Of a stretch of 64,000 bases of DNA, positions 1 through 64,000 are shown in pieces; position 1 is the first letter of the stretch; the number at the start of each line of letters is the position of its first letter. This stretch comes from Nonlabens antarcticus (lineage in GTDB: Bacteria; Bacteroidota; Bacteroidia; Flavobacteriales; Flavobacteriaceae). The position numbers and the translations under genes are program-made. The stretch covers positions 1 to 64,000 of the forward strand of contig NZ_JADFCO010000065.1 of NCBI RefSeq assembly GCF_015356755.1. Direction: 5' to 3'. The notes below the pieces were generated by a model. That model was not told where the DNA came from, did no database searches, and worked only from the letters and a program-made list of their open reading frames with translations.

Positions 1-117
1 TTGCAGTCGCAGTTTGCAGTCGCAGTTTGCAGTCGCAGTTTGCAGTCGCAGTTTGCAGTCGCAGTTTGCAGTCGCAGTTTGCAGTCGCAGTTTGCAGTCG
101 CAGTTTGCAGTCGCAGT
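1..117. repeat. 13-bp tandem repeat, nine copies
   Basis: The unit TTGCAGTCGCAGT is repeated nine times head to tail without spacers and runs into the left edge, so the true copy number may be higher. On the other strand it reads ACTGCGACTGCAA, which matches the pattern of the ACTGAGACTGAAA repeats downstream of the next gene. With no spacers it is not a CRISPR array. Confidence 0.95.
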
Positions 118-170
118 TTGCTTTGCTGCGCAAATCAAACTGCGTACGTTTTTAATAGTTAAGATTACTT

Positions 171-539
171 ATGGAATTTGAAAATTTAATTGCTTATCAG
201 AAAGCTTATAATAATGCAATGTCCATTTTTGAGATCTCAAAATCGTTTCCAACTGTAGAAAAGTATGCTGTTACAGATCAAATAAGAAGATCTTCTCGCA
301 GTGTTTGTGCAAATATTGCCGAGGCCTATCGCAAACGACGCTATCCCAAACATTTCATAAGCAAACTAACCGATGCTGATGGAGAGAATTCTGAAACTGC
401 TGTTTGGATCAGGTTTGCTCTAGACTGCAACTATATAAAAAAAGAACATTTTGATTCCATCTACAGTGAAACCTTGGAAATAGGAAAGCTCATCAACTAT
501 ATGATCAATAATCCTAATAAATTTGGATGCGGGATCTGA
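171..539 (+). CDS. Four-helix-bundle protein, S23/IVP family
   Basis: A 122-residue, mostly helical protein. It shows the features of the family first described as proteins encoded in 23S rRNA intervening sequences: an N-terminal FENLIAYQKAY segment, a central DQIRRSSRSVCANIAEAY motif (about residues 36-53), and a C-terminal helix ending in LINYMI. The molecular role of free-standing members is not established. The diversity-generating retroelement accessory protein Avd shares this fold, but no reverse transcriptase or template/variable repeat pair is visible here. The gene is not in an rRNA; it sits alone between two blocks of related 13-bp repeats in opposite orientation, which suggests it travelled or expanded with them (inference). 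The start is the first ATG in frame and gives full family length. Confidence 0.8.
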   Translation: MEFENLIAYQKAYNNAMSIFEISKSFPTVEKYAVTDQIRRSSRSVCANIAEAYRKRRYPKHFISKLTDADGENSETAVWIRFALDCNYIKKEHFDSIYSETLEIGKLINYMINNPNKFGCGI

Positions 540-832
540 GTAGTGACATACTCGATTTCAGCACAAAAGGGGAGTAATTTTCTTTCACCCTGACTGAAAA
601 CTGAGACTGAAAACTGACACTAATTTACCGCCATAAAAAAACTGGAAACTCGAATTGAAAACCTTATTCACCCTAACTGAAAGCTGAGACTGTGACTAAA
701 AACTCGATTGCACCAGACTGAAAACTGACACTAATTTATCTACATAAAAAACTGAAAGCTGAGACTGGGACTGAAAACTCATTTTCCAATAAACTTCGAT
801 TCAAATTATAAATCACAAATAACCCCAATCAC
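540..832. repeat. Degenerate ACTGAGACTGAAA repeats, no gene
   Basis: This spacer is built from imperfect copies of ACTGAGACTGAAA (exact at 600-612) and shorter ACTGAAAACTGA pieces. A longer unit is duplicated: a segment starting with CACC and GACTGAAAACTGA and ending in an A-rich tract occurs near 586-645 and again near 711-755. No open frame with coding character is visible. The repeat is the reverse-complement relative of the 13-bp array at the left edge. Confidence 0.75.
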
Positions 833-840
833 TACATTTG
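833..840 (+). promoter_or_regulatory. Probable -7 box upstream of fabD
   Basis: TACATTTG matches the Bacteroidota -7 consensus TAnnTTTG and lies 18 bases before the fabD start codon. I see no good TTG at the usual -33 distance, so the call rests on one box only. Confidence 0.45.
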
Positions 841-858
841 TAGTATTAAATTAAAAGA

Positions 859-1743
859 ATGAAAGCATACGTATTTCCAGGTCAAGGAGCACAGTTTACA
901 GGAATGGGAAAAGATCTTTACGACCGTTTTGAGGTGGCTAGAGACCTTTTTCATAAAGCAAATGAAATATTAGGTTTTGATATTTCTAAAATCATGTTTG
1001 AAGGAACTGCTGAGGAATTGAAGGAAACAAAAGTGACTCAACCAGCGGTGTTTTTACATTCTGTGATTTTGGCGCGGGTTATGGGCAATGATTTTGCACC
1101 AGATATGGTCGCTGGTCATAGCTTGGGAGAACTAAGTGCCTTAACCGCAGTGGGAGCGCTTAGTTTTGAAGATGGATTGAGACTCGTTAGTGAACGTGCT
1201 CTCGCCATGCAGGCTGCCTGTGAAATGCAGGCCAGCACTATGGCAGCGATCCTAGGAATTGCAGACGATGTCATAGAAAGTGTGTGTAAAAGCATTCAAG
1301 GTGTCGTTGTCCCAGCAAATTACAATTGTCCTGGCCAACTCGTTATCTCTGGAAAAATACCAGCCGTGGAAGAAGCTTGTGCGATTCTTAAAGAAAGAGG
1401 AGCCAAAAGAGCCTTAATTCTTCCCGTAGGCGGTGCTTTTCATTCTCCGCTTATGGAACCCGCAAGAGAACGCCTTGCAAAAGCAATTGATGCAACTGAC
1501 TTTGAAAAACCGGACTGTCCCATTTATCAAAATGTAACTACTCTTGCAACTACTGCAACGGGAGACATCATTACTAACCTAATCTACCAACTCACCGCAC
1601 CCGTTAAATGGACACAGTCCATCCAGGAAATGATCAAAGACGGCGCTACAGAGTTTATTGAGGTAGGCCCAGGAAAAGCATTGCAGGGAATGATTGGGAA
1701 GATTGATAGGAATGTAGCTGTTAGTCAGGCGGTAGCTTCTTAA
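859..1743 (+). CDS. fabD: ACP S-malonyltransferase
   Basis: Transfers the malonyl group from malonyl-CoA to acyl carrier protein, supplying chain-extension units for type II fatty acid synthesis in the cytoplasm. The 294-residue length is normal for FabD. Visible signatures are GQGAQ near residue 8, the nucleophile elbow GHSLG at 86-90 with Ser88, the conserved Arg112 in the SERA segment, and His194 in GAFHSPLM, the partner of the catalytic serine. The protein ends normally with the EVGPGKALQGM segment. The gene stands alone on the plus strand and is followed by a strong hairpin terminator; the other fab genes are not in the window. The start codon lies just after a TAnnTTTG box. Confidence 0.97.
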   Translation: MKAYVFPGQGAQFTGMGKDLYDRFEVARDLFHKANEILGFDISKIMFEGTAEELKETKVTQPAVFLHSVILARVMGNDFAPDMVAGHSLGELSALTAVGALSFEDGLRLVSERALAMQAACEMQASTMAAILGIADDVIESVCKSIQGVVVPANYNCPGQLVISGKIPAVEEACAILKERGAKRALILPVGGAFHSPLMEPARERLAKAIDATDFEKPDCPIYQNVTTLATTATGDIITNLIYQLTAPVKWTQSIQEMIKDGATEFIEVGPGKALQGMIGKIDRNVAVSQAVAS

Positions 1744-1771
1744 AAAATATAATATTTAAAAGAGAATTATT

Positions 1772-1815
1772 AAAAACACACCCCCAAAAAGCTAGCTTTT
1801 TGGGGGTGTGTTTTT
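1772..1815. terminator. Long perfect hairpin after fabD
   Basis: A perfect inverted repeat with 22-base arms centred at 1793/1794, flanked by an A run on the left and a T run on the right. It can terminate fabD transcripts and also works as a bidirectional terminator toward the convergent suc operon. Confidence 0.9.
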
Positions 1816-1943
1816 GTGATCAAAAGTCAGTAATTATCTAAGTTCAAAATGATCTATATTTTGTGGACTTTATGTTTATTTATCTAACACCTGCTGCTAC
1901 AACATAATCTTATATCTCTAATTTACTATCTCGGTTAAAACAA

Positions 1944-1971
1944 AAAAGCGATCTCAAATGAGATCGCTTTT
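1944..1971 (-). terminator. Terminator of the sucAB operon
   Basis: Arms AAAAGCGATCTC and GAGATCGCTTTT around a four-base loop, with a T run when read on the minus strand. It lies about 80 bases beyond the sucB stop codon. An 18-bp perfect palindrome, TGTTCAAATATTTGAACA at 1989-2006, lies between it and sucB. Confidence 0.8.
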
Positions 1972-2013
1972 CTATACTTTTAGGTTGATGTTCAAATATT
2001 TGAACACCTAAAC

Positions 2014-2037
2014 TGTTCTCGACTGTGCTCGAACTGA
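2014..2037. repeat. Interspersed CTCGACTG element, copy 1
   Basis: A short imperfect palindrome containing CTCGACTGTGCTCGAAC. Closely related copies lie at 7926-7951 and, inverted, at 46850-46873. All three copies are intergenic. Confidence 0.7.
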
Positions 2038-2053
2038 CAGTGTAAATGGTAAT

Positions 2054-3391
2054 CTATAGTTCCAGCGCCTTCTTCACATCATTATCCATCAACAACTCAA
2101 TCGGGTTTTCTAATGCCTCTTTAATCGCTACTAAGAATCCTACAGATTCCTTGCCGTCTATGATTCTGTGGTCATAAGAAACCGCTAGATACATCATAGG
2201 ACGTGCAACGATATCGCCATCGATAACTACTGGTCGTTCGATGATGTTGTGCATTCCCAAAATCGCACTCTGTGGCGGATTTATAATAGGCGTGCTCATC
2301 ATGCTGCCGAAGATTCCGCCGTTTGTGATGGTGAAGGTACCTCCCGTCATTTCATCAACGGTAATTTCTCCATCTCTTGCGCGTAAAGCTAGTCGCTTGA
2401 CTTCCTGCTCGACTCCTCTAAAGGATAGATTTTCTGCATTTCTTATTACGGGAACCATCAAGCCTTTAGGGCCAGAAACTGCAATGGAAATGTCAGCGAA
2501 ATCGTAAGATATCATTTCTTTACCATCGATCATAGAATTTACCGCTGGGTACATTTCTAATGCTCTGGTAACGGCTTTAGTGAAGAAGGACATAAACCCT
2601 AAACCAACACCGTGTTTCGCTTTAAACGAATCTTTATACTCTGTGCGCAATGCAAATATCGCGTGCATATCTACCTCATTAAAAGTAGTTAGCATCGCTG
2701 TTTCATTCTTCACGCTTACCAATCGCTCTGCTACCTTACGTCGCAGCATAGAAAGCTTAGATCGGGATTCTCCACGAGATCCAGATCCTGGGGTTCCCAT
2801 GGATGGTTTAGAGTTTACGGCATCGTCTTTAGTTATGCGGCCATCACGGCCGGATCCAGAAACCGACTTGGCATCGACTCCTTTTTCATCCATAATTTTC
2901 TTGGCAGCAGGACTAGGCGTTCCGCTGGCATATGTTTTCTTAGCTTGCTCCGGCTGTGGTGCTTTTTCAGAATTCTTTTTGTCTTCTGTTTTTTCGTCTT
3001 TCTTGTTAAGTTCCTTTTCGGGATCGCTACCGCCACCTTCGTCGCCCTTGCCCATGGAGGACGGCGCATCCTTAGCATCTTCTTCATTGCTATCAGCATC
3101 ACTTTTCTTCTTGCTGTCTTTCTTGTCGCTAGAACCTCCTTTGTTGGGGTTTTCTGCTTCCGTATCGATCAGACAGACTACGGCGCCTACTGCAACAGCA
3201 TCGCCTTCTTCAGCTTTCAGGGTGATGATACCGCTGGCTTCCGCTGGAAGTTCCAGTGTTGCCTTATCGCTATCAACCTCTGCAATGGCTTGGTCTTTTT
3301 CAACCCAGTCACCGTCAGCGACTAACCATTCTGCTATTTCTACTTCTGTAATCGACTCGCCCGGTGAGGGCACTTTCATTTCTAGAGCCAT
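2054..3391 (-). CDS. sucB: 2-oxoglutarate dehydrogenase E2, dihydrolipoyl succinyltransferase
   Basis: The core of the 2-oxoglutarate dehydrogenase complex; it moves the succinyl group from the lipoyl arm to CoA in the TCA cycle. Domains in order: one lipoyl domain (about 1-78) with the lipoylation site Lys43 in [11 protein letters not shown]; a long Lys/Glu/Asp/Ser-rich linker (about 80-155); a peripheral subunit-binding domain (about 157-192) with [15 protein letters not shown] and [10 protein letters not shown]; and the catalytic domain (about 210-445) with [11 protein letters not shown], where His408 is the expected catalytic residue. The linker is unusually charged but in frame. It lies four bases downstream of sucA, so the two are co-transcribed. 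E2 of pyruvate or branched-chain complexes is the alternative; the sucA neighbour decides for SucB. Confidence 0.96.
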
Positions 3392-3395
3392 AATA

Positions 3396-6152
3396 TTATT
3401 TGTTGGTATTAAATACGTCTTCTATTACTCTCGCTTGCCTTGCCTTAGATCTCGTTGAGCTTCCTGAGGCTGGAGCGGCATACATATTTCTGGAACATAC
3501 GCGCCAGCTTCTGGTTTCTTTCATGTGCAGCATTAAGTGGGAATATGCCCCCATATTGCGTGGTTCTTCCTGTGCCCACACAACATCTTTCGATCCGTAT
3601 TTTTTGATTATTTTATTAATCTGCTTTATAGGTAATGGGAACAATTGCTCCACTCTTACAATGGCAACATCTGTCCGTTCTTGTTTCTCTCTTTCTTCAA
3701 TAAGATCATAGTAGAATTTTCCACTGGTGAATACTAATGTGTTCGCTTTCGCGAAAGCGTCTCCGTCCACATCAATAACTTCTTGAAAATGACCTTTAAC
3801 AAACTCATCAACGGTGCTTATGGCACGCGGCGACCTCAACAAAGATTTAGGCGTGAATACCACCAACGGTTTGCGGTAGTTCACCAACATCTGACGTCTC
3901 AATAAGTGGAACATATTTGCTGGTGTGGTGCAGTTTGCCATCCACATATTGTCTTTGGCACACATCTGTAAATAGCGCTCCATACGGGCACTTGAATGCT
4001 CTGCTCCCTGACCTTCATAACCATGTGGCAATAATAAAACGAGCCCATTCTGGTTCTTCCATTTATCTTCACCGGCACTGATGTACTGGTCGATCATGAT
4101 CTGCGCACCGTTAGAGAAATCGCCAAATTGCGCCTCCCATATCGTGAGCGTTTCTGGCTGTGCCATCGCATAACCATATTCAAAACCTACCACTCCATAT
4201 TCTGAAAGGTGGGAATTGTAAATCTCCATCTTACCCTTTACATCTAGGAAATTATGAAGGGTGAATTCTTCCTCGTCATTCTCTGACTTCACTACCGCAT
4301 GGCGGTGGGAAAACGTTCCTCGTTCCACATCCTGACCACTCATGCGGACGTTGTAACCTTCCTGCATCAATGATCCATAGGCAAGGTGCTCGCCCATGGC
4401 CCAGTCCAGTTTATTCTCATCAAACATTTCTTGTCTGGACTCGACGATCTTCTTGATCTTCTTGATAAAGTTTTCACCTTTAGGTAAGGTTGAAATGACT
4501 TTAGTAATCTCTTTTAATTTTTTCTTATCGACTCCAGTCTTCACGACTTTCATCATCATATCTTCATCTGCAGTCTCATAACCTTCCCATTCATCTTGCA
4601 TGAATGGTGTTATCACTGTATTTTCTTGTTTTCTGGAAGTAGCGAGTTGATCTTCTAATTTACCCTTAAATTCCTTTTCTAAATCGGCTACCGTTCCTTC
4701 TTCAATGATTCCCGCCTTCAACAATTTATCTGCATAAATGTCACGAGTATTCTCGTGCTTGCTGATTGCCTTATACAATTGTGGTTGCGTGAAGCGCGGC
4801 TCATCGCCTTCATTGTGACCGTATTTTCTATAACCTAATAGGTCAATGAATACGTCACTCTTAAACTGCATTCTATATTCAAAAGCAAAATTCATCGCGT
4901 GTACAACAGCCTCTGCATCATCTGCATTAACGTGAAGTACTGGCGATAAGGTCACTTTAGCGATATCTGTACAGTATGTACTGGATCTCGCGTCTAGGTA
5001 ATTTGTGGTGAATCCTACCTGATTATTAACTACTAAATGTATAGTTCCTGCTGTTTTGTAGGCATCTAACTTGGCCATTTGGACAACTTCATAAACGATA
5101 CCTTGACCTGCAATGGCAGCATCACCATGCAACACGATGGGCAGCACCTTAGAAAAATCGTCAGGTGTGTGCATATCTTGTTTGGCACGTGCAATTCCCT
5201 CAACGACCGCTCCTACTGTTTCCAGGTGTGACGGGTTAGGAACAATATTTATATTGATATGGTTGCCATTATCTGTTTTACGCTTGCTGGTATAACCTAA
5301 GTGGTATTTTACATCACCATCAAAAACATCCTGCTCGTAATCTTTACCATCAAATTCTGAAAAAATATCAGAAACGGGTTTACCAAAGATATTTGACAAC
5401 ACATTTAAACGACCACGGTGAGCCATTCCCAGTACAAACTGGTTCACGCCATGATCTGCAGCATTCTCAATTAAAGCGTCTAAAGCAGGAATCAAGGACT
5501 CATTTCCTTCTAGGGAGAATCGCTTTTGACCTACGTATTTTGTATGTAAAAATGATTCAAAAGAAACAGCTTCATTGAGCTTCTTGAGAATCTGTATTTT
5601 TTTAGAATTATCAAATTCAGGATGATTAGCATTGCGATGCAACCAGCTCTGGATCCACTTGACCTGTTCTGGAGAGCGCACGTACATGTACTCCACACCT
5701 ATACTCTGACAATATACTTTTTGTAAATGGTCGAGGATGTTCTTTAGTGTTGTCTTGCCCAACCCTATCAATTCCCCAGATTCAAAATCTGTAGAGAGAT
5801 CTTCATCTGACAATCCAAAATTACTCAAGTCTAAAGTAGGTGTGTACTGGCGGCGTTCCCGTACCGGGTTTGTTTTTGTGAATAAATGTCCACGAGTGCG
5901 GTAACCATCGATAAGTTGTACTACTTGAAACTCTTTACGCATCTGGTTAGATACGTCCACACAGAAATCTTCACCTTTATCCTCATAGACTACTTGAACA
6001 TCGCCGTCGCCTGCAGACTCCATTCCAAAGTCAAACCCTTGAAAGAAGGCTCTCCAGGATGGCTCCACGCGATCCGGATTTGTTAAATATTCATCGTAAA
6101 GTCCAGCGAAATATGCAGTGTGTGCTGCATTGAGAAAAGAAAATCTATCCAT
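3396..6152 (-). CDS. sucA: 2-oxoglutarate dehydrogenase E1, thiamine-dependent
   Basis: Decarboxylates 2-oxoglutarate with thiamine diphosphate and passes the succinyl group to the lipoyl arm of SucB. At 918 residues it has usual E1o length. The N-terminal [17 protein letters not shown] segment is the short E2-binding helix seen in this family. GMAHRGRLN (242-250), the cofactor motif starting [10 protein letters not shown] (342-351) and continuing to VVNNQ (374-378), and the C-terminal [12 protein letters not shown] are all present. The recurrent palindrome lies within the gene at 3744-3759 and encodes DAFAKAN near residue 802. The gene is first in a sucA-sucB operon; sucCD and the E3 subunit gene are not in the window. 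Confidence 0.97.
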
Positions 6153-6190
6153 AAATCTATCGGGAAAGCTCCCGTTTTCAATCGTTACAG

Positions 6191-6198
6191 CAAAAATA
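6191..6198 (-). promoter_or_regulatory. Probable -7 box for sucAB
   Basis: On the minus strand this reads TATTTTTG, a match to TAnnTTTG, 38 bases before the sucA start codon. No convincing -33 TTG stands at the usual spacing. Confidence 0.4.
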
Positions 6199-6263
6199 CA
6201 GAATTGCCTCTCTTCATCATAACCTTTTGTATATTTATAACGATTGCGTTATAAGAACCCTTT

Positions 6264-6818
6264 ATGAAGACCAACTCTCTTAAAAATACAACATTATCTG
6301 TATTTATTTGTATTATAGCTTCAATTATCTGCCAAGCTCAAACTTCCAATGCCGATTTTTGGAACCAAGTACGTTATGGTGGTAATTTGGGAGTGAGTTT
6401 CGGTACCGGTTACACCGCCATTCAATTGGCACCTCAAGCCATCTACCAGGTCAATCCTTTTATAGGCGTGGGTCTGGGGTTGAATGGGAGTTACGTCAAG
6501 CGCAATTTTGACCGTCGCGATGGTTTTGCAAATGATAATCTAGACTACTCCAGCACCATATTAGGCGGTAGTATTATAGGTATCGCAAACCCCATAAGGG
6601 AAATACAACTAAGTGCCGACTTTGAATACCTCAACGTCAATCAGAATTTTGAGGATCCTCAATTTAGGGATGATAATTATTGGGTTCCTGCACTTTTCTT
6701 AGGTGCGGGCTATGTAAATGGGCCAGTAACCATAGGCGTGCGTTATGATGTACTTTATGATGATGGCCGCAGTATTTACAGGAATGGTTTGCAGCCATTT
6801 GTGAGGGTTCTTTTTTAA
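6264..6818 (+). CDS. Outer-membrane beta-barrel protein, function unknown
   Basis: A 184-residue exported protein. Residues 1-26 form a signal peptide ending in CQAQ. The rest alternates glycine and aromatic residues in short amphipathic strands (GGNLGVSFGTGYTAIQL, GVGLGLNGSYVKRNF, FLGAGYVNGPVTIGVRYDV) and ends with an aromatic C-terminus, PFVRVLF, as in small outer-membrane barrels. Transcribed divergently from sucA, with about 110 bases between the two. Relatives in flavobacteria are sometimes named alpha-ketoglutarate decarboxylase because of that neighbour; nothing in this sequence supports an enzymatic role. Confidence 0.7.
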   Translation: MKTNSLKNTTLSVFICIIASIICQAQTSNADFWNQVRYGGNLGVSFGTGYTAIQLAPQAIYQVNPFIGVGLGLNGSYVKRNFDRRDGFANDNLDYSSTILGGSIIGIANPIREIQLSADFEYLNVNQNFEDPQFRDDNYWVPALFLGAGYVNGPVTIGVRYDVLYDDGRSIYRNGLQPFVRVLF

Positions 6819-6851
6819 GTTTAAACTGAAACTTAAATTAATAAAAGGTTT

Positions 6852-6987
6852 TGTCATGCTGAATTTATTTCAGCATCTCCTCGTATGGAGTTTAGGTGAT
6901 TATCAGTTAACTCTGTTGGAAAATCTGTAACACGCATAATGATCCTGCTATAATTACGGAGACCCTGAAATGAATTTAGGGTGACAT
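6852..6987. repeat. Intergenic hairpin repeats
   Basis: Two short palindromic elements: GTCATGCTGAA followed by TTTCAGCATC near 6854-6876, and ACCCTGAAATGAATTTAGGG near 6962-6981. Each folds into a small hairpin (GCTGAA/TTCAGC; CCCTGAA/TTTAGGG). Such elements are recurrent in spacers of flavobacterial genomes; only one copy of each lies in this window. Confidence 0.5.
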
Positions 6988-7004
6988 GGAAAAAAGAATA
7001 ACTA

Positions 7005-7709
7005 TTGAAAATTAATTTTAAAATAAACTTCTTAATATTATTCTCTTGCATCTCTTGCAAACCGTCCACAGCACAACAAATTAAAGAAGCAGCGAGTGAA
7101 GCAGCGAGTAATGATAAATACATCTTCTTCCTCCATAATGCATTCCTAGAAACAAACGATTTAGATGCCGTCCATCCAGATTATGGTCGAGTGGAATACA
7201 AAGAAGTTATACAAAAATTCAGAGATCATGGATTTGCGATCATTAGTGAGAAGCGCAACGGAAACGTGAATGCGCTAGAATATGCTCAAGAAGTGAATAG
7301 ACAAGTGGATAGTTTGATTGATTTAGGTATTGATCCGGATCGTATTACTGTCGTGGGAACCTCAAAAGGCGGTTATATTGCTCAATATATTTCAACGATC
7401 GCAAACAACCCCCAACTCAATTTTGTCTTTATAGGCAGCTTTCGCGAAACCTGCCTGTCGTGCCTTGGCAGGCAGGGCGACATGGAACAAATTCCAGAAA
7501 TCAACTGGTGCGGTAATATCCTCAATATTTACGATAGGTCTGATCCCGCGGGAAATTCAGCTTTATCCAGAAAAATAGCCTCTAGTTGCGGTATTAAGCA
7601 CTATAAAGATCTAGAACTGGTTACCGGTTTGCGACACGGGTTTTTATTCCAAGCGCTTGACGAATGGATGGTTCCAGCGATGCAATGGGCAGATGGGAAG
7701 TATGAATAA
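7005..7709 (+). CDS. Exported alpha/beta hydrolase
   Basis: A 234-residue protein with a signal peptide, possibly a lipoprotein signal, in the first 20 residues (LILFSCISC). The serine-hydrolase elbow GTSKGG (about residues 118-123) and a late RHGF histidine point to an alpha/beta hydrolase of the esterase type; the substrate is unknown. An odd stretch near residues 147-158 (FRETCLSCLGRQGD) is encoded by a half copy of the recurrent palindrome (7438-7449) joined to an inverted repeat with CCTGCCT and AGGCAGG arms (7450-7476). It looks like a small repeat inserted in frame into a surface loop. The start chosen is the one with a signal peptide. The gene is followed by a repeat-rich spacer and seems to be transcribed alone. 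Confidence 0.7.
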   Translation: MKINFKINFLILFSCISCKPSTAQQIKEAASEAASNDKYIFFLHNAFLETNDLDAVHPDYGRVEYKEVIQKFRDHGFAIISEKRNGNVNALEYAQEVNRQVDSLIDLGIDPDRITVVGTSKGGYIAQYISTIANNPQLNFVFIGSFRETCLSCLGRQGDMEQIPEINWCGNILNIYDRSDPAGNSALSRKIASSCGIKHYKDLELVTGLRHGFLFQALDEWMVPAMQWADGKYE

Positions 7710-7754
7710 AATAAAATGCTACTGATTTGACAGCAGTCTAGAAGGAGCGTATCG

Positions 7755-7887
7755 CGTTTACAAAACTTGACTATCATTGGAATAAAACAAGCAAGCGAAG
7801 CCGTCCTGCGACGGCTTGACAAAATCCAAGAGAATTGTTCTACGATAATTTGCTGCAGCCGCTTCCAGCGAAAGTCGAGAAGGAGCG
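7755..7887. repeat. Direct duplication, unit 1
   Basis: A 133-bp sequence repeated at 8033-8162 with a 278-base offset and only scattered substitutions and a three-base indel. It contains the hairpin GCCGTCCTGCGACGGC at 7800-7815. The sequence GAAGGAGCGTATCGC precedes unit 1 (7741) and follows unit 2, so the array may once have been longer. No gene is visible in 7710-8219; short frames here come from the repeats. Confidence 0.85.
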
Positions 7888-7925
7888 AATGTAAATTCAA
7901 AGTCCTCATATAGCCAGAACTAACC

Positions 7926-7951
7926 TTTTCTCGACTGTCGCTCGAAACAGG
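7926..7951. repeat. Interspersed CTCGACTG element, copy 2
   Basis: TTCTCGACTGTCGCTCGAAA, a variant of the element at 2014-2037 with one extra base in the loop, lying between the two duplicated units. Confidence 0.6.
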
Positions 7952-8032
7952 ATAGGGGTATGTTAAGTAACCATCAACGATGCCATTGTCGAGAATCTTT
8001 GCACCGTGGAAGAAATGACAAGAAACATTTTA

Positions 8033-8162
8033 CGTTTACAAAACTTGACTATCATTGGAATAAAACAAGCAAGCGAAGCCGTCCTGCGACGGCTTGACGA
8101 AATTCAGAATTGTTCTATGATAATTTGCTGCAGCCACTTCCAGCGGCAATCGAGAAGGAGCG
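8033..8162. repeat. Direct duplication, unit 2
   Basis: Second copy of the 7755-7887 unit, 130 bp, with the same hairpin at 8078-8093. The two units are separated by about 145 bases that hold copy 2 of the CTCGACTG element. Confidence 0.85.
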
Positions 8163-8219
8163 TATCGCTTATTGCAAATGCACGCGCGTAAAGTTATTTT
8201 TACTTTTATTTTTACTTCC

Positions 8220-8519
8220 CTACTGCCCCAACCTAAATCGAATCTTCACCCATTCTCTAACAATAAAAGCCATTACAATTCCTTTCTCCAAATCCTTTTC
8301 GGGAACATCTGCGAGATAGTAAAGCTGCTGGAGTTTAGTATCGCTTTCTTCAATCGCTTCACTCAAAACCGACACCAATTCTTTTAAAAAAGCATCGGGT
8401 TCATTTGCTGCGATCGCCTCAAATCCTGATCGTTCGAGATCTTTATTCACCTGATTGCGGTAAACTTGGAAAATATGATTCTTTGCTTCTAGCCTTTCCT
8501 GCAGAGTGGTTAATTCCAT
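8220..8519 (-). CDS. Small conserved helical protein downstream of a prenyl synthetase
   Basis: A 99-residue cytoplasmic protein with no signal peptide and no membrane segment. It is predicted almost wholly helical, with charged heptads (LQERLEAKNHIFQVYRNQV, ELVSVLSEAIEES) and a C-terminal basic end. I do not recognise a named domain. Its start codon is two bases after the stop of the polyprenyl synthetase, so the two are translated from one message, which makes a role near isoprenoid synthesis or a passive operon partner possible; this is inference only. Confidence 0.65.
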   Translation of the reverse strand: MELTTLQERLEAKNHIFQVYRNQVNKDLERSGFEAIAANEPDAFLKELVSVLSEAIEESDTKLQQLYYLADVPEKDLEKGIVMAFIVREWVKIRFRLGQ

Positions 8520-8521
8520 AA

Positions 8522-9505
8522 CTAGCTGATTCTAGACATCAAATCCTCAGAAAACTTTTTAAGGACTGCCTTGTTTTTCGGTTCCATGTCTAAGGATGCA
8601 ATGGTTTTTAAAGCACTATCAGTGTAAGTCTTGATAGCTTCCAGAGTCCGATTTGCGCCACCGCTGTTTACAAAAAGCTCTTTAGCACGTTCTTTTTTAT
8701 CATCGATTTGGTCAGCGTTTAGGTTGCGGTAATCTTGAGCGAATAGTGACTTTAACTCTTCTGAAAAATCATCATTATCAATCGACTTCAAATACAGATA
8801 GGTTTTCTTGTTTTCTCTGATATCACCGCCCACTTCCTTTCCAAAAGTTTCTGGATCGCCAAAGGCATCCAGATAATCATCCATCAACTGGAACGCCATG
8901 CCCAGCTGGATGCCGTATGTATATATTTTCTCCTGCTCTTCTGGGTTCTTACCAGCGATAATCGCACCCATTTGCAACGCGCAACCTACTAAAACAGACG
9001 TTTTCAATTTGATCATCAACAGATAATCCTCAACCGTAACATCTGTTCTGGTTTCAAAATCCACGTCCATCTGCTGTCCCTCGCAAACTTCCAGTGCTGT
9101 TTTAGAAAAAATACTATTTAACGCATAAAAGGATTCTGGATCATAAGAAAGAAAGCTTTGGTAAGCGATAATCATCATAGCATCACCGCTCAGGATTCCG
9201 GTATTTGTATCCCACTTTTCGTGCACCGTTTCTTTACCGCGACGTAGTGCTGCTGCATCCATAATGTCATCGTGCAACAAAGTAAAGTTGTGAAAAACCT
9301 CTATGGCCACAGCGGCATCCAGTGCTTTTTCGATATCACTTCCATACATTTCTGCACTCATCAACGTCAGCAATGGCCGCAAACGCTTCCCGCCCAGTCC
9401 TAATATATAATGCACCGGATCGTATAGTCCGCTGGGTTTTTTATGGGTGATCGTGGTGTCCAGATATTCTAAAAACTGACTCCTTAAATTTTCAATGCTA
9501 GTCAT
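8522..9505 (-). CDS. Polyprenyl (all-trans) diphosphate synthase
   Basis: Condenses allylic diphosphates with isopentenyl diphosphate, giving precursors for menaquinone or carotenoids. The 327-residue frame begins at the MTSIENLR methionine; an upstream in-frame ATG at 9538 would add eleven residues unlike the family. It has the first aspartate-rich motif LLHDDIMDAAALRR (about residues 80-93), the second motif QLMDDYLDAFGD (about 205-216), and GGKRLRP near 39-45. Chain length of the product cannot be read reliably from sequence alone; geranylgeranyl or farnesyl products are both possible. The adjoining 99-residue gene is translationally coupled. The pathway entry enzyme dxs lies 19 kb away in the window. 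Confidence 0.92.
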   Translation of the reverse strand: MTSIENLRSQFLEYLDTTITHKKPSGLYDPVHYILGLGGKRLRPLLTLMSAEMYGSDIEKALDAAVAIEVFHNFTLLHDDIMDAAALRRGKETVHEKWDTNTGILSGDAMMIIAYQSFLSYDPESFYALNSIFSKTALEVCEGQQMDVDFETRTDVTVEDYLLMIKLKTSVLVGCALQMGAIIAGKNPEEQEKIYTYGIQLGMAFQLMDDYLDAFGDPETFGKEVGGDIRENKKTYLYLKSIDNDDFSEELKSLFAQDYRNLNADQIDDKKERAKELFVNSGGANRTLEAIKTYTDSALKTIASLDMEPKNKAVLKKFSEDLMSRIS

Positions 9506-9581
9506 AAGTTCAAAAATAGCAAAGGAACTATCATACACAGCTCATTATGTTGTCTGATATTTTAAAAGAATCATAAACTTT

Positions 9582-9609
9582 GGAAACTTTGTTAGTTTCT
9601 AAAGTTTCC
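9582..9609. promoter_or_regulatory. Likely operator of the TetR repressor
   Basis: A perfect inverted repeat, GGAAACTTT and AAAGTTTCC, with a ten-base spacer, just upstream of the -7 box of the efflux operon. A shorter inner repeat, GAAAC and GTTTC, lies at 9583-9599. Size and place fit a TetR-family operator that blocks the promoter; binding is inferred. Confidence 0.6.
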
Positions 9610-9615
9610 CGTGAC

Positions 9616-9623
9616 TACTTTTG
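9616..9623 (+). promoter_or_regulatory. Probable -7 box of the efflux operon
   Basis: TACTTTTG fits TAnnTTTG and lies 15 bases before the chosen TetR start codon. A TTTG at 9588-9591 could serve as the -33 element, but its 24-base spacing is longer than usual. Confidence 0.5.
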
Positions 9624-9638
9624 CAGCTTGAAATTAAT

Positions 9639-10253
9639 ATGGAACCTAAAGAACTAATTTTAAAAGAGTCCCTTGACCTGTTTTTAAATCACGGGTTCAA
9701 AAGCGTGACTATGGATGATATCGCGAGCCGTATGGGTATGAGTAAAAAAACGCTTTATACACATTATAAAAATAAAAGTGAGCTTGTTGCCGCAACTTCC
9801 ATGCATATGTGCAACTTCATTTGCGACGGTGTTAATAATATTGCTCTTGATGAGAACCGCACTCCTATTGAAGAGTTGTATGAAGTCAAGAGTTATGTGA
9901 TGCGTGAACTTAGAGGGGATAACTCCTCATCAATCTATCAATTGCAAAAATATTATCCAGAGATTCATCAAATTATTAGCAAACGCATGTATGATTTTAT
10001 GGATAATTGCATTTATCGCAATGTAGAACGTGGTATTGAACTAGGACTTTACCGTGATAATATTGATAAAACCTTTGTTGCTCGTATGTACTTCATAGGC
10101 ATTCAAGGAATCAAAAATATTTCCATCTTCCCTATCGATCGATTCCCACAAGACCAGCTATATGACCAGTATCTTGAATATCACTTGCGTGGAATCGTGA
10201 CACCTGCAGGCCGTAATATTTTAAATGAATTAACCCAATCAAACCATCATTAA
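9639..10253 (+). CDS. TetR/AcrR-family repressor of the efflux operon
   Basis: A 204-residue regulator with an N-terminal helix-turn-helix (about residues 10-55, with GFKSVTMDDIASRMGMSKKT and LYTHYKNKSEL) and a variable C-terminal ligand domain. The ATG at 9639 is used here; the frame opens at a TTG six codons earlier, which would lie on the promoter box. Its stop codon abuts the tolC start codon, so it is the first gene of a four-gene operon with outer-membrane channel, adaptor and pump. This order, together with the inverted repeat at 9582-9609, suggests autoregulation and induction by a pump substrate (inference). The inducer is unknown. Confidence 0.9.
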   Translation: MEPKELILKESLDLFLNHGFKSVTMDDIASRMGMSKKTLYTHYKNKSELVAATSMHMCNFICDGVNNIALDENRTPIEELYEVKSYVMRELRGDNSSSIYQLQKYYPEIHQIISKRMYDFMDNCIYRNVERGIELGLYRDNIDKTFVARMYFIGIQGIKNISIFPIDRFPQDQLYDQYLEYHLRGIVTPAGRNILNELTQSNHH

Positions 10254-11642
10254 ATGTCAGTAATTAAGTACAGTATCGTGATGTTGATGTTTTTCGCTTT
10301 CGCGAAAGCGAACTCACAACAGCTCACAACTACATCAGAAAACTACAGCTTTACACTAGAGGAAGCCATTGACTTTGCCTTGTTGAATAACTATCAAGCG
10401 ATTAATTCCAGACGCGATATCGCAAAAGCTTTGAAGCAAAAATGGGAAACGACCGCGACTGGATTACCACAAATTTCAGGAAGTGCAGATTATAACAATC
10501 AGCTCAAGCAACCAGTGTCCGTTCTCCCTGGAGAGATTATTGGGGAGGCACCAGGCACCTTTGTTCCCGTAGTTTTTTCACCTAAACAAAATGCAAGCCT
10601 CACTGCCACATTAAGCCAGATCATTTTTGACGGAAGTTATCTTGTAGCATTGGAAGCTTCTAAGACCTTTCTGAAATTTTCAGAAAACGCCAATAATAAA
10701 ACAAAATTAGAAGTTAGAAAAGGAGTCATCAATGCCTATGGAGGCGTTCTATTGTCTCAAGAAAATGTGGACATCATCACTAAAAACCTTGAAACATTAG
10801 AAAAGAACCTTTATGAAACAAGAAAAATATTTGAAAATGGCCTGACGGAAGAGGAAGATGTAGAACAATTAGAAATTACTTTCCTTCAATTGACAAACCA
10901 GCTGAACAGTGCCCAGCGACAGACTGAAATCGCTATGAACATGTTTCAGCTTGCGATGGGAATTGACCTAGCAAGTAACGTAAAACTAGCAGATAACCTG
11001 GAAAGCCTTGCTGTAAAAACGATTGATCCCGCATTAAGTAATCAAAACCTCAATCTAGAACAGTCTGTTGATTATCGCATTGCATTCAATCTTACAGAAC
11101 AGCGTCGTCTGGAATACAAACTAGAGCGCAGTAAGGCGTTACCAAGGATTACTGGATTTATAAATTATGGAACCCAGGCCTTTGATAATGAATTTGTTTT
11201 TTTTAAAAACAGCACACAATGGTACCCACAATCAGTGGCTGGAGTAAGTATCAACTGGCCCATTTTCACATCGTTCGGTAGAAAGGCGCGGACAGATCGT
11301 GCAAAAATCGCGTGGGATCAGGCAGAGACAGACTTAGATAGAAGGCAGCAGGAAATCAGACTTGATTATGAAAGCGCCGTTAATGATTACCAGCTTGCCA
11401 TCGATACCTATTATACAAATAAAAAGAATCTTGAACTGGCAGAGCGTATTGAAAATAAAAACGAAATCAAGTTTACGGAAGGTATTGCCAGCAGCTTTGA
11501 TTTAAGACAGGCACAAACGCAATTATACCAGGCACAATCAGAATATCTTAATAGTATGTATCAGGTCATTAGTAATAAAGCGACTCTAGAAACCGTACTG
11601 AATACCCCTAATTATTTATCAACTAGAAATGACCGTCCATAA
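10254..11642 (+). CDS. TolC-family outer-membrane efflux channel
   Basis: The outer-membrane duct of a tripartite RND pump. Of 462 residues, 1-22 are a signal peptide whose end is encoded by the recurrent palindrome at 10293-10312 (FAFAKANSQ). The mature part has the two OEP repeats: long helical segments separated by barrel strands, with the typical opening SFTLEEAIDFALLNN and the second-half FTEGIASSFDLRQAQTQLYQAQ. It follows the TetR gene without a spacer and is followed by the adaptor gene after ten bases. The family is clear; substrate specificity lies with the pump. Confidence 0.93.
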   Translation: MSVIKYSIVMLMFFAFAKANSQQLTTTSENYSFTLEEAIDFALLNNYQAINSRRDIAKALKQKWETTATGLPQISGSADYNNQLKQPVSVLPGEIIGEAPGTFVPVVFSPKQNASLTATLSQIIFDGSYLVALEASKTFLKFSENANNKTKLEVRKGVINAYGGVLLSQENVDIITKNLETLEKNLYETRKIFENGLTEEEDVEQLEITFLQLTNQLNSAQRQTEIAMNMFQLAMGIDLASNVKLADNLESLAVKTIDPALSNQNLNLEQSVDYRIAFNLTEQRRLEYKLERSKALPRITGFINYGTQAFDNEFVFFKNSTQWYPQSVAGVSINWPIFTSFGRKARTDRAKIAWDQAETDLDRRQQEIRLDYESAVNDYQLAIDTYYTNKKNLELAERIENKNEIKFTEGIASSFDLRQAQTQLYQAQSEYLNSMYQVISNKATLETVLNTPNYLSTRNDRP

Positions 11643-11652
11643 CAACCATAAC

Positions 11653-12822
11653 ATGAAAAATAAATTAATCTATTTGCTATTATTACCAGTACTGATCGCC
11701 TGTGGTGGTGAACAATCCATTGACGAACTTATCGCTAGTAAGGATGTTGATGCTATTGCCCATAAAAAAACAGAGCTTCTTAATGAGAAAAAAGAGTTGG
11801 AAAATGAGATCAACACGATTGAGAAATACTTAGATGAAAACAGCGTGAAAAAAGATGGTGCACTGGTGAGTATTGAAACTGTAACTGACACCTTATTTAA
11901 TCACTTCATAGAATTACAAGGAAGTGTTGACACGAAGCAAAATATTACAATCACTGCAGAAACTTCTGGAGTTTTGACAAATGTTTATGTTACAGAAGGG
12001 CAGCGGGTTTCTAAAGGACAACGCCTTGCCCGAGTTGATGATGGTGGTGTGGGACAGCAAATTGAACAAATGAAGGTAGAGGCACAACTTGCTAAAACAA
12101 CCTTTGAAAGACAGAAAAGACTTTGGGATCAAAATATAGGCTCAGAAATCCAGTATTTACAGGCAAAAGCTGGCTATGAGGCTCGTCAAAGCGCCATCAA
12201 TTCCATGCAACAGCAACTGGCAAAAAGTGTGATCACGGCGCCTTTTTCTGGGGTAATTGATAATGTCATTACAGAGCAGGGAAGTGTTGTGTCACCAGGA
12301 TCCACGCAACTATTCCGTTTAGTTAATCTAGACGATATGTACATTGAAGTTGAGGTTCCAGAAAGCTATATCGCTACCATCACAAAGGGAACTGAAGTCG
12401 ACGTTGAGTTCCCTGTATTGGGAGAAAAAATGACCAGTACAGTGCGTCAAAGCAGTGCTTTTATCAATCCAGCAAATCGGTCTTTTAGAATTGAGATTCC
12501 CGTCAGCAATAAGAATGGAAACATAAAACCTAACCTTACCGCTAGATTAAAAATCAACGATTATTCTAGTGAGAATGCTATTCTAATCCCATTATCTGTG
12601 ATAAGTGAAAATCAAAATGGTGAACAATACGTAATGGTAGCCACTGATTTTAAGAAAAACGCTGATTTTGATACCGCTATTGCGAAAAGGAAGCTTATCA
12701 AAGCCGGTAAAACAAGTGACAATATGATCGAAATCACAGAAGGTATTACCAGCGGAGATTTAATTATAGTTGAAGGAGCCCGTAGTGTTCGAGAAGGCCA
12801 ACAAATAAGAATAAAAGACTAA
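11653..12822 (+). CDS. RND periplasmic adaptor (membrane fusion) lipoprotein
   Basis: Links the inner-membrane pump to the TolC channel. From the ATG at 11653 the protein has 389 residues and a lipoprotein signal LLLLPVLIAC with Cys17 as the lipid site; an upstream in-frame ATG at 11629 overlaps tolC and would bury the signal. It has a coiled coil (about 25-60) placed unusually early, a biotinyl/lipoyl-like hairpin with TAETSGVLTNVYVTEGQRV, a second helical hairpin, the returning ITAPFSGVIDNVITEQGSVV, and the beta-barrel and C-terminal domains. The extra N-terminal coiled coil (ASKDVDAIAHKKTELLNEKK) is a visible addition to the standard fold. Third gene of the efflux operon. Confidence 0.93.
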   Translation: MKNKLIYLLLLPVLIACGGEQSIDELIASKDVDAIAHKKTELLNEKKELENEINTIEKYLDENSVKKDGALVSIETVTDTLFNHFIELQGSVDTKQNITITAETSGVLTNVYVTEGQRVSKGQRLARVDDGGVGQQIEQMKVEAQLAKTTFERQKRLWDQNIGSEIQYLQAKAGYEARQSAINSMQQQLAKSVITAPFSGVIDNVITEQGSVVSPGSTQLFRLVNLDDMYIEVEVPESYIATITKGTEVDVEFPVLGEKMTSTVRQSSAFINPANRSFRIEIPVSNKNGNIKPNLTARLKINDYSSENAILIPLSVISENQNGEQYVMVATDFKKNADFDTAIAKRKLIKAGKTSDNMIEITEGITSGDLIIVEGARSVREGQQIRIKD

Positions 12823-12827
12823 TTATT

Positions 12828-15800
12828 ATGGGTAAAAAGAGCGAAAAGGAATTTGGTTTATCCTCATGGGCGATCAATAATTCCACCGTAATATGGATCA
12901 TTATTGGCCTGGTTCTCGTCTTGGGGATATCCGGTTACTTTGCAATGCCACGGGAGGATTTTCCTGAGGTAAAGGAAACTAAAATATATATTTCCAGTGT
13001 CTATCCAGGAAATACCGCAGAGGATATCGAGCGATTGATCACAGAACCGTTGGAAGATAAATTAAAGAATCTTTCTAACGTTGTTGAAATTCTATCTACT
13101 TCACAAGAGGATTATTCCATCATTACGATTGAATTCAATGAGAAGCTCACTGTTGAAGAAGCAAAGCAGAAAGTTAAGGATGAGGTTGATGTAGAAACAT
13201 CAAACGAAGACTGGCCTACCTTTAATAATGCTAAGGTAGAGCCTAATATTTTTGACCTGAAAATAAGCGAGCAGGTTCCTATTATGAATATCAACCTTAG
13301 GGGTGATTATACCGTTAGAGAGCTTAAGGAATTTGCAGAATATCTAGAAGATGAAATCGAGAATCTAGAACAAATCAAAGAAGCAGAAATACGTGGAGCC
13401 CAAGAACTAGAAGTAGAAGTTGCCGTTGATATTTACAAAATGACTGCCGCTAAGGTTAGCTTTGATAATGTGATCAATGCAGTAGCAGGTGGTAATGCGA
13501 CCATGAGTGCCGGTAATATTAAAACAGAAAGCCAGCGACGCACTATACGAATACTGGGAGAAATCACGAGACCTGATCAACTGGAACGTTTTGTAGTTAA
13601 GAACGAAAACGGTCCTATTTATTTAACGGATATCGCGACAGTAAATTTTCGAGAGGAAGACAAAACCACTTTTGCGAGAGAATTTGGAGATCCTGTTGTC
13701 ATGATTGACGTAAAAAAACAAGCCGGGAAAAATACCATTGAAGCAGCAGAAAGCATTCGTGATATTATTAAAGAGTCTCAAGAAAACGGGAGCATTCCAG
13801 ACAACGTTGAAATATCCATTACCAATGATGGTTCCAGCCGTACTCTTAACCAGGTAGATGATCTAGTCAACAACATAATTTTCGGTGTCATTCTGGTAGT
13901 TACGGTTCTTATGTTCTTCTTAGGGTTTAGAAATGCCTTGTTTGTAGGATTTGCTATTCCTATGTCAATGTTGATGAGTTTTATCATCCTTAACTTTTTA
14001 GGATATACGTTAAACACTATGATTCTATTTGCCATGATAATGGGATTGGGGATGCTGGTAGATAACGGTATTGTAGTAGTTGAAAATGTGTACCGTTTGA
14101 TGGATGAAGAAGGCATGTCGAGAATGAAAGCTGCCAAAGTGGGAATAGGCGAGATCGCCGTTCCTATTATTATTTCCACCTTGACAACGGTTGCCGCTTT
14201 TATTCCTATAGGTTTATGGCCGGGAATCATGGGAGAGTTCATGAAATATTTCCCCATCACTTTGTCCATTGTTTTAGGGAGTTCCCTAGTTGTAGCTATA
14301 TTTTTCAATTCCATGCTGGTTTCAAAATTCATGAGCATTGATGAGAAAAACATACCTCTAAAGAAATTGATTCTGATTACCATTATCATGGGATCTATAG
14401 GAACTCTAATAATGATATTTGGCGGTGCGATTAGAGGTTTGGGAACTGTAATGGTAGTGACGGTAATCCTATTATGGCTTTACAAATATGTAATTAAGGG
14501 ATGGACAACCTTCTTTCAAAGGAGAAGTTTGAAATGGCTCGACAATGCCTATGAGAAGTTCTTGGTGTTCGCATTAAGAGGGAAAACACCTTATTACTTT
14601 ACAGGCGGAATGGTCGTGATGTTTTTGGGAGTGTTGTTTTTGTATTTCGGCGTATCGGTAGCCAGCGGTCGTACTAAAGTAGAATTCTTCCCGGAAAACA
14701 AACCCAATCAGATTATAGTTTACATAGAGTATCCTGAGGGAACTTCTATTAAAAAAACCAATAGCACCACTAAAGAAATTGAGGATATTGTTTACGAAGT
14801 TTTGAACGCTCCTGAATACATGGAAGATGGTGAGAATTTCCTTGTGGAAAGTGCCGTTTCTCAAGTAGGTGAAGGCGCTGGAAACCCGCAAACAGATGGC
14901 GGTAGTGCTGCAGAAATGCCTAATAAAGGTAAAATCACTGCAAGTATGCGAGAATACAAATACCGCAATGGAAAAGACAGCGAGGTATTGCGCCAGAAAG
15001 TGCAGGAAGCAGTTCAAGGTAAATTTCCCGGAATTGCGATTAGTGTTGAAAAAGACCAGGCGGGACCACCAGCGGGATATCCCGTAAATATTGAATTACA
15101 AGGGGACGATTATAGCGATCTCATTGTAACTGCAGAGCGCATGGTAAAATTCTTGAACGAGAAAAATATTGCGCCCATTGATGAATTGAAAATAGATGTC
15201 AATAAAAGTAAACCAGCATTACAAGTCAAGGTAGACCGTGAAAAAGCCGGCGAACTAGGAATCAGTGCAAGCCAAGTAGGGATGCAGTTACGTAGATCGA
15301 TATTTGGTGAAAAAGCGGGTGTCTATAAAAAAGATGGTGAGGATTATGACATCAACGTTCGCTTCAATGAAGAGAATCGATACGATCGCAGTTCGCTATT
15401 CAATCAACGTATCACGTTTAGAGATATGGCTTCTGGACAAATACGCGAGATTCCAGTAAGTGCGGTCACCACGCAAGAAAACGTTTCTGGGTTTAGCGCT
15501 ATTAAACATAAGGACAACAAGAGAGTCGTCACGGTTTACAGTGCTTTAAAACCAGGCTACAGTGATGCAGGAGCAGCAGTTGCACAAATTCAAAACGAGA
15601 TGCTCGATTTTCAAAATCTATCTGACACCATTAAAATCGATTATACGGGTCAGTTAGAAGAGCAAAACAAACAGCAAGCTTTTTTAATGACAGCCTTGAT
15701 GTCAGGACTCGCATTGATCTTCTTCATTCTAGTATTTCAGTTTAGTGGCGTGTCAAAACCTACGATCATCATGATTTCCATATTCTTGAGTTTTATAGGT

Positions 15801-16343
15801 GTCTTTCTTGGGTTGATGATTACGGGATGGCCGTTTGTAATTATGATGACTATGATGGGAATCATATCTCTAGCGGGTATTGTGGTGAATAATAGTGTGG
15901 TACTAATTGACTATGTGGATATCTTAGTACTGCGTAAGATTGAACAATTAGGGATTGATGATGGCAAATACCTCATCTCTAGAGAAGACCAGTTTGAAGC
16001 CATTGTCCAGGCAGGAAAAGCAAGATTACGTCCTGTATTGTTGACTGCAATCACCACCGTTTTAGGATTGATTCCGTTAGCGATTGGTTTAAATATTGAT
16101 TTCTTCAGTCTCTTTAGTGAGTTTGACCCTAAAGTTTATGTGGGTGGAGATAACGTGATTTTCTGGGGACCATTAGCCTGGACCGTAATATTCGGATTGT
16201 TGTTTGCGACCTTCCTCACATTGATTATTGTTCCTATCCTGTTGTACCTGGTTCACAGAGCAAAACTGCGCTATCGCAGGAAGTACGGTGAGCAGCCAGA
16301 AGAAGGAGATCAGATTCCTTCAGAAGTAGAAGAGGCAGCTTAG
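12828..16343 (+). CDS. RND efflux permease, HAE-type
   Basis: Inner-membrane proton-driven pump of the tripartite system. At 1171 residues it is longer than AcrB (about 1050). The first transmembrane segment (18-38) is followed by the porter domain, the TM2-6 block and GLGMLVDNGIVVVENVY. In this segment Asp412 aligns with AcrB Asp407, while the next residue is Asn413 where AcrB has Asp408. The second-half counterpart reads AGIVVNNSVVLIDYVD without the lysine found in AcrB. About residues 511-565 form an extra hydrophobic hairpin between the two halves (LILITIIMGSIGTLIMIF and TVMVVTVILLWLYKYV), accounting for much of the extra length. Last gene of the operon, followed by a terminator. Drug, bile-salt or lipid export are possible substrates. 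Confidence 0.94.
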   Translation: MGKKSEKEFGLSSWAINNSTVIWIIIGLVLVLGISGYFAMPREDFPEVKETKIYISSVYPGNTAEDIERLITEPLEDKLKNLSNVVEILSTSQEDYSIITIEFNEKLTVEEAKQKVKDEVDVETSNEDWPTFNNAKVEPNIFDLKISEQVPIMNINLRGDYTVRELKEFAEYLEDEIENLEQIKEAEIRGAQELEVEVAVDIYKMTAAKVSFDNVINAVAGGNATMSAGNIKTESQRRTIRILGEITRPDQLERFVVKNENGPIYLTDIATVNFREEDKTTFAREFGDPVVMIDVKKQAGKNTIEAAESIRDIIKESQENGSIPDNVEISITNDGSSRTLNQVDDLVNNIIFGVILVVTVLMFFLGFRNALFVGFAIPMSMLMSFIILNFLGYTLNTMILFAMIMGLGMLVDNGIVVVENVYRLMDEEGMSRMKAAKVGIGEIAVPIIISTLTTVAAFIPIGLWPGIMGEFMKYFPITLSIVLGSSLVVAIFFNSMLVSKFMSIDEKNIPLKKLILITIIMGSIGTLIMIFGGAIRGLGTVMVVTVILLWLYKYVIKGWTTFFQRRSLKWLDNAYEKFLVFALRGKTPYYFTGGMVVMFLGVLFLYFGVSVASGRTKVEFFPENKPNQIIVYIEYPEGTSIKKTNSTTKEIEDIVYEVLNAPEYMEDGENFLVESAVSQVGEGAGNPQTDGGSAAEMPNKGKITASMREYKYRNGKDSEVLRQKVQEAVQGKFPGIAISVEKDQAGPPAGYPVNIELQGDDYSDLIVTAERMVKFLNEKNIAPIDELKIDVNKSKPALQVKVDREKAGELGISASQVGMQLRRSIFGEKAGVYKKDGEDYDINVRFNEENRYDRSSLFNQRITFRDMASGQIREIPVSAVTTQENVSGFSAIKHKDNKRVVTVYSALKPGYSDAGAAVAQIQNEMLDFQNLSDTIKIDYTGQLEEQNKQQAFLMTALMSGLALIFFILVFQFSGVSKPTIIMISIFLSFIGVFLGLMITGWPFVIMMTMMGIISLAGIVVNNSVVLIDYVDILVLRKIEQLGIDDGKYLISREDQFEAIVQAGKARLRPVLLTAITTVLGLIPLAIGLNIDFFSLFSEFDPKVYVGGDNVIFWGPLAWTVIFGLLFATFLTLIIVPILLYLVHRAKLRYRRKYGEQPEEGDQIPSEVEEAA

Positions 16344-16366
16344 GCTATATATTATAAAGTATTTAG

Positions 16367-16396
16367 AATGCCTTCTATTATGGGAGGCATTTTTTA
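16367..16396 (+). terminator. Terminator of the efflux operon
   Basis: Arms AATGCCT (16367-16373) and AGGCATT (16385-16391) followed by a T run, about 25 bases after the permease stop codon. Confidence 0.75.
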
Positions 16397-16414
16397 TTGA
16401 GCGAACTTAAATAT

Positions 16415-16428
16415 CGCTTTCGCGAAAG
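16415..16428. repeat. Recurrent palindrome CTTTCGCGAAAG, intergenic copy
   Basis: CGCTTTCGCGAAAG; the right outer arm is lost (GGG instead of CG). It lies in the gene-free stretch after the efflux operon. Confidence 0.85.
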
Positions 16429-17057
16429 GGTATTTAGAACCAGGCCCCATTGCCTTAGAAATTTCCACAGAAAAGGGAAATAGGTTTTATTGAACTTGAT
16501 TTGAAAAAAACAAATACCGATTGCCTTCAGCATTTCGCTTAAGGGAAAACAAGTATAATTAAAGCTTTGTATAAAAAACGGTACTTCCCAGAGTTGAAGT
16601 TCCCTCCATTGAATGAAAGTTGATACCGATGTTTTATAAGCAGAATATCGCGCTTGAAAAGAACTCTGCAAAAACTCATTACCATCGGTATTTTTCCAGC
16701 GAAAAACACAAATCATTTCAAATAGTAAAACAAAAGCTAGGCGTCAAGCCGTGAAAGAACAGCTAGGATAACTCATTGAACGGAAGACTGTAGAAGCAAT
16801 AATCATCAAACTTGTTCTTGACTTTAATCAGGTTTTTGTTCCTACCAAAAGCTTTGTTTGAAATGGATCCTTACTGGCACTGTTTAATATTACTAAATGA
16901 CAGTAAATCAATTTGCCTGCTACATAACCAGGAACTTCCTAATAACAGAGTTTCTACGCATAAATCTTGAGAAGAATTTGAAACTGAGACTAGAACCACA
17001 CCCCTAATAGGACTGGGACTGGAACCTAAGCTCAAAACATGAAATCAAATCCAATCT
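16429..17057. other. Gene-free spacer of about 630 bases
   Basis: I see no gene here. A minus-strand frame of 112 codons (16378-16716) has no recognisable motif, an odd Phe/Trp/Lys-rich composition, and runs through the terminator and palindrome, so I do not call it. Near the right end are two more members of the 13-bp ACTGnGACTGnAA repeat: ACTGAGACTAGAA at 16983-16995 and ACTGGGACTGGAA at 17012-17024. The stretch may be the remains of a lost gene. Confidence 0.5.
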
Positions 17058-19322
17058 TTAATTCTGTTTCTTTCCGAATCTGCTAGAGTCATACTCTGTG
17101 AAATATTGTTCTGCTACTTGAGTAGTAACATTCATCAAGTCCCTAGTTTCTAACAACAAACCAAAATACAAGGTTGTATTCTTAGGCGACTCATCAGAAT
17201 CCTTAGTTCGTTTAACTTGCTTTTCAATCTTCTGATCTACCAGTTCTAGCAACTCTCGTTTCTTGAGAATAATAGATTCCAATTTGCTGAATTCCTTAGA
17301 TCTAAAAATGTGTTGGGATTCCTCAAAAATACTGTGAATGCGATTGATAATTTCCTTAAGATCTTTTATCTGATTGAATTTTAAACTCTTATGGTTATTA
17401 TTGATGTGATCTGTACTGGATCTAGAAATATATTCTAAGGACTGCGATATGTCCTGTAAATGTCCAAGAACATCGATGTAGAATTTACTCGCTCCTATGC
17501 TTTTCTCATCTAGATTTTTAATAAAAAAGTAAATGTTATTACGCAATCCATCAATCTCTCCGCCTAATTTTTTACTAACTTTTCTTCCTGATTTTAATGC
17601 ACCTAGATCTTGATTCATCAATCCTTCAAGCGTGTTAGAATACATATCCTTAGCACGTTTAAATACAGTAGCTACAGTATCAGAACTTTCTTCTATAATT
17701 CCTTGAATCGTTTTGCTCTCTGCTTTCTGGAGTTCGTCAGTGACACGTTGTTCTGATTGCGAACGTTTGTGCATGATAAAACTACGTGTAATAAGAACCA
17801 CAGCCAGAACAACTAAACCTATGATGGCATAAAAACCACCCCAGTAAATAATATAAGCAAACAAGGCTGCGGCAGTAAAGGCACTAAAAGCCGTAAAGAA
17901 CCAGCCTCCTATTACATTCAAGACTCCAGCTATACGATATACCGCGCTTTCTCTTCCCCATGCACGATCTGCTAGGGAAGTTCCCATTGCTACCATAAAA
18001 GTCACATAAGTTGTAGATAATGGTAATTTGTAGGAGGTCGCTACCGAAATCAATACACTCGCCACCATTAAATTCACAGAAGCACGCACATAATCAAAAG
18101 CTGGTTTGTCCTCATTTTTAGAAACAAGTCCCAATGAAGGCACTTTTTCAAATCGTTTGGAAATATAGATTGAAGCTTTCTTAGGCATGATGTATTCAAT
18201 CCCATCTGCCGCCATAACTGAGTAGCGTACTAAAAATCTAGATACAAAATTTGATTTAAAACGCTCCGTACCACTGTCCTGACGGGCAAGGTCTACAGAT
18301 GTTTTTACAACGGCTTGAGCCTTTGAAGAAAACCAAAGCGTTAAGATCATCACCACACCGGCTAGCATCAACAACCACTTCTGACTCGGCAATTTACCTG
18401 CTAGTGCATCCATCGGAAAATTTGCCACAGCACCGTTTTCTATCCAGATCTTATAAGCATCATAAGCTCCAATGGGAACACCTATAAAATTAACGAGATC
18501 ATTCCCGGCAAAAGCCATGGCAAGACCGAAGGTTCCCAGAATAATGATAAGTTTATAAATATCCCACTTGAGAACATATACATAAACCAGACTAACAATT
18601 GACCAAAATATAAACCCGTAACCTAAGGTTTCATAAACATTAGTAGTGTATTCAAATATGAAATTCAGTCCACCTAAATCTGCTCCTTTCAATCCTTTTA
18701 CAAGAATAAAATAGTACAAACTCGTCAATGACAATCCGCCGAAAATTCCTGCTAGAAACGCAGGACGTTTATTGTAGTCAAATGTCAACATCAATCGGGA
18801 CAAGAATTGAACTAATGCTCCTATCGTAAAAGCAACAGCAACGGACATTAATATACCGACCACAATTTCAATGGCTGTATCTGTTGCAATGTATTTTCCA
18901 AGATCTAAAAAGGTCTCATTATCATTTTCCCCTATCTTTAAAAGAGACACACAAACAGCGGCTCCCAAAAGCTCAAACACGATAGAAACTGTAGTTGATG
19001 TGGGCAATCCCAGACTGTTAAAAAAGTCCAGCAATAAAATATCAGTGATCATGACAGCCATGAAAATGATCATGATTTCGTCAAAATAGAACTCACCTGG
19101 ATTAAAAATACCTTTACGCGCGACCTCCATCATACCACTACTGGAAAGAGCTCCCAACGCAATACCTAAACTGGCAATGATCATAATTGTCTTGAAACTG
19201 ATCGCCTTAGAACCTATAGCGCTATTCAAGAAATTTACGGCATCATTGCTAACTCCAACTACAAGATCTGTAATCGCAAGACCCGCAAGAATAATAAGCA
19301 TGTAGATGTAAATGTCTCCCAT
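17058..19322 (-). CDS. Pit-type inorganic phosphate transporter with PhoU-like tail
   Basis: A low-affinity phosphate permease of the PiT/PHO-4 family. About residues 1-500 are membrane-spanning, with the family signature GVSNDAVNFLNSAIGS near the N-terminus and its second-half relative in the segment SYKLPLSTTYVTFMVAMGTS. The remaining 250 residues are a soluble helical domain resembling PhoU (four-helix pattern, from about 520), which in similar transporters is thought to gate the channel. I start at the ATG at 19322 (MGDIYIYML); the frame also contains an ATG eight codons upstream at 19346. It lies downstream of the beta-helix lipoprotein and TonB receptor on the same strand, but a terminator at 19504-19530 suggests its own promoter. 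Confidence 0.92.
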   Translation of the reverse strand: MGDIYIYMLIILAGLAITDLVVGVSNDAVNFLNSAIGSKAISFKTIMIIASLGIALGALSSSGMMEVARKGIFNPGEFYFDEIMIIFMAVMITDILLLDFFNSLGLPTSTTVSIVFELLGAAVCVSLLKIGENDNETFLDLGKYIATDTAIEIVVGILMSVAVAFTIGALVQFLSRLMLTFDYNKRPAFLAGIFGGLSLTSLYYFILVKGLKGADLGGLNFIFEYTTNVYETLGYGFIFWSIVSLVYVYVLKWDIYKLIIILGTFGLAMAFAGNDLVNFIGVPIGAYDAYKIWIENGAVANFPMDALAGKLPSQKWLLMLAGVVMILTLWFSSKAQAVVKTSVDLARQDSGTERFKSNFVSRFLVRYSVMAADGIEYIMPKKASIYISKRFEKVPSLGLVSKNEDKPAFDYVRASVNLMVASVLISVATSYKLPLSTTYVTFMVAMGTSLADRAWGRESAVYRIAGVLNVIGGWFFTAFSAFTAAALFAYIIYWGGFYAIIGLVVLAVVLITRSFIMHKRSQSEQRVTDELQKAESKTIQGIIEESSDTVATVFKRAKDMYSNTLEGLMNQDLGALKSGRKVSKKLGGEIDGLRNNIYFFIKNLDEKSIGASKFYIDVLGHLQDISQSLEYISRSSTDHINNNHKSLKFNQIKDLKEIINRIHSIFEESQHIFRSKEFSKLESIILKKRELLELVDQKIEKQVKRTKDSDESPKNTTLYFGLLLETRDLMNVTTQVAEQYFTEYDSSRFGKKQN

Positions 19323-19417
19323 TTTCAGAATAATATTAGGGTGCAAAATTGCTATATTCTAGACAGACGTACGTTACCATATGGTTATCATTATAGCTGT
19401 TTTTATGGTGGAAATAA

Positions 19418-19439
19418 TTTCGCTTTCGCGAAAGCGAAA
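19418..19439. repeat. Recurrent palindrome, full 22-bp intergenic copy
   Basis: The longest perfect copy in the window: CTTTCGCGAAAG with symmetric TTTCG and CGAAA extensions. It lies about 96 bases upstream of the phosphate transporter start. Confidence 0.95.
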
Positions 19440-19503
19440 CATTGATAATCTAATGGCTTTTGACTAATGATCCTTGCTAATAAACCCACAAACCGTTACA
19501 TAA

Positions 19504-19530
19504 AAAAACTGCCCATTAAGGACAGCTTTT
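19504..19530 (-). terminator. Terminator after the beta-helix lipoprotein gene
   Basis: Eleven-base arms (19504-19514 and 19520-19530, with two G-U pairs) around a five-base loop, with a T run on the minus strand, 20 bases after the lipoprotein stop codon. Confidence 0.7.
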
Positions 19531-19550
19531 CACATGAAAATTCTATTATG

Positions 19551-20702
19551 CTAGAAACCATAACCGGTCCAGTCAAATGCGGAAGCATTAGCACCAGTAT
19601 TTGTAATTGAAACATTAACTGTGCTTGTTGTTGGGTTTTTAACGGCATTCATGATAGGAACTCCTTGAAATGTGACGTTCACTACGGTCGCATCATTTGC
19701 GTTGCCTTTCCCATCACTTAAATCAATGAAATCTTCAGCAGTTGCCGTTCCTTTTAAAATGCTTAGAGCATTATTAATCGTTGCGGTCCCACCTCTGCGT
19801 ATTTTAATCATATCAGAAAACTTTGTTTCAGAACCACCGTTGATTAATGTCACATTATTCATGGTAAAAACTGACTGTGTATTATCAGAAGGAGATTCTC
19901 CATCAAGATTACCATCTGCTTCAACACCACGAGGATCAGAAGTTACTGAGTTAAAACCTGACTCACGAATCCCATAAAGGTTAGTCAATGTTCCACGGTA
20001 CCCTTGCGTTACATCAAACATGTCATCCTTTGCATTCAAAACAAAAATATTTGAAGCATTGACAGATCCACCGAAGAATTCAATCCCGTCATCATCACCG
20101 TTTGCTATCCAAATATTAGAAAGTGTAGTGCCTGAACCTACACCATTAAGTGTAAGACCATTGTGCTCTGCATCGCCATCGATGCGGGCGCCTGTGTACT
20201 CAATAATTACGTAATTTAGAACACCTGAAGACTCTGTGTCATTGTCTCCTCCAAAACGAACTCCCGTATTCACCTCTGTACCAGCTTCATTTTGTCCTTG
20301 TGGATTCTGACCTGAAATAAAAGCATTCCCATTGAGAATCACACCACCCCATGCCGCAGGAACCTTAGCAGAACTTGTGAACCGTATAGGTGCAGCAGCT
20401 GTACCATTAGCAATTATTTTACCACCTCTTTCAACAAGAAGGTAAACATCAGTGCCTCCAGCAGTGGCAGTGATGGTTGTGCCCGCTTCTATGGTAAGCG
20501 TAGACCCGCTTTTTACTAAAAATGTACCGTCAAGAACATAAGCTTTGTCTGCTGTTAGCGTTCTATTTTCGGTAAGATTGCCAGAGAGGGTCAGATTTGA
20601 TTCCCCTCCATTATCACCACCTCCAGAAACGTTGTCGTCTGTAGAGCATGAATTAAATGTTAGTGCAGCAATAGCCATCGTTGATAATAGTAACTTTTTC
20701 AT
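19551..20702 (-). CDS. Surface or periplasmic beta-helix lipoprotein
   Basis: A 383-residue lipoprotein. The signal MKKLLLSTMAIAALTFNSC places the lipid on Cys19; a short Asp/Gly/Ser spacer follows. The rest has repetitive strand-turn units rich in Gly, Asn, Thr and Ile (LTIEAGTTITATAGG, WGGVILNGNAFISG, SNIWIANGDDDGIEFFGG, ASNIFVLNAKDDMFDV), the pattern of a right-handed parallel beta-helix. No catalytic motif is recognised. It lies 81 bases downstream of a TonB-dependent receptor on the same strand, an arrangement in which the lipoprotein often binds the ligand outside the receptor. The neighbouring phosphate transporter suggests a phosphorus compound; this is inference. Confidence 0.8.
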   Translation of the reverse strand: MKKLLLSTMAIAALTFNSCSTDDNVSGGGDNGGESNLTLSGNLTENRTLTADKAYVLDGTFLVKSGSTLTIEAGTTITATAGGTDVYLLVERGGKIIANGTAAAPIRFTSSAKVPAAWGGVILNGNAFISGQNPQGQNEAGTEVNTGVRFGGDNDTESSGVLNYVIIEYTGARIDGDAEHNGLTLNGVGSGTTLSNIWIANGDDDGIEFFGGSVNASNIFVLNAKDDMFDVTQGYRGTLTNLYGIRESGFNSVTSDPRGVEADGNLDGESPSDNTQSVFTMNNVTLINGGSETKFSDMIKIRRGGTATINNALSILKGTATAEDFIDLSDGKGNANDATVVNVTFQGVPIMNAVKNPTTSTVNVSITNTGANASAFDWTGYGF

Positions 20703-20759
20703 TGTTTGAAAATTTGATTTGTTTGTTCTGACAAAGTAAAAACATGTGACTCCAGGCTG

Positions 20760-20777
20760 CGTTAACCCCAGATTACC
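20760..20777 (-). promoter_or_regulatory. Possible regulator site upstream of the beta-helix lipoprotein
   Basis: On the minus strand this reads GGTAATCTGGGGTTAACG: GGTAA, seven bases, then TTAACG. The same boxes at the same spacing lie upstream of the TonB receptor (23605-23622). A -7-like TTACTTTG follows about 20 bases later on the same strand. The 11-bp periodicity resembles the layout of PhoB sites, but the base sequence is not the enterobacterial one. Confidence 0.35.
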
Positions 20778-20783
20778 AAATAA

Positions 20784-23522
20784 TTAAAAGGTATAGCTGT
20801 ATCCTAAGCTAATGTCAAGCCCACGTTTATAACCGTCGAGTATTGTGTTATCAATGTTACCATCTCGTTCTAACCTAACTTCTGGATTCAGCAGGTTTTT
20901 AGCTTTTAGTGATAGCTTCCCGTTCTCACCTACTCCTATAGAACTCACTAGGTCTAGTGTGGGAATACCTATTTCTTTAATGTTTGCAAAACCACGAGTC
21001 CCCACAGAGAATACACGTTCTGTAAAATAGTTGAACACCACCGCTGTATTTAAATTGCTGTTTCCTACAAAGGTGTTATAATTGATGTCAAAATTGGTTA
21101 AAAATGGAGCAGCTCCTTGAAGTGCAGAATTGTCGTCGGTAAATTGTGCAAGAGGATCATCCAATTCTTGCTTACTATATAGATACGAAGCATTAAAACC
21201 TAAACTAAACTTGTTGCTGCGGTCTTTATCAGAACCATCCAGCGTTGTCATTTCATTTTCAAAAAGGGTTTTTCTTATTTCGATTTCTGCACCTATGACA
21301 GTTGCTTTATCCCCCACATTTAAATACGTAAGTGTATTACCTGCGCTAGGAATCTCTGTTCTTGAAATAGGGTTTTGAATGTTTTTGTAAAACCCTGTTA
21401 TAGAATAGACCTCGCCTCTATTGGGATAGATTTCATAAGACAGGTCCACATTAACAACAGTTGAAATATCTAAATCAGGATTACCCTGTGTAGCACGACC
21501 TCCAGGGTTATTGTAGCGAAAAGGTGCTATTTCCTTGAATCTAGGAAGTATATAGGTTCTACTACCAGCTAATCGTACAATATGTTCATCATTGATAGAA
21601 TACTTTAAACCAACACTGGGTAAAAATAGATTTTCCTCGATAAGTGCTGGACCATTCGTATCACTATTGGCCACGTTAGTATTATAATTAACCTCCTGAC
21701 GTATATTTTCAAATCGCCCACCAGCTGTAAATAACAGCTTTTCAGAAAGATTTCCTACATATCCTAGCTGTCCCGCGGCAATGTACCGGTCGCCTATGTA
21801 GTAAAAAGGTATAAAAGCATCAGGATTTAAAACAGATCCTCGACCCGTTTCTAACCTAAAAGTTCCTGCGTCTAAAGATGCCTGATTGTAAATGGCATCA
21901 GAGTCATCAATATCGGTTTGAACTCTCTGATCAAACGTATGATTGAAGGTAGTTGCCTTGAAAATGTGATGCGTGTAACGATAATCCCCACCCAATGTTA
22001 TGTAATTGAGTAAATCACTATCATCGCTAGCAAAGTCATATTTTAAACTGGCCTTTCCATTATAATCATTCTCTTGAATCTCGCTATAGTAGCGCTGGTT
22101 GTTTCCCCCAGAATCTAGATTAGGCGAATAAAACCCATCTCTCAACAGATATTCAAAACTTCTTCTATCTGGCTCGCTTCCTCTTAAAGCGTTAAAAGAT
22201 CCATCTACCTTAAGTTCTAGTTTATCACTCAGGTTGAATTCTGTTAAAAGTTGATTGACGAATAAATTATTATCATTCGTTTGTTGTCTTCTTACAAAAA
22301 CTCTGTCTCCAGATTGTTCTGGATTATTAAATCCCTCAAACTCTTGAAAATCCTGATTATTTTTATGGATGTATAAGGAAAGAAACTCTACTTTGTTTCC
22401 ATTGAATCTATAATCCAGATCAATTTCTGCAATTTGAGAAGTGGCGTATTCAAATCTCTCAAAATCCTGTTCTAAATAAAGCGTGCCGGCACTCGTAGTG
22501 TTCCTAATCGTTCCATTTATAGCTCTATAACTGTTATCGAAAGTCAAAAGTCCATAAACATTCAGATAATTACCGCCTATCTCAAAACGTTTTCCGCCGT
22601 TAATAGAAAAACCCAGATTTGCTAATCCATTTTGATCATTGCTGTTGATATTGTTATCAAAAGTATATGCTCCTAAATTATCTATCGGCAATTTAGGACT
22701 AGTAAATCCTAGGTAACCGCCGCCATCTATTCCTTTAAAATCTTCACCTATCGTTTGCAAGTTAGCGCCGGTAGAGACGCTCAACTCAAGTTGATCACGA
22801 TCTGTCAGACCTTTCAAGTCAATATTTATATTTGCTCCAGCATTATCACCTGTAATTGCAGATGTAAACACCTTATTAATGTCCACCGTTTCTAAGAGAT
22901 CAGATCCAAAAAAGTCTAGCGAGATATTTTTGTATTCAGGATCCTCAGAGGGTAACGGTAAACCATTTAGAGTAGTGGAGTTATAACGATCTCCCAACCC
23001 TCGCACAAAAACGTTTTTAACCCCAGCCTGTTTGCTAACACCACTCACTTTAGTTACTGCACCTTCAGCGTTACTAATGCCCTTTTGCGACAATTCCTCG
23101 GCACCTATAGATTGTTTGATAGTTACCGCATTTTTCTTTTCTTCTATTAGAGCATCCGTACTTGCCCGTGATTTTGCCACTACGATAGAAACCGCATCTA
23201 GAGAAGCTGTTTCAGCTTTCATGAGCACATCAATAGTTGTGGTAAAACCATTACGAACGATAACTTGCTCTACTTCAATTGTCTTCATTCCCACAAAGGA
23301 AACTACAAGTGTGTAGGTTCCAGCGGGTGCGGTAATATTAAATTTCCCATCAATGTCAGATTGAGCACCATAATTTGTTCCCTTTAAAACAACAGATGCA
23401 AATGAAACAGGTTCATTTGCCGTGGATGCATCTGTGTCAATAATCGCACCTATCACTTTACCAGTTTGGGCAAACGCAATGGTCGTGACAAAAAGAAATA
23501 CTAGAAATACAAATTTATTCAT
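20784..23522 (-). CDS. TonB-dependent outer-membrane receptor
   Basis: A 912-residue active transporter of the outer membrane. Residues 1-18 are a signal peptide (FVTTIAFA, then QTGK). About 20-105 are a CarboxypepD_reg-like domain (NEPVSFASVVLKGTNYGAQSDIDGKF), common in Bacteroidota receptors. The plug domain (about 130-245) contains the SKQAGVKNVFVRGLGDRYNSTTLNG segment, split here as VFVRGLGDRY and NSTTLNGLPL. The rest is the barrel, ending in a typical aromatic C-terminus, LGYSYTF. Substrate is unknown; the beta-helix lipoprotein downstream and the Pit transporter beyond it make a phosphorus source one candidate. It is not a classic SusC because no SusD partner is present. Confidence 0.92.
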   Translation of the reverse strand: MNKFVFLVFLFVTTIAFAQTGKVIGAIIDTDASTANEPVSFASVVLKGTNYGAQSDIDGKFNITAPAGTYTLVVSFVGMKTIEVEQVIVRNGFTTTIDVLMKAETASLDAVSIVVAKSRASTDALIEEKKNAVTIKQSIGAEELSQKGISNAEGAVTKVSGVSKQAGVKNVFVRGLGDRYNSTTLNGLPLPSEDPEYKNISLDFFGSDLLETVDINKVFTSAITGDNAGANINIDLKGLTDRDQLELSVSTGANLQTIGEDFKGIDGGGYLGFTSPKLPIDNLGAYTFDNNINSNDQNGLANLGFSINGGKRFEIGGNYLNVYGLLTFDNSYRAINGTIRNTTSAGTLYLEQDFERFEYATSQIAEIDLDYRFNGNKVEFLSLYIHKNNQDFQEFEGFNNPEQSGDRVFVRRQQTNDNNLFVNQLLTEFNLSDKLELKVDGSFNALRGSEPDRRSFEYLLRDGFYSPNLDSGGNNQRYYSEIQENDYNGKASLKYDFASDDSDLLNYITLGGDYRYTHHIFKATTFNHTFDQRVQTDIDDSDAIYNQASLDAGTFRLETGRGSVLNPDAFIPFYYIGDRYIAAGQLGYVGNLSEKLLFTAGGRFENIRQEVNYNTNVANSDTNGPALIEENLFLPSVGLKYSINDEHIVRLAGSRTYILPRFKEIAPFRYNNPGGRATQGNPDLDISTVVNVDLSYEIYPNRGEVYSITGFYKNIQNPISRTEIPSAGNTLTYLNVGDKATVIGAEIEIRKTLFENEMTTLDGSDKDRSNKFSLGFNASYLYSKQELDDPLAQFTDDNSALQGAAPFLTNFDINYNTFVGNSNLNTAVVFNYFTERVFSVGTRGFANIKEIGIPTLDLVSSIGVGENGKLSLKAKNLLNPEVRLERDGNIDNTILDGYKRGLDISLGYSYTF

Positions 23523-23604
23523 TACAAGATATTTAGAGTTTGCAAATGAACGATCACAATGTACCTGACTAGGTTAATCCAGCGTTGTCATTATACCACT
23601 AACC

Positions 23605-23622
23605 CGTTAAGAAACCGTTACC
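23605..23622 (-). promoter_or_regulatory. Direct-repeat site upstream of the TonB receptor
   Basis: On the minus strand GGTAACGGTTTCTTAACG; with the adjoining base this contains GTAACGG, four bases, TTAACGG, a 7-4-7 direct repeat with an 11-base period. The same GGTAA-N7-TTAACG arrangement is found before the lipoprotein gene at 20760-20777. Confidence 0.4.
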
Positions 23623-23682
23623 GTAGAAAGGATCACTTAATTTCAAAATAGCTTTCTATCTTGCACACATAAAATTAATGTT

Positions 23683-25017
23683 ATGAATTGGCCGCAGTTG
23701 CTTTCCCTTAAAAAATATGGTGACACAACACTTAGATCCAGAACCCAGCAAGACGAGCTGCGCCTGGGTTTTGAGGTAGATTACGATCGCATCATTTTCT
23801 CATCACATTTTCGCAGTTTACAGGACAAAACACAAGTGATACCACTAAGTCAGACCGGCTTTGTTCACACCAGACTCACACACAGTCTTGAAGTTTCCGT
23901 GGTTGGAAGATCACTAGGGCGTATGGCAGGACAAAAAATCCTGGAGCGGCATCCAGAATTAGTGGACATGGGATATAAACATCAGGATTTTGGAGCTATT
24001 GTAGCTGCGGCCGCGCTTTCGCATGATATCGGCAACCCTCCTTTTGGACACAGTGGTGAAAAAGCGATAGGAAGTTACTTTGCCAGTGAGAAGGGAAATG
24101 CTGTAATGAGTTCGCTTTCGCGAAAGCAAAAACAAGACCTCCTGGATTTTGAAGGAAATGCTAACGGCTATAGATTGCTCAACATGGATAAGCCTGGATC
24201 GCCTGGTGGGCTGCGACTTTCTTATGCAACATTAGGCGCCTTTATAAAGTATCCCAAAGAATCACTCCCTGTAAAACCTTCCCGCCATATTTCGCAGAAG
24301 AAATATGGAATCTTTCAGGCAGATGTTGCTCATTTTAATGATGTGGCGTCTGAGATGGGACTGCTCAATCCGGAAGGATCTGTTGAAACACACATGCGCC
24401 ATCCACTGACTTATCTCGTGGAAGCCGCAGATGACATCTGTTACACTATAATTGATTTTGAGGACGCCATAAATTTGGGCAACATTCCAGAAGATCATGC
24501 TCTCGAACAATTAATCAATTTAGTCCGCAATAATATTAGAACCGAAACCTACAGCGTATTATCATCAACAGCAGAACGTCTTGCTTACCTGCGGTCACTT
24601 GCAATAGGAACCTTAATTGCTGACTGCGTGGATAAATTTATGGATCACGAGGAAGAAATATTAGCCGGCACATTGCAGTCCTCATTAACAGATTTATCGA
24701 GTTATAAAGCTCAAATTGATGATATTCTCGCGTTAACGGTTGAAAACCTGTATCGCCACCCAGAAGTAGTGCAGAAGGAGATTGCTGGTTATAAAATTTT
24801 AAAGGAAATTCTTGACACCGTAATTAACGCAAGTATCAATGACCTCAATGATCAATCAAATAGCTATGACCACCTGATATTACAATTGATCCCAGCTGAT
24901 TTGTTGATTTCAAATGAACTCTACGACCGTCTTTTAGCAGCTTGTGGTTATGTAGCTTCTTTAACGGATACTAAAGCAATGCAACTATTCGAAATCATCA
25001 ACGGTAGAATAAACTGA
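23683..25017 (+). CDS. dgt: dGTP triphosphohydrolase, HD superfamily
   Basis: Hydrolyses dNTPs, mainly dGTP, to the nucleoside and triphosphate, adjusting the nucleotide pool. At 444 residues it fits the long dGTPase-like group. The HD metal ligands are visible: His67 in HTRLTHSLE, His114-Asp115 in ALSHDIGNPPFGHSGE, and a later Asp in VEAADDICYTIIDFEDA. The segment SRTQQDELRLGFEVDYDRIIFS near residues 19-40 is typical of the N-terminus (here quoted as DELRLGFEVDYDRIIFS). The recurrent palindrome at 24114-24127 lies in the gene in a frame reading SLSRKQ (144-149), a variable loop. Plus-strand gene, divergent from the TonB receptor. Confidence 0.94.
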   Translation: MNWPQLLSLKKYGDTTLRSRTQQDELRLGFEVDYDRIIFSSHFRSLQDKTQVIPLSQTGFVHTRLTHSLEVSVVGRSLGRMAGQKILERHPELVDMGYKHQDFGAIVAAAALSHDIGNPPFGHSGEKAIGSYFASEKGNAVMSSLSRKQKQDLLDFEGNANGYRLLNMDKPGSPGGLRLSYATLGAFIKYPKESLPVKPSRHISQKKYGIFQADVAHFNDVASEMGLLNPEGSVETHMRHPLTYLVEAADDICYTIIDFEDAINLGNIPEDHALEQLINLVRNNIRTETYSVLSSTAERLAYLRSLAIGTLIADCVDKFMDHEEEILAGTLQSSLTDLSSYKAQIDDILALTVENLYRHPEVVQKEIAGYKILKEILDTVINASINDLNDQSNSYDHLILQLIPADLLISNELYDRLLAACGYVASLTDTKAMQLFEIINGRIN

Positions 25018-25079
25018 TGCGGTCTTTGTAAAACTTAACTTTCTGTTATACCGTATGTTTAGAACTTAAAACCAATCAA

Positions 25080-27929
25080 ATGAAGAAATATCTCCTATCC
25101 TTTCTTGCAATTGCTTTCATCATTACTGTTGTTTTCATGCTGATACCTAGCGAGGAAAAACCTTCACACATGGACCTAAAACGCGCCAAACATGAGAAGT
25201 ATCTTGCTAATTCACCCTATGAGATTACTAAGAATTTAAATAAGAAAGAACGTAAAAAAAGAGGTTTACCGCCAAATGGATATAACGAACGTATGTGGGA
25301 ATTGACTATGGATCCAGCATTAGGTTATCCCACGCCTTTTTTACAAAATCCTATTCAAATACCCTCTGATTTTGCAAAAGGAGCTCCAGGATCTGCAACA
25401 TCAACGTGGACAGAAAGAGGGCCACGGAATGTAGGAGGTCGCACAAGAGTTATATTTTATGACCCCAATGATGTAGGGGGGAACAATGGTGATGGAGTTG
25501 ATTACAATAGAGTTTTTGCAGGTGGTGTAGGTGGTGGTTTATGGGTAAACGATAATATAAATAGTAATGCCAAAGAATGGAAAATAGTTCCAGGTCTAGC
25601 AGGCAGTTTAATGGTTTCCTCTTATGCTATTGATCCTATTGACTCAAATACTATTTACATAGGAACAGGAGAACAATACACAGATGGCGCCTCGATAGGA
25701 AATGGACTTTATAAAAGTACAGACGGTGGTAATAATTGGACATTACTTAACATCCCCATTGCTGGAGGTGGTGACTTTGGAGATCCAGAAACAACAATAT
25801 TTAAATCAGGGATTTTTCATGTCAATGATATAGTGGTTAGGCCTGTAAATGGTCAACCTTCAGAACTTTATGTAGGTGTAGGGGCATCAATTTACTCTTC
25901 CCCAAACTTTACTACAACAAACCCTCAAAATTTTTTAGGCGCACAAAATGCTGGTATTTATAGAAGTACCGATGGAGGATTGACATGGAGCAGAATTGAA
26001 GGTACTACATTAAGCTTTGGTTTTAACGGGAGACAGTTTCCAGTTATTCCTAATGACTTTGAGTTGAACACGAATGGAAAAATTTACATGAGCACGATCC
26101 ATACTCGAGGCTTAAATCAAGGTGGAGGCAGGATTTATTCTAGTATTGATGGAATAGAATGGCGATTAGAAACAGTAATTTCTGGAGGCGACCGTGTGGA
26201 ATTAGAAGCATCCAGTACAGACCCCCTAAAGCTTTATGCTCTAGCAGAGGTAAATGGCCGTGCAGATATTTTTAAAACAATCAATGGTTTTCAAAGTTTA
26301 GATCAATTATCTGAACCAGAAGATGCTGACCTGGGTATATCTGATACAGATTTTACGAGAGGCCAGGCATTCTATGATCTAATGATAGAAGTCGATCCTA
26401 TCAATGATGAGAAAGTATATGTAGGTGGTATTAACGTGCATCGTACTTTAGACGGAGGTACTAGCTGGACCCAGATATCAAAATGGTCAAACAACGCTAA
26501 CATGAATACTTTAACTGTTCCATTTGTTCATGCAGATGTACATGCCCTCACATTCAATCCTGGAGACTCGAATCAAGGTTTAATAGGTTCAGATGGTGGG
26601 GTTTCTTTAGTTTCTTCTTTCAATGGAGCTTCAAGTAATAATTCCAATATTTCAGACCGAAACTTTGGTTATAATGTTACCCAATTTTATTATGGCGATA
26701 TCGCGCAGATCGATTTTGAAAATGGAGATGAGTTTATTGCAGGAAGTCAGGACAACGGTACTCAAGTATTCAACAATTCACGTGCTAATAGGTTGACTTT
26801 TACATCAGACCCATCTGGAGGTGATGGATCCTATTCGGCCATTGATGCAGAAAGTGGTTACGCAATATTAGGATATACCTCCAGAACTCATTATTATGTA
26901 AAATATCCCATTCCTTTTGGGAATAATATCTTAAACGGTTTATTGAATTCTGGAGATGCTTATGAAATTTCAGATGAAAATGATGGAGATTTTATTAACG
27001 TTGCAGAGTTGGATTCTGAATTTGATGTGTTCTATGCAAACTCAAGGACGGCAACTAACGCACCTTCTATTACCGCTTGTTCATTAGGAGCAAATGCAGC
27101 TTCCTGTGTAGAGTTGACTGATGCCTCTATATCAAATGGAAGAGCCACTGCTATGAAAGCTTCTCCATTTACAACCACTACACCAACTTTATATTTTGGA
27201 TCACAAAACTCTAAGCTGTACAGAATAGGTAATGCAAACACGAACTCTGCTAAAACCATTGTAGACATTTCCAGCCCTGATTTTCTAGGTAGCATTTCAG
27301 ATATTGAATTTGGAGCCAGTGAATTAGAAATCTATATTACCATGCATAATTATGGTGTCAATAATATCTGGTTCACAAATGATGGTGGAATCACTTGGGC
27401 TCAAAAAGATGGGAATCTACCCGATATTCCAGTTAAAGCAATTTTACAAAATCCGTTAATCGCAAATGAGGTAATTATTGGTACTCAAATGGGGATTTTT
27501 GCTACCGATGATTTTGACAGTGCAAGCCCTACATGGACACCATCCATTAATGGAATGACAAATGTTCCCGTTTATGATCTTGATTTGAGAACCGCAGATA
27601 ATACCGTGCTTGCGACGACTCATGGTCGTGGATTATATACAGGTAAATTTGATGCGACCACCGCAAGTATTAGTAATGTTGCAAAGGAAAAAGCACTGCG
27701 CATCTTTCCAACTCAAGCGACTTCAGAGATTTTCCTTTCTAGTGAGAAGAATTATGAAAACGTAGAGATTATAATTTACAATCTCAGTGGTCAAGAAGTT
27801 TACCGTCAAAAACAAGCTGTTTCCAGTAACAGACAGCGCATTGACGTTTCAACTCTTAGTACAGGTTTTTATTTGCTAAAGGCCAAAGGTGATGGACTCA
27901 ATGAAACCACTAAATTCTTAAAAGAATAG
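25080..27929 (+). CDS. T9SS-exported Asp-box (sialidase/VPS10-like) propeller protein
   Basis: A large exported protein of 949 residues. Residues 4-22 form a signal peptide or anchor. A lysine-rich stretch precedes a beta-propeller-like body with Asp-box motifs: STDGGNNW at 213-220, STDGGLTW at 296-303, and similar LDGGTSW near 457 and NDGGITW near 767. Asp boxes occur in sialidases, VPS10 proteins and other propellers; sialidase catalytic arginines cannot be assigned here, so no enzyme activity is claimed. About 871-949 are a type IX secretion type A sorting domain (LRIFPTQATSEIFLS, IIYNLSGQEVYRQ, LSTGFYLLKA), which directs surface attachment or release. The gene stands alone and ends two bases from the convergent dxs. 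Confidence 0.88.
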   Translation: MKKYLLSFLAIAFIITVVFMLIPSEEKPSHMDLKRAKHEKYLANSPYEITKNLNKKERKKRGLPPNGYNERMWELTMDPALGYPTPFLQNPIQIPSDFAKGAPGSATSTWTERGPRNVGGRTRVIFYDPNDVGGNNGDGVDYNRVFAGGVGGGLWVNDNINSNAKEWKIVPGLAGSLMVSSYAIDPIDSNTIYIGTGEQYTDGASIGNGLYKSTDGGNNWTLLNIPIAGGGDFGDPETTIFKSGIFHVNDIVVRPVNGQPSELYVGVGASIYSSPNFTTTNPQNFLGAQNAGIYRSTDGGLTWSRIEGTTLSFGFNGRQFPVIPNDFELNTNGKIYMSTIHTRGLNQGGGRIYSSIDGIEWRLETVISGGDRVELEASSTDPLKLYALAEVNGRADIFKTINGFQSLDQLSEPEDADLGISDTDFTRGQAFYDLMIEVDPINDEKVYVGGINVHRTLDGGTSWTQISKWSNNANMNTLTVPFVHADVHALTFNPGDSNQGLIGSDGGVSLVSSFNGASSNNSNISDRNFGYNVTQFYYGDIAQIDFENGDEFIAGSQDNGTQVFNNSRANRLTFTSDPSGGDGSYSAIDAESGYAILGYTSRTHYYVKYPIPFGNNILNGLLNSGDAYEISDENDGDFINVAELDSEFDVFYANSRTATNAPSITACSLGANAASCVELTDASISNGRATAMKASPFTTTTPTLYFGSQNSKLYRIGNANTNSAKTIVDISSPDFLGSISDIEFGASELEIYITMHNYGVNNIWFTNDGGITWAQKDGNLPDIPVKAILQNPLIANEVIIGTQMGIFATDDFDSASPTWTPSINGMTNVPVYDLDLRTADNTVLATTHGRGLYTGKFDATTASISNVAKEKALRIFPTQATSEIFLSSEKNYENVEIIIYNLSGQEVYRQKQAVSSNRQRIDVSTLSTGFYLLKAKGDGLNETTKFLKE

Positions 27930-27931
27930 AA

Positions 27932-29698
27932 TTATAGACTTTTTATAAGTTTCAACAAGGCCTCCCTATCATAACCTGCAATACGTTGCAAGTCGGCAGT
28001 GGGGCCTTGTTCTATGAAAGAATCTGGTATGCCTAATTTGTGGATATGGGGAAGTGGGGTTTTCGCTTTCGCGGAAGCGAGATCGCACACAACACTACCC
28101 AACCCACCCACAATAGTACCATCCTCGATCGTTATAACATGTTCATGACTTTCTAGAGCGGCTAAAATTGTCTTCTCATCCAGCGGTTTTAAAAATCGGA
28201 CATCTATGTGAGTAACCTCTAAATCCTCACTAGAGATCAATTCTTGAACCATTGCTCCTACAGTTCCTATACTTAAAACGGCAATGTCCTTACCCATTTG
28301 TAAAGTTCTAGAGGTACCTATCACCAGCTGCTGGAAAGGAACTTTCCAATCTAACAACTTCCCACGACCACGCGGATACCTAATAGATATAGGGCTGTTT
28401 ATTCCTAACTGGGCTGTGTACATCATATTGCGCAACTCTACAGCATCCATGGGCGCTGCAACAATCATATCTGGAATGCAATTGAGAAATGCGAGATCAA
28501 AATTACCGTGATGCGTTGCACCGTCCTCACCCACAAGTCCTGCACGATCCAGACAAAATATAACGGGTAATTTCTGTAGAGCAACATCATGGATAATCTG
28601 ATCGTACGCACGTTGTAAAAAAGTCGAATAAATATTACAAAACGGAATCATTCCCTGTGTAGCCATACCGGCCGCCAGCGTTACCGCATGCTGCTCTGCA
28701 ATTCCCACGTCGAATGCTCGTTCTGGAAAGGCATCCATCATGATTTTCATGGAACTTCCCGTAGGCATCGCTGGCGTGATACCTACTATTCTATCATTCT
28801 GCTGAGCAAGTTCTACTAACGTGTAACCAAAAACGTCCTGAAATTTCGGTGGTAATTTGGTGTCATCCTTTACCGGAATCTCACCTGTAATTTTATCAAA
28901 TTTTCCGGGTGCGTGGTATCGTACTTGGTCTAATTCAGCTTGTTTTAAGCCTTTACCTTTTGTGGTCCTAACGTGAAGTAATCTAGGACCCTTTAATCCT
29001 TTCTGACGCTGTAATTCTTCCAAAAGCTTTGGCAAATCATGACCATCAATTGGCCCTGAATAGTCAAAGTTGAGCGACTCAAAAATATTGTCGCGGCCAG
29101 TTTCCTTGCCTGATTTGGTTTTAGTTAGGTAATCTTTTAAGGCGCCAACGGCAGGATCAATCCCAATAGCATTATCGTTGAGAATCACTAATAAATCTGC
29201 ACCGCTGACTCCAGCATGATTGAGAGCTTCAAATGCCATACCGCTAGCTATACTTGCATCGCCTACAACTGCGATGTGTTTGCGCGATTCTCCTTTAAGC
29301 TGGCTAGCCATAGCCATTCCTAACGCAGCACTTATCGCGGTTGAACTATGTCCCACACCAAAGGTATCGTATTGACCTTCTGATCGTTTAGGAAAACCTG
29401 AAATCCCATCGAGATCCCGATTCGTATTAAAAACATCACGCCTACCCGTCAATATTTTATGGCCGTATGCTTGATGACCTACATCCCAAACTAATAAATC
29501 CTGCGGTGTATCAAATACATAATGTAGCGCGATAGTTAATTCTATAACGCCTAGACTCGCACCTAAATGACCTTCCTTAGTTGCTACTGCATCAATAATA
29601 AACTCACGCAATTCCCTAGCAACGATAGAAAGCTCCGTTTGGTTCAGAAGCTTCAAATCGGCTGGAGAATCTATTTTTGAAAGTAATTTTTGAGACAT
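27932..29698 (-). CDS. dxs: 1-deoxy-D-xylulose-5-phosphate synthase
   Basis: First enzyme of the MEP isoprenoid pathway: condenses pyruvate and glyceraldehyde 3-phosphate with thiamine diphosphate. At 588 residues it is slightly shorter than the E. coli enzyme (620). Visible motifs are VGHQAYGHKILTGR (73-86), the cofactor motif GDASIASGMAFEALNHAG (147-164) with NDNAIGI (174-180), the transketolase-like central domain with GITPAMPTGS and DVGIAEQHAVTLAAGMA, and YPRGRG. A variant copy of the recurrent palindrome (28061-28080) lies near the C-terminus and encodes ASAKAK. Together with the polyprenyl synthetase and uppS in the window it serves quinone and cell-wall lipid synthesis. Confidence 0.97.
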   Translation of the reverse strand: MSQKLLSKIDSPADLKLLNQTELSIVARELREFIIDAVATKEGHLGASLGVIELTIALHYVFDTPQDLLVWDVGHQAYGHKILTGRRDVFNTNRDLDGISGFPKRSEGQYDTFGVGHSSTAISAALGMAMASQLKGESRKHIAVVGDASIASGMAFEALNHAGVSGADLLVILNDNAIGIDPAVGALKDYLTKTKSGKETGRDNIFESLNFDYSGPIDGHDLPKLLEELQRQKGLKGPRLLHVRTTKGKGLKQAELDQVRYHAPGKFDKITGEIPVKDDTKLPPKFQDVFGYTLVELAQQNDRIVGITPAMPTGSSMKIMMDAFPERAFDVGIAEQHAVTLAAGMATQGMIPFCNIYSTFLQRAYDQIIHDVALQKLPVIFCLDRAGLVGEDGATHHGNFDLAFLNCIPDMIVAAPMDAVELRNMMYTAQLGINSPISIRYPRGRGKLLDWKVPFQQLVIGTSRTLQMGKDIAVLSIGTVGAMVQELISSEDLEVTHIDVRFLKPLDEKTILAALESHEHVITIEDGTIVGGLGSVVCDLASAKAKTPLPHIHKLGIPDSFIEQGPTADLQRIAGYDREALLKLIKSL

Positions 29699-29877
29699 AA
29701 TTCAAAGGTAGTACTATCCAGTTATGGGTAGAGAATTATGAGATAAGAGTTTTAAAAGCTGTGAGCTGAAAAAAAATATGGCTGTGTGAGCAAACTATTT
29801 TATAGCTTCGGCCTCAGTAAGGTTTAGGTTTTGGATCAAATTTATTTTTTCTTTACTTTTTATTTTACTTTTAACCC

Positions 29878-30327
29878 ATGATGGAACCCTTCGACGACAC
29901 TTACTTCATGAATAAAGCCTTGCAAGAGGCCGAAACTGCAAAGGATCGTGGAGAGATTCCCGTGGGTGCTGTCATTGTAGCAGACAACCGAATTATAGCC
30001 AAAGGCCACAACCTCACAGAAACCCTAATCGATGTCACTGCCCATGCCGAAATGCAGGCGATTACCGCTGGAGCCAGTTTTATAGGAGGAAAATATTTAA
30101 AGGATTGTACGCTTTATGTGACGCTAGAGCCTTGCCAGATGTGCGCAGGCGCGCTATACTGGTCTCAGATCTCTAGAATTGTTTTTGGAGCCAGCGATGA
30201 TCATCGTGGTTATCGCAAAATGGGAACTCAATTGCACCCCAAAACCCAAGTTACCCATGGAATTCTCGCAGCGGAATGCTCGTCGTTACTGAACAGCTTT
30301 TTTACAGCAAAGCGCAGGCTTAATTAA
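29878..30327 (+). CDS. tadA: tRNA-specific adenosine deaminase
   Basis: Converts A34 of tRNA-Arg(ACG) to inosine. The 149-residue protein has the zinc deaminase signature HAE at 56-58 with Glu58 as proton shuttle, and PCQMC at 85-89 supplying two zinc cysteines. The segment RGEIPVGAVIV and the YWSQISRIVFGASDDHRGYR end are those of TadA rather than guanine or cytosine deaminases (read here in parts). Two consecutive ATG codons open the frame; either could be used. The 3' end overlaps the convergent membrane-protein gene by four bases. Confidence 0.9.
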   Translation: MMEPFDDTYFMNKALQEAETAKDRGEIPVGAVIVADNRIIAKGHNLTETLIDVTAHAEMQAITAGASFIGGKYLKDCTLYVTLEPCQMCAGALYWSQISRIVFGASDDHRGYRKMGTQLHPKTQVTHGILAAECSSLLNSFFTAKRRLN

Positions 30328-30617
30328 TTCCACTTACTCTTATCATCCCAGTCGTCTTCCTCAGCCAGTTCTTCCTTGCTTTTAGTGTTGAAAGTAAACT
30401 TAGACATATCTTTTTTTCGGTATCGTACGACAATGAACGTAGGCATTAAAATCAGAAACATAAATGCCGTAGCAAAGCCTATCATCTTATTACCTAACAA
30501 AACGTCGCCAGTATCAATCACATAGAATCCGGCTCCTATGACTGCAAGAGTAATAAGTAATACGATTCCTAAAATTTTAGTGGCGTTCAAATTATTGGTT
30601 TTAGGTTTAATGTTCAA
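30324..30617 (-). CDS. Small two-span membrane protein
   Basis: A 97-residue protein with two hydrophobic segments (about 14-34 and 44-65) joined by a short DTGDVLLGNK loop, and a highly charged C-terminal tail with EELAEEDDWDDKSKWN. No known domain is recognised. The coding character, the clean start and the tail-to-tail contact with tadA support a real gene; its role is unknown. Confidence 0.65.
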   Translation of the reverse strand: MNIKPKTNNLNATKILGIVLLITLAVIGAGFYVIDTGDVLLGNKMIGFATAFMFLILMPTFIVVRYRKKDMSKFTFNTKSKEELAEEDDWDDKSKWN

Positions 30618-30652
30618 GGTTCTTTTAGGGATGTGGTTTTTGGTATGCGGCA

Positions 30653-30686
30653 GTGAGCTGTGAGCTGTGAGCTGTGAGCTGTGAGC
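30653..30686. repeat. Heptamer tandem repeat GTGAGCT, about five copies
   Basis: Almost five copies of GTGAGCT in the spacer upstream of the membrane-protein gene. A related GCTGTGAGCTGA lies at 29759-29770. Similar heptamer arrays of other sequence occur at 46809-46843 and 47091-47118. Confidence 0.85.
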
Positions 30687-30852
30687 GAAATTAAAATTTT
30701 ACTTTTTTAATCAAAAGTGGTTAATCAAAATAGCTATTTTCTGCCCTATTTAGGTGTTCAATATTTTTAAATCGATGTTAGATCTTCAAAAACTCTTAAC
30801 TCATAATCTTCCTAATCGATATTCAAAACCTCAAAGAATCACAGTTCGAAAA

Positions 30853-32601
30853 CTAAACCGTTACTTTCAAACTCAGCTCTTTCAACTGCACATCATCAAT
30901 TTTAGAAGGTGCATCGATCATCACATCGCGACCATTATTATTCTTAGGGAATGCGATAAAGTCCCGAATCGTTTCCTGACCACCTAATATCGCAACCAAT
31001 CTATCAAAGCCGAACGCCAGTCCCGCGTGTGGTGGCGCGCCATATTCAAAAGCATCCATCAAGAAACCGAATTGCGCTCGGGCTTCCTCTTCGGTAAACC
31101 CTAAATGTTCAAACATTAAGGCTTGTAACTTCTTATCAAAAATCCGTACAGATCCACCACCTATTTCGTTACCGTTTAGGACTAGATCATAGGCGTTTGC
31201 TCTCACGTTTCCTGGATCTGTGGACAGTTTGTCGATATCCTCAGGCTTCGGTGATGTAAATGGATGGTGCATCGCGTGGTAGCGATTTGACTCTTCATCC
31301 CATTCTAACAATGGAAAATCGACTACCCATAATGGTGCAAATTGGTCAGCTTTCCTTAGGTCTAAACGTTCTGCCAGTTCCATCCTCAAGGCGCTCAATT
31401 GTGCTCTGGTTTTGTGGGCTGGTCCTGAAAGTACGCAGATCAAATCGCCTGGTTTTGCGCCTGTGGTTTCTGCCCATTTAGCGAGGTCATCCTGATTGTA
31501 AAATTTGTCGACGCTGGACTTAAAGCTCCCGTCGTCGTTACATTTCACATACACCATTCCCAGAGCTCCTACTTGCGGTCGTTTCACCCAGTCGACTAAC
31601 GCATCGATTTCCTTGCGGGAATACGATCCTGCACCTGGTACGGCGATTCCCACTACAATTTCTGCCTCGTTGAAAATTTTGAAATCTCTCGCTTTCGCGA
31701 AAGCGGAAAGATCACCAAACTCCATCCCGAACCGAATATCCGGCTTGTCATTACCATACTTCTCCATCGCCTCATTGTAGGTCATCCTGGGGAATTCTGC
31801 TACCTCTACATTCTTAACTTTCTTCAACAAGTGACGGGTCATTTCTTCAAAAATATTCAGCACATCTTCCTGCTCTACAAACGACATCTCACAGTCTATC
31901 TGTGTGAATTCTGGCTGGCGGTCTGCTCGCAAATCCTCATCTCTAAAACATTTTACGATCTGGAAATATTTATCCATTCCACCAATCATCAACAGTTGCT
32001 TAAAAGTCTGTGGAGATTGTGGCAATGCATAAAACTGCCCTTCATTCATACGGGAAGGGACCACAAAATCGCGGGCACCTTCTGGCGTGGATTTGATCAA
32101 AACAGGGGTTTCCACTTCAACAAAATCCTTACCGGCCAGAAAATTGCGCACTTCCATGGCAACTTTAGACCTAAAAATTAAGTTCTCACGAACCGGATTC
32201 CTTCTTATATCCAGATAACGGTATTTCATGCGCAGTTCTTCACCACCGTCCGTTTTATCTTCAATGGTAAATGGTGGCGTTTTAGACTCACTTAGTACAT
32301 TAAGTTCTTTAACGAGAATCTCAATGTCTCCCGTGGCCATATTGTCGTTTTTAGACTCGCGCTCAATAACGGTTCCTTTCACCTGGATCACAAACTCACG
32401 ACCTAGATTTTGGGCTTGTTCTAGAATCTTTTTATCAGTGCGTTCCTCATCAAAAATCAATTGGGTAATACCATAGCGATCACGCAGGTCCACCCAAACC
32501 ATAAATCCTTTATCGCGGCTTTTTTGAACCCATCCGGCAAGTGTGACTTCAGTATTGATATCGCTGGCGCGCAGGCTGCCACAATCGTGTGATCTGTACA
32601 T
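30853..32601 (-). CDS. aspS: Aspartyl-tRNA synthetase
   Basis: Charges tRNA-Asp with aspartate. The 582-residue length and the insertion domain mark the bacterial class IIb type. The N-terminal OB-fold anticodon domain (about 1-105) has [20 protein letters not shown]; motif 1/2 segments [10 protein letters not shown] and [18 protein letters not shown] (the latter about 215-232), and motif 3 [13 protein letters not shown] near the end, are intact. The recurrent palindrome (31690-31705) lies inside the gene and encodes SAFAKARDF. The gene stands alone; downstream of its stop codon no terminator is obvious. Confidence 0.97.
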
Positions 32602-32835
32602 AATTATATCTTGTAATAAGCGTGCAAAAATAAGCCGATTCTAAACATCTATGACGGAATTTCTGTATTAAACACTTTAAAGATCAGTACCGTGAACACC
32701 TAATTTGAATCATGTCACATATATACTAGCCTAATTAATAGTGTTTTATCATATCTATGTAAATTTAATGTTATGTGAATGTTGCATTAATGTTTACTAT
32801 TGATTAAATTCGATAGTCAATTTAAAGCTAGAACT

Positions 32836-33186
32836 ATGAAATATGTAATGATAATTGCAGTGATGATGATTGGCATGATCACATTTGCACAAAAAATAAA
32901 ACCAGAATTTGTCCAATTAAAAGATGGAATAATAACGGCTACTTATTTTCACGAAAATGGCAAGGTTGCGCAAACTGGAAGTTTTGTCAATAATAAACGT
33001 GACGGAGAATGGACGAGCTACAATAACAAAGGAACAAAAACCGCAACAGCCCTATTTGATAGCGGTAAGAAGGTAGGGAAATGGCTTATCCGTAATGGTG
33101 ATGTTTTAACTGAAGTTGATTACCAGAACAATCAAATTGCTTCAGTAATCACTAAAACAGATAAAAATCCGGTGGTAAATAACTGA
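32836..33186 (+). CDS. Secreted MORN/YwqK-like repeat protein
   Basis: A 116-residue exported protein. I start at the ATG at 32836, where a signal peptide (MKYVMIIAVMMIGMITFAQ) begins; twelve more codons are open upstream. The mature part contains MORN-like units: ATYFHENGKVAQTGSFVNNK, RDGEWTSYNNKG, and DSGKKVGKWLIRNG. Relatives are annotated as toxin-antitoxin YwqK-family antitoxins, but no toxin is next to it and the signal peptide argues for a periplasmic or surface role. Transcribed alone, with a terminator behind it. Confidence 0.75.
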   Translation: MKYVMIIAVMMIGMITFAQKIKPEFVQLKDGIITATYFHENGKVAQTGSFVNNKRDGEWTSYNNKGTKTATALFDSGKKVGKWLIRNGDVLTEVDYQNNQIASVITKTDKNPVVNN

Positions 33187-33214
33187 TTCTATACTGTTCA
33201 AATCATAACCATCT

Positions 33215-33246
33215 AAACCGTTCTGCTTAAAGCTGGACGGTTTTTT
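33215..33246 (+). terminator. Terminator after the MORN-like gene
   Basis: Arms AAACCG and CGGTTT with a loop of about 17 bases containing a small inner AGC/GCT pairing, followed by six T residues. Confidence 0.6.
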
Positions 33247-33409
33247 ATGTTTCTACGTTTTCAAACCAAAGTCTTGTTTTAACTACAAATTATCTATTCC
33301 ATAGTGCAATTATTGACCATGATCAACGACTCAACCTTAACACAGTTTTGTTTAATGACTCAACGCAGAATATTAAACAGATTGTATCTTTACTTAAAGC
33401 ATTGAAATT

Positions 33410-34105
33410 ATGGCCACTGTAAAAAATACTACAGATAAAAAGACCTCTAAAAAGGCACCTAAGAAGAAAGAAATCAATCGTCAGGATGTGATTACTGCAT
33501 ATATGGAATACGTTCTTGAGCATGAGAAAACGCCTAAAAGTGTTTTTAAATTTGCTAAGGATAATGGAATGACTGAGGCAGAGTTTTACGGGTTCTTCGG
33601 TAGTTTTGAAGGATTACGCAAGGATATTTGGAATACGTTTTTCACGATGACGATGGATGTTGCCCACAAAAGCGAGGATTACCACGGGTTTTCTAACCGT
33701 GAGAAGATGCTCACTTTCTTCTATACTTTCTTTGAATTATTGACGCTCAACCGCAGTTATGTGTTGTTTGCCTTACAGGAAAACCAACATATGATGAATA
33801 AGATGGAGCAGCTTAAAGGTTTGCGCAAACACGTTAAAGGATTTGCTAAGGAATTGATACAGGAACGCAACGAGAATAAAACTAATATTTTATTAGAACG
33901 TTCTGAAACCATTTATGGTGAAGGCGCTTGGGTACAAATGTTGTTTTTAATGAAGTTCTGGATGGACGATGACAGCGCTGGTTTTGAAAAAACAGACATG
34001 GCGATTGAAAAATCTGTCAATACTATTTTTGACGTGTTCGATAATACTCCGCTTGATGCCGTACTGGATTTTGGTAAGTTTTTGTGGAAGGAAAGAATGT
34101 CCTAA
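33410..34105 (+). CDS. TetR-like regulator paired with an ABC1 kinase
   Basis: A 231-residue protein. A lysine-rich tail (1-22, TDKKTSKKAPKKKE) precedes a helix-turn-helix-like segment (about 24-65, NRQDVITAYMEYVLEHEKTP and FAKDNGMTEAEFYGFFGSFE) and a helical C-terminal domain as in TetR proteins. The DNA-binding helix is atypical, so actual DNA binding is uncertain. The gene precedes, with a 202-base spacer, an AarF/UbiB kinase on the same strand; the pair recurs in flavobacteria to my knowledge, which suggests a shared task in lipid or quinone metabolism. Confidence 0.7.
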   Translation: MATVKNTTDKKTSKKAPKKKEINRQDVITAYMEYVLEHEKTPKSVFKFAKDNGMTEAEFYGFFGSFEGLRKDIWNTFFTMTMDVAHKSEDYHGFSNREKMLTFFYTFFELLTLNRSYVLFALQENQHMMNKMEQLKGLRKHVKGFAKELIQERNENKTNILLERSETIYGEGAWVQMLFLMKFWMDDDSAGFEKTDMAIEKSVNTIFDVFDNTPLDAVLDFGKFLWKERMS

Positions 34106-34235
34106 AATTAAGTTGAAACGAAAGTCAGAGATTCTTATCGAGATTATTCTAGTGAACTAAGTTTTTTTTAGATTCAGTTGTTTCTAGAATTAGATTTTAC
34201 TTGCTTTAATATTATTTCCACAAATTTTAAACAAA

Positions 34236-34255
34236 TTCGCTTTCGCGAAAGCGAA
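34236..34255. repeat. Recurrent palindrome, 20-bp intergenic copy
   Basis: A perfect 20-bp palindrome with core CTTTCGCGAAAG, 52 bases upstream of the ABC1-kinase start codon. The gene-free spacer 34106-34307 otherwise shows nothing recognisable. Confidence 0.95.
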
Positions 34256-34307
34256 GATGACTTAAAACCGGGTGCATAATTCTACATAATGCATTCAAAA
34301 TTGAATT

Positions 34308-35648
34308 ATGAAAACATTAGACAGAATTCCCACAAGTAAAATAGGTCGTACCACCGAAATGGTGAAGACTGGAGTTAAAATAGGTGGGAATTACATAAAA
34401 TATTATTCTAAGAAAGCTGTGAATCCTAGTATGGACCGCAGTGAACTGGATGAGGATAATGCCACAGACATCTATGATGGTTTAAAAAATTTAAAGGGAA
34501 GTGCATTGAAAGTGGCACAGATGCTTTCTATGGATAAAAGTTTATTACCAGGTGCCTATGTGGAAAAATTTAGCCTAGCGCAATTTAGCGTTCCGCCCTT
34601 GTCAGCGCCATTAGTAAGAAAGACTTTTAAGAAATATCAAGGTGCTTTTCCTGAGGAGGTCTATGATAAATTTTCTAAGGATTCTGTGAATGCTGCAAGC
34701 ATAGGGCAAGTTCACAAGGCAGAGAAAGATGGTAAGGAACTCGCAGTTAAAATTCAATATCCAGGTGTGGCAGATTCCATAAGCAGTGATCTAGCCATGG
34801 TAAAGCCCATTGCAATTAAAATGTTTAACCTTAAGGGAGAAGATTCTAAACGTTACTTCTCAGAAGTTGAGGACAAGCTTCTGGAAGAAACAGATTATAA
34901 CCTTGAAGTTGATCAGAGCATTGCCATTACGGAGGCTTGTTCACACATTCCAAATTTAAAATTCCCTAAATATTACCCAGAGCTTTCCAGCAAACGCATC
35001 ATCACAATGGACTGGATGAATGGGAAACACCTTAGCGAATTTGTAGCTCTGCCTTTCTCACAAGAAACCGGTAAAAAACTAGGGCAAACACTTTGGGATT
35101 TTTATATGTTCCAGATGCACGGGTTGAAAGCTGTTCATGCAGATCCACATCCTGGAAACTTTCTGATCTCACCTGAAGAGGAGTTGATCGCGATTGACTT
35201 TGGTTGTATTAAACAAATACCCGATGAGTTTTACGTTCCTTATTTTGAACTAGCAGTTCCTGCGAGTATCAATAATCCAGAAATTTTCAGAGAGAAATTG
35301 TTCCAACTTGAAATTTTGCGCAAGGATGATAGCGATAAAGAAATCAAGTACTTCTCCACCTTATTCCACGAAATGCTCAGTTTATTTACCAAGCCTTTTC
35401 AAGAAAAAACCTTTGATTTTGCAGATGAATCCTTTTGGGATCAAATCAGCTCCCTAAGTGAAAAATACAGCAATGACAAGGAATTGCGCAAGATGAATGG
35501 TAATCGCGGAAGCAAACACTTTTTGTATATTAATCGTACATTCTTTGGATTGTATAATTTATTACATGACTTGAAAGCAACCGTAAACACAAGGGATTAT
35601 GTAAAATACCTGGACGAAAAAGGATTTGTGAATCATCCTGCTTTGTAG
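34308..35648 (+). CDS. AarF/ABC1/UbiB-family kinase-like protein
   Basis: A 446-residue atypical kinase of the family involved in isoprenoid quinone or lipid homeostasis. Visible family motifs are the KxGQ-like substitute LKGSALKVAQMLSMD (about 62-76), the Ala-rich nucleotide loop NAASIGQVHKAEKDGKELAVKIQYPG (quoted in part, AASIGQVHKA, with the catalytic lysine in AVKIQYPG), the catalytic loop HADPHPGNFL, and the metal-binding IDFGCIKQIP. The canonical KxGQ signature is not exact. No transmembrane helices are evident at the C-terminus, unlike E. coli UbiB. It follows a TetR-like gene; a hairpin terminator stands 20 bases after the stop. Confidence 0.88.
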   Translation: MKTLDRIPTSKIGRTTEMVKTGVKIGGNYIKYYSKKAVNPSMDRSELDEDNATDIYDGLKNLKGSALKVAQMLSMDKSLLPGAYVEKFSLAQFSVPPLSAPLVRKTFKKYQGAFPEEVYDKFSKDSVNAASIGQVHKAEKDGKELAVKIQYPGVADSISSDLAMVKPIAIKMFNLKGEDSKRYFSEVEDKLLEETDYNLEVDQSIAITEACSHIPNLKFPKYYPELSSKRIITMDWMNGKHLSEFVALPFSQETGKKLGQTLWDFYMFQMHGLKAVHADPHPGNFLISPEEELIAIDFGCIKQIPDEFYVPYFELAVPASINNPEIFREKLFQLEILRKDDSDKEIKYFSTLFHEMLSLFTKPFQEKTFDFADESFWDQISSLSEKYSNDKELRKMNGNRGSKHFLYINRTFFGLYNLLHDLKATVNTRDYVKYLDEKGFVNHPAL

Positions 35649-35668
35649 GAAATGATTTGGATTTAAAC

Positions 35669-35699
35669 AAAAAACTGCCGCTTTTAGCGGCAGTTTTTT
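35669..35699. terminator. Bidirectional terminator
   Basis: Arms ACTGCCGCT (35674-35682) and AGCGGCAGT (35686-35694), three-base loop, A run on the left and T run on the right. It serves the ABC1-kinase gene and the convergent toxin-antitoxin operon. Confidence 0.85.
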
Positions 35700-35701
35700 G
35701 T

Positions 35702-36007
35702 TTACAGGTTTTTCTTGGGATTTTGTCTAGCGTCAAAAATTCTTACAATGAAAATGTTATCGTCGGCTACTCGGTAAGTAACCCTCAAATATTGATAGAA
35801 AATTTTTCTATAGTTAAACTGATGACTAACGAATTGGTTATCTATAGATCCAATTTTAGTGAAATCATTTTCTGAAACGAGAATATCTATGAAGTCAAAG
35901 AAACCGATGATTATAAATTTGGCTTTATGCTCGCCGTATAATTCTTTGTAGAATTCACTTGTTTTCTGTAAATCTTTTAAACCTCTACTTGATAAAGAAT
36001 AATTCAT
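35702..36007 (-). CDS. RelE/ParE-type toxin
   Basis: A 101-residue protein with the RelE/ParE pattern: an N-terminal strand and helices (MNYSLSSRGLKDLQKTSEFY), central strands, and a C-terminal strand pair ending VADDNIFIVRIFDARQNP, as in VxxIxHxRxxP tails. The extension of the middle part (FFDFIDILVSENDFTKIG) is longer than in compact RelE proteins. Its start codon shares one base with the stop codon of the upstream small gene, the usual coupled antitoxin-toxin order. Whether it cleaves ribosome-bound mRNA or poisons gyrase cannot be told. Confidence 0.75.
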   Translation of the reverse strand: MNYSLSSRGLKDLQKTSEFYKELYGEHKAKFIIIGFFDFIDILVSENDFTKIGSIDNQFVSHQFNYRKIFYQYLRVTYRVADDNIFIVRIFDARQNPKKNL

Positions 36008-36228
36008 TAACCCTTGAACCAGGTCATAGCCATTGCACGAGCTTCTTCTAAGGAGTAAATCCGTCCAACTCTAATATCTTCTTCGGCCTCTAGGATTCCT
36101 GCATCCAGTTCTTCTTGTGTTTCTCCCGCATAATAATGGGCCGCTGCTTCTTGAACCAAATGCAGAAAATCTTCATCTGCCTCATCGATAAGTTTGTGGA
36201 GTTTGTCTTTCAGGTTTTGATCAGGCAT
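36007..36228 (-). CDS. Antitoxin of the RelE/ParE pair
   Basis: A 73-residue acidic protein (MPDQNLKDKLHKLIDEA, then HYYAGETQEELDAGILEAEE) ending in a short segment with EEARAMAMTWFKG. It stands directly upstream of, and overlaps by one base, the toxin gene, so translation is coupled. The acidic helical character fits an antitoxin; the fold of its DNA-binding part is not clear from the sequence. Confidence 0.7.
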   Translation of the reverse strand: MPDQNLKDKLHKLIDEADEDFLHLVQEAAAHYYAGETQEELDAGILEAEEDIRVGRIYSLEEARAMAMTWFKG

Positions 36229-36321
36229 AATTTAAAGGTAGGTAATTCTACTTTCTCAAGAGCAGAGTTAATTCTGTCCTTAGCAAATGTGCTTTCCAGC
36301 TTTTAAAATAATTTATTTTGA

Positions 36322-36343
36322 GTTCGCTTTTGCGAAAGCGAAC
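36322..36343. repeat. Recurrent palindrome, variant intergenic copy
   Basis: GTTCGCTTTTGCGAAAGCGAAC reduced to its parts: arms GTTCGCTTT and AAAGCGAAC around TGCG, one central base changed from the consensus. It begins nine bases beyond the amidohydrolase stop codon. Confidence 0.85.
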
Positions 36344-36351
36344 TAGGGCTA

Positions 36352-37647
36352 TCAGTTTTTATAAACTTCCCCATCCTTCATCACAAAGGTCACTTTTTCC
36401 AAGGTCTTCACATTCTTCTCAGGATTTTCTGAAACTGCGATGATATCTGCAAAAAATCCGGTTTTAACTTGGCCTATTTTATCTTCCATTTTGAGAATTT
36501 TTGCAGGAGTAATAGTCGCGCTTTGAATAGCTTCCATCGCGGGCATTCCTGCCTCTACCATGTAACCAAATTCCAAGGCGTTCTTCCCATGTGCATATAC
36601 TCCAGCATCTGTTCCAAAAACAATCGGTACACCACGCTTATAAGCTCGTTCAAACATTCCCTGAATCTGTGGACCCACTGCTCTAGCTTTAGGAACCACG
36701 ATATCCGGATAGAATCCTTCTTCCTCTGCTTTCATAGCCACTTCTTTTCCCGCAGTGATCGTAGGAACCAGATAGCAATTCATTTTTTTCATAAGATCCA
36801 TAGTTTCCGCGCTCATATAAGTGCCGTGCTCGATGGTCTTTACACCTCCTAATATTGCTCGTTGCATTCCTTCATCGCCATGCGCATGCGCTGCAACATG
36901 CATATTATAATCAGCTGCCGTGCTAACGATCGCTTTTATCTCTTCTAATGTAAATTGTGGGTTACTTCCGTTTTTTGCAACACTAAGAACTCCGCCAGTA
37001 GCTGTAATTTTGATAACATCGGCTCCATTCTTATAACGATAGCGTACTGCTGCTCTGCCTTCATCTGTTCCATTTGCGACTCCTTCCCGTGGCCCTGGAC
37101 TTCCCATAAAGTCTTGATTACCTCCATTTGTAGGGTCTGCGTGTCCACCAGTCGTGGCAATAGCTTTTCCTGCGGTATACATACGTGGTCCAGAAACTTT
37201 TCCCTTATTTATCGCATCCCGCAAACTGATATTAACACCGCTACCGCCTAGATCACGAACCGTTGTAAAGCCAGCCATTAATGTTTTTTCTGCATATCCA
37301 ACAGAATTATAAGCAACGTCTGATGGATCATCTACAAATTTTGAAATATATGCCTGCGGATTATATTCCGTTTCCATGTGAACATGCATATCTGTTAGGC
37401 CTGGTAAAACCCATTTATCTTTAAGATCAAAATATTTTACATCTTGCGGTATGGCTGTGTAGCCTTTAGAAACATCTGTAATTTCTGTACCGTTGACTTT
37501 TATGGTTACCTCGTCCATCCATTTACCTGTTTCAGTATCCAGCAAATGTCCTGCGTGAATAAAGGTTGTGGTGGGGGTTTTTTGTGCGCTTAGCGTCATT
37601 GAGCAAATCAAGATAAGAGCTATAAGAAGTCGGTTTTTCATCATCAC
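36352..37647 (-). CDS. Exported amidohydrolase, Xaa-Pro dipeptidase/imidazolonepropionase-like
   Basis: A 431-residue metal-dependent hydrolase of the amidohydrolase superfamily, exported by a signal peptide (about 1-21, ALILICSMTLSAQ). Metal ligands are in place: HVHM after LPGLTD (about 88-91), the probable carboxylated lysine in ADVIKITATGG, HAHG and IEHGTY, and the catalytic Asp in FGTDAG. The group includes bacterial carnosinase- and prolidase-like enzymes that cleave dipeptides or acyl-amino acids; the exact substrate cannot be fixed. Three methionines open the frame and any may be the start. Monocistronic by its surroundings. Confidence 0.88.
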   Translation of the reverse strand: MMMKNRLLIALILICSMTLSAQKTPTTTFIHAGHLLDTETGKWMDEVTIKVNGTEITDVSKGYTAIPQDVKYFDLKDKWVLPGLTDMHVHMETEYNPQAYISKFVDDPSDVAYNSVGYAEKTLMAGFTTVRDLGGSGVNISLRDAINKGKVSGPRMYTAGKAIATTGGHADPTNGGNQDFMGSPGPREGVANGTDEGRAAVRYRYKNGADVIKITATGGVLSVAKNGSNPQFTLEEIKAIVSTAADYNMHVAAHAHGDEGMQRAILGGVKTIEHGTYMSAETMDLMKKMNCYLVPTITAGKEVAMKAEEEGFYPDIVVPKARAVGPQIQGMFERAYKRGVPIVFGTDAGVYAHGKNALEFGYMVEAGMPAMEAIQSATITPAKILKMEDKIGQVKTGFFADIIAVSENPEKNVKTLEKVTFVMKDGEVYKN

Positions 37648-37740
37648 GTTTTAAAAAGCGAGAAGTTACGGAGGATTTACAGAACTATAAATGTCCATTC
37701 TTGTCCATTTGTGCTAAATTTTGATATAAACAGATTTATT

Positions 37741-37992
37741 ATGAATGTTTCCTTTACAGAAAAACAAGAAAAATACATTAGAGACCTGGTCGCCTCTGGT
37801 AACTATAAAAATGCCAGTGAGGTAGTTAGGGAAGCAATGCGCCAACATAGCGAGGAACAAGATCGAAAGCTGGAATGGTTATGCGCTGAGATCCAGAAGG
37901 GGATTGATAGTGGATCTAGCGGTATGACTATTAAGGAGATTTTTGCCGAAGCAAAACTAAAGGCACTTTCTTTTCAAAAACTAGCAGGTTAA
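37741..37992 (+). CDS. ParD-family antitoxin
   Basis: An 83-residue ribbon-helix-helix protein: NVSFTEKQEKYIRDLVASG, NYKNASEVVREAMRQ and a C-terminal acidic tail for toxin binding. I use the ATG at 37741; the frame is open ten codons further upstream, from 37711. Ribbon-helix-helix antitoxins repress their own operon. Its partner toxin frame immediately downstream is broken (37989-38287), so the gene is now an orphan antitoxin. Confidence 0.85.
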   Translation: MNVSFTEKQEKYIRDLVASGNYKNASEVVREAMRQHSEEQDRKLEWLCAEIQKGIDSGSSGMTIKEIFAEAKLKALSFQKLAG

Positions 37993-38287
37993 TTATAGAC
38001 ATAAGTAATGAGGCAAGGGATAATCTTTCTGCCATTGCATTTTATACTTTTCTCAATTTTGGAGAACGTCCAATGAATATATACAGCGTTCAATTTGATA
38101 CAGATTTTGCAAGAATAACTAAAAATCCAACTATTGGCATACTACGATTAGAGCTTGGCCAAAATGTTTACTCGACTATAAGCGGAAGCCATATAATATA
38201 TTATGGAGTCGAAGCCCCACTTTATACATAATAAAGATCATTCACGGCAACAGAGCGGATCCAACAGAGTTCCAATTTCCAGATTAA
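37989..38287 (+). pseudogene. Decayed parE toxin gene
   Basis: Read in the frame of position 38001, the sequence gives ISNEARDNLSAIAFYTFLNF, then a segment with NPTIG and GSHIIYYGVEA, which is the order of motifs in ParE toxins. The frame ends at a stop near 38229; a second frame then continues with IIKIIHGNRADPTEFQFPD, the expected ParE C-terminus. No ATG, GTG or TTG start is in frame upstream. A frameshift close to 38215-38230 and the missing start mark it as dead. It stands in the toxin position right behind parD. Confidence 0.75.
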
Positions 38288-38302
38288 AACATGAAACTAT
38301 TC

Positions 38303-38318
38303 CGCTTTCGCGAAAGCG
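38303..38318. repeat. Recurrent palindrome, intergenic copy
   Basis: CGCTTTCGCGAAAGCG, perfect 16 bp, between the broken parE and the stop codon of the convergent aminotransferase gene. Confidence 0.95.
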
Positions 38319-38333
38319 AAAAAGCTCTTCAAT

Positions 38334-39467
38334 CTAACGATTCACAAACTCAATAATAGTATTTGTAATAAGATCAATCTGCTCTTCATCCAGCTCTGTG
38401 TGCATGGGCAATGAAATACATTCTTGCACCAGTCGGTTTGTAACTGGAAAATCAGCCTCATTATAGCGTTCATCCTGATAAGCTTTTTGCTTGTGCAAAG
38501 GAATGGGGTAATAAACACCGCAGGGAATTCCGCTTTCATTCAAGTGCTTGACCAGCGCATCGCGGTCTGTATCCTTTACGGTCAGTGTATATTGATGAAA
38601 AACGTGACAATCACAGTTATCACAAATCAACGGAGTTATAATTTTTTCTTCCTGAGCAAAGGCATCTGTGTATTTGCGTGCTGCATCGCGCCTGGCTGTA
38701 TTATAATCATTCAGATTGCGCAACTTGACCCGCAGAACTGCTGCTTGCATAGAATCAAGCCTTGAATTTACTCCTACTACATCATGGTGATAGCGCTCAT
38801 ACATTCCGTGATTTACAATCCCGCGAATCATGTGGGCAAGATCATCATCATTAGTAAATATTGCCCCTCCATCACCGAAGCAACCTAGGTTTTTTGACGG
38901 GAAAAATGAGGTTGTTCCTGCATGACCTATGGTTCCAGTTTTAGATTTTGAGCCATTACTATGCATATAATTAGCTCCTATACCCTGGGCATTATCCTCA
39001 ATTACATAAAGATTGTGTTCTTCTGCCAGAGCCATAATTTCATCCATATTTGCAGCAAGTCCAAAAAGATGCACGGGAACGATTGCTTTAGTTTTAGGAG
39101 TAATGGCACGTTTCACCGCCTCAATATCAATATTGAAATCATAAGGATTCACATCTACCAAAACTGGCGTGAGATTCAAAAGCGCAATAACTTCTACGGT
39201 TGCAGCAAACGTAAAATCTGCGGTGATCACCTCGTCACCAGGCTTCAAACCCAGTCCCATCATGGCAATCTGCAAAGCATCAGTTCCGTTAGCGCAGGGA
39301 ATTACATGCTTCACATTCAGATATTCCTCTAATTCTTTTTGAAACGCGTGGACTTCAGGACCATTAATAAACGCAGTAGATTCAATGACTTCCATCACAT
39401 TTGTATCCACTTCAGTTTTTATTTTTTCATATTGACCTTTAAGGTCCACCATTTGAATTTTGCGCAT
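38334..39467 (-). CDS. DegT/DnrJ/EryC1/StrS-family sugar aminotransferase
   Basis: A PLP-dependent aminotransferase of nucleotide-sugar synthesis, 377 residues from the ATG at 39467 (MRKIQMVDLKGQYEKIK); longer frames upstream overlap the divergent waaA promoter. Family motifs: PCANGTDALQIAM for phosphate binding, VIEDNAQGIGA with the PLP-contacting Asp, and the Schiff-base lysine in SFFPSKNLGCFGDGGA. It most likely aminates a UDP-keto-sugar used for LPS O-antigen or surface glycans; the acceptor is not determined. It is divergent from waaA (lipid A-core synthesis) with about 100 bases between them, in keeping with an LPS role. Confidence 0.92.
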   Translation of the reverse strand: MRKIQMVDLKGQYEKIKTEVDTNVMEVIESTAFINGPEVHAFQKELEEYLNVKHVIPCANGTDALQIAMMGLGLKPGDEVITADFTFAATVEVIALLNLTPVLVDVNPYDFNIDIEAVKRAITPKTKAIVPVHLFGLAANMDEIMALAEEHNLYVIEDNAQGIGANYMHSNGSKSKTGTIGHAGTTSFFPSKNLGCFGDGGAIFTNDDDLAHMIRGIVNHGMYERYHHDVVGVNSRLDSMQAAVLRVKLRNLNDYNTARRDAARKYTDAFAQEEKIITPLICDNCDCHVFHQYTLTVKDTDRDALVKHLNESGIPCGVYYPIPLHKQKAYQDERYNEADFPVTNRLVQECISLPMHTELDEEQIDLITNTIIEFVNR

Positions 39468-39566
39468 TGGGTATGTAAAATTATAGCTGTAAACAGCGGT
39501 ATTATTGTAAAAGTACGATATAAGTTGCGCATCGCCCAACGCCTATTTTGTGGTATTTTTGAATCT

Positions 39567-40841
39567 ATGTCTATCTTAAAATGTATTTATGATACGGGTT
39601 CCGCTTTCGCGAAAGCGTGCTTACCTGTAGCCGGTTTTTTTAATAAGAAAATAAAGTTAGGATCTCAAGGTCGTGACAACTCATGGCATATTCTAGATTC
39701 GAAAATCAAACACACCGTTCCTAAAATATGGGTGCATGTAGCGTCTTTAGGGGAGTACGAACAAATTGTTCCTGTACTAGAAAAATTGAACCGTAAGAAA
39801 TATCAAGTCGTCCTTACCTTTTTTTCACCATCTGGATACGAAAACAAAAGGGATACAAAGCTGGCAGATATCGTTTGTTATCTTCCCATTGATGCGGTGT
39901 CTTGCGTCAATAAATTTATAAGTCTAGTGGACCCATCCCTAGCAATTATGGTCAAGTATGAATTCTGGCCCAATTATTTAAATACCTTAAATGAGAAGCA
40001 TGTTCCGACTATATTAGTTAGCGGCATATTTCGTAAAAACATGAGCTTTCATAAATGGTACGGCTCCTGGATGAAGAGCTCTCTGGAAGCATTTGATCAT
40101 TTCTTTTTACAAAATGAATCTTCTTTACAAGAACTTGCTGCACTGGGATTTGAGAATGCGAGCGTCAGTGGGGATACTCGATTTGATCGCGCTAGCCAGC
40201 TCATAGAACATGATAATAGCATCCCGTTATTAAAAGAATTCATCGATGGTCATCCATGTTTAGTGGTAGGTAGCAGCTGGCCTGCAGACATCGAGATCAT
40301 GAAATCCTGGTTAGAAGAAAATAACATATCGAAAAGATGTAAAGTCATTATTGCACCGCACGAAGTGGGCGGCGGGAAACCTGATCAACTTATTGATTCT
40401 CTAAACTACTCTCCTTTAAAATGGACATCAATACAGGGTGGTGAAATGCATGACCTTAAAAACACCAGCACCTTAATAATTGACACTATTGGATTGCTGA
40501 CTAAAGCTTACAGCTATGCAGATGTTGCCTATGTGGGCGGTGGCATGGGGACCTCAGGGCTACATAATATTCTGGAGGCCGCCACCTATGGCGTGCCGGT
40601 GGTTATAGGTAAGAATTATGAAAAATACCCTGAAGCTGGAAAACTGGAAGATTTAGGCGGGCTATTTTCTGTCAAAAATTCTGCTAAATTTACTGATATA
40701 GCTAATAAGCTGTTTGAAGACGATTTCCTGCGGGATAAAACGGGCATGATTTGTGGCCATTGGATCAATAGTAATACTGGCGCTACTGATCAAGTGTTAG
40801 AGTACTTAAAGACTATCGATGAAGAATTTATTATTTTTTAG
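39567..40841 (+). CDS. waaA: 3-deoxy-D-manno-octulosonic acid (Kdo) transferase
   Basis: Adds Kdo from CMP-Kdo to the lipid A precursor on the inner-membrane face. I take the ATG at 39567 (MSILKCIYDTGSAF), giving 424 residues, the family length; the open frame extends 76 codons further into the divergent gene and is not credible. The N-terminal part has a short anchor helix containing AFAKACL, encoded by the recurrent palindrome (39602-39617), then WVHVASLGEYEQIVPVLEKL (read as HVASLGEYEQ), VKYEFWPNYL, and in the C-terminal lobe DTIGLLTKAYSYADVAYVGG and HNILEAATYGVPVVIG, diagnostic of GT30 enzymes. Its 3' end overlaps the next gene by 23 bases. Confidence 0.94.
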   Translation: MSILKCIYDTGSAFAKACLPVAGFFNKKIKLGSQGRDNSWHILDSKIKHTVPKIWVHVASLGEYEQIVPVLEKLNRKKYQVVLTFFSPSGYENKRDTKLADIVCYLPIDAVSCVNKFISLVDPSLAIMVKYEFWPNYLNTLNEKHVPTILVSGIFRKNMSFHKWYGSWMKSSLEAFDHFFLQNESSLQELAALGFENASVSGDTRFDRASQLIEHDNSIPLLKEFIDGHPCLVVGSSWPADIEIMKSWLEENNISKRCKVIIAPHEVGGGKPDQLIDSLNYSPLKWTSIQGGEMHDLKNTSTLIIDTIGLLTKAYSYADVAYVGGGMGTSGLHNILEAATYGVPVVIGKNYEKYPEAGKLEDLGGLFSVKNSAKFTDIANKLFEDDFLRDKTGMICGHWINSNTGATDQVLEYLKTIDEEFIIF

Positions 40842-41793
40842 CCTTTTTCTAATCGGGTGGATTGCTACGGCGCAAAAAATCACTGTCCTGAACAAGGATA
40901 CTAACGAGCCCGTTTCTTTTGCAACGATCAGTTTTGGTAATGGGCTAGGTACATTTGCAGATGGTGACGGTATATTTACGCTTTCGCGAAAGCGATATCC
41001 CGACCTAGATTCTATAACAATATCCTCCATAGGATATAAGGACCTGCTCATTGCAATGACAGACATAGCACCGACGATTTATTTAAATCCATCAACGGCG
41101 CAACTTGAAGCCATTGTGTTACAAGGACGACTTGAAGGGAAATTTAAAGAATCAGAGGTCGATCCAGTTGTGCACGATAATTATTTTAATTGCTGGCTAC
41201 CTACTGTAGAATCTGAAATAGCTGTCAAATTTGAACGCAAGAATAACAATCCTACCTTGCTAAAAACCCTTTTAATCCCAGTCATCCTTGAAGAAAGTCA
41301 GTCTAGCAATAAAGGGAAACTGCGTAAATTTTCCACACTTTTCAGGGTTCAACTCTACGATGTAAACTCAGATGGATCGCCTACAGATAAATCATTTTAC
41401 CCTTCTCAAACTTTCCTGATCACAGAAAAAACTGATAAAGTTCACAAGTTAAATTTAGAGGAGTTTCGCATCCAAATTCCACAAAATGGAATTTTCGTTT
41501 CTATTCAAGTTTTAGGAACAACATATCCAGATGGTAAGTTGATTGACGCAAAAAAATACCGAGAAATCCGCACTAGAAGAGGTTTGGAAAAAATCTCAAC
41601 TACATACCGACCTTTATTGCCTTTTTCTGATGAAATTGAGGGTAATAAAACATGGGTTCGCCGTATTTTTTTCAATAACAAAACCTGGCAACCCTTTGAC
41701 CTTTCCTACAATCCCAATAGTAATTTAGTCCGATCTGGCCACGATAATTATGGAATGGGAGCTATTCTGAAAGTTTATGAACCCAGCAATTAA
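40819..41793 (+). CDS. Exported CarboxypepD_reg-like domain protein
   Basis: A 324-residue protein with a signal peptide (1-18, FFSLFLIGWIATAQ) and a CarboxypepD_reg-like beta-sandwich (about 20-95, ITVLNKDTNEPVSFATISFG, IDSITISSIGYKDL-type end). The remainder has no recognised domain. The recurrent palindrome at 40979-40994 falls in this domain in the frame LSRKR (about residues 55-59). Translation start lies inside waaA, which indicates coupling. Proteins of this type act in Bacteroidota at the periplasm or outer membrane; the function is not known. The 3' end overlaps the convergent DUF2461 gene by four bases. Confidence 0.8.
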   Translation: MKNLLFFSLFLIGWIATAQKITVLNKDTNEPVSFATISFGNGLGTFADGDGIFTLSRKRYPDLDSITISSIGYKDLLIAMTDIAPTIYLNPSTAQLEAIVLQGRLEGKFKESEVDPVVHDNYFNCWLPTVESEIAVKFERKNNNPTLLKTLLIPVILEESQSSNKGKLRKFSTLFRVQLYDVNSDGSPTDKSFYPSQTFLITEKTDKVHKLNLEEFRIQIPQNGIFVSIQVLGTTYPDGKLIDAKKYREIRTRRGLEKISTTYRPLLPFSDEIEGNKTWVRRIFFNNKTWQPFDLSYNPNSNLVRSGHDNYGMGAILKVYEPSN

Positions 41794-42452
41794 ACAGTAA
41801 CGGCTTTATTCAAATATTTTCTGAACGGCAACATTTCTTTATAAATCTCTACACATACATCTTTAAAATCGTCTTGCATAATTTCCTTTTGAGTGACGTT
41901 ATGCTGGACAGCAAAAGTCTTTCGATTTAAAAGGTCTATATATTTGTGATCTTTAGGGTACCCTTTAGGAGAAGTTTTTAAAGAATCCCCATCGTCAATC
42001 AAATTTCCGAAAGTGTTTATAAACGATTCGTTGCTGAGTATCTTTTTGAGTTCTTTACCATTATAGTCTATGGCATCACGTATGGAATCTAGTACTTCTT
42101 TTTTAGGTTTGTAGAACCCTCCTGCAATAAAGGAACCATTGACCCCTAGATGTATATAAAAATCGCCCTGCTTACCATTATCTGATAAGTCCAGCCCAGC
42201 ACCAAAATGATCCTTATATGTAGACTTATTAGGGTGATACAATAAATTATTATTTATTCTATTGATAGCGCGTTTGCCTTCCGTTGAATGATAATTAGGG
42301 TCAACTTTTCCAAGATCTGCGTCTAGTTCATTCAGCCAGGATTTATACCAGTCTCTGACAGCTTCATACTCATTGCGATTTGCGTCCATCCATTCTTTAT
42401 TATTGTTCTTCTGTAGGTCCCTCAAGAAGGAAAACATTTTATTGAAACTCAT
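41790..42452 (-). CDS. DUF2461 family protein
   Basis: A 220-residue cytoplasmic protein with the DUF2461/TIGR02453 pattern: FLRDLQKNNNKEWMDANRNEY near the N-terminus (read as FLRDLQKNNNKEWMDANR), RINNNLLYHPNKSTYKDHFG with the conserved region after RINR/RINN, FYIHLGVNGSFIAGGFY, and a C-terminal LPFRKYLNKAV. The family function is unknown. Transcribed alone on the minus strand. Confidence 0.88.
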   Translation of the reverse strand: MSFNKMFSFLRDLQKNNNKEWMDANRNEYEAVRDWYKSWLNELDADLGKVDPNYHSTEGKRAINRINNNLLYHPNKSTYKDHFGAGLDLSDNGKQGDFYIHLGVNGSFIAGGFYKPKKEVLDSIRDAIDYNGKELKKILSNESFINTFGNLIDDGDSLKTSPKGYPKDHKYIDLLNRKTFAVQHNVTQKEIMQDDFKDVCVEIYKEMLPFRKYLNKAVTV

Positions 42453-42538
42453 TCTATTTTTTCTATAAATATAGAAATGAGAGGATTAGATTGTTAATAA
42501 GTTATGAGAACATTAGCAAATCAGATTGTGTAAAAAAA

Positions 42539-42546
42539 TACTTTTG
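42539..42546 (+). promoter_or_regulatory. Probable -7 box of the small lipoprotein gene
   Basis: TACTTTTG fits TAnnTTTG and lies 27 bases before the ATG at 42574. A good -33 element is not seen. Confidence 0.45.
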
Positions 42547-42573
42547 CCGCCCTAATCATTTAATCATTTGACC

Positions 42574-42816
42574 ATGAAAAAAATCGTATTCACCCTAGCT
42601 GCTGTTTTTATGGGAGCAACTGCATTGACTTCTTGTCGTGATAGTGAAAAAGAAACTGAAACTATCGTAAAAGAAGTCGAAGTTACTGCCCCTGCAACTA
42701 CTCCAGCTGCCACTAATGAATCTGAAGGTATTTTAGAGAGAGCTGGACAAAAAGTAGATAGCAAAGTAAATGACGAAATCGATAACCAGATTGACCAAAT
42801 AGGAGACGACAATTAA
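42574..42816 (+). CDS. Small acidic lipoprotein, paralogue 1
   Basis: An 80-residue lipoprotein starting at the ATG at 42574; a TTG six bases upstream is in the same frame and less likely. The signal MKKIVFTLAAVFMGATALTSC puts the lipid on Cys21, split here as MKKIVFTLAAVF and MGATALTSC. The mature chain is short, acidic and helical, ending GQKVDSKVNDEIDNQIDQIG. It shares the Cys-Arg-Asp/Glu opening and acidic heptads with the genes at 42929, 43152 and 52733, and its end is especially close to the last. Function unknown. Confidence 0.75.
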   Translation: MKKIVFTLAAVFMGATALTSCRDSEKETETIVKEVEVTAPATTPAATNESEGILERAGQKVDSKVNDEIDNQIDQIGDDN

Positions 42817-42928
42817 TTAAAGACTTTGATTTTGAATGATGAAAGTGATCTGTTTGCTTTTTTTGTTCAAAAGCCTGGTTTTTAACATATCCTTTTTATA
42901 TTTAACCCCTTAACCTAAACTTTTAAAA

Positions 42929-43141
42929 ATGAAAAAATTAACTCTAGTATTTATTGCATTATTCACAGTATCAATGTTCGCTACTTCATGTAGAGATGAG
43001 GCTGACACTACAGAAGAAAAAATGGAAGAAGTAGCTGACGATATGGAAGACGCTGCTGATGACATGGAAGACACTATGGAAGAAGGTGTTAACGAAGTTG
43101 AAGAAAACACTGGAATGGGTGGTGTTGATGATGCTTCCTAA
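42929..43141 (+). CDS. Small acidic lipoprotein, paralogue 2
   Basis: A 70-residue lipoprotein: signal MKKLTLVFIALFTVSMFATS, lipid on Cys21, then RDEADTT and a very acidic repeat EVADDMEDAADDMEDTMEEG that would form an amphipathic helix with a seven-residue period, and a short GMGGVDD end. It lies about 110 bases after paralogue 1 and 10 bases before paralogue 3. Function unknown. Confidence 0.75.
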   Translation: MKKLTLVFIALFTVSMFATSCRDEADTTEEKMEEVADDMEDAADDMEDTMEEGVNEVEENTGMGGVDDAS

Positions 43142-43151
43142 TTTAAGTACT

Positions 43152-43319
43152 ATGAAAAAGATCTTTTTTACACTTATAATTCTTTTTCTTGCGACACCTA
43201 CTTTTATGGGTTGTCGTGATGAAAAAACTGTAGAAGTTGAAGAACTAGCACCAGACGCTGATGATAGCGGTGACGATGAAGGTTTTGATACTAATCCTAC
43301 AGAAAGTGATCCAGATTGA
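43152..43319 (+). CDS. Small acidic lipoprotein, paralogue 3
   Basis: A 55-residue lipoprotein starting at the ATG at 43152; the open frame begins earlier but those codons overlap paralogue 2 in another frame. Signal MKKIFFTLIILFLATPTFMG, lipid on Cys21, then RDEKTVEVEELAPDADDSGD. It is the shortest of the set and its tail is disordered rather than helical. Ten bases separate it from paralogue 2, so both are on one transcript, ended by the hairpin at 43341. Confidence 0.7.
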   Translation: MKKIFFTLIILFLATPTFMGCRDEKTVEVEELAPDADDSGDDEGFDTNPTESDPD

Positions 43320-43340
43320 TCTTAATCAACTATTAAAAGA

Positions 43341-43368
43341 AAAGGAACCTTAAACGGTTCCTTTTTTT
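43341..43368. terminator. Terminator after the lipoprotein cluster
   Basis: Arms AAAGGAACC (43341-43349) and GGTTCCTTT (43356-43364), six-base loop, T run on the right and A run on the left. The last codons of the convergent S24 repressor gene form part of the stem. Confidence 0.85.
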
Positions 43369-44123
43369 ATGCTTGCTATTTCGCTCCTTAGACTATCAAG
43401 TCCCTGTTTTAAAGATATCATTGCTTCTTGCCCCTCATAGACATCCAGGTCAAAACTCAGTTTTGAATTTACTTCCCACAACTCGCTTATTTCTACCACC
43501 GGTTGTTCGATCACGGGATAATCTCTATTTAAGGAAATCAACAAAATGCCTTCTGGCGACTCCGTCTTGCGCAATTTTTTTACCACTACAGTGTCTGGCG
43601 TTACCACCACATGGATCTTATTATCATTTGCCTGACGCACATTCTCCACGGCACGCGCCATAACCCATTCACTGGGCTGCAATACAGGCAACATACTATC
43701 GCCATTCACCTGGAAGGCACGGTAGCTTCCTTCCTTATATTGGGGTAATGGAATATGAAAAGCAGGCAATTCATTGTACCAGTCCGTATCCAGTACATTA
43801 CTGGCATAACCTGCACTCGCTTTAATGGGAACCATGATCATATTCTCACGATCGCTAGTGTCCATAGTAATAATTTTAGGCGCGGTATTATGGCTGGTTT
43901 CTAGGTATTTATTATAACTAACACCATACAACCACAGTGGGTTGATGTTAAATTGACGCAACAATTCTGACACGATTTTTCCCGTAATCTTCTTCTTGCC
44001 ACGTTCAATATCTGCAGTAGTACTTCCTGCCTCTAACAGTTCTGCAAACTCACTTTGTGTCTTTCCCAGATCCTCTCGTACCTGTTTAAACCTCTTTGCC
44101 TCGGTTGAAATCTCTTGTGCCAT
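43350..44123 (-). CDS. LexA-like HTH/S24-peptidase repressor
   Basis: A 257-residue repressor. About residues 8-67 are an XRE-type helix-turn-helix (QVREDLGKTQSEFAELLEAG). About 95-200 are a LexA/CI/UmuD S24 peptidase domain: a likely self-cleavage Ala104-Gly105 in KASAGYAS, nucleophile Ser143 in NGDSMLPVL, and Lys182 in VVVKKLRK, with spacing (39) close to that of LexA (37). A charged helix follows. By family knowledge it would represses DNA-damage genes until RecA filaments trigger its cleavage. It is divergent from the SRAP gene, and four copies of an 11-bp palindrome fill the gap. The -7 box ends four bases before the start codon, so the message may be leaderless. It may be the functional LexA of this cassette; a phage-type repressor is the alternative. 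Confidence 0.88.
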   Translation of the reverse strand: MAQEISTEAKRFKQVREDLGKTQSEFAELLEAGSTTADIERGKKKITGKIVSELLRQFNINPLWLYGVSYNKYLETSHNTAPKIITMDTSDRENMIMVPIKASAGYASNVLDTDWYNELPAFHIPLPQYKEGSYRAFQVNGDSMLPVLQPSEWVMARAVENVRQANDNKIHVVVTPDTVVVKKLRKTESPEGILLISLNRDYPVIEQPVVEISELWEVNSKLSFDLDVYEGQEAMISLKQGLDSLRSEIASIKKGTV

Positions 44124-44127
44124 GTGC

Positions 44128-44157
44128 CAAATATACCTTTTTTAGGAATAGTTCCAA
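44128..44157 (-). promoter_or_regulatory. Promoter of the S24 repressor gene
   Basis: On the minus strand TTG (44157-44155), 19 bases, TATATTTG (44135-44128): a full match to the Bacteroidota TTG-N19-TAnnTTTG layout. Operator 1 lies inside the spacer. The start codon CAT complement is at 44121-44123, four bases beyond the -7 box. Confidence 0.7.
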
Positions 44158-44240
44158 CTTTAACATTGGATTATTTCCATTTATTGGGAATTATTCCATA
44201 CTTTTGGATCTCAATCGGGAATATATCTTGGAATATTTCC
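44145..44240. promoter_or_regulatory. Array of four 11-bp operator palindromes
   Basis: GGAATAGTTCC (44145-44155), GGATTATTTCC (44168-44178), GGAATTATTCC (44187-44197) and GGAATATTTCC (44230-44240). The arms GGA and TCC with the AT-rich middle are kept in all four. Site 1 overlaps the repressor promoter, site 3 abuts the SRAP -7 box and site 4 lies just beyond its expected start point. Binding by the adjacent HTH/S24 protein is inferred from place and symmetry. I noticed no copy directly upstream of dinB or dnaE. Confidence 0.75.
44199..44206 (+). promoter_or_regulatory. Probable -7 box of the SRAP gene
   Basis: TACTTTTG, matching TAnnTTTG, directly after operator 3 and 48 bases before the ATG at 44255. 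The -33 region is overlapped by operator 2. Confidence 0.55.
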
Positions 44241-44254
44241 TAAAACTAAACATT

Positions 44255-45082
44255 ATGTGTGGTAGAGCATCTGTTATAACACCTGAAGCCCTTTTAGAGA
44301 ATCGGTTTAATGCCGCTTTCGCGAAAGGTGTTCATCTAGAAGAAAACGTAAACATAAGTGCAGGCAACAAGATCCCGGTAATCACTGGCGATAAGCCCAA
44401 CCATATACAGATGTTTACATTAGGTTTCACACCGCACTGGGCACACAAGCAAACCTATATGATCAATGCCCGTGCAGAAGGAAGCCATAATATAGAGAAT
44501 GATCCTAATTATAACGGGCCCGCAGGAATCTTCCAGAAACCTATGTTTCGCCATGCGATCAAATCACAACGATGCCTCATTCTAGTAGATGCATTTATTG
44601 AAGGCCCTAAACAAGAGAAACTCAACAAACCATACTTGGTCTACCCTAATAGGGATCGTGGCCCTTTCGCCCTTGCTGGAATTTATGACATATGGGAACA
44701 TCCATTAACAGGAGAACAACATCATACCGTTGCCATAGTTACAAGCGCCGCAAACCGTCTAACCCAGCGCATAGGTCACCATCGCTCTCCAGTAGTTTTA
44801 ACTAGAACACAGGAAGAAAAATGGCTGGACTCAGATTTATCCGTAAAGGAACTTACAGAAATCATGAAACCATTCGATTCTAAAGGTTTCAATGCCTACC
44901 CTATTTCGCAGAAAATAAAAAGTCCAGAAGCAAATGGACTCGAATTACTCAAACCCATAGGCGATAAAATATTTAAAGACTACGACAGATGTCTTTATGA
45001 ACGTCTCAAGTTTGTAGAAGATGATTCCCTAACCATACGTGAAGAACGCCTTGTAGAAGGCGACCAGTTCGTTCTCTTTTAA
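44255..45082 (+). CDS. SRAP-domain protein (HMCES/YedK), abasic-site shield
   Basis: Crosslinks to abasic sites in single-stranded DNA through its N-terminal cysteine, protecting them during replication. I start at the ATG at 44255 so that Cys2 follows the initiator (MCGRASV), as the chemistry requires; the longer open frame from 44096 overlaps the operators. The 275-residue protein has the family features MINARAEG (Asn and Arg of the active site), RCLILVDAFIEG, and ITSAANRLTQRIGHHRSPVVL with the conserved histidine (read as AANRLTQRIGHHRSPVVL). Part of the recurrent palindrome (44314-44327) encodes AAFAKGVH. First gene on this side of the divergent S24-repressor promoter, so probably damage-induced. 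Confidence 0.93.
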   Translation: MCGRASVITPEALLENRFNAAFAKGVHLEENVNISAGNKIPVITGDKPNHIQMFTLGFTPHWAHKQTYMINARAEGSHNIENDPNYNGPAGIFQKPMFRHAIKSQRCLILVDAFIEGPKQEKLNKPYLVYPNRDRGPFALAGIYDIWEHPLTGEQHHTVAIVTSAANRLTQRIGHHRSPVVLTRTQEEKWLDSDLSVKELTEIMKPFDSKGFNAYPISQKIKSPEANGLELLKPIGDKIFKDYDRCLYERLKFVEDDSLTIREERLVEGDQFVLF

Positions 45083-45107
45083 AAATTAATCCATAAAACC
45101 AACCGCC

Positions 45108-45392
45108 ATGAATATTGAAAAGATTAAAACAGATCTAGCCGTACGCGTTCAAAAGCTAATGGCAATTAGAAAGGAAACAGGCCACCTAAATTTCAAGGCA
45201 GCCAGTACCGTTAAAACATGGCGGGATAAAGTAACCGACACAGAAGAGCTCGTGCAAAAAGTATATGACACCTTGAACGAGGTCTTACAATGCAACGGTA
45301 TACAGTTTTCAAACCATTTAGAATACGATGGACTTATTAGCGATCTGGAACCGACCGTAAATGATCTAGTCCTACGTAACATGGAAGACTGA
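45108..45392 (+). CDS. Small helical protein of the damage cassette, unknown
   Basis: A 94-residue soluble protein, helical throughout, with lysine-rich and glutamate-rich faces (NIEKIKTDLAVRVQKLMAIR, KVTDTEELVQKVYDTLNEVL). I recognise no domain. It begins 25 bases after the SRAP gene, so it is on the same message, and a hairpin terminator follows it. A regulatory or partner role for SRAP or the polymerases is possible but unsupported. Confidence 0.7.
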   Translation: MNIEKIKTDLAVRVQKLMAIRKETGHLNFKAASTVKTWRDKVTDTEELVQKVYDTLNEVLQCNGIQFSNHLEYDGLISDLEPTVNDLVLRNMED

Positions 45393-45427
45393 CTTAGAGA
45401 AGACAATATTCATTTTAAAACTAGCTA

Positions 45428-45458
45428 AACCTCACAGGGAAACCTCGTGAGGTTTTTT
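45428..45458 (+). terminator. Terminator within the damage cassette
   Basis: Arms AACCTCAC (45428-45435) and GTGAGGTT (45447-45454) followed by T residues, between the small helical gene and dinB. The polymerase gene therefore probably needs a second promoter, which I could not identify in 45460-45588. Confidence 0.75.
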
Positions 45459-45588
45459 GACCACTAGATTCTGAAAACGGTAGTTCTCTGTGCCAGTGAG
45501 AGATTAGCTTAAAAAACAACAGACTCAACAACCAAAAACCAGAAGTATCCATTCACAAACTAATAGGCAAGAAGGAAAATAATATCAC

Positions 45589-46803
45589 ATGGAAAAGCAA
45601 ATCATACATCTGGATTTAGATACATTTTATGTCTCTGTGGAACGTAAGATGGATTCCCGTCTTAGAAACAAACCACTGTTGGTAGGCGGCACAAGTGACC
45701 GTGGGGTTGTCGCTGCCTGCAGTTATGAAACCAGAGGTTTTGGAGTTCATAGTGGCATGTCCATGAAACTAGCAAGGCAGTTGTGTCCAGAAGCCATTGT
45801 GATAAGAGGCAATGCCGGCACCTACTCTAAACATTCTGACGAGGTAACAGAAATCATCAAGCAAGAAACTCCACTTTTTGAAAAATCCAGCATTGATGAA
45901 TTCTACGCAGATCTCACGGGAATGGATCGGTTTTATGGATGTTATAAGTTGGCTTCTGAAATACGGAATAAGATCATAAAAGAAACCGGCTTGCCTATCT
46001 CTTTCGGTTTATCCGTCAACAAAGTAGTTTCTAAAATTGCGACTGGCGAGGCAAAACCCAATGCCCAACTTATGATTGATACGGGTCACGAAAAAGAATT
46101 TATGGCTCCGCTTTCTATAAAGAAAATTCCGCAAGTGGGCGATAAAACCTATCAGACCTTGCGTCATTTAGGGGTACGGCAAATACGCACCATCCAGGAA
46201 ATGCAGGAAGATATGATGATCCGGGTTTTAGGGAAAAATGGAAGTATGATCTGGCGTCGTGCCCAAGGTTTAGATAATAGACCCGTGATCGCATTTAATG
46301 AGCGCAAGTCCATTAGCACAGAACGCACTTTTGATAAAGACACCATTGATGTGGCAAAACTGAAATCCATTCTTATTGCCATGACAGAAAATCTTGCATT
46401 CCAGTTAAGGCGCGGCGATAAACTCACAGCTTGCATCAACGTAAAAATTAAATACTCCGATTTCAATACGTATTCTAAACAGTTGCGTATTCCCTTTTGC
46501 AGTGCAGATCACATATTGATTCCTAAGATTCTAGAAATTTTTGAGCGATTGTACAACCGCAGATTGCTAGTTCGATTGATAGGCATCAGATTTTCACATT
46601 TGGTCAGTGGGAATTATCAGATCAATCTGTTTGATGATACAGAAAACGCACTGAATCTTTACAATGCTTTGGATAAAATGAGAGAGAAATACGGCGACCG
46701 TAGCGTGGTTAGAGCTTCCGGATTAGGTGCAAAAACCATAGGCAGGATGACCAATCCATTTAATGGTTTGCCGCCGGTAGTTCTTGCACATAGGAAACAG
46801 TGA
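45589..46803 (+). CDS. dinB: Y-family DNA polymerase (Pol IV/DinB-like)
   Basis: A translesion polymerase of 404 residues. Palm residues are intact: Asp9 and Asp11 in IIHLDLDTFYVSVERK, and Asp103-Glu104 in SIDEFYADLTG, so it should be catalytic, unlike ImuB proteins that sit in similar cassettes but have lost these acids. Thumb and little-finger domains follow (VNKVVSKIATGEAKPN, IPQVGDKTYQTLRHLGV). QINLF at 344-348 resembles the QLxLF beta-clamp-binding motif, though it lies about 60 residues from the C-terminus. Spaced 422 bases from the dnaE-like gene downstream. Confidence 0.93.
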   Translation: MEKQIIHLDLDTFYVSVERKMDSRLRNKPLLVGGTSDRGVVAACSYETRGFGVHSGMSMKLARQLCPEAIVIRGNAGTYSKHSDEVTEIIKQETPLFEKSSIDEFYADLTGMDRFYGCYKLASEIRNKIIKETGLPISFGLSVNKVVSKIATGEAKPNAQLMIDTGHEKEFMAPLSIKKIPQVGDKTYQTLRHLGVRQIRTIQEMQEDMMIRVLGKNGSMIWRRAQGLDNRPVIAFNERKSISTERTFDKDTIDVAKLKSILIAMTENLAFQLRRGDKLTACINVKIKYSDFNTYSKQLRIPFCSADHILIPKILEIFERLYNRRLLVRLIGIRFSHLVSGNYQINLFDDTENALNLYNALDKMREKYGDRSVVRASGLGAKTIGRMTNPFNGLPPVVLAHRKQ

Positions 46804-46808
46804 TCGGG

Positions 46809-46843
46809 TTATCAGTTATCAGTTATCAGTTATCAGTTATCAG
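46809..46843. repeat. Heptamer tandem repeat TTATCAG, five copies
   Basis: Five exact head-to-tail copies of TTATCAG immediately after the dinB stop codon. Together with the elements that follow, it fills the spacer 46804-47225, in which I see no gene. Confidence 0.9.
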
Positions 46844-46849
46844 AAAATA

Positions 46850-46873
46850 TCAGTTCGAGCGCAGTCGAGAACA
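46850..46873. repeat. Interspersed CTCGACTG element, copy 3
   Basis: TCAGTTCGAGCGCAGTCGAG followed by AACA, the inverted counterpart of the copy at 2014-2037, with which it agrees at nearly every base. Confidence 0.7.
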
Positions 46874-46960
46874 GTTTAGGAGTTAAAATTTAGATATAAG
46901 CTCATTAGGAGAAAACACGATAATCGGCAGAAGGAATTTATAAACGAACGCAATACAACT

Positions 46961-46990
46961 CCCTCTCCGCTGGAGAGGGGTTGGGGTGAG
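46961..46990. repeat. CCCTCTCC/GGAGAGGG hairpin element
   Basis: Arms CCCTCTCC (46961-46968) and GGAGAGGG (46972-46979) with loop GCT, followed by GTTGGGGTGAGG. Elements of this form recur in spacers of many bacteria; one copy is present here. Confidence 0.6.
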
Positions 46991-47090
46991 GTGATTTAAA
47001 GAGATGAATTTTTAGAGAGATGCGGGAAACTAAAAAACCGATAATAATCAATTACGATTTTCAGAAAGAAATCAATTTCAGACAATTGGC

Positions 47091-47118
47091 AGATTTGAGA
47101 TTTGAGATTTGAGATTTG
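47091..47118. repeat. Heptamer tandem repeat GAGATTT, four copies
   Basis: Four copies of AGATTTG in phase; a second small group with GGGATTTGGGATTTGAGATT lies at 47195-47214, just before dnaE. Confidence 0.8.
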
Positions 47119-47225
47119 TTAATTATTGGAAAAATAAAAAAATCAGCAATAGACAATAGCGATTTGCGACAGCAAATCAATAATTGGCAGTTTTGGGATT
47201 TGGGATTTGAGATTTAAAACAAAAC

Positions 47226-50200
47226 ATGTATTTAAACAACCACACATACTACTCGATGCGATATGGCACCTTCAAAGAAGAAGTGCTGATTGATCTTGCT
47301 GTAGAAAATGGTCTAGAAACGATTGTTTTGACAGATATCAATAACACCAGTGCTTGTTTGAATTTTGTGCGGTTATTAGAAAATAAACCTCAAAAACCTG
47401 TAATAGGTGTAGATTTTCGCCGCGATCACCAGCAGCTGTATGTAGGTCTAGCAAAAAATAATGCCGGTTTTCAAGAATTAAACGTTCACCTATCACAACA
47501 CCTACATAATAAGATTCCGTTGCCAGATGCCGCACCAGATTTTAAAGATGTCTTCGTTATCTATCCGCTGAAAAAAGTAATGGAATTGAAGAAAACTAGT
47601 TTTCGCAAAAGCGAGTTCATAGGCATTTCCATAGCTGCACTACGCAAACTCCCATTTACGGAATATCTGAAATTCAAGGATAAGCTGGTCATACTTCAAC
47701 CGGTTACTTTTAGAAGCAAAAAGGATTTCAATGCACACCGATTGCTGCGCTGCATCGATCTCAACATTTTGCTGAGTCAGCTACCCGTAGAACAGCAGGG
47801 TGATATAGAGAATCAAATGATTCCCGTTACAGATCTTCAAAATGCCTTTGCCGATTATTCCTTTATTCTCAAAAACACTAAAAGACTGCTGGAGCAGTGC
47901 AGTATCAGTTTTGATTATGACAAATCATTACTTAATGCCAACCAAAAAACCTACCACCGGGAGGAGCCAGACAATGCTGCCGCTGATCTTGAATTGCTAA
48001 AAACATTAGCTCAAGAGGGCATACCATTGCGGTATGGGAAATCCAGCAAAGACGTTCAAGAGCGTATTTTAAAAGAAATCACCACCGTTGCAAATAAAGG
48101 TTTTGTTGCCTACTTTTTAATCAATTGGGAAATCTGTAAATATGCGCGTGATAAAGGATATTTCTATGTAGGACGCGGTAGCGGTGCAAATAGCATCCTT
48201 GCCTATCTCCTTCAAATTACAGAAGTGGATCCTATTGAACTAGACCTTTATTTTGAGCGGTTTATTAATGATTACCGCACGAGTCCACCAGATTTTGACC
48301 TTGATTTTTCTTGGGATGATCGGGAAGATGTGACTTGGTTTATTTTTAACCGTTTTGGAAATCGGGCAAATGTAGCGTTATTAGGAACCTACAACACCTT
48401 TCAATACCGCGCCGTTATCCGGGAATTGGGGAAGGTTTTCGGTCTTCCCAAAGCAGATATTGACAAACTTACCACGGGAAATTTTGATGAACACAGCCTA
48501 GACCATATGCATCGACTGGTGCTGCGGTATAGTTTATGGCTTAAAAACGTTCCTAATTATACCAGTATTCATGCCGGTGGGATTCTGATCACAGAACGAC
48601 CCATTCATTATTACAGTGCTACCAGTTTGCCACCCAAAGGTTTTCCCACCGTACAATTTGACATGCATATTGCAGAGGATGCCGGTATTCACAAGTTTGA
48701 CATTCTCGCGCAACGCGGCCTGGGGAAAATTCGTGATGCCATTCAACTGGTGAAGATCAACCAGCCAGATGCTAAAATTGCAGACGTACGTAGTGGCACT
48801 AAAGATTTTATGAAAGATGAGAGCATCAATGCCATGATCTCACAAGCAAAGTGCATAGGCTGTTTTTATATTGAATCACCCGCTATGCGCATGTTGTTGA
48901 GCAAACTTGCCACTAATGATTATATAGGTCTGGTGGCAGCAAGTTCTGTGATCCGTCCAGGCGTGGCGCAAAGTGGTATGATGCGCGAGTTTATCCTGCG
49001 TACCCGCCATCCTGAAAAACGTGCAGAGGCGCACCCCATCATGCAAAGCATCATGCCAGAAACTTACGGGATCATGGTCTATCAGGAGGATGTGATTAAA
49101 GTGGCGCACCATTATGCAAAGCTCGACCTGGGCGAGGCAGACGTATTGAGACGTGGTATGAGTGGTAAATATAGGTCTCGAGACGAATTCCAGAAAGTAG
49201 AGGATAAATACTTCCAAAACTGTATTAATGAAGGTCATGATCCCGCAGAATCTCAGGAGATATGGAATCAAATTAAAAGTTTTGCAGGTTACGCTTTCGC
49301 GAAAGGTCACAGCGCCTCATATGCAGTGGAAAGTTATCAGAGCCTGTACTTGAAACGATATTTTCCGCTGGAATACATGACCGCCACACTCAACAATGGA
49401 GGTGGATTTTACCGTCCAGAATTATATGTCCACGAGGCAAGAATGTGTGGAGCTACCATTGAAGCACCCTGTATCAACAATAGTGATATTGCAAATTCCA
49501 TTAAGGGAACAACCATTTACCTGGGGTATAGTTATCTCAAAGAACTGGAACAAAAAGCAATGGCTCTCGTGGTGGAAGCCCGGTGGCGTGATGGTGATTT
49601 TACATCTTTGGAAGATTTTATAAATCGGGTATTGATAAGCATTGACCAGATCTCCATTTTGATCCGTATTAATGCTTTCCGCTTTACGGGAATGGATCGG
49701 TATGAGTTGTTGTGGCAGGCACATTTTAAAATGGATAAGACTCCTAAAAAATCCTTACAAAAACAATTGTTCGTCCCCAAACATCGGGAAGCCACCATCC
49801 CGAGACTTGTTACAACGATGCAGGAATTGGCTTTTGAGCAGATGGAACTTTTAGGTTTTCCACTGTGTTCGCATTTTGATTTATTGACCCGACCGCCGCG
49901 CAGTAACAATACCCGTAAAAATTTGAAGGAATACCTCAACAACATGATCTTGATTTATGGTTATGTGGTGAATGTAAAAACAACGCATACCGGTAATGGG
50001 AAGCGCATGCAATTCGGCACTTTTCTGGATCGTGATGGTCATTTTTTTGATACCGTAATGTTTCCACCGGTGGCTGCTCGCATCACTTTTCGCGGAAGCG
50101 GTATTTATGCCGTGTACGGTAAGGTAGTAGAGGAATTTGATTTCTATTCCATTGAGGTGCAGCAAATGGAAAAAGCAGATTATATCACAGACCCGCGATA

Positions 50201-50363
50201 TTCAGAGGAGAACCCGCAGACGATGCAACGGTTGGAAAAACAGGCCAGTTTGCGGGACAGACGTATGGGAAATGGGAACGGACATCGCAAACCAGAATTG
50301 CCACAGCAGCATGAGGTGCACCAGCCAGGGGCGGGAAGAAAACCTGGAAAAGTGCGGGAATGA
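47226..50363 (+). CDS. DnaE2-like DNA polymerase III alpha subunit
   Basis: A C-family polymerase of 1045 residues, shorter than the replicative DnaE (about 1160 in E. coli), as in error-prone DnaE2/ImuC proteins. The catalytic segment PPDFDLDFSWDDR is intact near 353-365. The N-terminal PHP domain has lost its metal site: it reads NNHTYYSMRYGT and TDINNT where active forms have HxHS and TDHDN. HhH and OB-fold regions follow the fingers, and the basic tail ends GNGHRKPELPQQ and GAGRKPGKVRE. LQKQLF near residue 842 may be a clamp-binding peptide. The motif YAFAKGHSASYA is encoded by part of the recurrent palindrome (49292-49305). Variant palindromes lie at 47600 and 50088. Its place behind dinB suggests a translesion role. 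Confidence 0.92.
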   Translation: MYLNNHTYYSMRYGTFKEEVLIDLAVENGLETIVLTDINNTSACLNFVRLLENKPQKPVIGVDFRRDHQQLYVGLAKNNAGFQELNVHLSQHLHNKIPLPDAAPDFKDVFVIYPLKKVMELKKTSFRKSEFIGISIAALRKLPFTEYLKFKDKLVILQPVTFRSKKDFNAHRLLRCIDLNILLSQLPVEQQGDIENQMIPVTDLQNAFADYSFILKNTKRLLEQCSISFDYDKSLLNANQKTYHREEPDNAAADLELLKTLAQEGIPLRYGKSSKDVQERILKEITTVANKGFVAYFLINWEICKYARDKGYFYVGRGSGANSILAYLLQITEVDPIELDLYFERFINDYRTSPPDFDLDFSWDDREDVTWFIFNRFGNRANVALLGTYNTFQYRAVIRELGKVFGLPKADIDKLTTGNFDEHSLDHMHRLVLRYSLWLKNVPNYTSIHAGGILITERPIHYYSATSLPPKGFPTVQFDMHIAEDAGIHKFDILAQRGLGKIRDAIQLVKINQPDAKIADVRSGTKDFMKDESINAMISQAKCIGCFYIESPAMRMLLSKLATNDYIGLVAASSVIRPGVAQSGMMREFILRTRHPEKRAEAHPIMQSIMPETYGIMVYQEDVIKVAHHYAKLDLGEADVLRRGMSGKYRSRDEFQKVEDKYFQNCINEGHDPAESQEIWNQIKSFAGYAFAKGHSASYAVESYQSLYLKRYFPLEYMTATLNNGGGFYRPELYVHEARMCGATIEAPCINNSDIANSIKGTTIYLGYSYLKELEQKAMALVVEARWRDGDFTSLEDFINRVLISIDQISILIRINAFRFTGMDRYELLWQAHFKMDKTPKKSLQKQLFVPKHREATIPRLVTTMQELAFEQMELLGFPLCSHFDLLTRPPRSNNTRKNLKEYLNNMILIYGYVVNVKTTHTGNGKRMQFGTFLDRDGHFFDTVMFPPVAARITFRGSGIYAVYGKVVEEFDFYSIEVQQMEKADYITDPRYSEENPQTMQRLEKQASLRDRRMGNGNGHRKPELPQQHEVHQPGAGRKPGKVRE

Positions 50364-50439
50364 TGGGGATTTGAAATACCGAGAAACGGTACCGCTGTGC
50401 AGTGGCACGACGGTGGGAATATTGAATAAAATTGGAGTG

Positions 50440-50596
50440 CTGAAAGGCGGAGCCGTTCTGCGACGGATTGACGGTGAGTTTGAATAGCAGGATTTGATAA
50501 GCTTAGAATTGGTGGCGCCCTGCGACGGATTGACGATAGAGGAGTTAAAACATAATTCAAATGCTGAAAGGCGAAGCCGTCCTGCGACGGATTGAC
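50440..50596. repeat. CCGTCCTGCGACGG hairpin elements, three copies
   Basis: Copies at 50452-50467 (GCCGTTCTGCGACGGA), a truncated one near 50518-50534, and 50576-50591 (GCCGTCCTGCGACGGA), each followed by TTGAC. The same hairpin is at 7800-7815 and 8078-8093. The intact copies are introduced by CTGAAAGGCG or AAGCGAAG. The spacer 50364-50610 holds only these. Confidence 0.75.
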
Positions 50597-50610
50597 AAAT
50601 TGAAAGATAT

Positions 50611-51870
50611 ATGAACTACGAACGAATTAAGGAGAAATTAGAAATTCTCGCAGATGCGGCAAAGTATGACGTGAGTTGCAGCAGCAGCGGCAGCAAGCGG
50701 AAAAACAAGAATAAAGGACTGGGAGATTCTGACGGGATGGGTATTTGCCACAGTTATACAGAGGATGGTCGTTGCGTGTCACTGCTTAAAATCTTGTTGA
50801 CGAACGTCTGCATTTTTGACTGTGCCTATTGTGTAACGCGGAAATCCAACGATATAAAGCGCGCTGCTTTTACGGTACAGGAAGTAGTTGATCTTACCAT
50901 CAATTTTTATAGGCGCAATTATATCGAAGGTCTGTTTTTAAGTTCTGGGATTTTTAAAAGTCCCGATGCTACCATGGAGCGGCTTATTCGAGTGGCAAAA
51001 AAGCTGAGGGAAGAAGAAAACTTCAATGGCTATATCCATCTCAAATCCATACCTGGTGCTAGCGATGAGCTCATGCAACAAGCTGGATTATATGCAGACC
51101 GACTTTCAGTTAATATCGAGATTCCTACAAAGGCTGGATTAAAACTACTCGCTCCAGATAAAGATCATAAGGATTTTATCCAGCCTATGAAAGCGGTTAA
51201 AAACGCCATTGATCTCTATCAATCTGAAAAGAAATTGATACGCAGCACTCCTATTTATGCTCCAGCTGGCCAAAGCACACAAATGATCGTGGGCGCCACC
51301 GGTGAGAGCGATCGGGATATCATGTATAGTGCTAATTTTTTCTACAATAAATTCCAGATGAAACGAGTGTATTATTCGGGTTATATTCCTGTGGCAGATG
51401 ATTCCAGATTACCTGCAATAGGAACAGAAGTTCCGATGATGCGGGAGAACCGACTCTATCAAACCGATTGGTTACTGCGATTCTATGGTTTTGATGTTCG
51501 CGAAATCCTAAATGATGAATATCAAAACCTGGACATGGATATTGATCCTAAGCTTTCTTGGGCGCTGCGCAACCTTGATCAATTTCCAGTAGATATCAAC
51601 AGAGCTGAAAAAAGGATTCTCGCTCGCATTCCCGGAGTTGGGATGAAATCTGTCGGGAAGATTCTAAGCGCCCGCCGATTCAGAAAACTGAATTGGGAAC
51701 ACTTAAAAGCTATTGGTATTTCTATCAATAGATCTAAATATTTTATCACCTGTGATTCTAGGGAGTTTGAAAGGCGTGATTTGACCGGAATACAGATAAA
51801 GAATCAGATTTTATTATCGGGCAGCAGTAAATACAGCAAGAATTTTACAAACCAATTAAGTCTTTTCTAA
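50611..51870 (+). CDS. Radical SAM putative DNA modification/repair protein
   Basis: A 419-residue radical SAM enzyme with the cluster motif CIFDCAYC (Cys67, Cys71, Cys74). The pattern matches TIGR03916, a family described as putative DNA modification/repair proteins: SDGMGICHSYTEDGRCVSLLKILLTNVC-type N-terminus (read in parts), and a helix-hairpin-helix DNA-binding segment LARIPGVGMKSVGKILSARR near 335-355. The last five residues are QLSLF, the exact form of a beta-clamp-binding peptide. The substrate is not known. Stop and start codons overlap by one base with the next gene (TAATG), so the two are made together. The coupled partner and the polymerases upstream argue for a DNA-lesion role. 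Confidence 0.9.
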   Translation: MNYERIKEKLEILADAAKYDVSCSSSGSKRKNKNKGLGDSDGMGICHSYTEDGRCVSLLKILLTNVCIFDCAYCVTRKSNDIKRAAFTVQEVVDLTINFYRRNYIEGLFLSSGIFKSPDATMERLIRVAKKLREEENFNGYIHLKSIPGASDELMQQAGLYADRLSVNIEIPTKAGLKLLAPDKDHKDFIQPMKAVKNAIDLYQSEKKLIRSTPIYAPAGQSTQMIVGATGESDRDIMYSANFFYNKFQMKRVYYSGYIPVADDSRLPAIGTEVPMMRENRLYQTDWLLRFYGFDVREILNDEYQNLDMDIDPKLSWALRNLDQFPVDINRAEKRILARIPGVGMKSVGKILSARRFRKLNWEHLKAIGISINRSKYFITCDSREFERRDLTGIQIKNQILLSGSSKYSKNFTNQLSLF

Positions 51871-52667
51871 TGGAACGCGTTTTACAATATGATGGCACTT
51901 TTGATGGTTTAATGACGACCATTTTCACTATTTATCAGCATAAAGTCAAGAATCCAATCATCCAGGCACCGGCACAGCAGCAGGATAGTCTTTTTGGCGA
52001 AGCCCATGAAATTATCACCGAACCTGAAAAAGCTCAAAGAGTCCTGAACCGGATGAACGAATTAAGTTCTAAACAAGACATGATGGAGTTCTATAAAGCA
52101 TTCCTAAGTGAGATTCTGGGAATAGAAAACACCTTATACCAGTATTGCCAGCAAACCTTTGCAGCGGGCAAGGCGCCTTCTGGTGACTATGGCAACACTA
52201 CCATTCTAAAGATCTCTCAGGCTGCCAAAATGGTAGGTCGTGAAAAGCATCGTATGGAAGCATTTATACGGTTTCACTTAATCGATGAAGATTTGTATTA
52301 TGCGAACTGTGAACCAGATTTCAACGTATTACCACTGATAGCCCAACATTTCAAAAACCGCTATGCTGACCAGAAATGGGTGATTTATGATCTGAAAAGA
52401 GACTTCGGTATTTCTTATGACCTAGAAAATGTCGTGGAAGTGACCATCAATTTTAAGGATCCTACCGCAAAAAAAGGTATTGTCAATAAGGCTGGTTCTT
52501 CCACTCAACTGGTGACGGGCAGCTTTCGCGAAAGCGAAAACAATTACAGGGATCTCTGGAATCAATATTTCAAAAGTACAAACATTGAATCACGCAAGAA
52601 TATGAAGCTTCACCTACAGCACGTACCGAAGCGTTACTGGAAATACTTGAGTGAAAAAGTAGCCTGA
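51870..52667 (+). CDS. TIGR03915-type DNA metabolism protein
   Basis: A 265-residue soluble protein with the features of the family linked to the radical SAM gene: opening LQYDGTFDGLMTTIFTIYQHK, a central GREKHRMEAFIRFHLIDEDLYY (read as MVGREKHRMEAFIRF), and PDFNVLPLIAQHFKNRYADQKWVIYD. Members are often fused to, or near, uracil-DNA-glycosylase-like domains; no such domain is fused here. QQDSLF at residues 37-42 resembles a clamp-binding peptide. The recurrent palindrome (52522-52535) encodes SFRESE near the C-terminus. Biochemical role unknown. Confidence 0.88.
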   Translation: MERVLQYDGTFDGLMTTIFTIYQHKVKNPIIQAPAQQQDSLFGEAHEIITEPEKAQRVLNRMNELSSKQDMMEFYKAFLSEILGIENTLYQYCQQTFAAGKAPSGDYGNTTILKISQAAKMVGREKHRMEAFIRFHLIDEDLYYANCEPDFNVLPLIAQHFKNRYADQKWVIYDLKRDFGISYDLENVVEVTINFKDPTAKKGIVNKAGSSTQLVTGSFRESENNYRDLWNQYFKSTNIESRKNMKLHLQHVPKRYWKYLSEKVA

Positions 52668-52700
52668 TTGAATAAATAGCGCACAAATCCATAAATTATT

Positions 52701-52708
52701 TACCTTTG
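52701..52708 (+). promoter_or_regulatory. Probable -7 box of lipoprotein paralogue 4
   Basis: TACCTTTG fits TAnnTTTG and stands 24 bases before the ATG at 52733, giving the lipoprotein its own promoter inside the tail of the cassette. Confidence 0.45.
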
Positions 52709-52732
52709 AAGCTTCATTGTAAAACCAAAATT

Positions 52733-52948
52733 ATGAAGAAGTTAGTTTTAAGCATGATGTTATTCGGCTTACTAATCGGTACCACAGCCTGTAGAGAATC
52801 CACAGGTGAAAAGGCAGAAGACGCCATTGAATCTGCTGCTGAAGATACTGAAGACAACCTAGAGCAAGTAGGTGATGAGATTGAGCAAATAGGAGACAAC
52901 GTTGATGAAGAAATCAACGATGAACAAACTGGTGCTGACGATAACTAG
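52733..52948 (+). CDS. Small acidic lipoprotein, paralogue 4
   Basis: A 71-residue lipoprotein from the ATG at 52733; nine more codons are open upstream but include the promoter box. Signal MKKLVLSMMLFGLLIGTTAC with Cys20 as lipid site, then RESTGEKAEDAIES and long acidic helix segments EDTEDNLEQVGDEIEQIGDN. The end matches paralogue 1 (DEIDNQIDQIGDDN) closely. It lies just behind the damage cassette, about 10 kb from the other three. Confidence 0.75.
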   Translation: MKKLVLSMMLFGLLIGTTACRESTGEKAEDAIESAAEDTEDNLEQVGDEIEQIGDNVDEEINDEQTGADDN

Positions 52949-52969
52949 TCGTCAACCATTTATTAAATC

Positions 52970-52997
52970 AATGCAGCTTCAGGGTTGCATTTTTTTG
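52970..52997 (+). terminator. Terminator after lipoprotein paralogue 4
   Basis: Arms AATGCAGC (52970-52977) and GTTGCATT (52984-52991) with one G-U pair, then a T run. Confidence 0.75.
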
Positions 52998-53083
52998 TTA
53001 TGAGAATCAATCTTTATTTAAACTCAAGAATTCCCCTAATTGATTTTACCGTACAAAAACCGTAAAATTGACAAAGTTCATAA

Positions 53084-53120
53084 AACAAAAAATCCTGATA
53101 ATCAAATGATTATCAGGATT
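53084..53120 (-). terminator. Terminator of the tRNA transcript
   Basis: Arms AATCCTGATAATCA (53091-53104) and TGATTATCAGGATT (53107-53120) with a two-base loop in DNA, followed on the minus strand by TTTTTTGTTTT. It begins three bases beyond the tRNA-Leu CCA end. Confidence 0.85.
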
Positions 53121-53122
53121 CA

Positions 53123-53211
53123 TGGTACTCGAGACGGGACTTGAACCCGTACGGGCATTACTACCCATTGGATTTTAAGTCCAACGTGTCTACCAATTCC
53201 ACCACTCGAGC
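53123..53211 (-). tRNA. tRNA-Leu (anticodon TAA)
   Basis: On the minus strand a tRNA with acceptor arms GCTCGAG and CTCGAGT, discriminator A and an encoded CCA. The anticodon stem TTGGA/TCCAA encloses CTTAAAA with anticodon TAA. The long variable arm (GGGTAGTAATGCCC) is that of a class II leucine tRNA. T arm GGGTTCAAGTCC is present. Total 89 bases. Confidence 0.97.
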
Positions 53212-53249
53212 TTAAATGTCAGCGACACTTAAAATTGGTATTAAAAAAG

Positions 53250-53321
53250 AGCGAAAGACGGGGATTGAACCCGCGACCCCCACCTTGGCAAGGTGATGCT
53301 CTACCGCTGAGCTACTTTCGC
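53250..53321 (-). tRNA. tRNA-Gly (anticodon GCC)
   Basis: On the minus strand acceptor arms GCGAAAG and CTTTCGC with discriminator T, D arm GCTCAGCGGTAGAGC, anticodon stem CACCT/AGGTG with loop TGCCA reading GCC, and T arm GGGTTCAATCCC. CCA is not encoded. It is upstream of tRNA-Leu with 38 bases between them, so the two form one transcript. Confidence 0.96.
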
Positions 53322-53380
53322 ATTGTTTACTCTTACTAAATTAAGAACGTTTGCCAGAATCTTAAATTTCAAAGCGGTTG

Positions 53381-53410
53381 CAAATTTAATAACTTTCCCT
53401 ATTCCACAAA
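53381..53410 (-). promoter_or_regulatory. Promoter of the tRNA-Gly/tRNA-Leu operon
   Basis: On the minus strand TTTG (53410-53407), 18 bases, TAAATTTG (53388-53381), a near-ideal Bacteroidota promoter. Its -7 box lies about 60 bases before tRNA-Gly and directly behind mutS. Confidence 0.7.
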
Positions 53411-53428
53411 GGAAAAAACGTAAAATTA

Positions 53429-56044
53429 TCATCTTGATTTATCGGTCCCTACCAGCATGCGTTTGATCTCGTTTAATTTCATTAAAGCTTCCACTGGAGT
53501 AAGGGTGTTTATATCCACTTGTATGATCTCATTGCGCACTTCTTCCAGTAGTGGATCATCTAAATTGAAAAAACTCAACTGCATCTCTTGATCTTGTGCT
53601 GCTTTCATTGCTGCTCTTGAATCCTCGCGCTGGTGTGATTTCTCTAGCGTTTTTAATATTTTTTCTGCTTTGTGAATGACCTGTTGTGGCATTCCAGCCA
53701 TCTTGGCCACGTGTATTCCAAAACTATGATGGCTACCACCGGGAATAAGCTTGCGCATGAAAAGTACTTTATCCTTTAATTCCTTCACTTCGACATTGAA
53801 ATTCTTAATACGTGGAAATTGCTCTGTCATTTCATTAAGCTCGTGGTAATGGGTGGCAAATAAGGTTTTGGCCTTAAATGGATGCTCATGCAGGTATTCT
53901 GTAATTGCCCACGCAATGGAAATTCCATCATAAGTACTCGTCCCGCGGCCTATCTCATCAAGCAAGATCAAACTGCGGTCACTCACATTATTCAAAATGC
54001 TGGCGCTCTCGTTCATTTCAGTCATAAACGTAGATTCACCTTGGGAAATATTATCGCTGGCACCTACTCTAGTAAATATTTTATCCACGATTCCCATTTT
54101 AACCGTATCTGCTGGGACAAAGCTTCCCATTTGTGCAAGAAGTACTATTAATGCAGTTTGTCTTAAAATCGCGCTCTTACCGCTCATGTTGGGTCCTGTA
54201 ATCATGATGATCTGCTGCTCATCACGATCCAGCTGCACATCATTAGGAATGTAGGGCTGATCTGCCGGTAACATTTTTTCAATCACGGGATGACGACCGC
54301 CTTTAATGATTAGTTCATCCGTATCTAATAATTCTGGTCTTGTGTAATTTGATGAAACCGCATGATCTGCAAAAGAAATCAAACAGTCTAATTGCCCTAT
54401 CAAATGTGCATTATTCTGGATGGGTTTTATAAAAGGGATTATTTCTTTTACTACCTGCTCAAAAAGTTCTTGTTGCAACGCATGAATTCGTTCTTCAGCA
54501 CCCAGTATTTTTCCTTCGTATTCCTTTAATTCTTCGGTAATATAACGCTCAGCATTTACCAATGTTTGTTTGCGGGTCCAGCTTTCTGGCACTTTATCTT
54601 TATGGGAATTGCGGACTTCAATATAATATCCAAAAACATTATTGCTGGAAATTTTTAAGCTGGAAATTCCGGTTTCCTTACTGTGACGGTCCAGCATTTT
54701 ATCTAAATAATCCTTTCCTGTCGTCGCAAGACCACGCAATTCATCCAGTTCTTCGTGAAAACCTTCGGCAATTGTTTTACCCTTTAAAAGATTGACCGGT
54801 GCATCCTCATCTAATCGCTCTTCAATTACTTCTATGAGCTGTGTGCATTTGTTTAGGCTTTCGCCCAAAGTCTGTAAGGATGTATCTCCTGCATCCATTG
54901 TCATTTCTTTGATAGGAGCAATAGCCTGCAAGCTATTCTTCAATTGAATGACCTCGCGTGGACAAATTTTACCTACAGCAACCTTAGAGACTAATCGTTC
55001 TAGATCATTCATCGACTTAAGATGAGATTTCACCTTTTCCCTGATTTGCGATTCGGTTTTGAAATAAGCAACAACATCGTGGCGCTTGTTTATTTGTTCC
55101 GCGTTTTTTAATGGAAAGGCCATCCATCGTTTTAGCAACCTTGCCCCCATAGGTGTGGTGGTCTGATCGATTACATCAATTAACGTAACCGCTCCTGTAC
55201 TTAAGGCTTGATACAATTCTAGATTACGCACCGTGAATCGATCCATCCACACAAAGCTGTCGTCCTCAATCCGCGCTATAGTTGCCACATGATCGATCTG
55301 GTGGTGTTGGGTTTCGGCTAGATAATGAAGGATGGCACCTGCTGAAATCAATGCTTGATCCAGTTTGTCAACGCCATAACCTTTTAGGGAATTCACTTTG
55401 AAATGTTTCAGAAGACTTTCCCTGGCATAATCTATTTGAAAAACCCAGTCCTCAAGATAAAAGAAGGGCAAGTCGTATGGAAAATCCTGAGCCAACTCCT
55501 TTTTATCACTTCGGGAAACCAAGACTTCGCTAGGGTTGAAATTTTGCAACAATTTATCGGCTTCTTCTTTAGTTCCTTGGCTGATTAGAAATTCGCCTGT
55601 GGAAATATCCAGAAAGGCAACGGCATACACATTCCGCGAAAGCGATAAGGCTGCCAGAAAATTATTAGATCTGGAACTGAGCACTTCATCATTAAGCGAT
55701 ACTCCTGGCGTTATCAATTCTGTCACACCACGCTTTACGATGTTCTTTGTCTGCTTAGGGTCTTCTAATTGATCACAAATTGCCACGCGTTCCCCAGCGC
55801 GGACCAGCTTAGGCAAGTAAGTATTGAGAGAATGATGGGGGAAACCTGCAAGCTCTGTGCGCTCACCTCCATTATTTCTATTAGTCAAAACAATGTTAAG
55901 AATGCGAGCCGTTTTGACGGCATCTGCACCAAATGTTTCATAAAAATCCCCCACACGGAAAAGCAGCAAAGCATCAGGATACTTTGTTTTGATCTTATTA
56001 TACTGCTGCATCAAAGGCGTGACCTTTTTACCTTGGGAACTCAA
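53429..56044 (-). CDS. mutS: DNA mismatch repair protein MutS
   Basis: Recognises mismatches and small loops and starts methyl-independent repair together with MutL, which is not in the window. At 871 residues it is of MutS1 type. The mismatch-reading Phe-x-Glu is in FRVGDFYETFG (about 29-39), then connector, lever and clamp domains, Walker A GPNMSGKSAILRQTA, Walker B ILLDEIGRGTSTYDG, and the C-terminal helix-turn-helix. QLSFF at 822-826 is a likely beta-clamp-binding peptide. A variant palindrome at 55633-55645 lies in the gene. No neighbour on the same strand is close enough to be an operon partner. Confidence 0.97.
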   Translation of the reverse strand: MSSQGKKVTPLMQQYNKIKTKYPDALLLFRVGDFYETFGADAVKTARILNIVLTNRNNGGERTELAGFPHHSLNTYLPKLVRAGERVAICDQLEDPKQTKNIVKRGVTELITPGVSLNDEVLSSRSNNFLAALSLSRNVYAVAFLDISTGEFLISQGTKEEADKLLQNFNPSEVLVSRSDKKELAQDFPYDLPFFYLEDWVFQIDYARESLLKHFKVNSLKGYGVDKLDQALISAGAILHYLAETQHHQIDHVATIARIEDDSFVWMDRFTVRNLELYQALSTGAVTLIDVIDQTTTPMGARLLKRWMAFPLKNAEQINKRHDVVAYFKTESQIREKVKSHLKSMNDLERLVSKVAVGKICPREVIQLKNSLQAIAPIKEMTMDAGDTSLQTLGESLNKCTQLIEVIEERLDEDAPVNLLKGKTIAEGFHEELDELRGLATTGKDYLDKMLDRHSKETGISSLKISSNNVFGYYIEVRNSHKDKVPESWTRKQTLVNAERYITEELKEYEGKILGAEERIHALQQELFEQVVKEIIPFIKPIQNNAHLIGQLDCLISFADHAVSSNYTRPELLDTDELIIKGGRHPVIEKMLPADQPYIPNDVQLDRDEQQIIMITGPNMSGKSAILRQTALIVLLAQMGSFVPADTVKMGIVDKIFTRVGASDNISQGESTFMTEMNESASILNNVSDRSLILLDEIGRGTSTYDGISIAWAITEYLHEHPFKAKTLFATHYHELNEMTEQFPRIKNFNVEVKELKDKVLFMRKLIPGGSHHSFGIHVAKMAGMPQQVIHKAEKILKTLEKSHQREDSRAAMKAAQDQEMQLSFFNLDDPLLEEVRNEIIQVDINTLTPVEALMKLNEIKRMLVGTDKSR

Positions 56045-56139
56045 TAGTTAATGGATTTTAATGATCTATAAAAATACGGTTTAAGCCTGCGATGCTAGAG
56101 TCGCTGCACATCTTCTTTTCAACATCTTATGGTGTGTTT

Positions 56140-56925
56140 TTAAAAGTCCAGGTGCTCGATCGTCATGTTTTCAACGACACCCACAATTTCCTTTAATGTG
56201 GTACAATTAGCATTAGAATACAACTGGTGATGGCCCAGTTTACCATCCTCATTAAGTAATTTGCTTTGTTGCAAGGTTACTAGTAACTGTCTTGCCACTG
56301 CAGCTCCCGAATCAATTATGCGCACGTTTTTAGGAAGCAAAGTTTCTAATAAATGTTTGATGTATGGATAATGACTGCATCCCAAAACGAGGTAATCTAT
56401 ACCAGAAATCATGAAGGGTTCTACTATCCTTCTCAACAAGGTTTTCATTTCTACAGTGTTGGTTTTTCCAGCCTCTATAAGCTCTACAATACCGGTACCC
56501 ACGACTTCAATAGTATCGATATCTTGACTGAATTTTTCTTGAGTCGTCTTAAAAAGCTGACTGGACAATGTCCCCTTGGTAGCGAGGATACCTATTTTCT
56601 TAGTATCAGACTGTAAGGCTGCCGGTTTGATGGCTGGTTCAATTCCTATGAGTGGGATACTATATTTAGAGCGTAAATAATCAATGGCGTTTGTCGTTGC
56701 CGTGTTGCAGGGTATAGCGATGAGCTTACAACCTTTTGAAATAAGGAATTCCGTATTTTTTATACTTAAAGCGATGATCTCGTCTGGAGATTTAATCCCG
56801 TAGGGCGCATTTTTTGAATCGGCTAGATAGATGGTGTTTTCATACGGCAATAGATCGATGACCTCCTTCCATACGGAGGTGCCACCCACACCACTATCAA
56901 AAAAACCCAAAGCTGCTTTACTCAA
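56140..56925 (-). CDS. murI: Glutamate racemase
   Basis: Makes D-glutamate for peptidoglycan in the cytoplasm. The 261-residue enzyme has both catalytic cysteines in their motifs: Cys73 in IPCNTATTNA and Cys183 in LGCSHYPY, and the substrate-binding DSGVGG at 10-15. It lies downstream of the ompH pair on the same strand, but a hairpin terminator stands between, so it is at least partly independently transcribed. Confidence 0.96.
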   Translation of the reverse strand: MSKAALGFFDSGVGGTSVWKEVIDLLPYENTIYLADSKNAPYGIKSPDEIIALSIKNTEFLISKGCKLIAIPCNTATTNAIDYLRSKYSIPLIGIEPAIKPAALQSDTKKIGILATKGTLSSQLFKTTQEKFSQDIDTIEVVGTGIVELIEAGKTNTVEMKTLLRRIVEPFMISGIDYLVLGCSHYPYIKHLLETLLPKNVRIIDSGAAVARQLLVTLQQSKLLNEDGKLGHHQLYSNANCTTLKEIVGVVENMTIEHLDF

Positions 56926-56951
56926 ATTGCACCGTTTAAAAGCTTGAATTT

Positions 56952-56990
56952 AGTCAAAAAAAAACCGCCCCCACAACGTAGGGACGGTTT
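56952..56990 (-). terminator. Terminator after the ompH genes
   Basis: Ten-base arms (56962-56971 and 56981-56990, one G-U pair) with a long T run on the minus strand, 24 bases beyond the ompH stop codon and ahead of murI. Confidence 0.8.
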
Positions 56991-57013
56991 CTAATATATT
57001 TAGGAAATACAGC

Positions 57014-57532
57014 TTACTGAATACCTAATTCTTTTTTTACATCTGGCATTAAATCATAACCATCTGCCATGATCAATCCTGTTCCAGTAGTTGAATCAAG
57101 AACATAATCAAAACCTTTTGCACGAGCTACTTTGAAGATTGCTTCACGAGCCTGGTTGTAAACTGGCTTTAAAAGATCTGTTCTTTTTTGGGAAAGAGAT
57201 TCTTGTGATTTTGTATAAAAATCTTCAATTTTCTTACGATCATCTTGAATTTGAGCAAGAATGCGTTGATTTTCCTCATCAGAACGATTAGGGGCATTTT
57301 GCTGTGCTTGCTGTGCCTTACTCTGTAATGACTTGTCCATTTCTACCAATTGAGCTTCATAAGTCTTAGCAAAGTTTCTCAATTGCTTTTCGGCAGCTTT
57401 TGCTTTAGGCAATGATTCTACTAGTTCCTGTGAGGCTATGTGACAAACCTTAGAACTTGTAGATTGAGCAAAAGCGATAGTTCCCATTAATAGGAAAGTG
57501 GCTGCGATGATAATATTTTTCACTTGTTTCAT
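57014..57532 (-). CDS. OmpH/Skp-family periplasmic chaperone 1
   Basis: A 172-residue exported protein: signal peptide to about residue 22 (MGTIAFAQ), then the Skp fold with a short beta core (CHIASQELVESLPKAKAAE, FDYVLDSTTGTGLIM) and a long coiled-coil tentacle (KTYEAQLVEMDKSLQSKAQQ). Skp binds unfolded outer-membrane proteins on the way to BamA, and the gene follows bamA. Last gene of this run before a terminator. Confidence 0.92.
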   Translation of the reverse strand: MKQVKNIIIAATFLLMGTIAFAQSTSSKVCHIASQELVESLPKAKAAEKQLRNFAKTYEAQLVEMDKSLQSKAQQAQQNAPNRSDEENQRILAQIQDDRKKIEDFYTKSQESLSQKRTDLLKPVYNQAREAIFKVARAKGFDYVLDSTTGTGLIMADGYDLMPDVKKELGIQ

Positions 57533-57591
57533 TTTCAGTTGTTCTTATTTTTTATTTCTTACGGGTTGCAAATATAATGAGTTCTAGAGTT

Positions 57592-58440
57592 TTAATTCCC
57601 TCCTGGAGGATTGTTCTTATTTCCCTCTCTAGCATCTTTCCTGGCCTGAAGCACGCTATCCTTCTTACGCGCGCGTTCTTTGATCATTTGATCACGACGC
57701 TCTTTATAAGCTCTTGCTCTTGCTTCCTTAATGCTGTCTCGCACCCTGATTTTTTCTGCTCTAATCGCTTGTCTACTATCTGCGGCTTCCTGTTTGATGC
57801 GATCAACTGCAGCATCATCTGCTGCTTCCTGCACAGACATGTACGGCTCATCCAAAACCATCTCTTTTACTGGAGCTGTTTTTCCTAAACCTCTAGCCTC
57901 TGCGCGATCGTTTGCTTTTCCTGTGCGCCCTATGGCTCTCAATACATCATCACTCAAATCGTGACGATCATCGCTGTATAACATAGTCACCTCAGATCTT
58001 TCCAGAATGATGTCGTATTTCTTCTGTTGACCTATCTTTTGCATTTCATTGAAAACCTGATCTTGGACAGGTTGAATCAATTGCTGCTTTTGCTTGATAA
58101 AATCTCCTTCGGCACCAAATCTTTTTTGTTGATACGTACTTAACTGTTCGCGTTTGATACTAATTTCCTCTTCCCGCTCTTCTACCAGTTCCTTAGTCAA
58201 TAAAACACGTTCATTTTTTAAAGAACTTTCCATCTGTCCTATTTCGGACTCCATTTTCTCAATCTCTACTTTCCACGACTGCATTCTTTGTTCCAGCTGG
58301 TCTGACGCTTTCTGGTATTCAGGAACGCTTTCCAGGATGTAATTCATATCGACATAACCTACTCGTATTCCTCTTTGCGCTTTCGCGAAAGCGAAACAAA
58401 GCAACGTCAACATCAATAAAATCGAAATCCTGTTTTTCAT
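57592..58440 (-). CDS. OmpH/Skp-family periplasmic chaperone 2, long-tailed
   Basis: A 282-residue OmpH protein, paralogous to its neighbour but with an added C-terminal helix of about 100 residues rich in Arg, Lys, Glu and Ala (IRVRDSIKEARARAYKERRD) and a Pro/Gly end. The signal peptide ends CFAFAKAQ, encoded by the recurrent palindrome at 58378-58393, and Ala-Lys-Ala is the expected cleavage site. The core opens RVGYVDMNYILESVPEYQKA and runs through a long coiled coil. An ATG two codons upstream (58446) is an alternative start. Directly downstream of bamA (33 bases). Confidence 0.9.
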   Translation of the reverse strand: MKNRISILLMLTLLCFAFAKAQRGIRVGYVDMNYILESVPEYQKASDQLEQRMQSWKVEIEKMESEIGQMESSLKNERVLLTKELVEEREEEISIKREQLSTYQQKRFGAEGDFIKQKQQLIQPVQDQVFNEMQKIGQQKKYDIILERSEVTMLYSDDRHDLSDDVLRAIGRTGKANDRAEARGLGKTAPVKEMVLDEPYMSVQEAADDAAVDRIKQEAADSRQAIRAEKIRVRDSIKEARARAYKERRDQMIKERARKKDSVLQARKDAREGNKNNPPGGN

Positions 58441-58473
58441 AACCACTTGATTTAAAGAAATAATCGTGCCATC

Positions 58474-61050
58474 TTAAAACTGCTGGCCGATTATAAAGTG
58501 TATCTGCCATCCACTAGGATCTATGGTATTTGCTAAAGGCGCTGGATCAAATCCATAACCAAAATCGATTCCCAACAATCCAAATGCCGGCATGAATACC
58601 CGCAGACCTGCACCTGCAGATCGCTGTACATCAAACGGATTATAACTCCTAAAAGTATCGTACGATCCAGCAGCCTCTGCAAATGTTAGTACATATATGG
58701 ATGCCGCCTGCTCTAAAGTGATGGGATAACGTGCCTCGAGAGAGAATTTATTGTAAACTGTATCACCGTCTGAAGTTGTGGTAAGTGCATTTTGATCATA
58801 CCCACGCATTCTAATAATGTCGCGACCATCCAGTGAGAAGGACCCTAGTCCATCACCACCTACAAAGAATCGTTCAAAAGGAACAAGGCCACGCTTGTTA
58901 TCATAGGCTCCCAAAAATCCAAATTCTGTTTTAGTCTGCAGTATTAGTTTATCATAAAGCTGCGTGTACCAGGTACCGTCAAATTTGATCTTATAATATT
59001 CCAAAAATTTAAAACGCTCTTGGTCAATTTTTGCTAAATCAGGTCTTCCGTTGGTACGGAAATTTGGATCATTTTCAAGGTTTTCATAGTCCACTCCATT
59101 CCATAATGAATAGGGTAAGGTCATTTTTGCAGTCAATGAAAATTTAGATCCATAAGTTGGAAATATAGGATTCACTCCTACATCATCCCTTACTAATCCT
59201 ACCGTATAAGCTATGTTGTTTGAATACCCGTTAGGAAAGTTAAATAGGCTGGTTCTATAGTTTTTAAGGTTATAATGCTGGAACGATAATGCTTGTGAAA
59301 ACTGGAAGTATGGATCTGGCCATTCCAGTCTTTTGGCTAACCCTATAGTTGCTCCTGTGATAACAAATCGCTGATCTCTGTCCACTTGTCTAAAGTCACG
59401 TGGATCTACACGAAACTGCTCACTACGAGAAAGAGAGACGTTGAAGGATACTGGTTTTTTACCGCCCAACCATGGTTCTGTAAAGTTTAAGGAGTAGGTT
59501 CGGAAAATCGTACTTGCCTGTGCTCTCAACGCAAGTGTCTGTCCATCTCCCTGTGGAACCGGCTGATAGGCATCTTTATTGAAAATATTTCTAAGAGAGA
59601 AGTTATTAAATTTCAACCCTAGCGTTCCCACAAAACCACCACCACCATAACCACCTTGCAATTCAATCTGGCTGGCTCCTGCTTCTTCTAATGTATATTC
59701 AACATCCACCGTTCCTTCTTGCTGGGAAGGGTTTAAAATACGTGGATCAATTTTCTCTGCATTGAAAAATCCTAGTTGCCCTAATTCCCGAATCGAATTA
59801 ATAATGGCTGCCTTAGAATATTTCTCTCCCGGGTTTGATCTAATGTTGCGGTAGATTACGTGATCGTTAGTACGCACATTACCTTTAACCGTGATATTAT
59901 TAAAATACGCCACATTATCTTCAACAATACGTATTTCAAAATCAATAGTATCGTTTTGAACACGAGTTTCAACGGCGTTGATTCTAGAGAACAAATAACC
60001 GTTATTCTGGTATTGGTTTTCTAAACTTCGTGCATCTGGATCTGCCGGGTCTGCAACTTGCTTATCAAACGCTACTCCATTGTAGACATCTCCTTTTTGG
60101 AATTTTAGAATTGTTTGAAGATCCCTGTCTGAGTATGCTGTATTCCCAATAAATTTAATATCCCCAAAGTAATATTTGTTTCCTTCCTCCACTTTAATAT
60201 TCAAAGCGATAGTTTTTTCATCCACATTGATCAACGTATCAGATATAATACGCGCATCCCTAAAACCTTTTTCCTTGTAGCTGTTAACGACGGATATTAG
60301 ATCTTCCTGGAATTTGTCCTCCACGTATTTTGACCTTTTCAAAACGTTGAAGAAATTCTTCCTCTTTGTATTCTTCATCGCTTTACGCAACTTCTTATCA
60401 TCTACTTGCTCGTTACCCTCAAACGTAATGTCAGAAATTTTTACCTTTTCTCCTTTATCCAGTACGATATTCATATCTACCAGATTGTTGCCTAAGGTGT
60501 CGTTTACTTCACGCACACGCACGAGTGCATCTGCATTTATAAAACCTTTATCCTTGTATTTCTTTTCTACAAAGTTGCGGGTTGTAGTTACTAGGTTTTC
60601 ATTTGCTTTAGCTCCCTTAGAAAGATTCAATTCTTTCAAAAGATCTTTAGTACGGTTCTTACTCAGGCCTTCTACTTTGATCTCTTCAAGTGTAGGAACC
60701 TCAGTAATATTGAATTCTAAATTGATAGTGTCAATAATATCGTCGCTGGGATCTCCCTTAATACCGGTTGCAAAGACTCGTATATCACTAAAAAGCTTTA
60801 GCTCCCATAATTTTTTTACGACAGAGCTTAGACGTTCACCTGGTACAAAAATCTTATCGCCCTTGCGCAAGCCTGTAAATGCAATTACCGTGTTCTCGTT
60901 ATAACTTTTAGCTCCAGTAACAGCAATATCACCTATGATATATTCTGTAGCATCACCTATAGGAATGTCAGCTGTTGTCTGTGAAAAGGAAAAGGCACTG
61001 AATGTTAGTGCCATTACTAAAAGTAGCTTTTGTGCTAACTGTTTTGTCAT
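58474..61050 (-). CDS. bamA: Outer-membrane assembly factor BamA
   Basis: Inserts beta-barrel proteins into the outer membrane. From the ATG at 61050 the chain has 858 residues; an upstream ATG at 61080 overlaps uppS. After a signal peptide (MALTFSAFSFSQ) come five POTRA domains (about 40-450; for instance ITEVPTLEEIKVEGLSKNR), then the Omp85 barrel with the VRGF-like motif IRMRGYDQN and the C-terminal GWQIHFIIGQQF with the terminal aromatic. It lies four bases downstream of uppS and is followed by the two Skp-like chaperones, the usual envelope-assembly order. Confidence 0.96.
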   Translation of the reverse strand: MTKQLAQKLLLVMALTFSAFSFSQTTADIPIGDATEYIIGDIAVTGAKSYNENTVIAFTGLRKGDKIFVPGERLSSVVKKLWELKLFSDIRVFATGIKGDPSDDIIDTINLEFNITEVPTLEEIKVEGLSKNRTKDLLKELNLSKGAKANENLVTTTRNFVEKKYKDKGFINADALVRVREVNDTLGNNLVDMNIVLDKGEKVKISDITFEGNEQVDDKKLRKAMKNTKRKNFFNVLKRSKYVEDKFQEDLISVVNSYKEKGFRDARIISDTLINVDEKTIALNIKVEEGNKYYFGDIKFIGNTAYSDRDLQTILKFQKGDVYNGVAFDKQVADPADPDARSLENQYQNNGYLFSRINAVETRVQNDTIDFEIRIVEDNVAYFNNITVKGNVRTNDHVIYRNIRSNPGEKYSKAAIINSIRELGQLGFFNAEKIDPRILNPSQQEGTVDVEYTLEEAGASQIELQGGYGGGGFVGTLGLKFNNFSLRNIFNKDAYQPVPQGDGQTLALRAQASTIFRTYSLNFTEPWLGGKKPVSFNVSLSRSEQFRVDPRDFRQVDRDQRFVITGATIGLAKRLEWPDPYFQFSQALSFQHYNLKNYRTSLFNFPNGYSNNIAYTVGLVRDDVGVNPIFPTYGSKFSLTAKMTLPYSLWNGVDYENLENDPNFRTNGRPDLAKIDQERFKFLEYYKIKFDGTWYTQLYDKLILQTKTEFGFLGAYDNKRGLVPFERFFVGGDGLGSFSLDGRDIIRMRGYDQNALTTTSDGDTVYNKFSLEARYPITLEQAASIYVLTFAEAAGSYDTFRSYNPFDVQRSAGAGLRVFMPAFGLLGIDFGYGFDPAPLANTIDPSGWQIHFIIGQQF

Positions 61051-61054
61051 CGTG

Positions 61055-61789
61055 TTATAATTGTTCACTCGTTTTACCAAATCGCCTTTCGCGATCCTGA
61101 TAGTTCTTTAATGCTGCCAGCATATCTTCCTTGCGGAAATCTGGCCACAGTACATCTGTAAAATACAACTCTGCATAAGCGATTTGCCATAACAGAAAGT
61201 TGCTGATTCTATGCTCACCGCTGGTACGGATCATTAAATCAACATCTGGCATATCTTTAGTAAAAAGGTGGTTGTTAATGGTGGCTTCTTGAATGTCGTC
61301 TAGTTCTAGATCACCTTTGACCACTTCTTCTGCAATAAGTTTAACTGCGTTTGTAAGCTCTTCCCTTGAACCATAGCTTAATGCCAGCGTCAAGCTCATA
61401 TTTTTGTTATTCTTTGTAAGCTCTACTACTTCTTTTAATTCTCTTTGTGCCTTCTCTGGAAGTAAGTGTAGCGACCCTACCGCACTTAATGAAATGCTGT
61501 GTTTTTGTAAAGTAGGCAACTCCTTGCGCAAACTAGACACCAATAACTTCATCAAGGTATCGACTTCTATTTTGGGTCGTTTCCAGTTCTCTGTACTGAA
61601 AGCATAAAGAGTCAAAAACTTTACCCCTAACTCTGCACAGGTTTCCACCGTTTCACGAACTGCTTTAGTACCTTTCTCATGACCACGCACTCGCATTAGA
61701 CCCTGCTTTTTTGCCCATCTACCATTACCATCCATGATAACGGCAATGTGCTGTGGCAATCTATTAAGATCCAATAAACTTTCTTCCAT
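61055..61789 (-). CDS. uppS: Isoprenyl (undecaprenyl) diphosphate synthase
   Basis: Cis-prenyltransferase that makes the undecaprenyl carrier lipid for peptidoglycan and LPS. The 244-residue protein has HIAVIMDGNGRWAKKQG with catalytic Asp20, RGHEKGTKAVRE, TLYAFSTENWKRP (from LTLYAFSTENW), and DLMIRTSGEHRISNFLLWQ near the end, all diagnostic. Stop and start spacing to bamA (4) and to the DUF6089 gene upstream (2) shows a tight operon. Confidence 0.96.
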   Translation of the reverse strand: MEESLLDLNRLPQHIAVIMDGNGRWAKKQGLMRVRGHEKGTKAVRETVETCAELGVKFLTLYAFSTENWKRPKIEVDTLMKLLVSSLRKELPTLQKHSISLSAVGSLHLLPEKAQRELKEVVELTKNNKNMSLTLALSYGSREELTNAVKLIAEEVVKGDLELDDIQEATINNHLFTKDMPDVDLMIRTSGEHRISNFLLWQIAYAELYFTDVLWPDFRKEDMLAALKNYQDRERRFGKTSEQL

Positions 61790-61791
61790 TA

Positions 61792-62481
61792 TTAAAAATT
61801 ACAATAGCAAGGTTTGCGGCCAAAGGTATAACTCAAGGTCACACCACTAAAAACATACCAGTCCTTATTATTTTCATTGCCGAATTTTAAATCTTGTCTG
61901 TCTGCTAAATCACCGGTAGGGTTGCTACCGTCAAGATTATCTGTAAATGTAAATCTTGCTCCTATTTCTGCACCTAAAATTAAATGGTCTGTAATGTTTG
62001 TTTTCACTCCTAGAATAAATGGAATAGCAAAGTCAATTTCCCTATCGTACTGTTCCAATAAACCGCTACTGTTCAAAGCGTGTGAACCGTAGCTAAATGC
62101 GGTAATTCCAGTATATATATAAGGAGTAACATGTGGTTTCCCAGAATACAGTTCCCATTCCCAGAAGGTGTATTCCAGTCCTACAGAAGCTTCTAATAGA
62201 TTATAGTCAAAATTATAGTTTCTATCGACCCTACTCTGATCATCGCTCCTATCGTCATCATTACTGATGGAGGAATAGATTAATGAAGCTCTAAAACTGT
62301 GGCGGTTGCTTCGATTCCATTTGATGATGCCACCTATAGCAAGGTCTGACGGATTCACATATTTTGTACTTCCTACATCTGCAATAACGTTCGATCCTCC
62401 TGCCCATAGCCCTACCTCATAGGTCTGCGCTTCCGCGAAAGCGAAAACGAAACAGCTTAAGAACAATAGGATTAACCTCAT
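61792..62481 (-). CDS. DUF6089-family outer-membrane protein
   Basis: A 229-residue exported protein starting at the ATG at 62481 (MRLILLFLSCFVFAF). The signal peptide ends FAFAEAQTYE; a variant copy of the recurrent palindrome (62429-62445) encodes FAFAEA. The mature part has a barrel pattern: YEVGLWAGGSNVIADVG, a run of strands such as GLEYTFWEWELYSG and GVKTNITDHLILGAEIGARF, and a C-terminal CYCNF. Members occur in Bacteroidota between nadK and uppS or bamA. It is likely an envelope protein; its function is unknown. Confidence 0.85.
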   Translation of the reverse strand: MRLILLFLSCFVFAFAEAQTYEVGLWAGGSNVIADVGSTKYVNPSDLAIGGIIKWNRSNRHSFRASLIYSSISNDDDRSDDQSRVDRNYNFDYNLLEASVGLEYTFWEWELYSGKPHVTPYIYTGITAFSYGSHALNSSGLLEQYDREIDFAIPFILGVKTNITDHLILGAEIGARFTFTDNLDGSNPTGDLADRQDLKFGNENNKDWYVFSGVTLSYTFGRKPCYCNF

Positions 62482-62585
62482 CGATTTTTTTAAAACGTGC
62501 AAATATAACAATTCTCACTAGCCGACATCAGTAAACATCGAGCATTGTGTTCCTTCCTAAAACAAACGAAAATTCAAAATATTGC

Positions 62586-63461
62586 CTAGTTGCGTTTATC
62601 TTCTCCCCATAGCAATTTGTTGCGCAAGGTTTTGATAAAGCTCTGATCGTGAAGCTGTATAAGATCTATGGTAAAGTCGGCTTTTTTGAGTGTGATTTCT
62701 GTGCCATTAGGATAGGAGGAAATGCGGTTGTCTAGGGAAACCAGGTATTCATCCTGTCTGCCTATCACCTTTACTTTAATAGTCATGGTATCTGGAATTA
62801 CCAGCGGGCGGGCATTTAAATTATGGGGAGCAATGGGTGTGATTACAAAAGCATCTGTTTCCGGTGATATTACTGGGCCACCACAACTCAAACTATAACC
62901 GGTAGAACCGGTAGGAGTGGAAACGATCAATCCATCTGCCCAGTAACTAGTGAGCAGCTCATCATTTAAATGGGTTTCTATTTGTACCATCGACGTTGTA
63001 TTCATACGACTCACGGTAACTTCATTGAGTGCAAAATTGTTGGGTGGTAGGTGATTGTCTGGATGGGTGGAAACAGCTGTTATAAGAGTTCGTTTAGTCA
63101 GATTGTATTTTCCCTGAATTACATGACGGACGACCTTGTCTATCTCGTCCTGTTGTACGGTAGCAAGAAATCCCAACCTACCAGTATTCACCCCTAATAT
63201 AGGAATGTCCAACGATCCTATATATGCAACGGCTCTCAATATAGTTCCGTCGCCGCCTATACTGATGAGCATATCAAAATTTCTATCGAGCTTATCAAAA
63301 ACGGCAACATCACTGGGCAGCTTCAATCCCTTGAGCATTTTATAAAACTCTGATTCTATCAATACCGTATAAGACTCCTTTTTAAAAGCAATTATAATGG
63401 ATTGTACAGTAGCCAGCGCATCCTCATGAACGTATTGACCGTAAATAGCGATCTTCTTCAT
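62586..63461 (-). CDS. nadK: NAD kinase
   Basis: Phosphorylates NAD to NADP. The 291-residue protein carries the GGDGT motif at 69-73, NEVTVSR (about 146-152) and the conserved GSTGYSLSCGGP, which together identify the family. Its start codon overlaps the stop codon of the CBS-domain gene upstream, so both are translated together. The ensuing genes for envelope proteins begin about 100 bases further on. Confidence 0.96.
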   Translation of the reverse strand: MKKIAIYGQYVHEDALATVQSIIIAFKKESYTVLIESEFYKMLKGLKLPSDVAVFDKLDRNFDMLISIGGDGTILRAVAYIGSLDIPILGVNTGRLGFLATVQQDEIDKVVRHVIQGKYNLTKRTLITAVSTHPDNHLPPNNFALNEVTVSRMNTTSMVQIETHLNDELLTSYWADGLIVSTPTGSTGYSLSCGGPVISPETDAFVITPIAPHNLNARPLVIPDTMTIKVKVIGRQDEYLVSLDNRISSYPNGTEITLKKADFTIDLIQLHDQSFIKTLRNKLLWGEDKRN

Positions 63462-64000
63462 TATATGTTCAGGTATTTGTCTAGGTAATCAGAACGTTCC
63501 TTGAGCGCATCTAGGTAAGAGTCGTCTGCTGCAGCACTAATAACATCATAACTATACCTTCTAAAAGTCTGCAAAACAGCATTCACATTCTCTGAGCTAA
63601 TTTTGAGCGTGATCTCTGTCATTTGATCTTGATAGTTACTCACAAAAAACCCAAATATCTTAGAGTCATTTGATTCCACAATCTGGGCAATCTCGCTGAA
63701 ACTGTAATCTGTTGCCCCTTTTTGAACGACAACTACCGCTCCAGATTCATAAAGAAATGGCGAGTCGTTAAAATGCTGCATAATATCCTTGAGCTCATAA
63801 TACCCCAAGTACTTGTTCTTTTCATCCAGCACCGGCATCACATTAGAATTGTGTTGGGCAAATGCTTCTAAAACATCCAGCCAGTGTGTATCCTCACGCA
63901 CCATAAATACGTCAAAAGCATATTTTACATCCGTAAGGTTCTGACCAGTTTCAAAACAATGGGCATCTGTTTCTGACACACAGCCTACATAGATGTCACC
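63461..64000 (-). CDS. CBS-domain protein, cut by the right edge
   Basis: At least 180 residues of a CBS-pair protein. The frame remains open to the last base of the window; upstream codons (GDIYVGCVSETDAHCFE) fit the family, so the GTG at about 63979 is not the true start and the N-terminal part lies outside. The visible half has NSNVMPVLDEKNKYLGYYELKDI, typical of CBS motifs (read in part), followed by a domain with DYSFSEIAQIVESNDSKIFG and the ending RSDYLDKYLNI. It shares one base with nadK. CBS pairs bind adenosyl ligands, which would fit control of NAD kinase, but this is inference. Confidence 0.88.
   Translation of the reverse strand, partial: GDIYVGCVSETDAHCFETGQNLTDVKYAFDVFMVREDTHWLDVLEAFAQHNSNVMPVLDEKNKYLGYYELKDIMQHFNDSPFLYESGAVVVVQKGATDYSFSEIAQIVESNDSKIFGFFVSNYQDQMTEITLKISSENVNAVLQTFRRYSYDVISAAADDSYLDALKERSDYLDKYLNI

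Follow-up and report, generated by a model that had tools for sequence, protein, structure and literature searches.

Is a run of seven genes for a repressor, an SRAP protein, two polymerases and a radical SAM pair a single inducible mutagenic unit, or an assembly of SOS parts that are known from elsewhere? This question is raised by a locus of the marine bacterium Nonlabens antarcticus in the stretch of 64,000 nucleotides analysed here (contig NZ_JADFCO010000065.1, positions 1 to 64,000; hereafter the window). The original prediction had described a seven-gene cassette, and all seven frames were indeed found to be present and uninterrupted, with family matches. The features of the locus, in window coordinates, are as follows.

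43350..44123, minus strand: lexA, non-canonical (Bacteroidetes-type) LexA with HTH_3 and S24 peptidase domains (intact frame, Pfam, alignment)
44128..44157, minus strand: lexA promoter-like motif TTG-N19-TATATTTG (promoter-motif search)
44145..44155, no strand: candidate LexA operator 1, GGAATAGTTCC, GGA-N5-TCC palindrome
44168..44178, no strand: candidate LexA operator 2, GGATTATTTCC, GGA-N5-TCC palindrome
44187..44197, no strand: candidate LexA operator 3, GGAATTATTCC, GGA-N5-TCC palindrome
44230..44240, no strand: candidate LexA operator 4, GGAATATTTCC, 14 bp upstream of the SRAP start codon
44255..45082, plus strand: SRAP protein of the HMCES/YedK family (PF02586, E 1.7e-43)
45108..45392, plus strand: 94-aa ORF (orf94), shared with all 7 further Nonlabens loci examined
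45427..45455, plus strand: terminator-like hairpin AAACCTCAC-N11-GTGAGGTTT, then a T run (sequence search)
45589..46803, plus strand: polY, Y-family polymerase (IMS/IMS_C, Pfam)
46648..46716, plus strand: RecA-NT-like motif of PolY, residues 354-376 (by-eye comparison with the genome's own RecA N-terminus)
47226..50363, plus strand: dnaE2, DnaE2-type C-family polymerase (DNA_pol3_alpha/finger/PHP, Pfam)
50425..50596, plus strand: three 48-nt direct repeats at a 62-bp pitch in the dnaE2-rSAM gap
50611..51870, plus strand: rSAM, TIGR03916 radical SAM protein (667.9 bits, cut-off 343.5)
51870..52667, plus strand: TIGR03915/DUF4130 protein, 265 aa (266.4 bits, cut-off 112.25)

The repressor combines an S24 peptidase domain (PF00717) with an HTH_3 domain (PF01381, E 1.2e-6); no LexA DNA-binding family was matched at E 0.001 in the Pfam search, and the N-terminal helix-turn-helix is of the CI/phage type. 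In a 75-row alignment (the window protein plus 74 rows, with the same species recurring among some), the scissile bond A104-G105 and the dyad S143-K182 were all conserved at 100%. Since the Ala-Gly bond and the Ser-Lys dyad are invariant, we infer that the protein cleaves itself, which makes the LexA-like repressor of the original prediction, judged from its sequence, one of the self-cleaving type. All tested sequence hallmarks of non-canonical Bacteroidetes LexA were present, and PADLOC, run on six of the seven proteins, returned a weak HTH match for the repressor and nothing more. Both this LexA class and its GGA-N5-TCC motif have already been published, and the consulted part of that account assigns DinB-DnaE, SRAP (COG2135) and COG1573-COG4277 to the regulon and reports DNA-damage induction and operator binding in other species, with no occurrence of the name Nonlabens in that part of the text (PMC8565304). 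As far as the same part describes the GGA-N5-TCC group, the window resembles it in its CI-like HTH joined to S24, its Ala-Gly bond and Ser-Lys dyad, its operators and its place in the Flavobacteriaceae, but differs in that the targets lie in one island beside lexA, that recA has no box and that the COG4277 partner is without a UDG domain (PMC8565304).

The lexA-SRAP intergenic region contains four GGA-N5-TCC boxes within 96 bp (44145-44240), the first of which (44145-44155) overlaps the TTG of the lexA promoter-like motif, within its spacer. No SRAP-directed promoter motif was found. Across the whole genome, the tandem-operator pattern occurred in 3 places, two in the lexA/SRAP region and one within an ORF that we take to encode lysyl-tRNA synthetase; the lexA/SRAP array is the sole intergenic one found in the genome, and a reversed-pattern control gave 0 places genome-wide. 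Single boxes mean little, because their counts only modestly exceed the controls (90 GGAWWWWWTCC sites genome-wide versus 62 for the reversed control, and 19 GGA-N5-TCC sites within the window versus 10 expected), and the case for operators therefore rests on the array. In relatives, 71 repressor/divergent-partner regions held 224 boxes in 13,438 bp, compared with 268 boxes in the remaining 1,364,790 bp of the same loci, and at least two boxes were present in 69 of these 71 regions. A Bacteroidetes-type promoter directed at lexA and carrying a box in its spacer was detected in 48 of 72 regions (0 in shuffles), while promoters of this type directed at the target genes were found in 1/72 regions only (1.25 in shuffles). 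The operator array and the LexA-type repressor point to SOS control as likely, in line with the damage-inducible control that had been predicted. The palindromes of 44145-44240 themselves were absent from the original prediction.

Although the ORF list opens the SRAP frame with a TTG at 44096, its start is the ATG at 44255 (MCGRAS...); the family search used a protein with three extra residues ahead of this start. C2 directly follows the methionine and, like N71, E116 and H176, is invariant in 8 Nonlabens rows; these residues presumably correspond to the active-site Cys, Asn, Glu and His of YedK. YedK relatives of the window protein with solved structures exist. For the 94-aa ORF, the best match in the Pfam family search (E 0.043) stayed under the cut-off.

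How far would the repressor's control reach along the island? In the window, polY, dnaE2 and rSAM have no operator in front of them; a single further box in the vicinity (51171) falls within the rSAM gene, and recA of this genome has no box upstream, even with one mismatch allowed. In addition, the hairpin before polY, with its ACCTCAC stem, recurs in 6 of 8 Nonlabens loci (L089 has a different, weak one and L090 none). Because operators are confined to the lexA/SRAP end and a hairpin precedes polY, induction of the distal genes is only putative. It may be, although we consider this rather unlikely, that only lexA and SRAP-orf94 are damage-inducible, and that polY-dnaE2-rSAM-TIGR03915, uncoupled by the terminator with its T run, is expressed at a low constant level. 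The gap between orf94 and polY was, however, without promoter motif or operator in 8 Nonlabens loci, and upstream read-through is therefore the simplest source of a transcript. Moreover, relatives without a LexA neighbour have boxes of their own, which precede the leading polymerase gene in 21 of 30 loci and rSAM in 20 of 39 (the other 19 of the 39 rSAM loci not scored as LexA-adjacent had no box within 300 bp upstream), and DinB-DnaE operons belong to the published regulon as given in the consulted part of its description (PMC8565304).

The PolY acids D9, D103 and E104 were conserved at 100% in 67 rows and no ImuA was found among the seven cassette proteins, so that both corresponding statements of the original prediction hold. 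Residues D362, R365, G369 and A376 of the RecA-NT motif were conserved at 97-100% in the 67 PolY rows. DnaE2 has the catalytic aspartates of PDFDLDF and a degenerate PHP site, with LNNH, TDI and D where HxH, TDH and E are expected, at positions that we assume to be equivalent with the aid of the genome's own DnaE1 fragment. One further DnaE-type gene, with a longer frame, is present in the genome (C65:667271). PolY adjoins DnaE2 in 59 of 60 family loci, and the remaining locus is at a contig end; strong DnaE2 matches (at least 922 bits) occurred in 66 family genomes, six of them outside the 60-locus count (the joined cassettes of G000, G010 and G111, and G022, G064 and G082), as were second copies in G061 and G094. 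A degenerate-PHP DnaE2, an active-type PolY with RecA-NT and a cassette without ImuA are shared with the putative DnaE2B-PolY-RecA mutasome of Bacteroidetes, as outlined in the consulted sections of its published descriptions, whereas the Nonlabens pair differs in being joined to SRAP and rSAM-TIGR03915 (PMC6511836, PMC12926913). The ImuA-ImuB-DnaE2 cassette likewise has DnaE2 beside a Y-family protein and LexA-type control, but the cassette analysed here lacks ImuA and retains the catalytic acids of the Y-family member.

The gene order, for which the original prediction had proposed a survey of other Bacteroidota, is conserved beyond this strain: the modules stand together in 18 of the 23 Nonlabens genomes and, without SRAP, in a second genus (L055). 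In every one of the 18 Nonlabens genomes having rSAM, this gene follows DnaE2 within 300 bp, and the proximity is thus not due to chance. This stable order, the single base (51870) common to the rSAM and TIGR03915 genes and the short gaps between genes in the joined cassette of G010 would suit a distinct inducible mutasome of all seven proteins, in which the rSAM pair readies abasic or crosslinked lesions for bypass. We nevertheless regard this as improbable, since three near-complete Nonlabens genomes (G421, G416, G417) keep DnaE2 while rSAM is absent, since the stretch examined around rSAM-TIGR03915 has no DnaE2 in 74 of 80 named loci (the top 80 of 191 rSAM relatives, some on short contigs) and 25 of 27 family loci, and since the hairpin stands before polY. 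Among the same best 80 of 191, rSAM and TIGR03915 were adjacent in 80/80 loci, LexA was divergent to rSAM in 48 and headed a joint cassette in 6, and a LexA neighbour was missing in 26 (and in 10 of 27 family loci); the named and family genome sets overlap (some contigs of equal length, for example L039/L094, L044/L108 and L038/L149, are clearly the same), and their rows are therefore not independent. Of the 60 loci, only 3 have the orthologue of the window LexA next to PolY/DnaE2, and another 26 have a distant S24 relative facing PolY or DnaE2, with no GGA-type box or operator between. Palindromes were listed in these regions. A significant co-occurrence of rSAM and DnaE2 in the family was looked for and rejected (19/28 versus 47/92, Fisher P 0.13). 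rSAM-TIGR03915 and PolY-DnaE2 are separable modules, and this LexA is often divergent to rSAM-TIGR03915 in relatives; this separability and the hairpin between SRAP-orf94 and polY weaken the earlier idea of one functional unit.

What might the rSAM pair do? The two proteins are near-obligate partners in Bacteroidota: 94 of the 96 genomes with TIGR03915 also have rSAM, and 94 of the 96 with rSAM also have TIGR03915. The rSAM tally was 164/296 at E 0.001, from which only the 96 with E <=2e-48 were counted, because the weaker matches listed cover the C-terminal HhH part alone. rSAM has an invariant CxxxCxxC (Cys 67, 71 and 74), further invariant cysteines at 23, 46 and 55, and a C-terminal region with weak HhH/RuvA similarity (RuvA E 3.9e-4; HHH_3 20 bits, cut-off 27); its predicted model is poor (pLDDT 64). 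The predicted model of TIGR03915, one model only, resembles the two-domain DHH-DHHA1 fold of RecJ, Cdc45, NrnA and PAP phosphatase (Foldseek E 1.5e-4; VIA Z up to 10.0, rmsd 4.5, 194 aligned), and 50 of the 50 structural matches listed are, by an assignment that is partly our assumption, members of the DHH-DHHA1 superfamily. TIGR03915 differs from these phosphoesterases in that its N-terminal domain is far shorter, that the DHH and GGGH motifs are absent from the window sequence and that sequence profiles give no support: hhalign gave E 0.13-0.15 against RecJ and NrnA compared with 0.079 for an unrelated PolY control, more rows did no better (RecJ 18, NrnA 19 and AlaRS 10 sequences, plus unrelated controls), and PDB sequence searches lent no support to a DHH-like fold. 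The 67-row TIGR03915 alignment contains a wrong-frame row (L304), and the list of invariant residues is therefore too short. No TIGR03915 relatives were found among viral contigs.

The same two adjacent genes occur in Bacillota and Alphaproteobacteria records, in the latter with TIGR03915-UdgX fusions beside rSAM, whereas the window protein is without the UdgX part and the pair is often LexA-linked in Flavobacteriaceae. These fusions, and the label of putative UDG base-excision system given to the COG1573-COG4277 operon of Bacteroidetes in the consulted part of PMC8565304, would favour a similar uracil/base-excision role, which we likewise regard as improbable and which was rejected as the window pair's own activity: the window protein matched DUF4130 only and no glycosylase domain in Pfam, open frames are <=371 aa in 95 of 96 Bacteroidota genomes, and homologues of the genome's two UDG-superfamily proteins were not found in the rSAM loci searched, although a distant UdgX-type protein may escape these two queries. 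Nothing found favours either abasic sites or crosslinks, the substrates first proposed, for the pair. Tentatively, TIGR03916-TIGR03915 could instead be an undescribed two-subunit SOS repair enzyme, in which the radical SAM subunit would carry a second metal at Cys 23/46/55 and an HhH tail resembling that of RuvA, and its DNA-binding partner would derive from a DHH protein of the RecJ/Cdc45 type whose catalysis has been altered. Together they would act on damaged DNA by radical chemistry, and UdgX would be an optional additional domain in some phyla. If true, the published UDG base-excision label would be wrong for Bacteroidetes forms without a glycosylase domain.

Overall, we think it likely that these Nonlabens genes form an SOS island under a non-canonical Bacteroidetes LexA, in which SRAP, PolY-DnaE2 bypass and a separate rSAM-TIGR03915 repair enzyme are brought together. 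Upon DNA damage, RecA filaments would trigger self-cleavage of the S24 repressor, and its loss would free the phased operator array that extends over the lexA promoter and the sequence in front of SRAP. Going by its family, SRAP would cap abasic sites in single-stranded DNA, while PolY and DnaE2 would bypass lesions as a RecA-bound complex, a published prediction for which the RecA-NT motif was observed here. The rSAM-TIGR03915 pair would be a separate DNA-repair enzyme: rSAM, with a second metal site and a DNA-binding HhH tail, may act on a damaged base by radical chemistry, while TIGR03915, as a reduced version of a DHH-DHHA1-like protein, may clamp rSAM to DNA and dock via its conserved C-terminal segment. 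The island probably originated when a lexA plus rSAM-TIGR03915 module was joined with a polY-dnaE2 module, the two being apart in relatives; elsewhere, about half of the polY-dnaE2 loci have an S24 gene facing the pair, though usually a more distant one than the lexA of this island.

From the predicted "distinct inducible mutasome", likely SOS control is thus retained, while its distinctness is largely lost: because the repressor class and PolY-DnaE2 match published systems, most of it appears already in the consulted parts of earlier accounts (PMC8565304, PMC6511836, PMC12926913). The parts and control of the island are largely known, with the chemistry of the rSAM pair as the exception. The island shows how movable modules can be assembled around the repressor of a flavobacterial SOS regulon. 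Within it, the SOS-linked rSAM/TIGR03915 pair, which is found in three phyla, nearly obligate in Bacteroidota and without an assigned lesion, now presents a narrower problem, and its extra cysteine site, possible DHH-like partner and absence of a glycosylase make its chemistry directly testable.

Reading frames and family matches bore out the seven-gene DNA-damage cassette of the original prediction, with the following layout:

43350-44123, minus strand: S24 repressor gene (lexA)
44145, 44168, 44187 and 44230 (starts): four GGA-N5-TCC palindromes (boxes), between lexA and SRAP
44255-45082, plus strand: SRAP gene
45108-45392, plus strand: 94-aa ORF without a known family, in the SRAP-polY interval
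45589-46803, plus strand: polY, Y-family polymerase
46808-47215: ATCAG and GATTTGA repeats, polY-dnaE2 gap
47226-50363, plus strand: dnaE2
50425-50596: three direct-repeat copies (core CCTGCGACGGATTGAC), pitch exactly 62 bp, dnaE2-rSAM gap
50611-51870, plus strand: radical SAM (rSAM) gene, TIGR03916
51870-52667, plus strand: TIGR03915/DUF4130 gene
7805-7820 and 8083-8098: two further copies of the CCTGCGACGGATTGAC-core repeat with one mismatch, near 8 kb

rSAM and TIGR03915 overlap by one base (51870), shared by stop and start codon, and the remaining plus-strand gaps measure 25-422 bp. Repeated DNA is present in both large gaps, polY-dnaE2 (422 bp) and dnaE2-rSAM (247 bp), which in a sister species (locus L031) span just 31 and 133 bp. 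The five top-listed named rSAM matches were all from Nonlabens (89-92% identity). SRAP carries the conserved Cys2 and has YedK-like relatives with known structure, and the product of the 94-aa ORF, which is kept in seven other examined Nonlabens loci, is a possible small accessory subunit.

Gene order in relatives showed how far this arrangement extends. Among the best 80 of 191 relatives, which form the named rSAM loci, rSAM adjoined TIGR03915 in all 80, while LexA was divergent to rSAM in 48, stood at the head of a joint cassette in 6 loci, all from Nonlabens, and was missing from 26. The 27 family rSAM loci gave 15, 2 and 10, respectively, and one of them lacked TIGR03915. Of the 60 family DnaE2 loci, 59 had PolY adjoining DnaE2 and the other lies at a contig end; the LexA orthologue adjoined the polymerases in 3 of these 60, and 29 had an S24 neighbour once more distant S24 proteins were counted. 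rSAM was present in 28 of 120 family genomes, a strong DnaE2 match in 66 and both in 19, of which only the three with joined cassettes (G000, G010 and G111) had them adjacent. Within the genus, DnaE2 was found in 22 of 23 genomes and rSAM in 18, always less than 300 bp behind DnaE2; both genes were broken in G412, and three genomes, each ~99% complete, had DnaE2 without rSAM (G416, G417, G421). These counts show a cassette shared beyond a single strain, though for the most part it is a union of separable modules at the level of the genus.

The S24 protein combines HTH_3 and peptidase domains, and its Ala104-Gly105 bond, Ser143 and Lys182 were invariant in 75 aligned rows. A genome-wide search for two boxes 18-23 bp apart returned three places, two of them at lexA/SRAP and the third inside an ORF that we take to be lysyl-tRNA synthetase. 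In relatives, the 71 regions from repressor to divergent partner held 224 boxes in 13,438 bp, compared with 268 in 1,364,790 bp of the same loci outside them; 69 of the 71 held at least two, and 142 of 154 spacings were 18-20 or 22-23 bp. The promoter motif TTG-N17-22-TANNTTTG was directed to lexA in 48 of 72 regions, with a box in the spacer beginning at the G of TTG in 48/48 and none in shuffles. These features agree with the GGA-N5-TCC group of non-canonical LexA published for Flavobacteriaceae (PMC8565304).

No box was found upstream of recA in this genome, nor upstream of polY, dnaE2 or rSAM in the window, where no TTG-type promoter motif was directed to SRAP either. The gap between the 94-aa ORF and polY held neither promoter motif nor box in 8/8 Nonlabens loci; a hairpin of ACCTCAC type followed by a T run was present in six, a weaker hairpin in one and none in the last. 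Any induction of the distal four genes would therefore depend on read-through. In relatives without a LexA neighbour, a box lay within 300 bp upstream of 20 of 39 rSAM genes (19 without) and 21 of 30 polymerase pairs (9 without). In 26 loci of other Flavobacteriaceae (L183-L224), the S24 protein facing PolY-DnaE2, no more than 269 bp away, is a more distant relative; no GGA box was found in the 26 scored loci with such a protein beside the polymerases. A recurring CTACAAATATAAGCAA stretch, spotted by eye in the L183-L224 regions, suggests another operator.

Several features were noted around the cassette. On either side it is bordered by small acidic lipoprotein-like ORFs that share one style (42574-43319 and 52733-52948). 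After the cassette come tRNA-Leu and tRNA-Gly and then a mutS-like gene, recognised from sequence (53429-56044), with homologues close to rSAM-TIGR03915 in loci outside Nonlabens as well (e.g. L038, L045, L056, L096, L147, L161). In the 64-kb window the 12-bp palindrome CTTTCGCGAAAG has 14 sites, from 3746 to 58380 (shuffles 0), and the next 12-bp palindromes one each. It is also frequent in seven Nonlabens loci (3-7 per ~20 kb) and four Dokdonia loci (24 in total), and was not found in the other 70 named loci. By this distribution it is a putative HIP1-like lineage-restricted repeat, on which our literature search found no paper.

As predicted, the Y-family member keeps its catalytic acids (D9, D103 and E104 in 67/67 rows). 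Its tail LDKMREKYGDRSVVRA is similar to the N-terminus of the genome's own RecA, LDKLDKAYGKGTVMKM, and DnaE2 retains PDFDLDF with a degenerate PHP site. The pair shows the same pattern as the DnaE2B-PolY-RecA arrangement published for Bacteroidetes (PMC12926913) and the PolY2-DnaE2 system of Cellulophaga algicola (PMC6511836).

TIGR03915 and rSAM each occurred in 96 of 296 Bacteroidota genomes (rSAM at E at most 2e-48), with 94 common to both; the exceptions were G032 and G152, which have TIGR03915 but no rSAM at this threshold, and G143 and G239, whose rSAM lies at a contig end. The open frame with TIGR03915 was at most 371 aa in 95 of the 96 genomes and 478 aa in the remaining one. Four Alphaproteobacteria encode UdgX-annotated proteins of 472-492 aa with a TIGR03915 match beside rSAM; UdgX bonds covalently to abasic DNA (PMC10359453). 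The genome's own two UDG-superfamily proteins, used as queries, found no homologue among the ORFs of L031-L167, a search that a distant UdgX may escape. No paper was found on TIGR03915/TIGR03916; DUF4130, COG4277 and related terms returned PMC3765255 and PMC8565304. In the latter, the Bacteroidetes COG1573-COG4277 pair is put down as a putative UDG excision system, from which the partner in the window differs in having no glycosylase domain, as do, by frame length, those in nearly all genomes examined.

Six rSAM cysteines were invariant across three phyla (33 rows): the radical SAM motif residues 67/71/74, plus 23/46/55. Residues 253-385 matched RuvA weakly (E 3.9e-4), and an HHH_3 match fell below cut-off. 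The predicted model was poor (pLDDT 64), and its structural neighbours were mostly ordinary radical SAM folds.

The TIGR03915 model (pLDDT 83) gave 624 Foldseek matches up to E 10. Two of them, chains of a single PAP phosphatase, were at or below E 0.001, and unrelated folds appeared from E ~0.2. The same phosphatase was the best VIA match (Z 10.0, rmsd 4.5, 194 aligned), followed by RecJ (8.5), on a scale where a model that has no clear match commonly scores Z 7 to 8. All 50 VIA rows shown were DHH or DHHA1 proteins by title or, for replisome, primase-complex and tRNA-synthetase chains, presumably so. Neither a DHH nor a GGGH motif was found in TIGR03915, and profile comparison with DHH-type proteins was no better than controls; a motif-I-like aspartate (D8) was invariant in 58 Bacteroidota rows and lost in the UdgX fusions. 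The predicted DHH-DHHA1-like fold is therefore best taken as a structural lead, and was not proposed in the literature found on the pair, in a search mostly without subscription papers. Of the 39 invariant positions, 16 lie in residues 222-262, where model confidence is nevertheless low; this combination would fit a segment that folds on a partner.

The reading of the cassette as a distinct inducible mutasome was thus partly right and largely anticipated in print (PMC8565304, PMC12926913, PMC6511836). The question that stands out from this locus is the chemistry of the rSAM-TIGR03915 pair.
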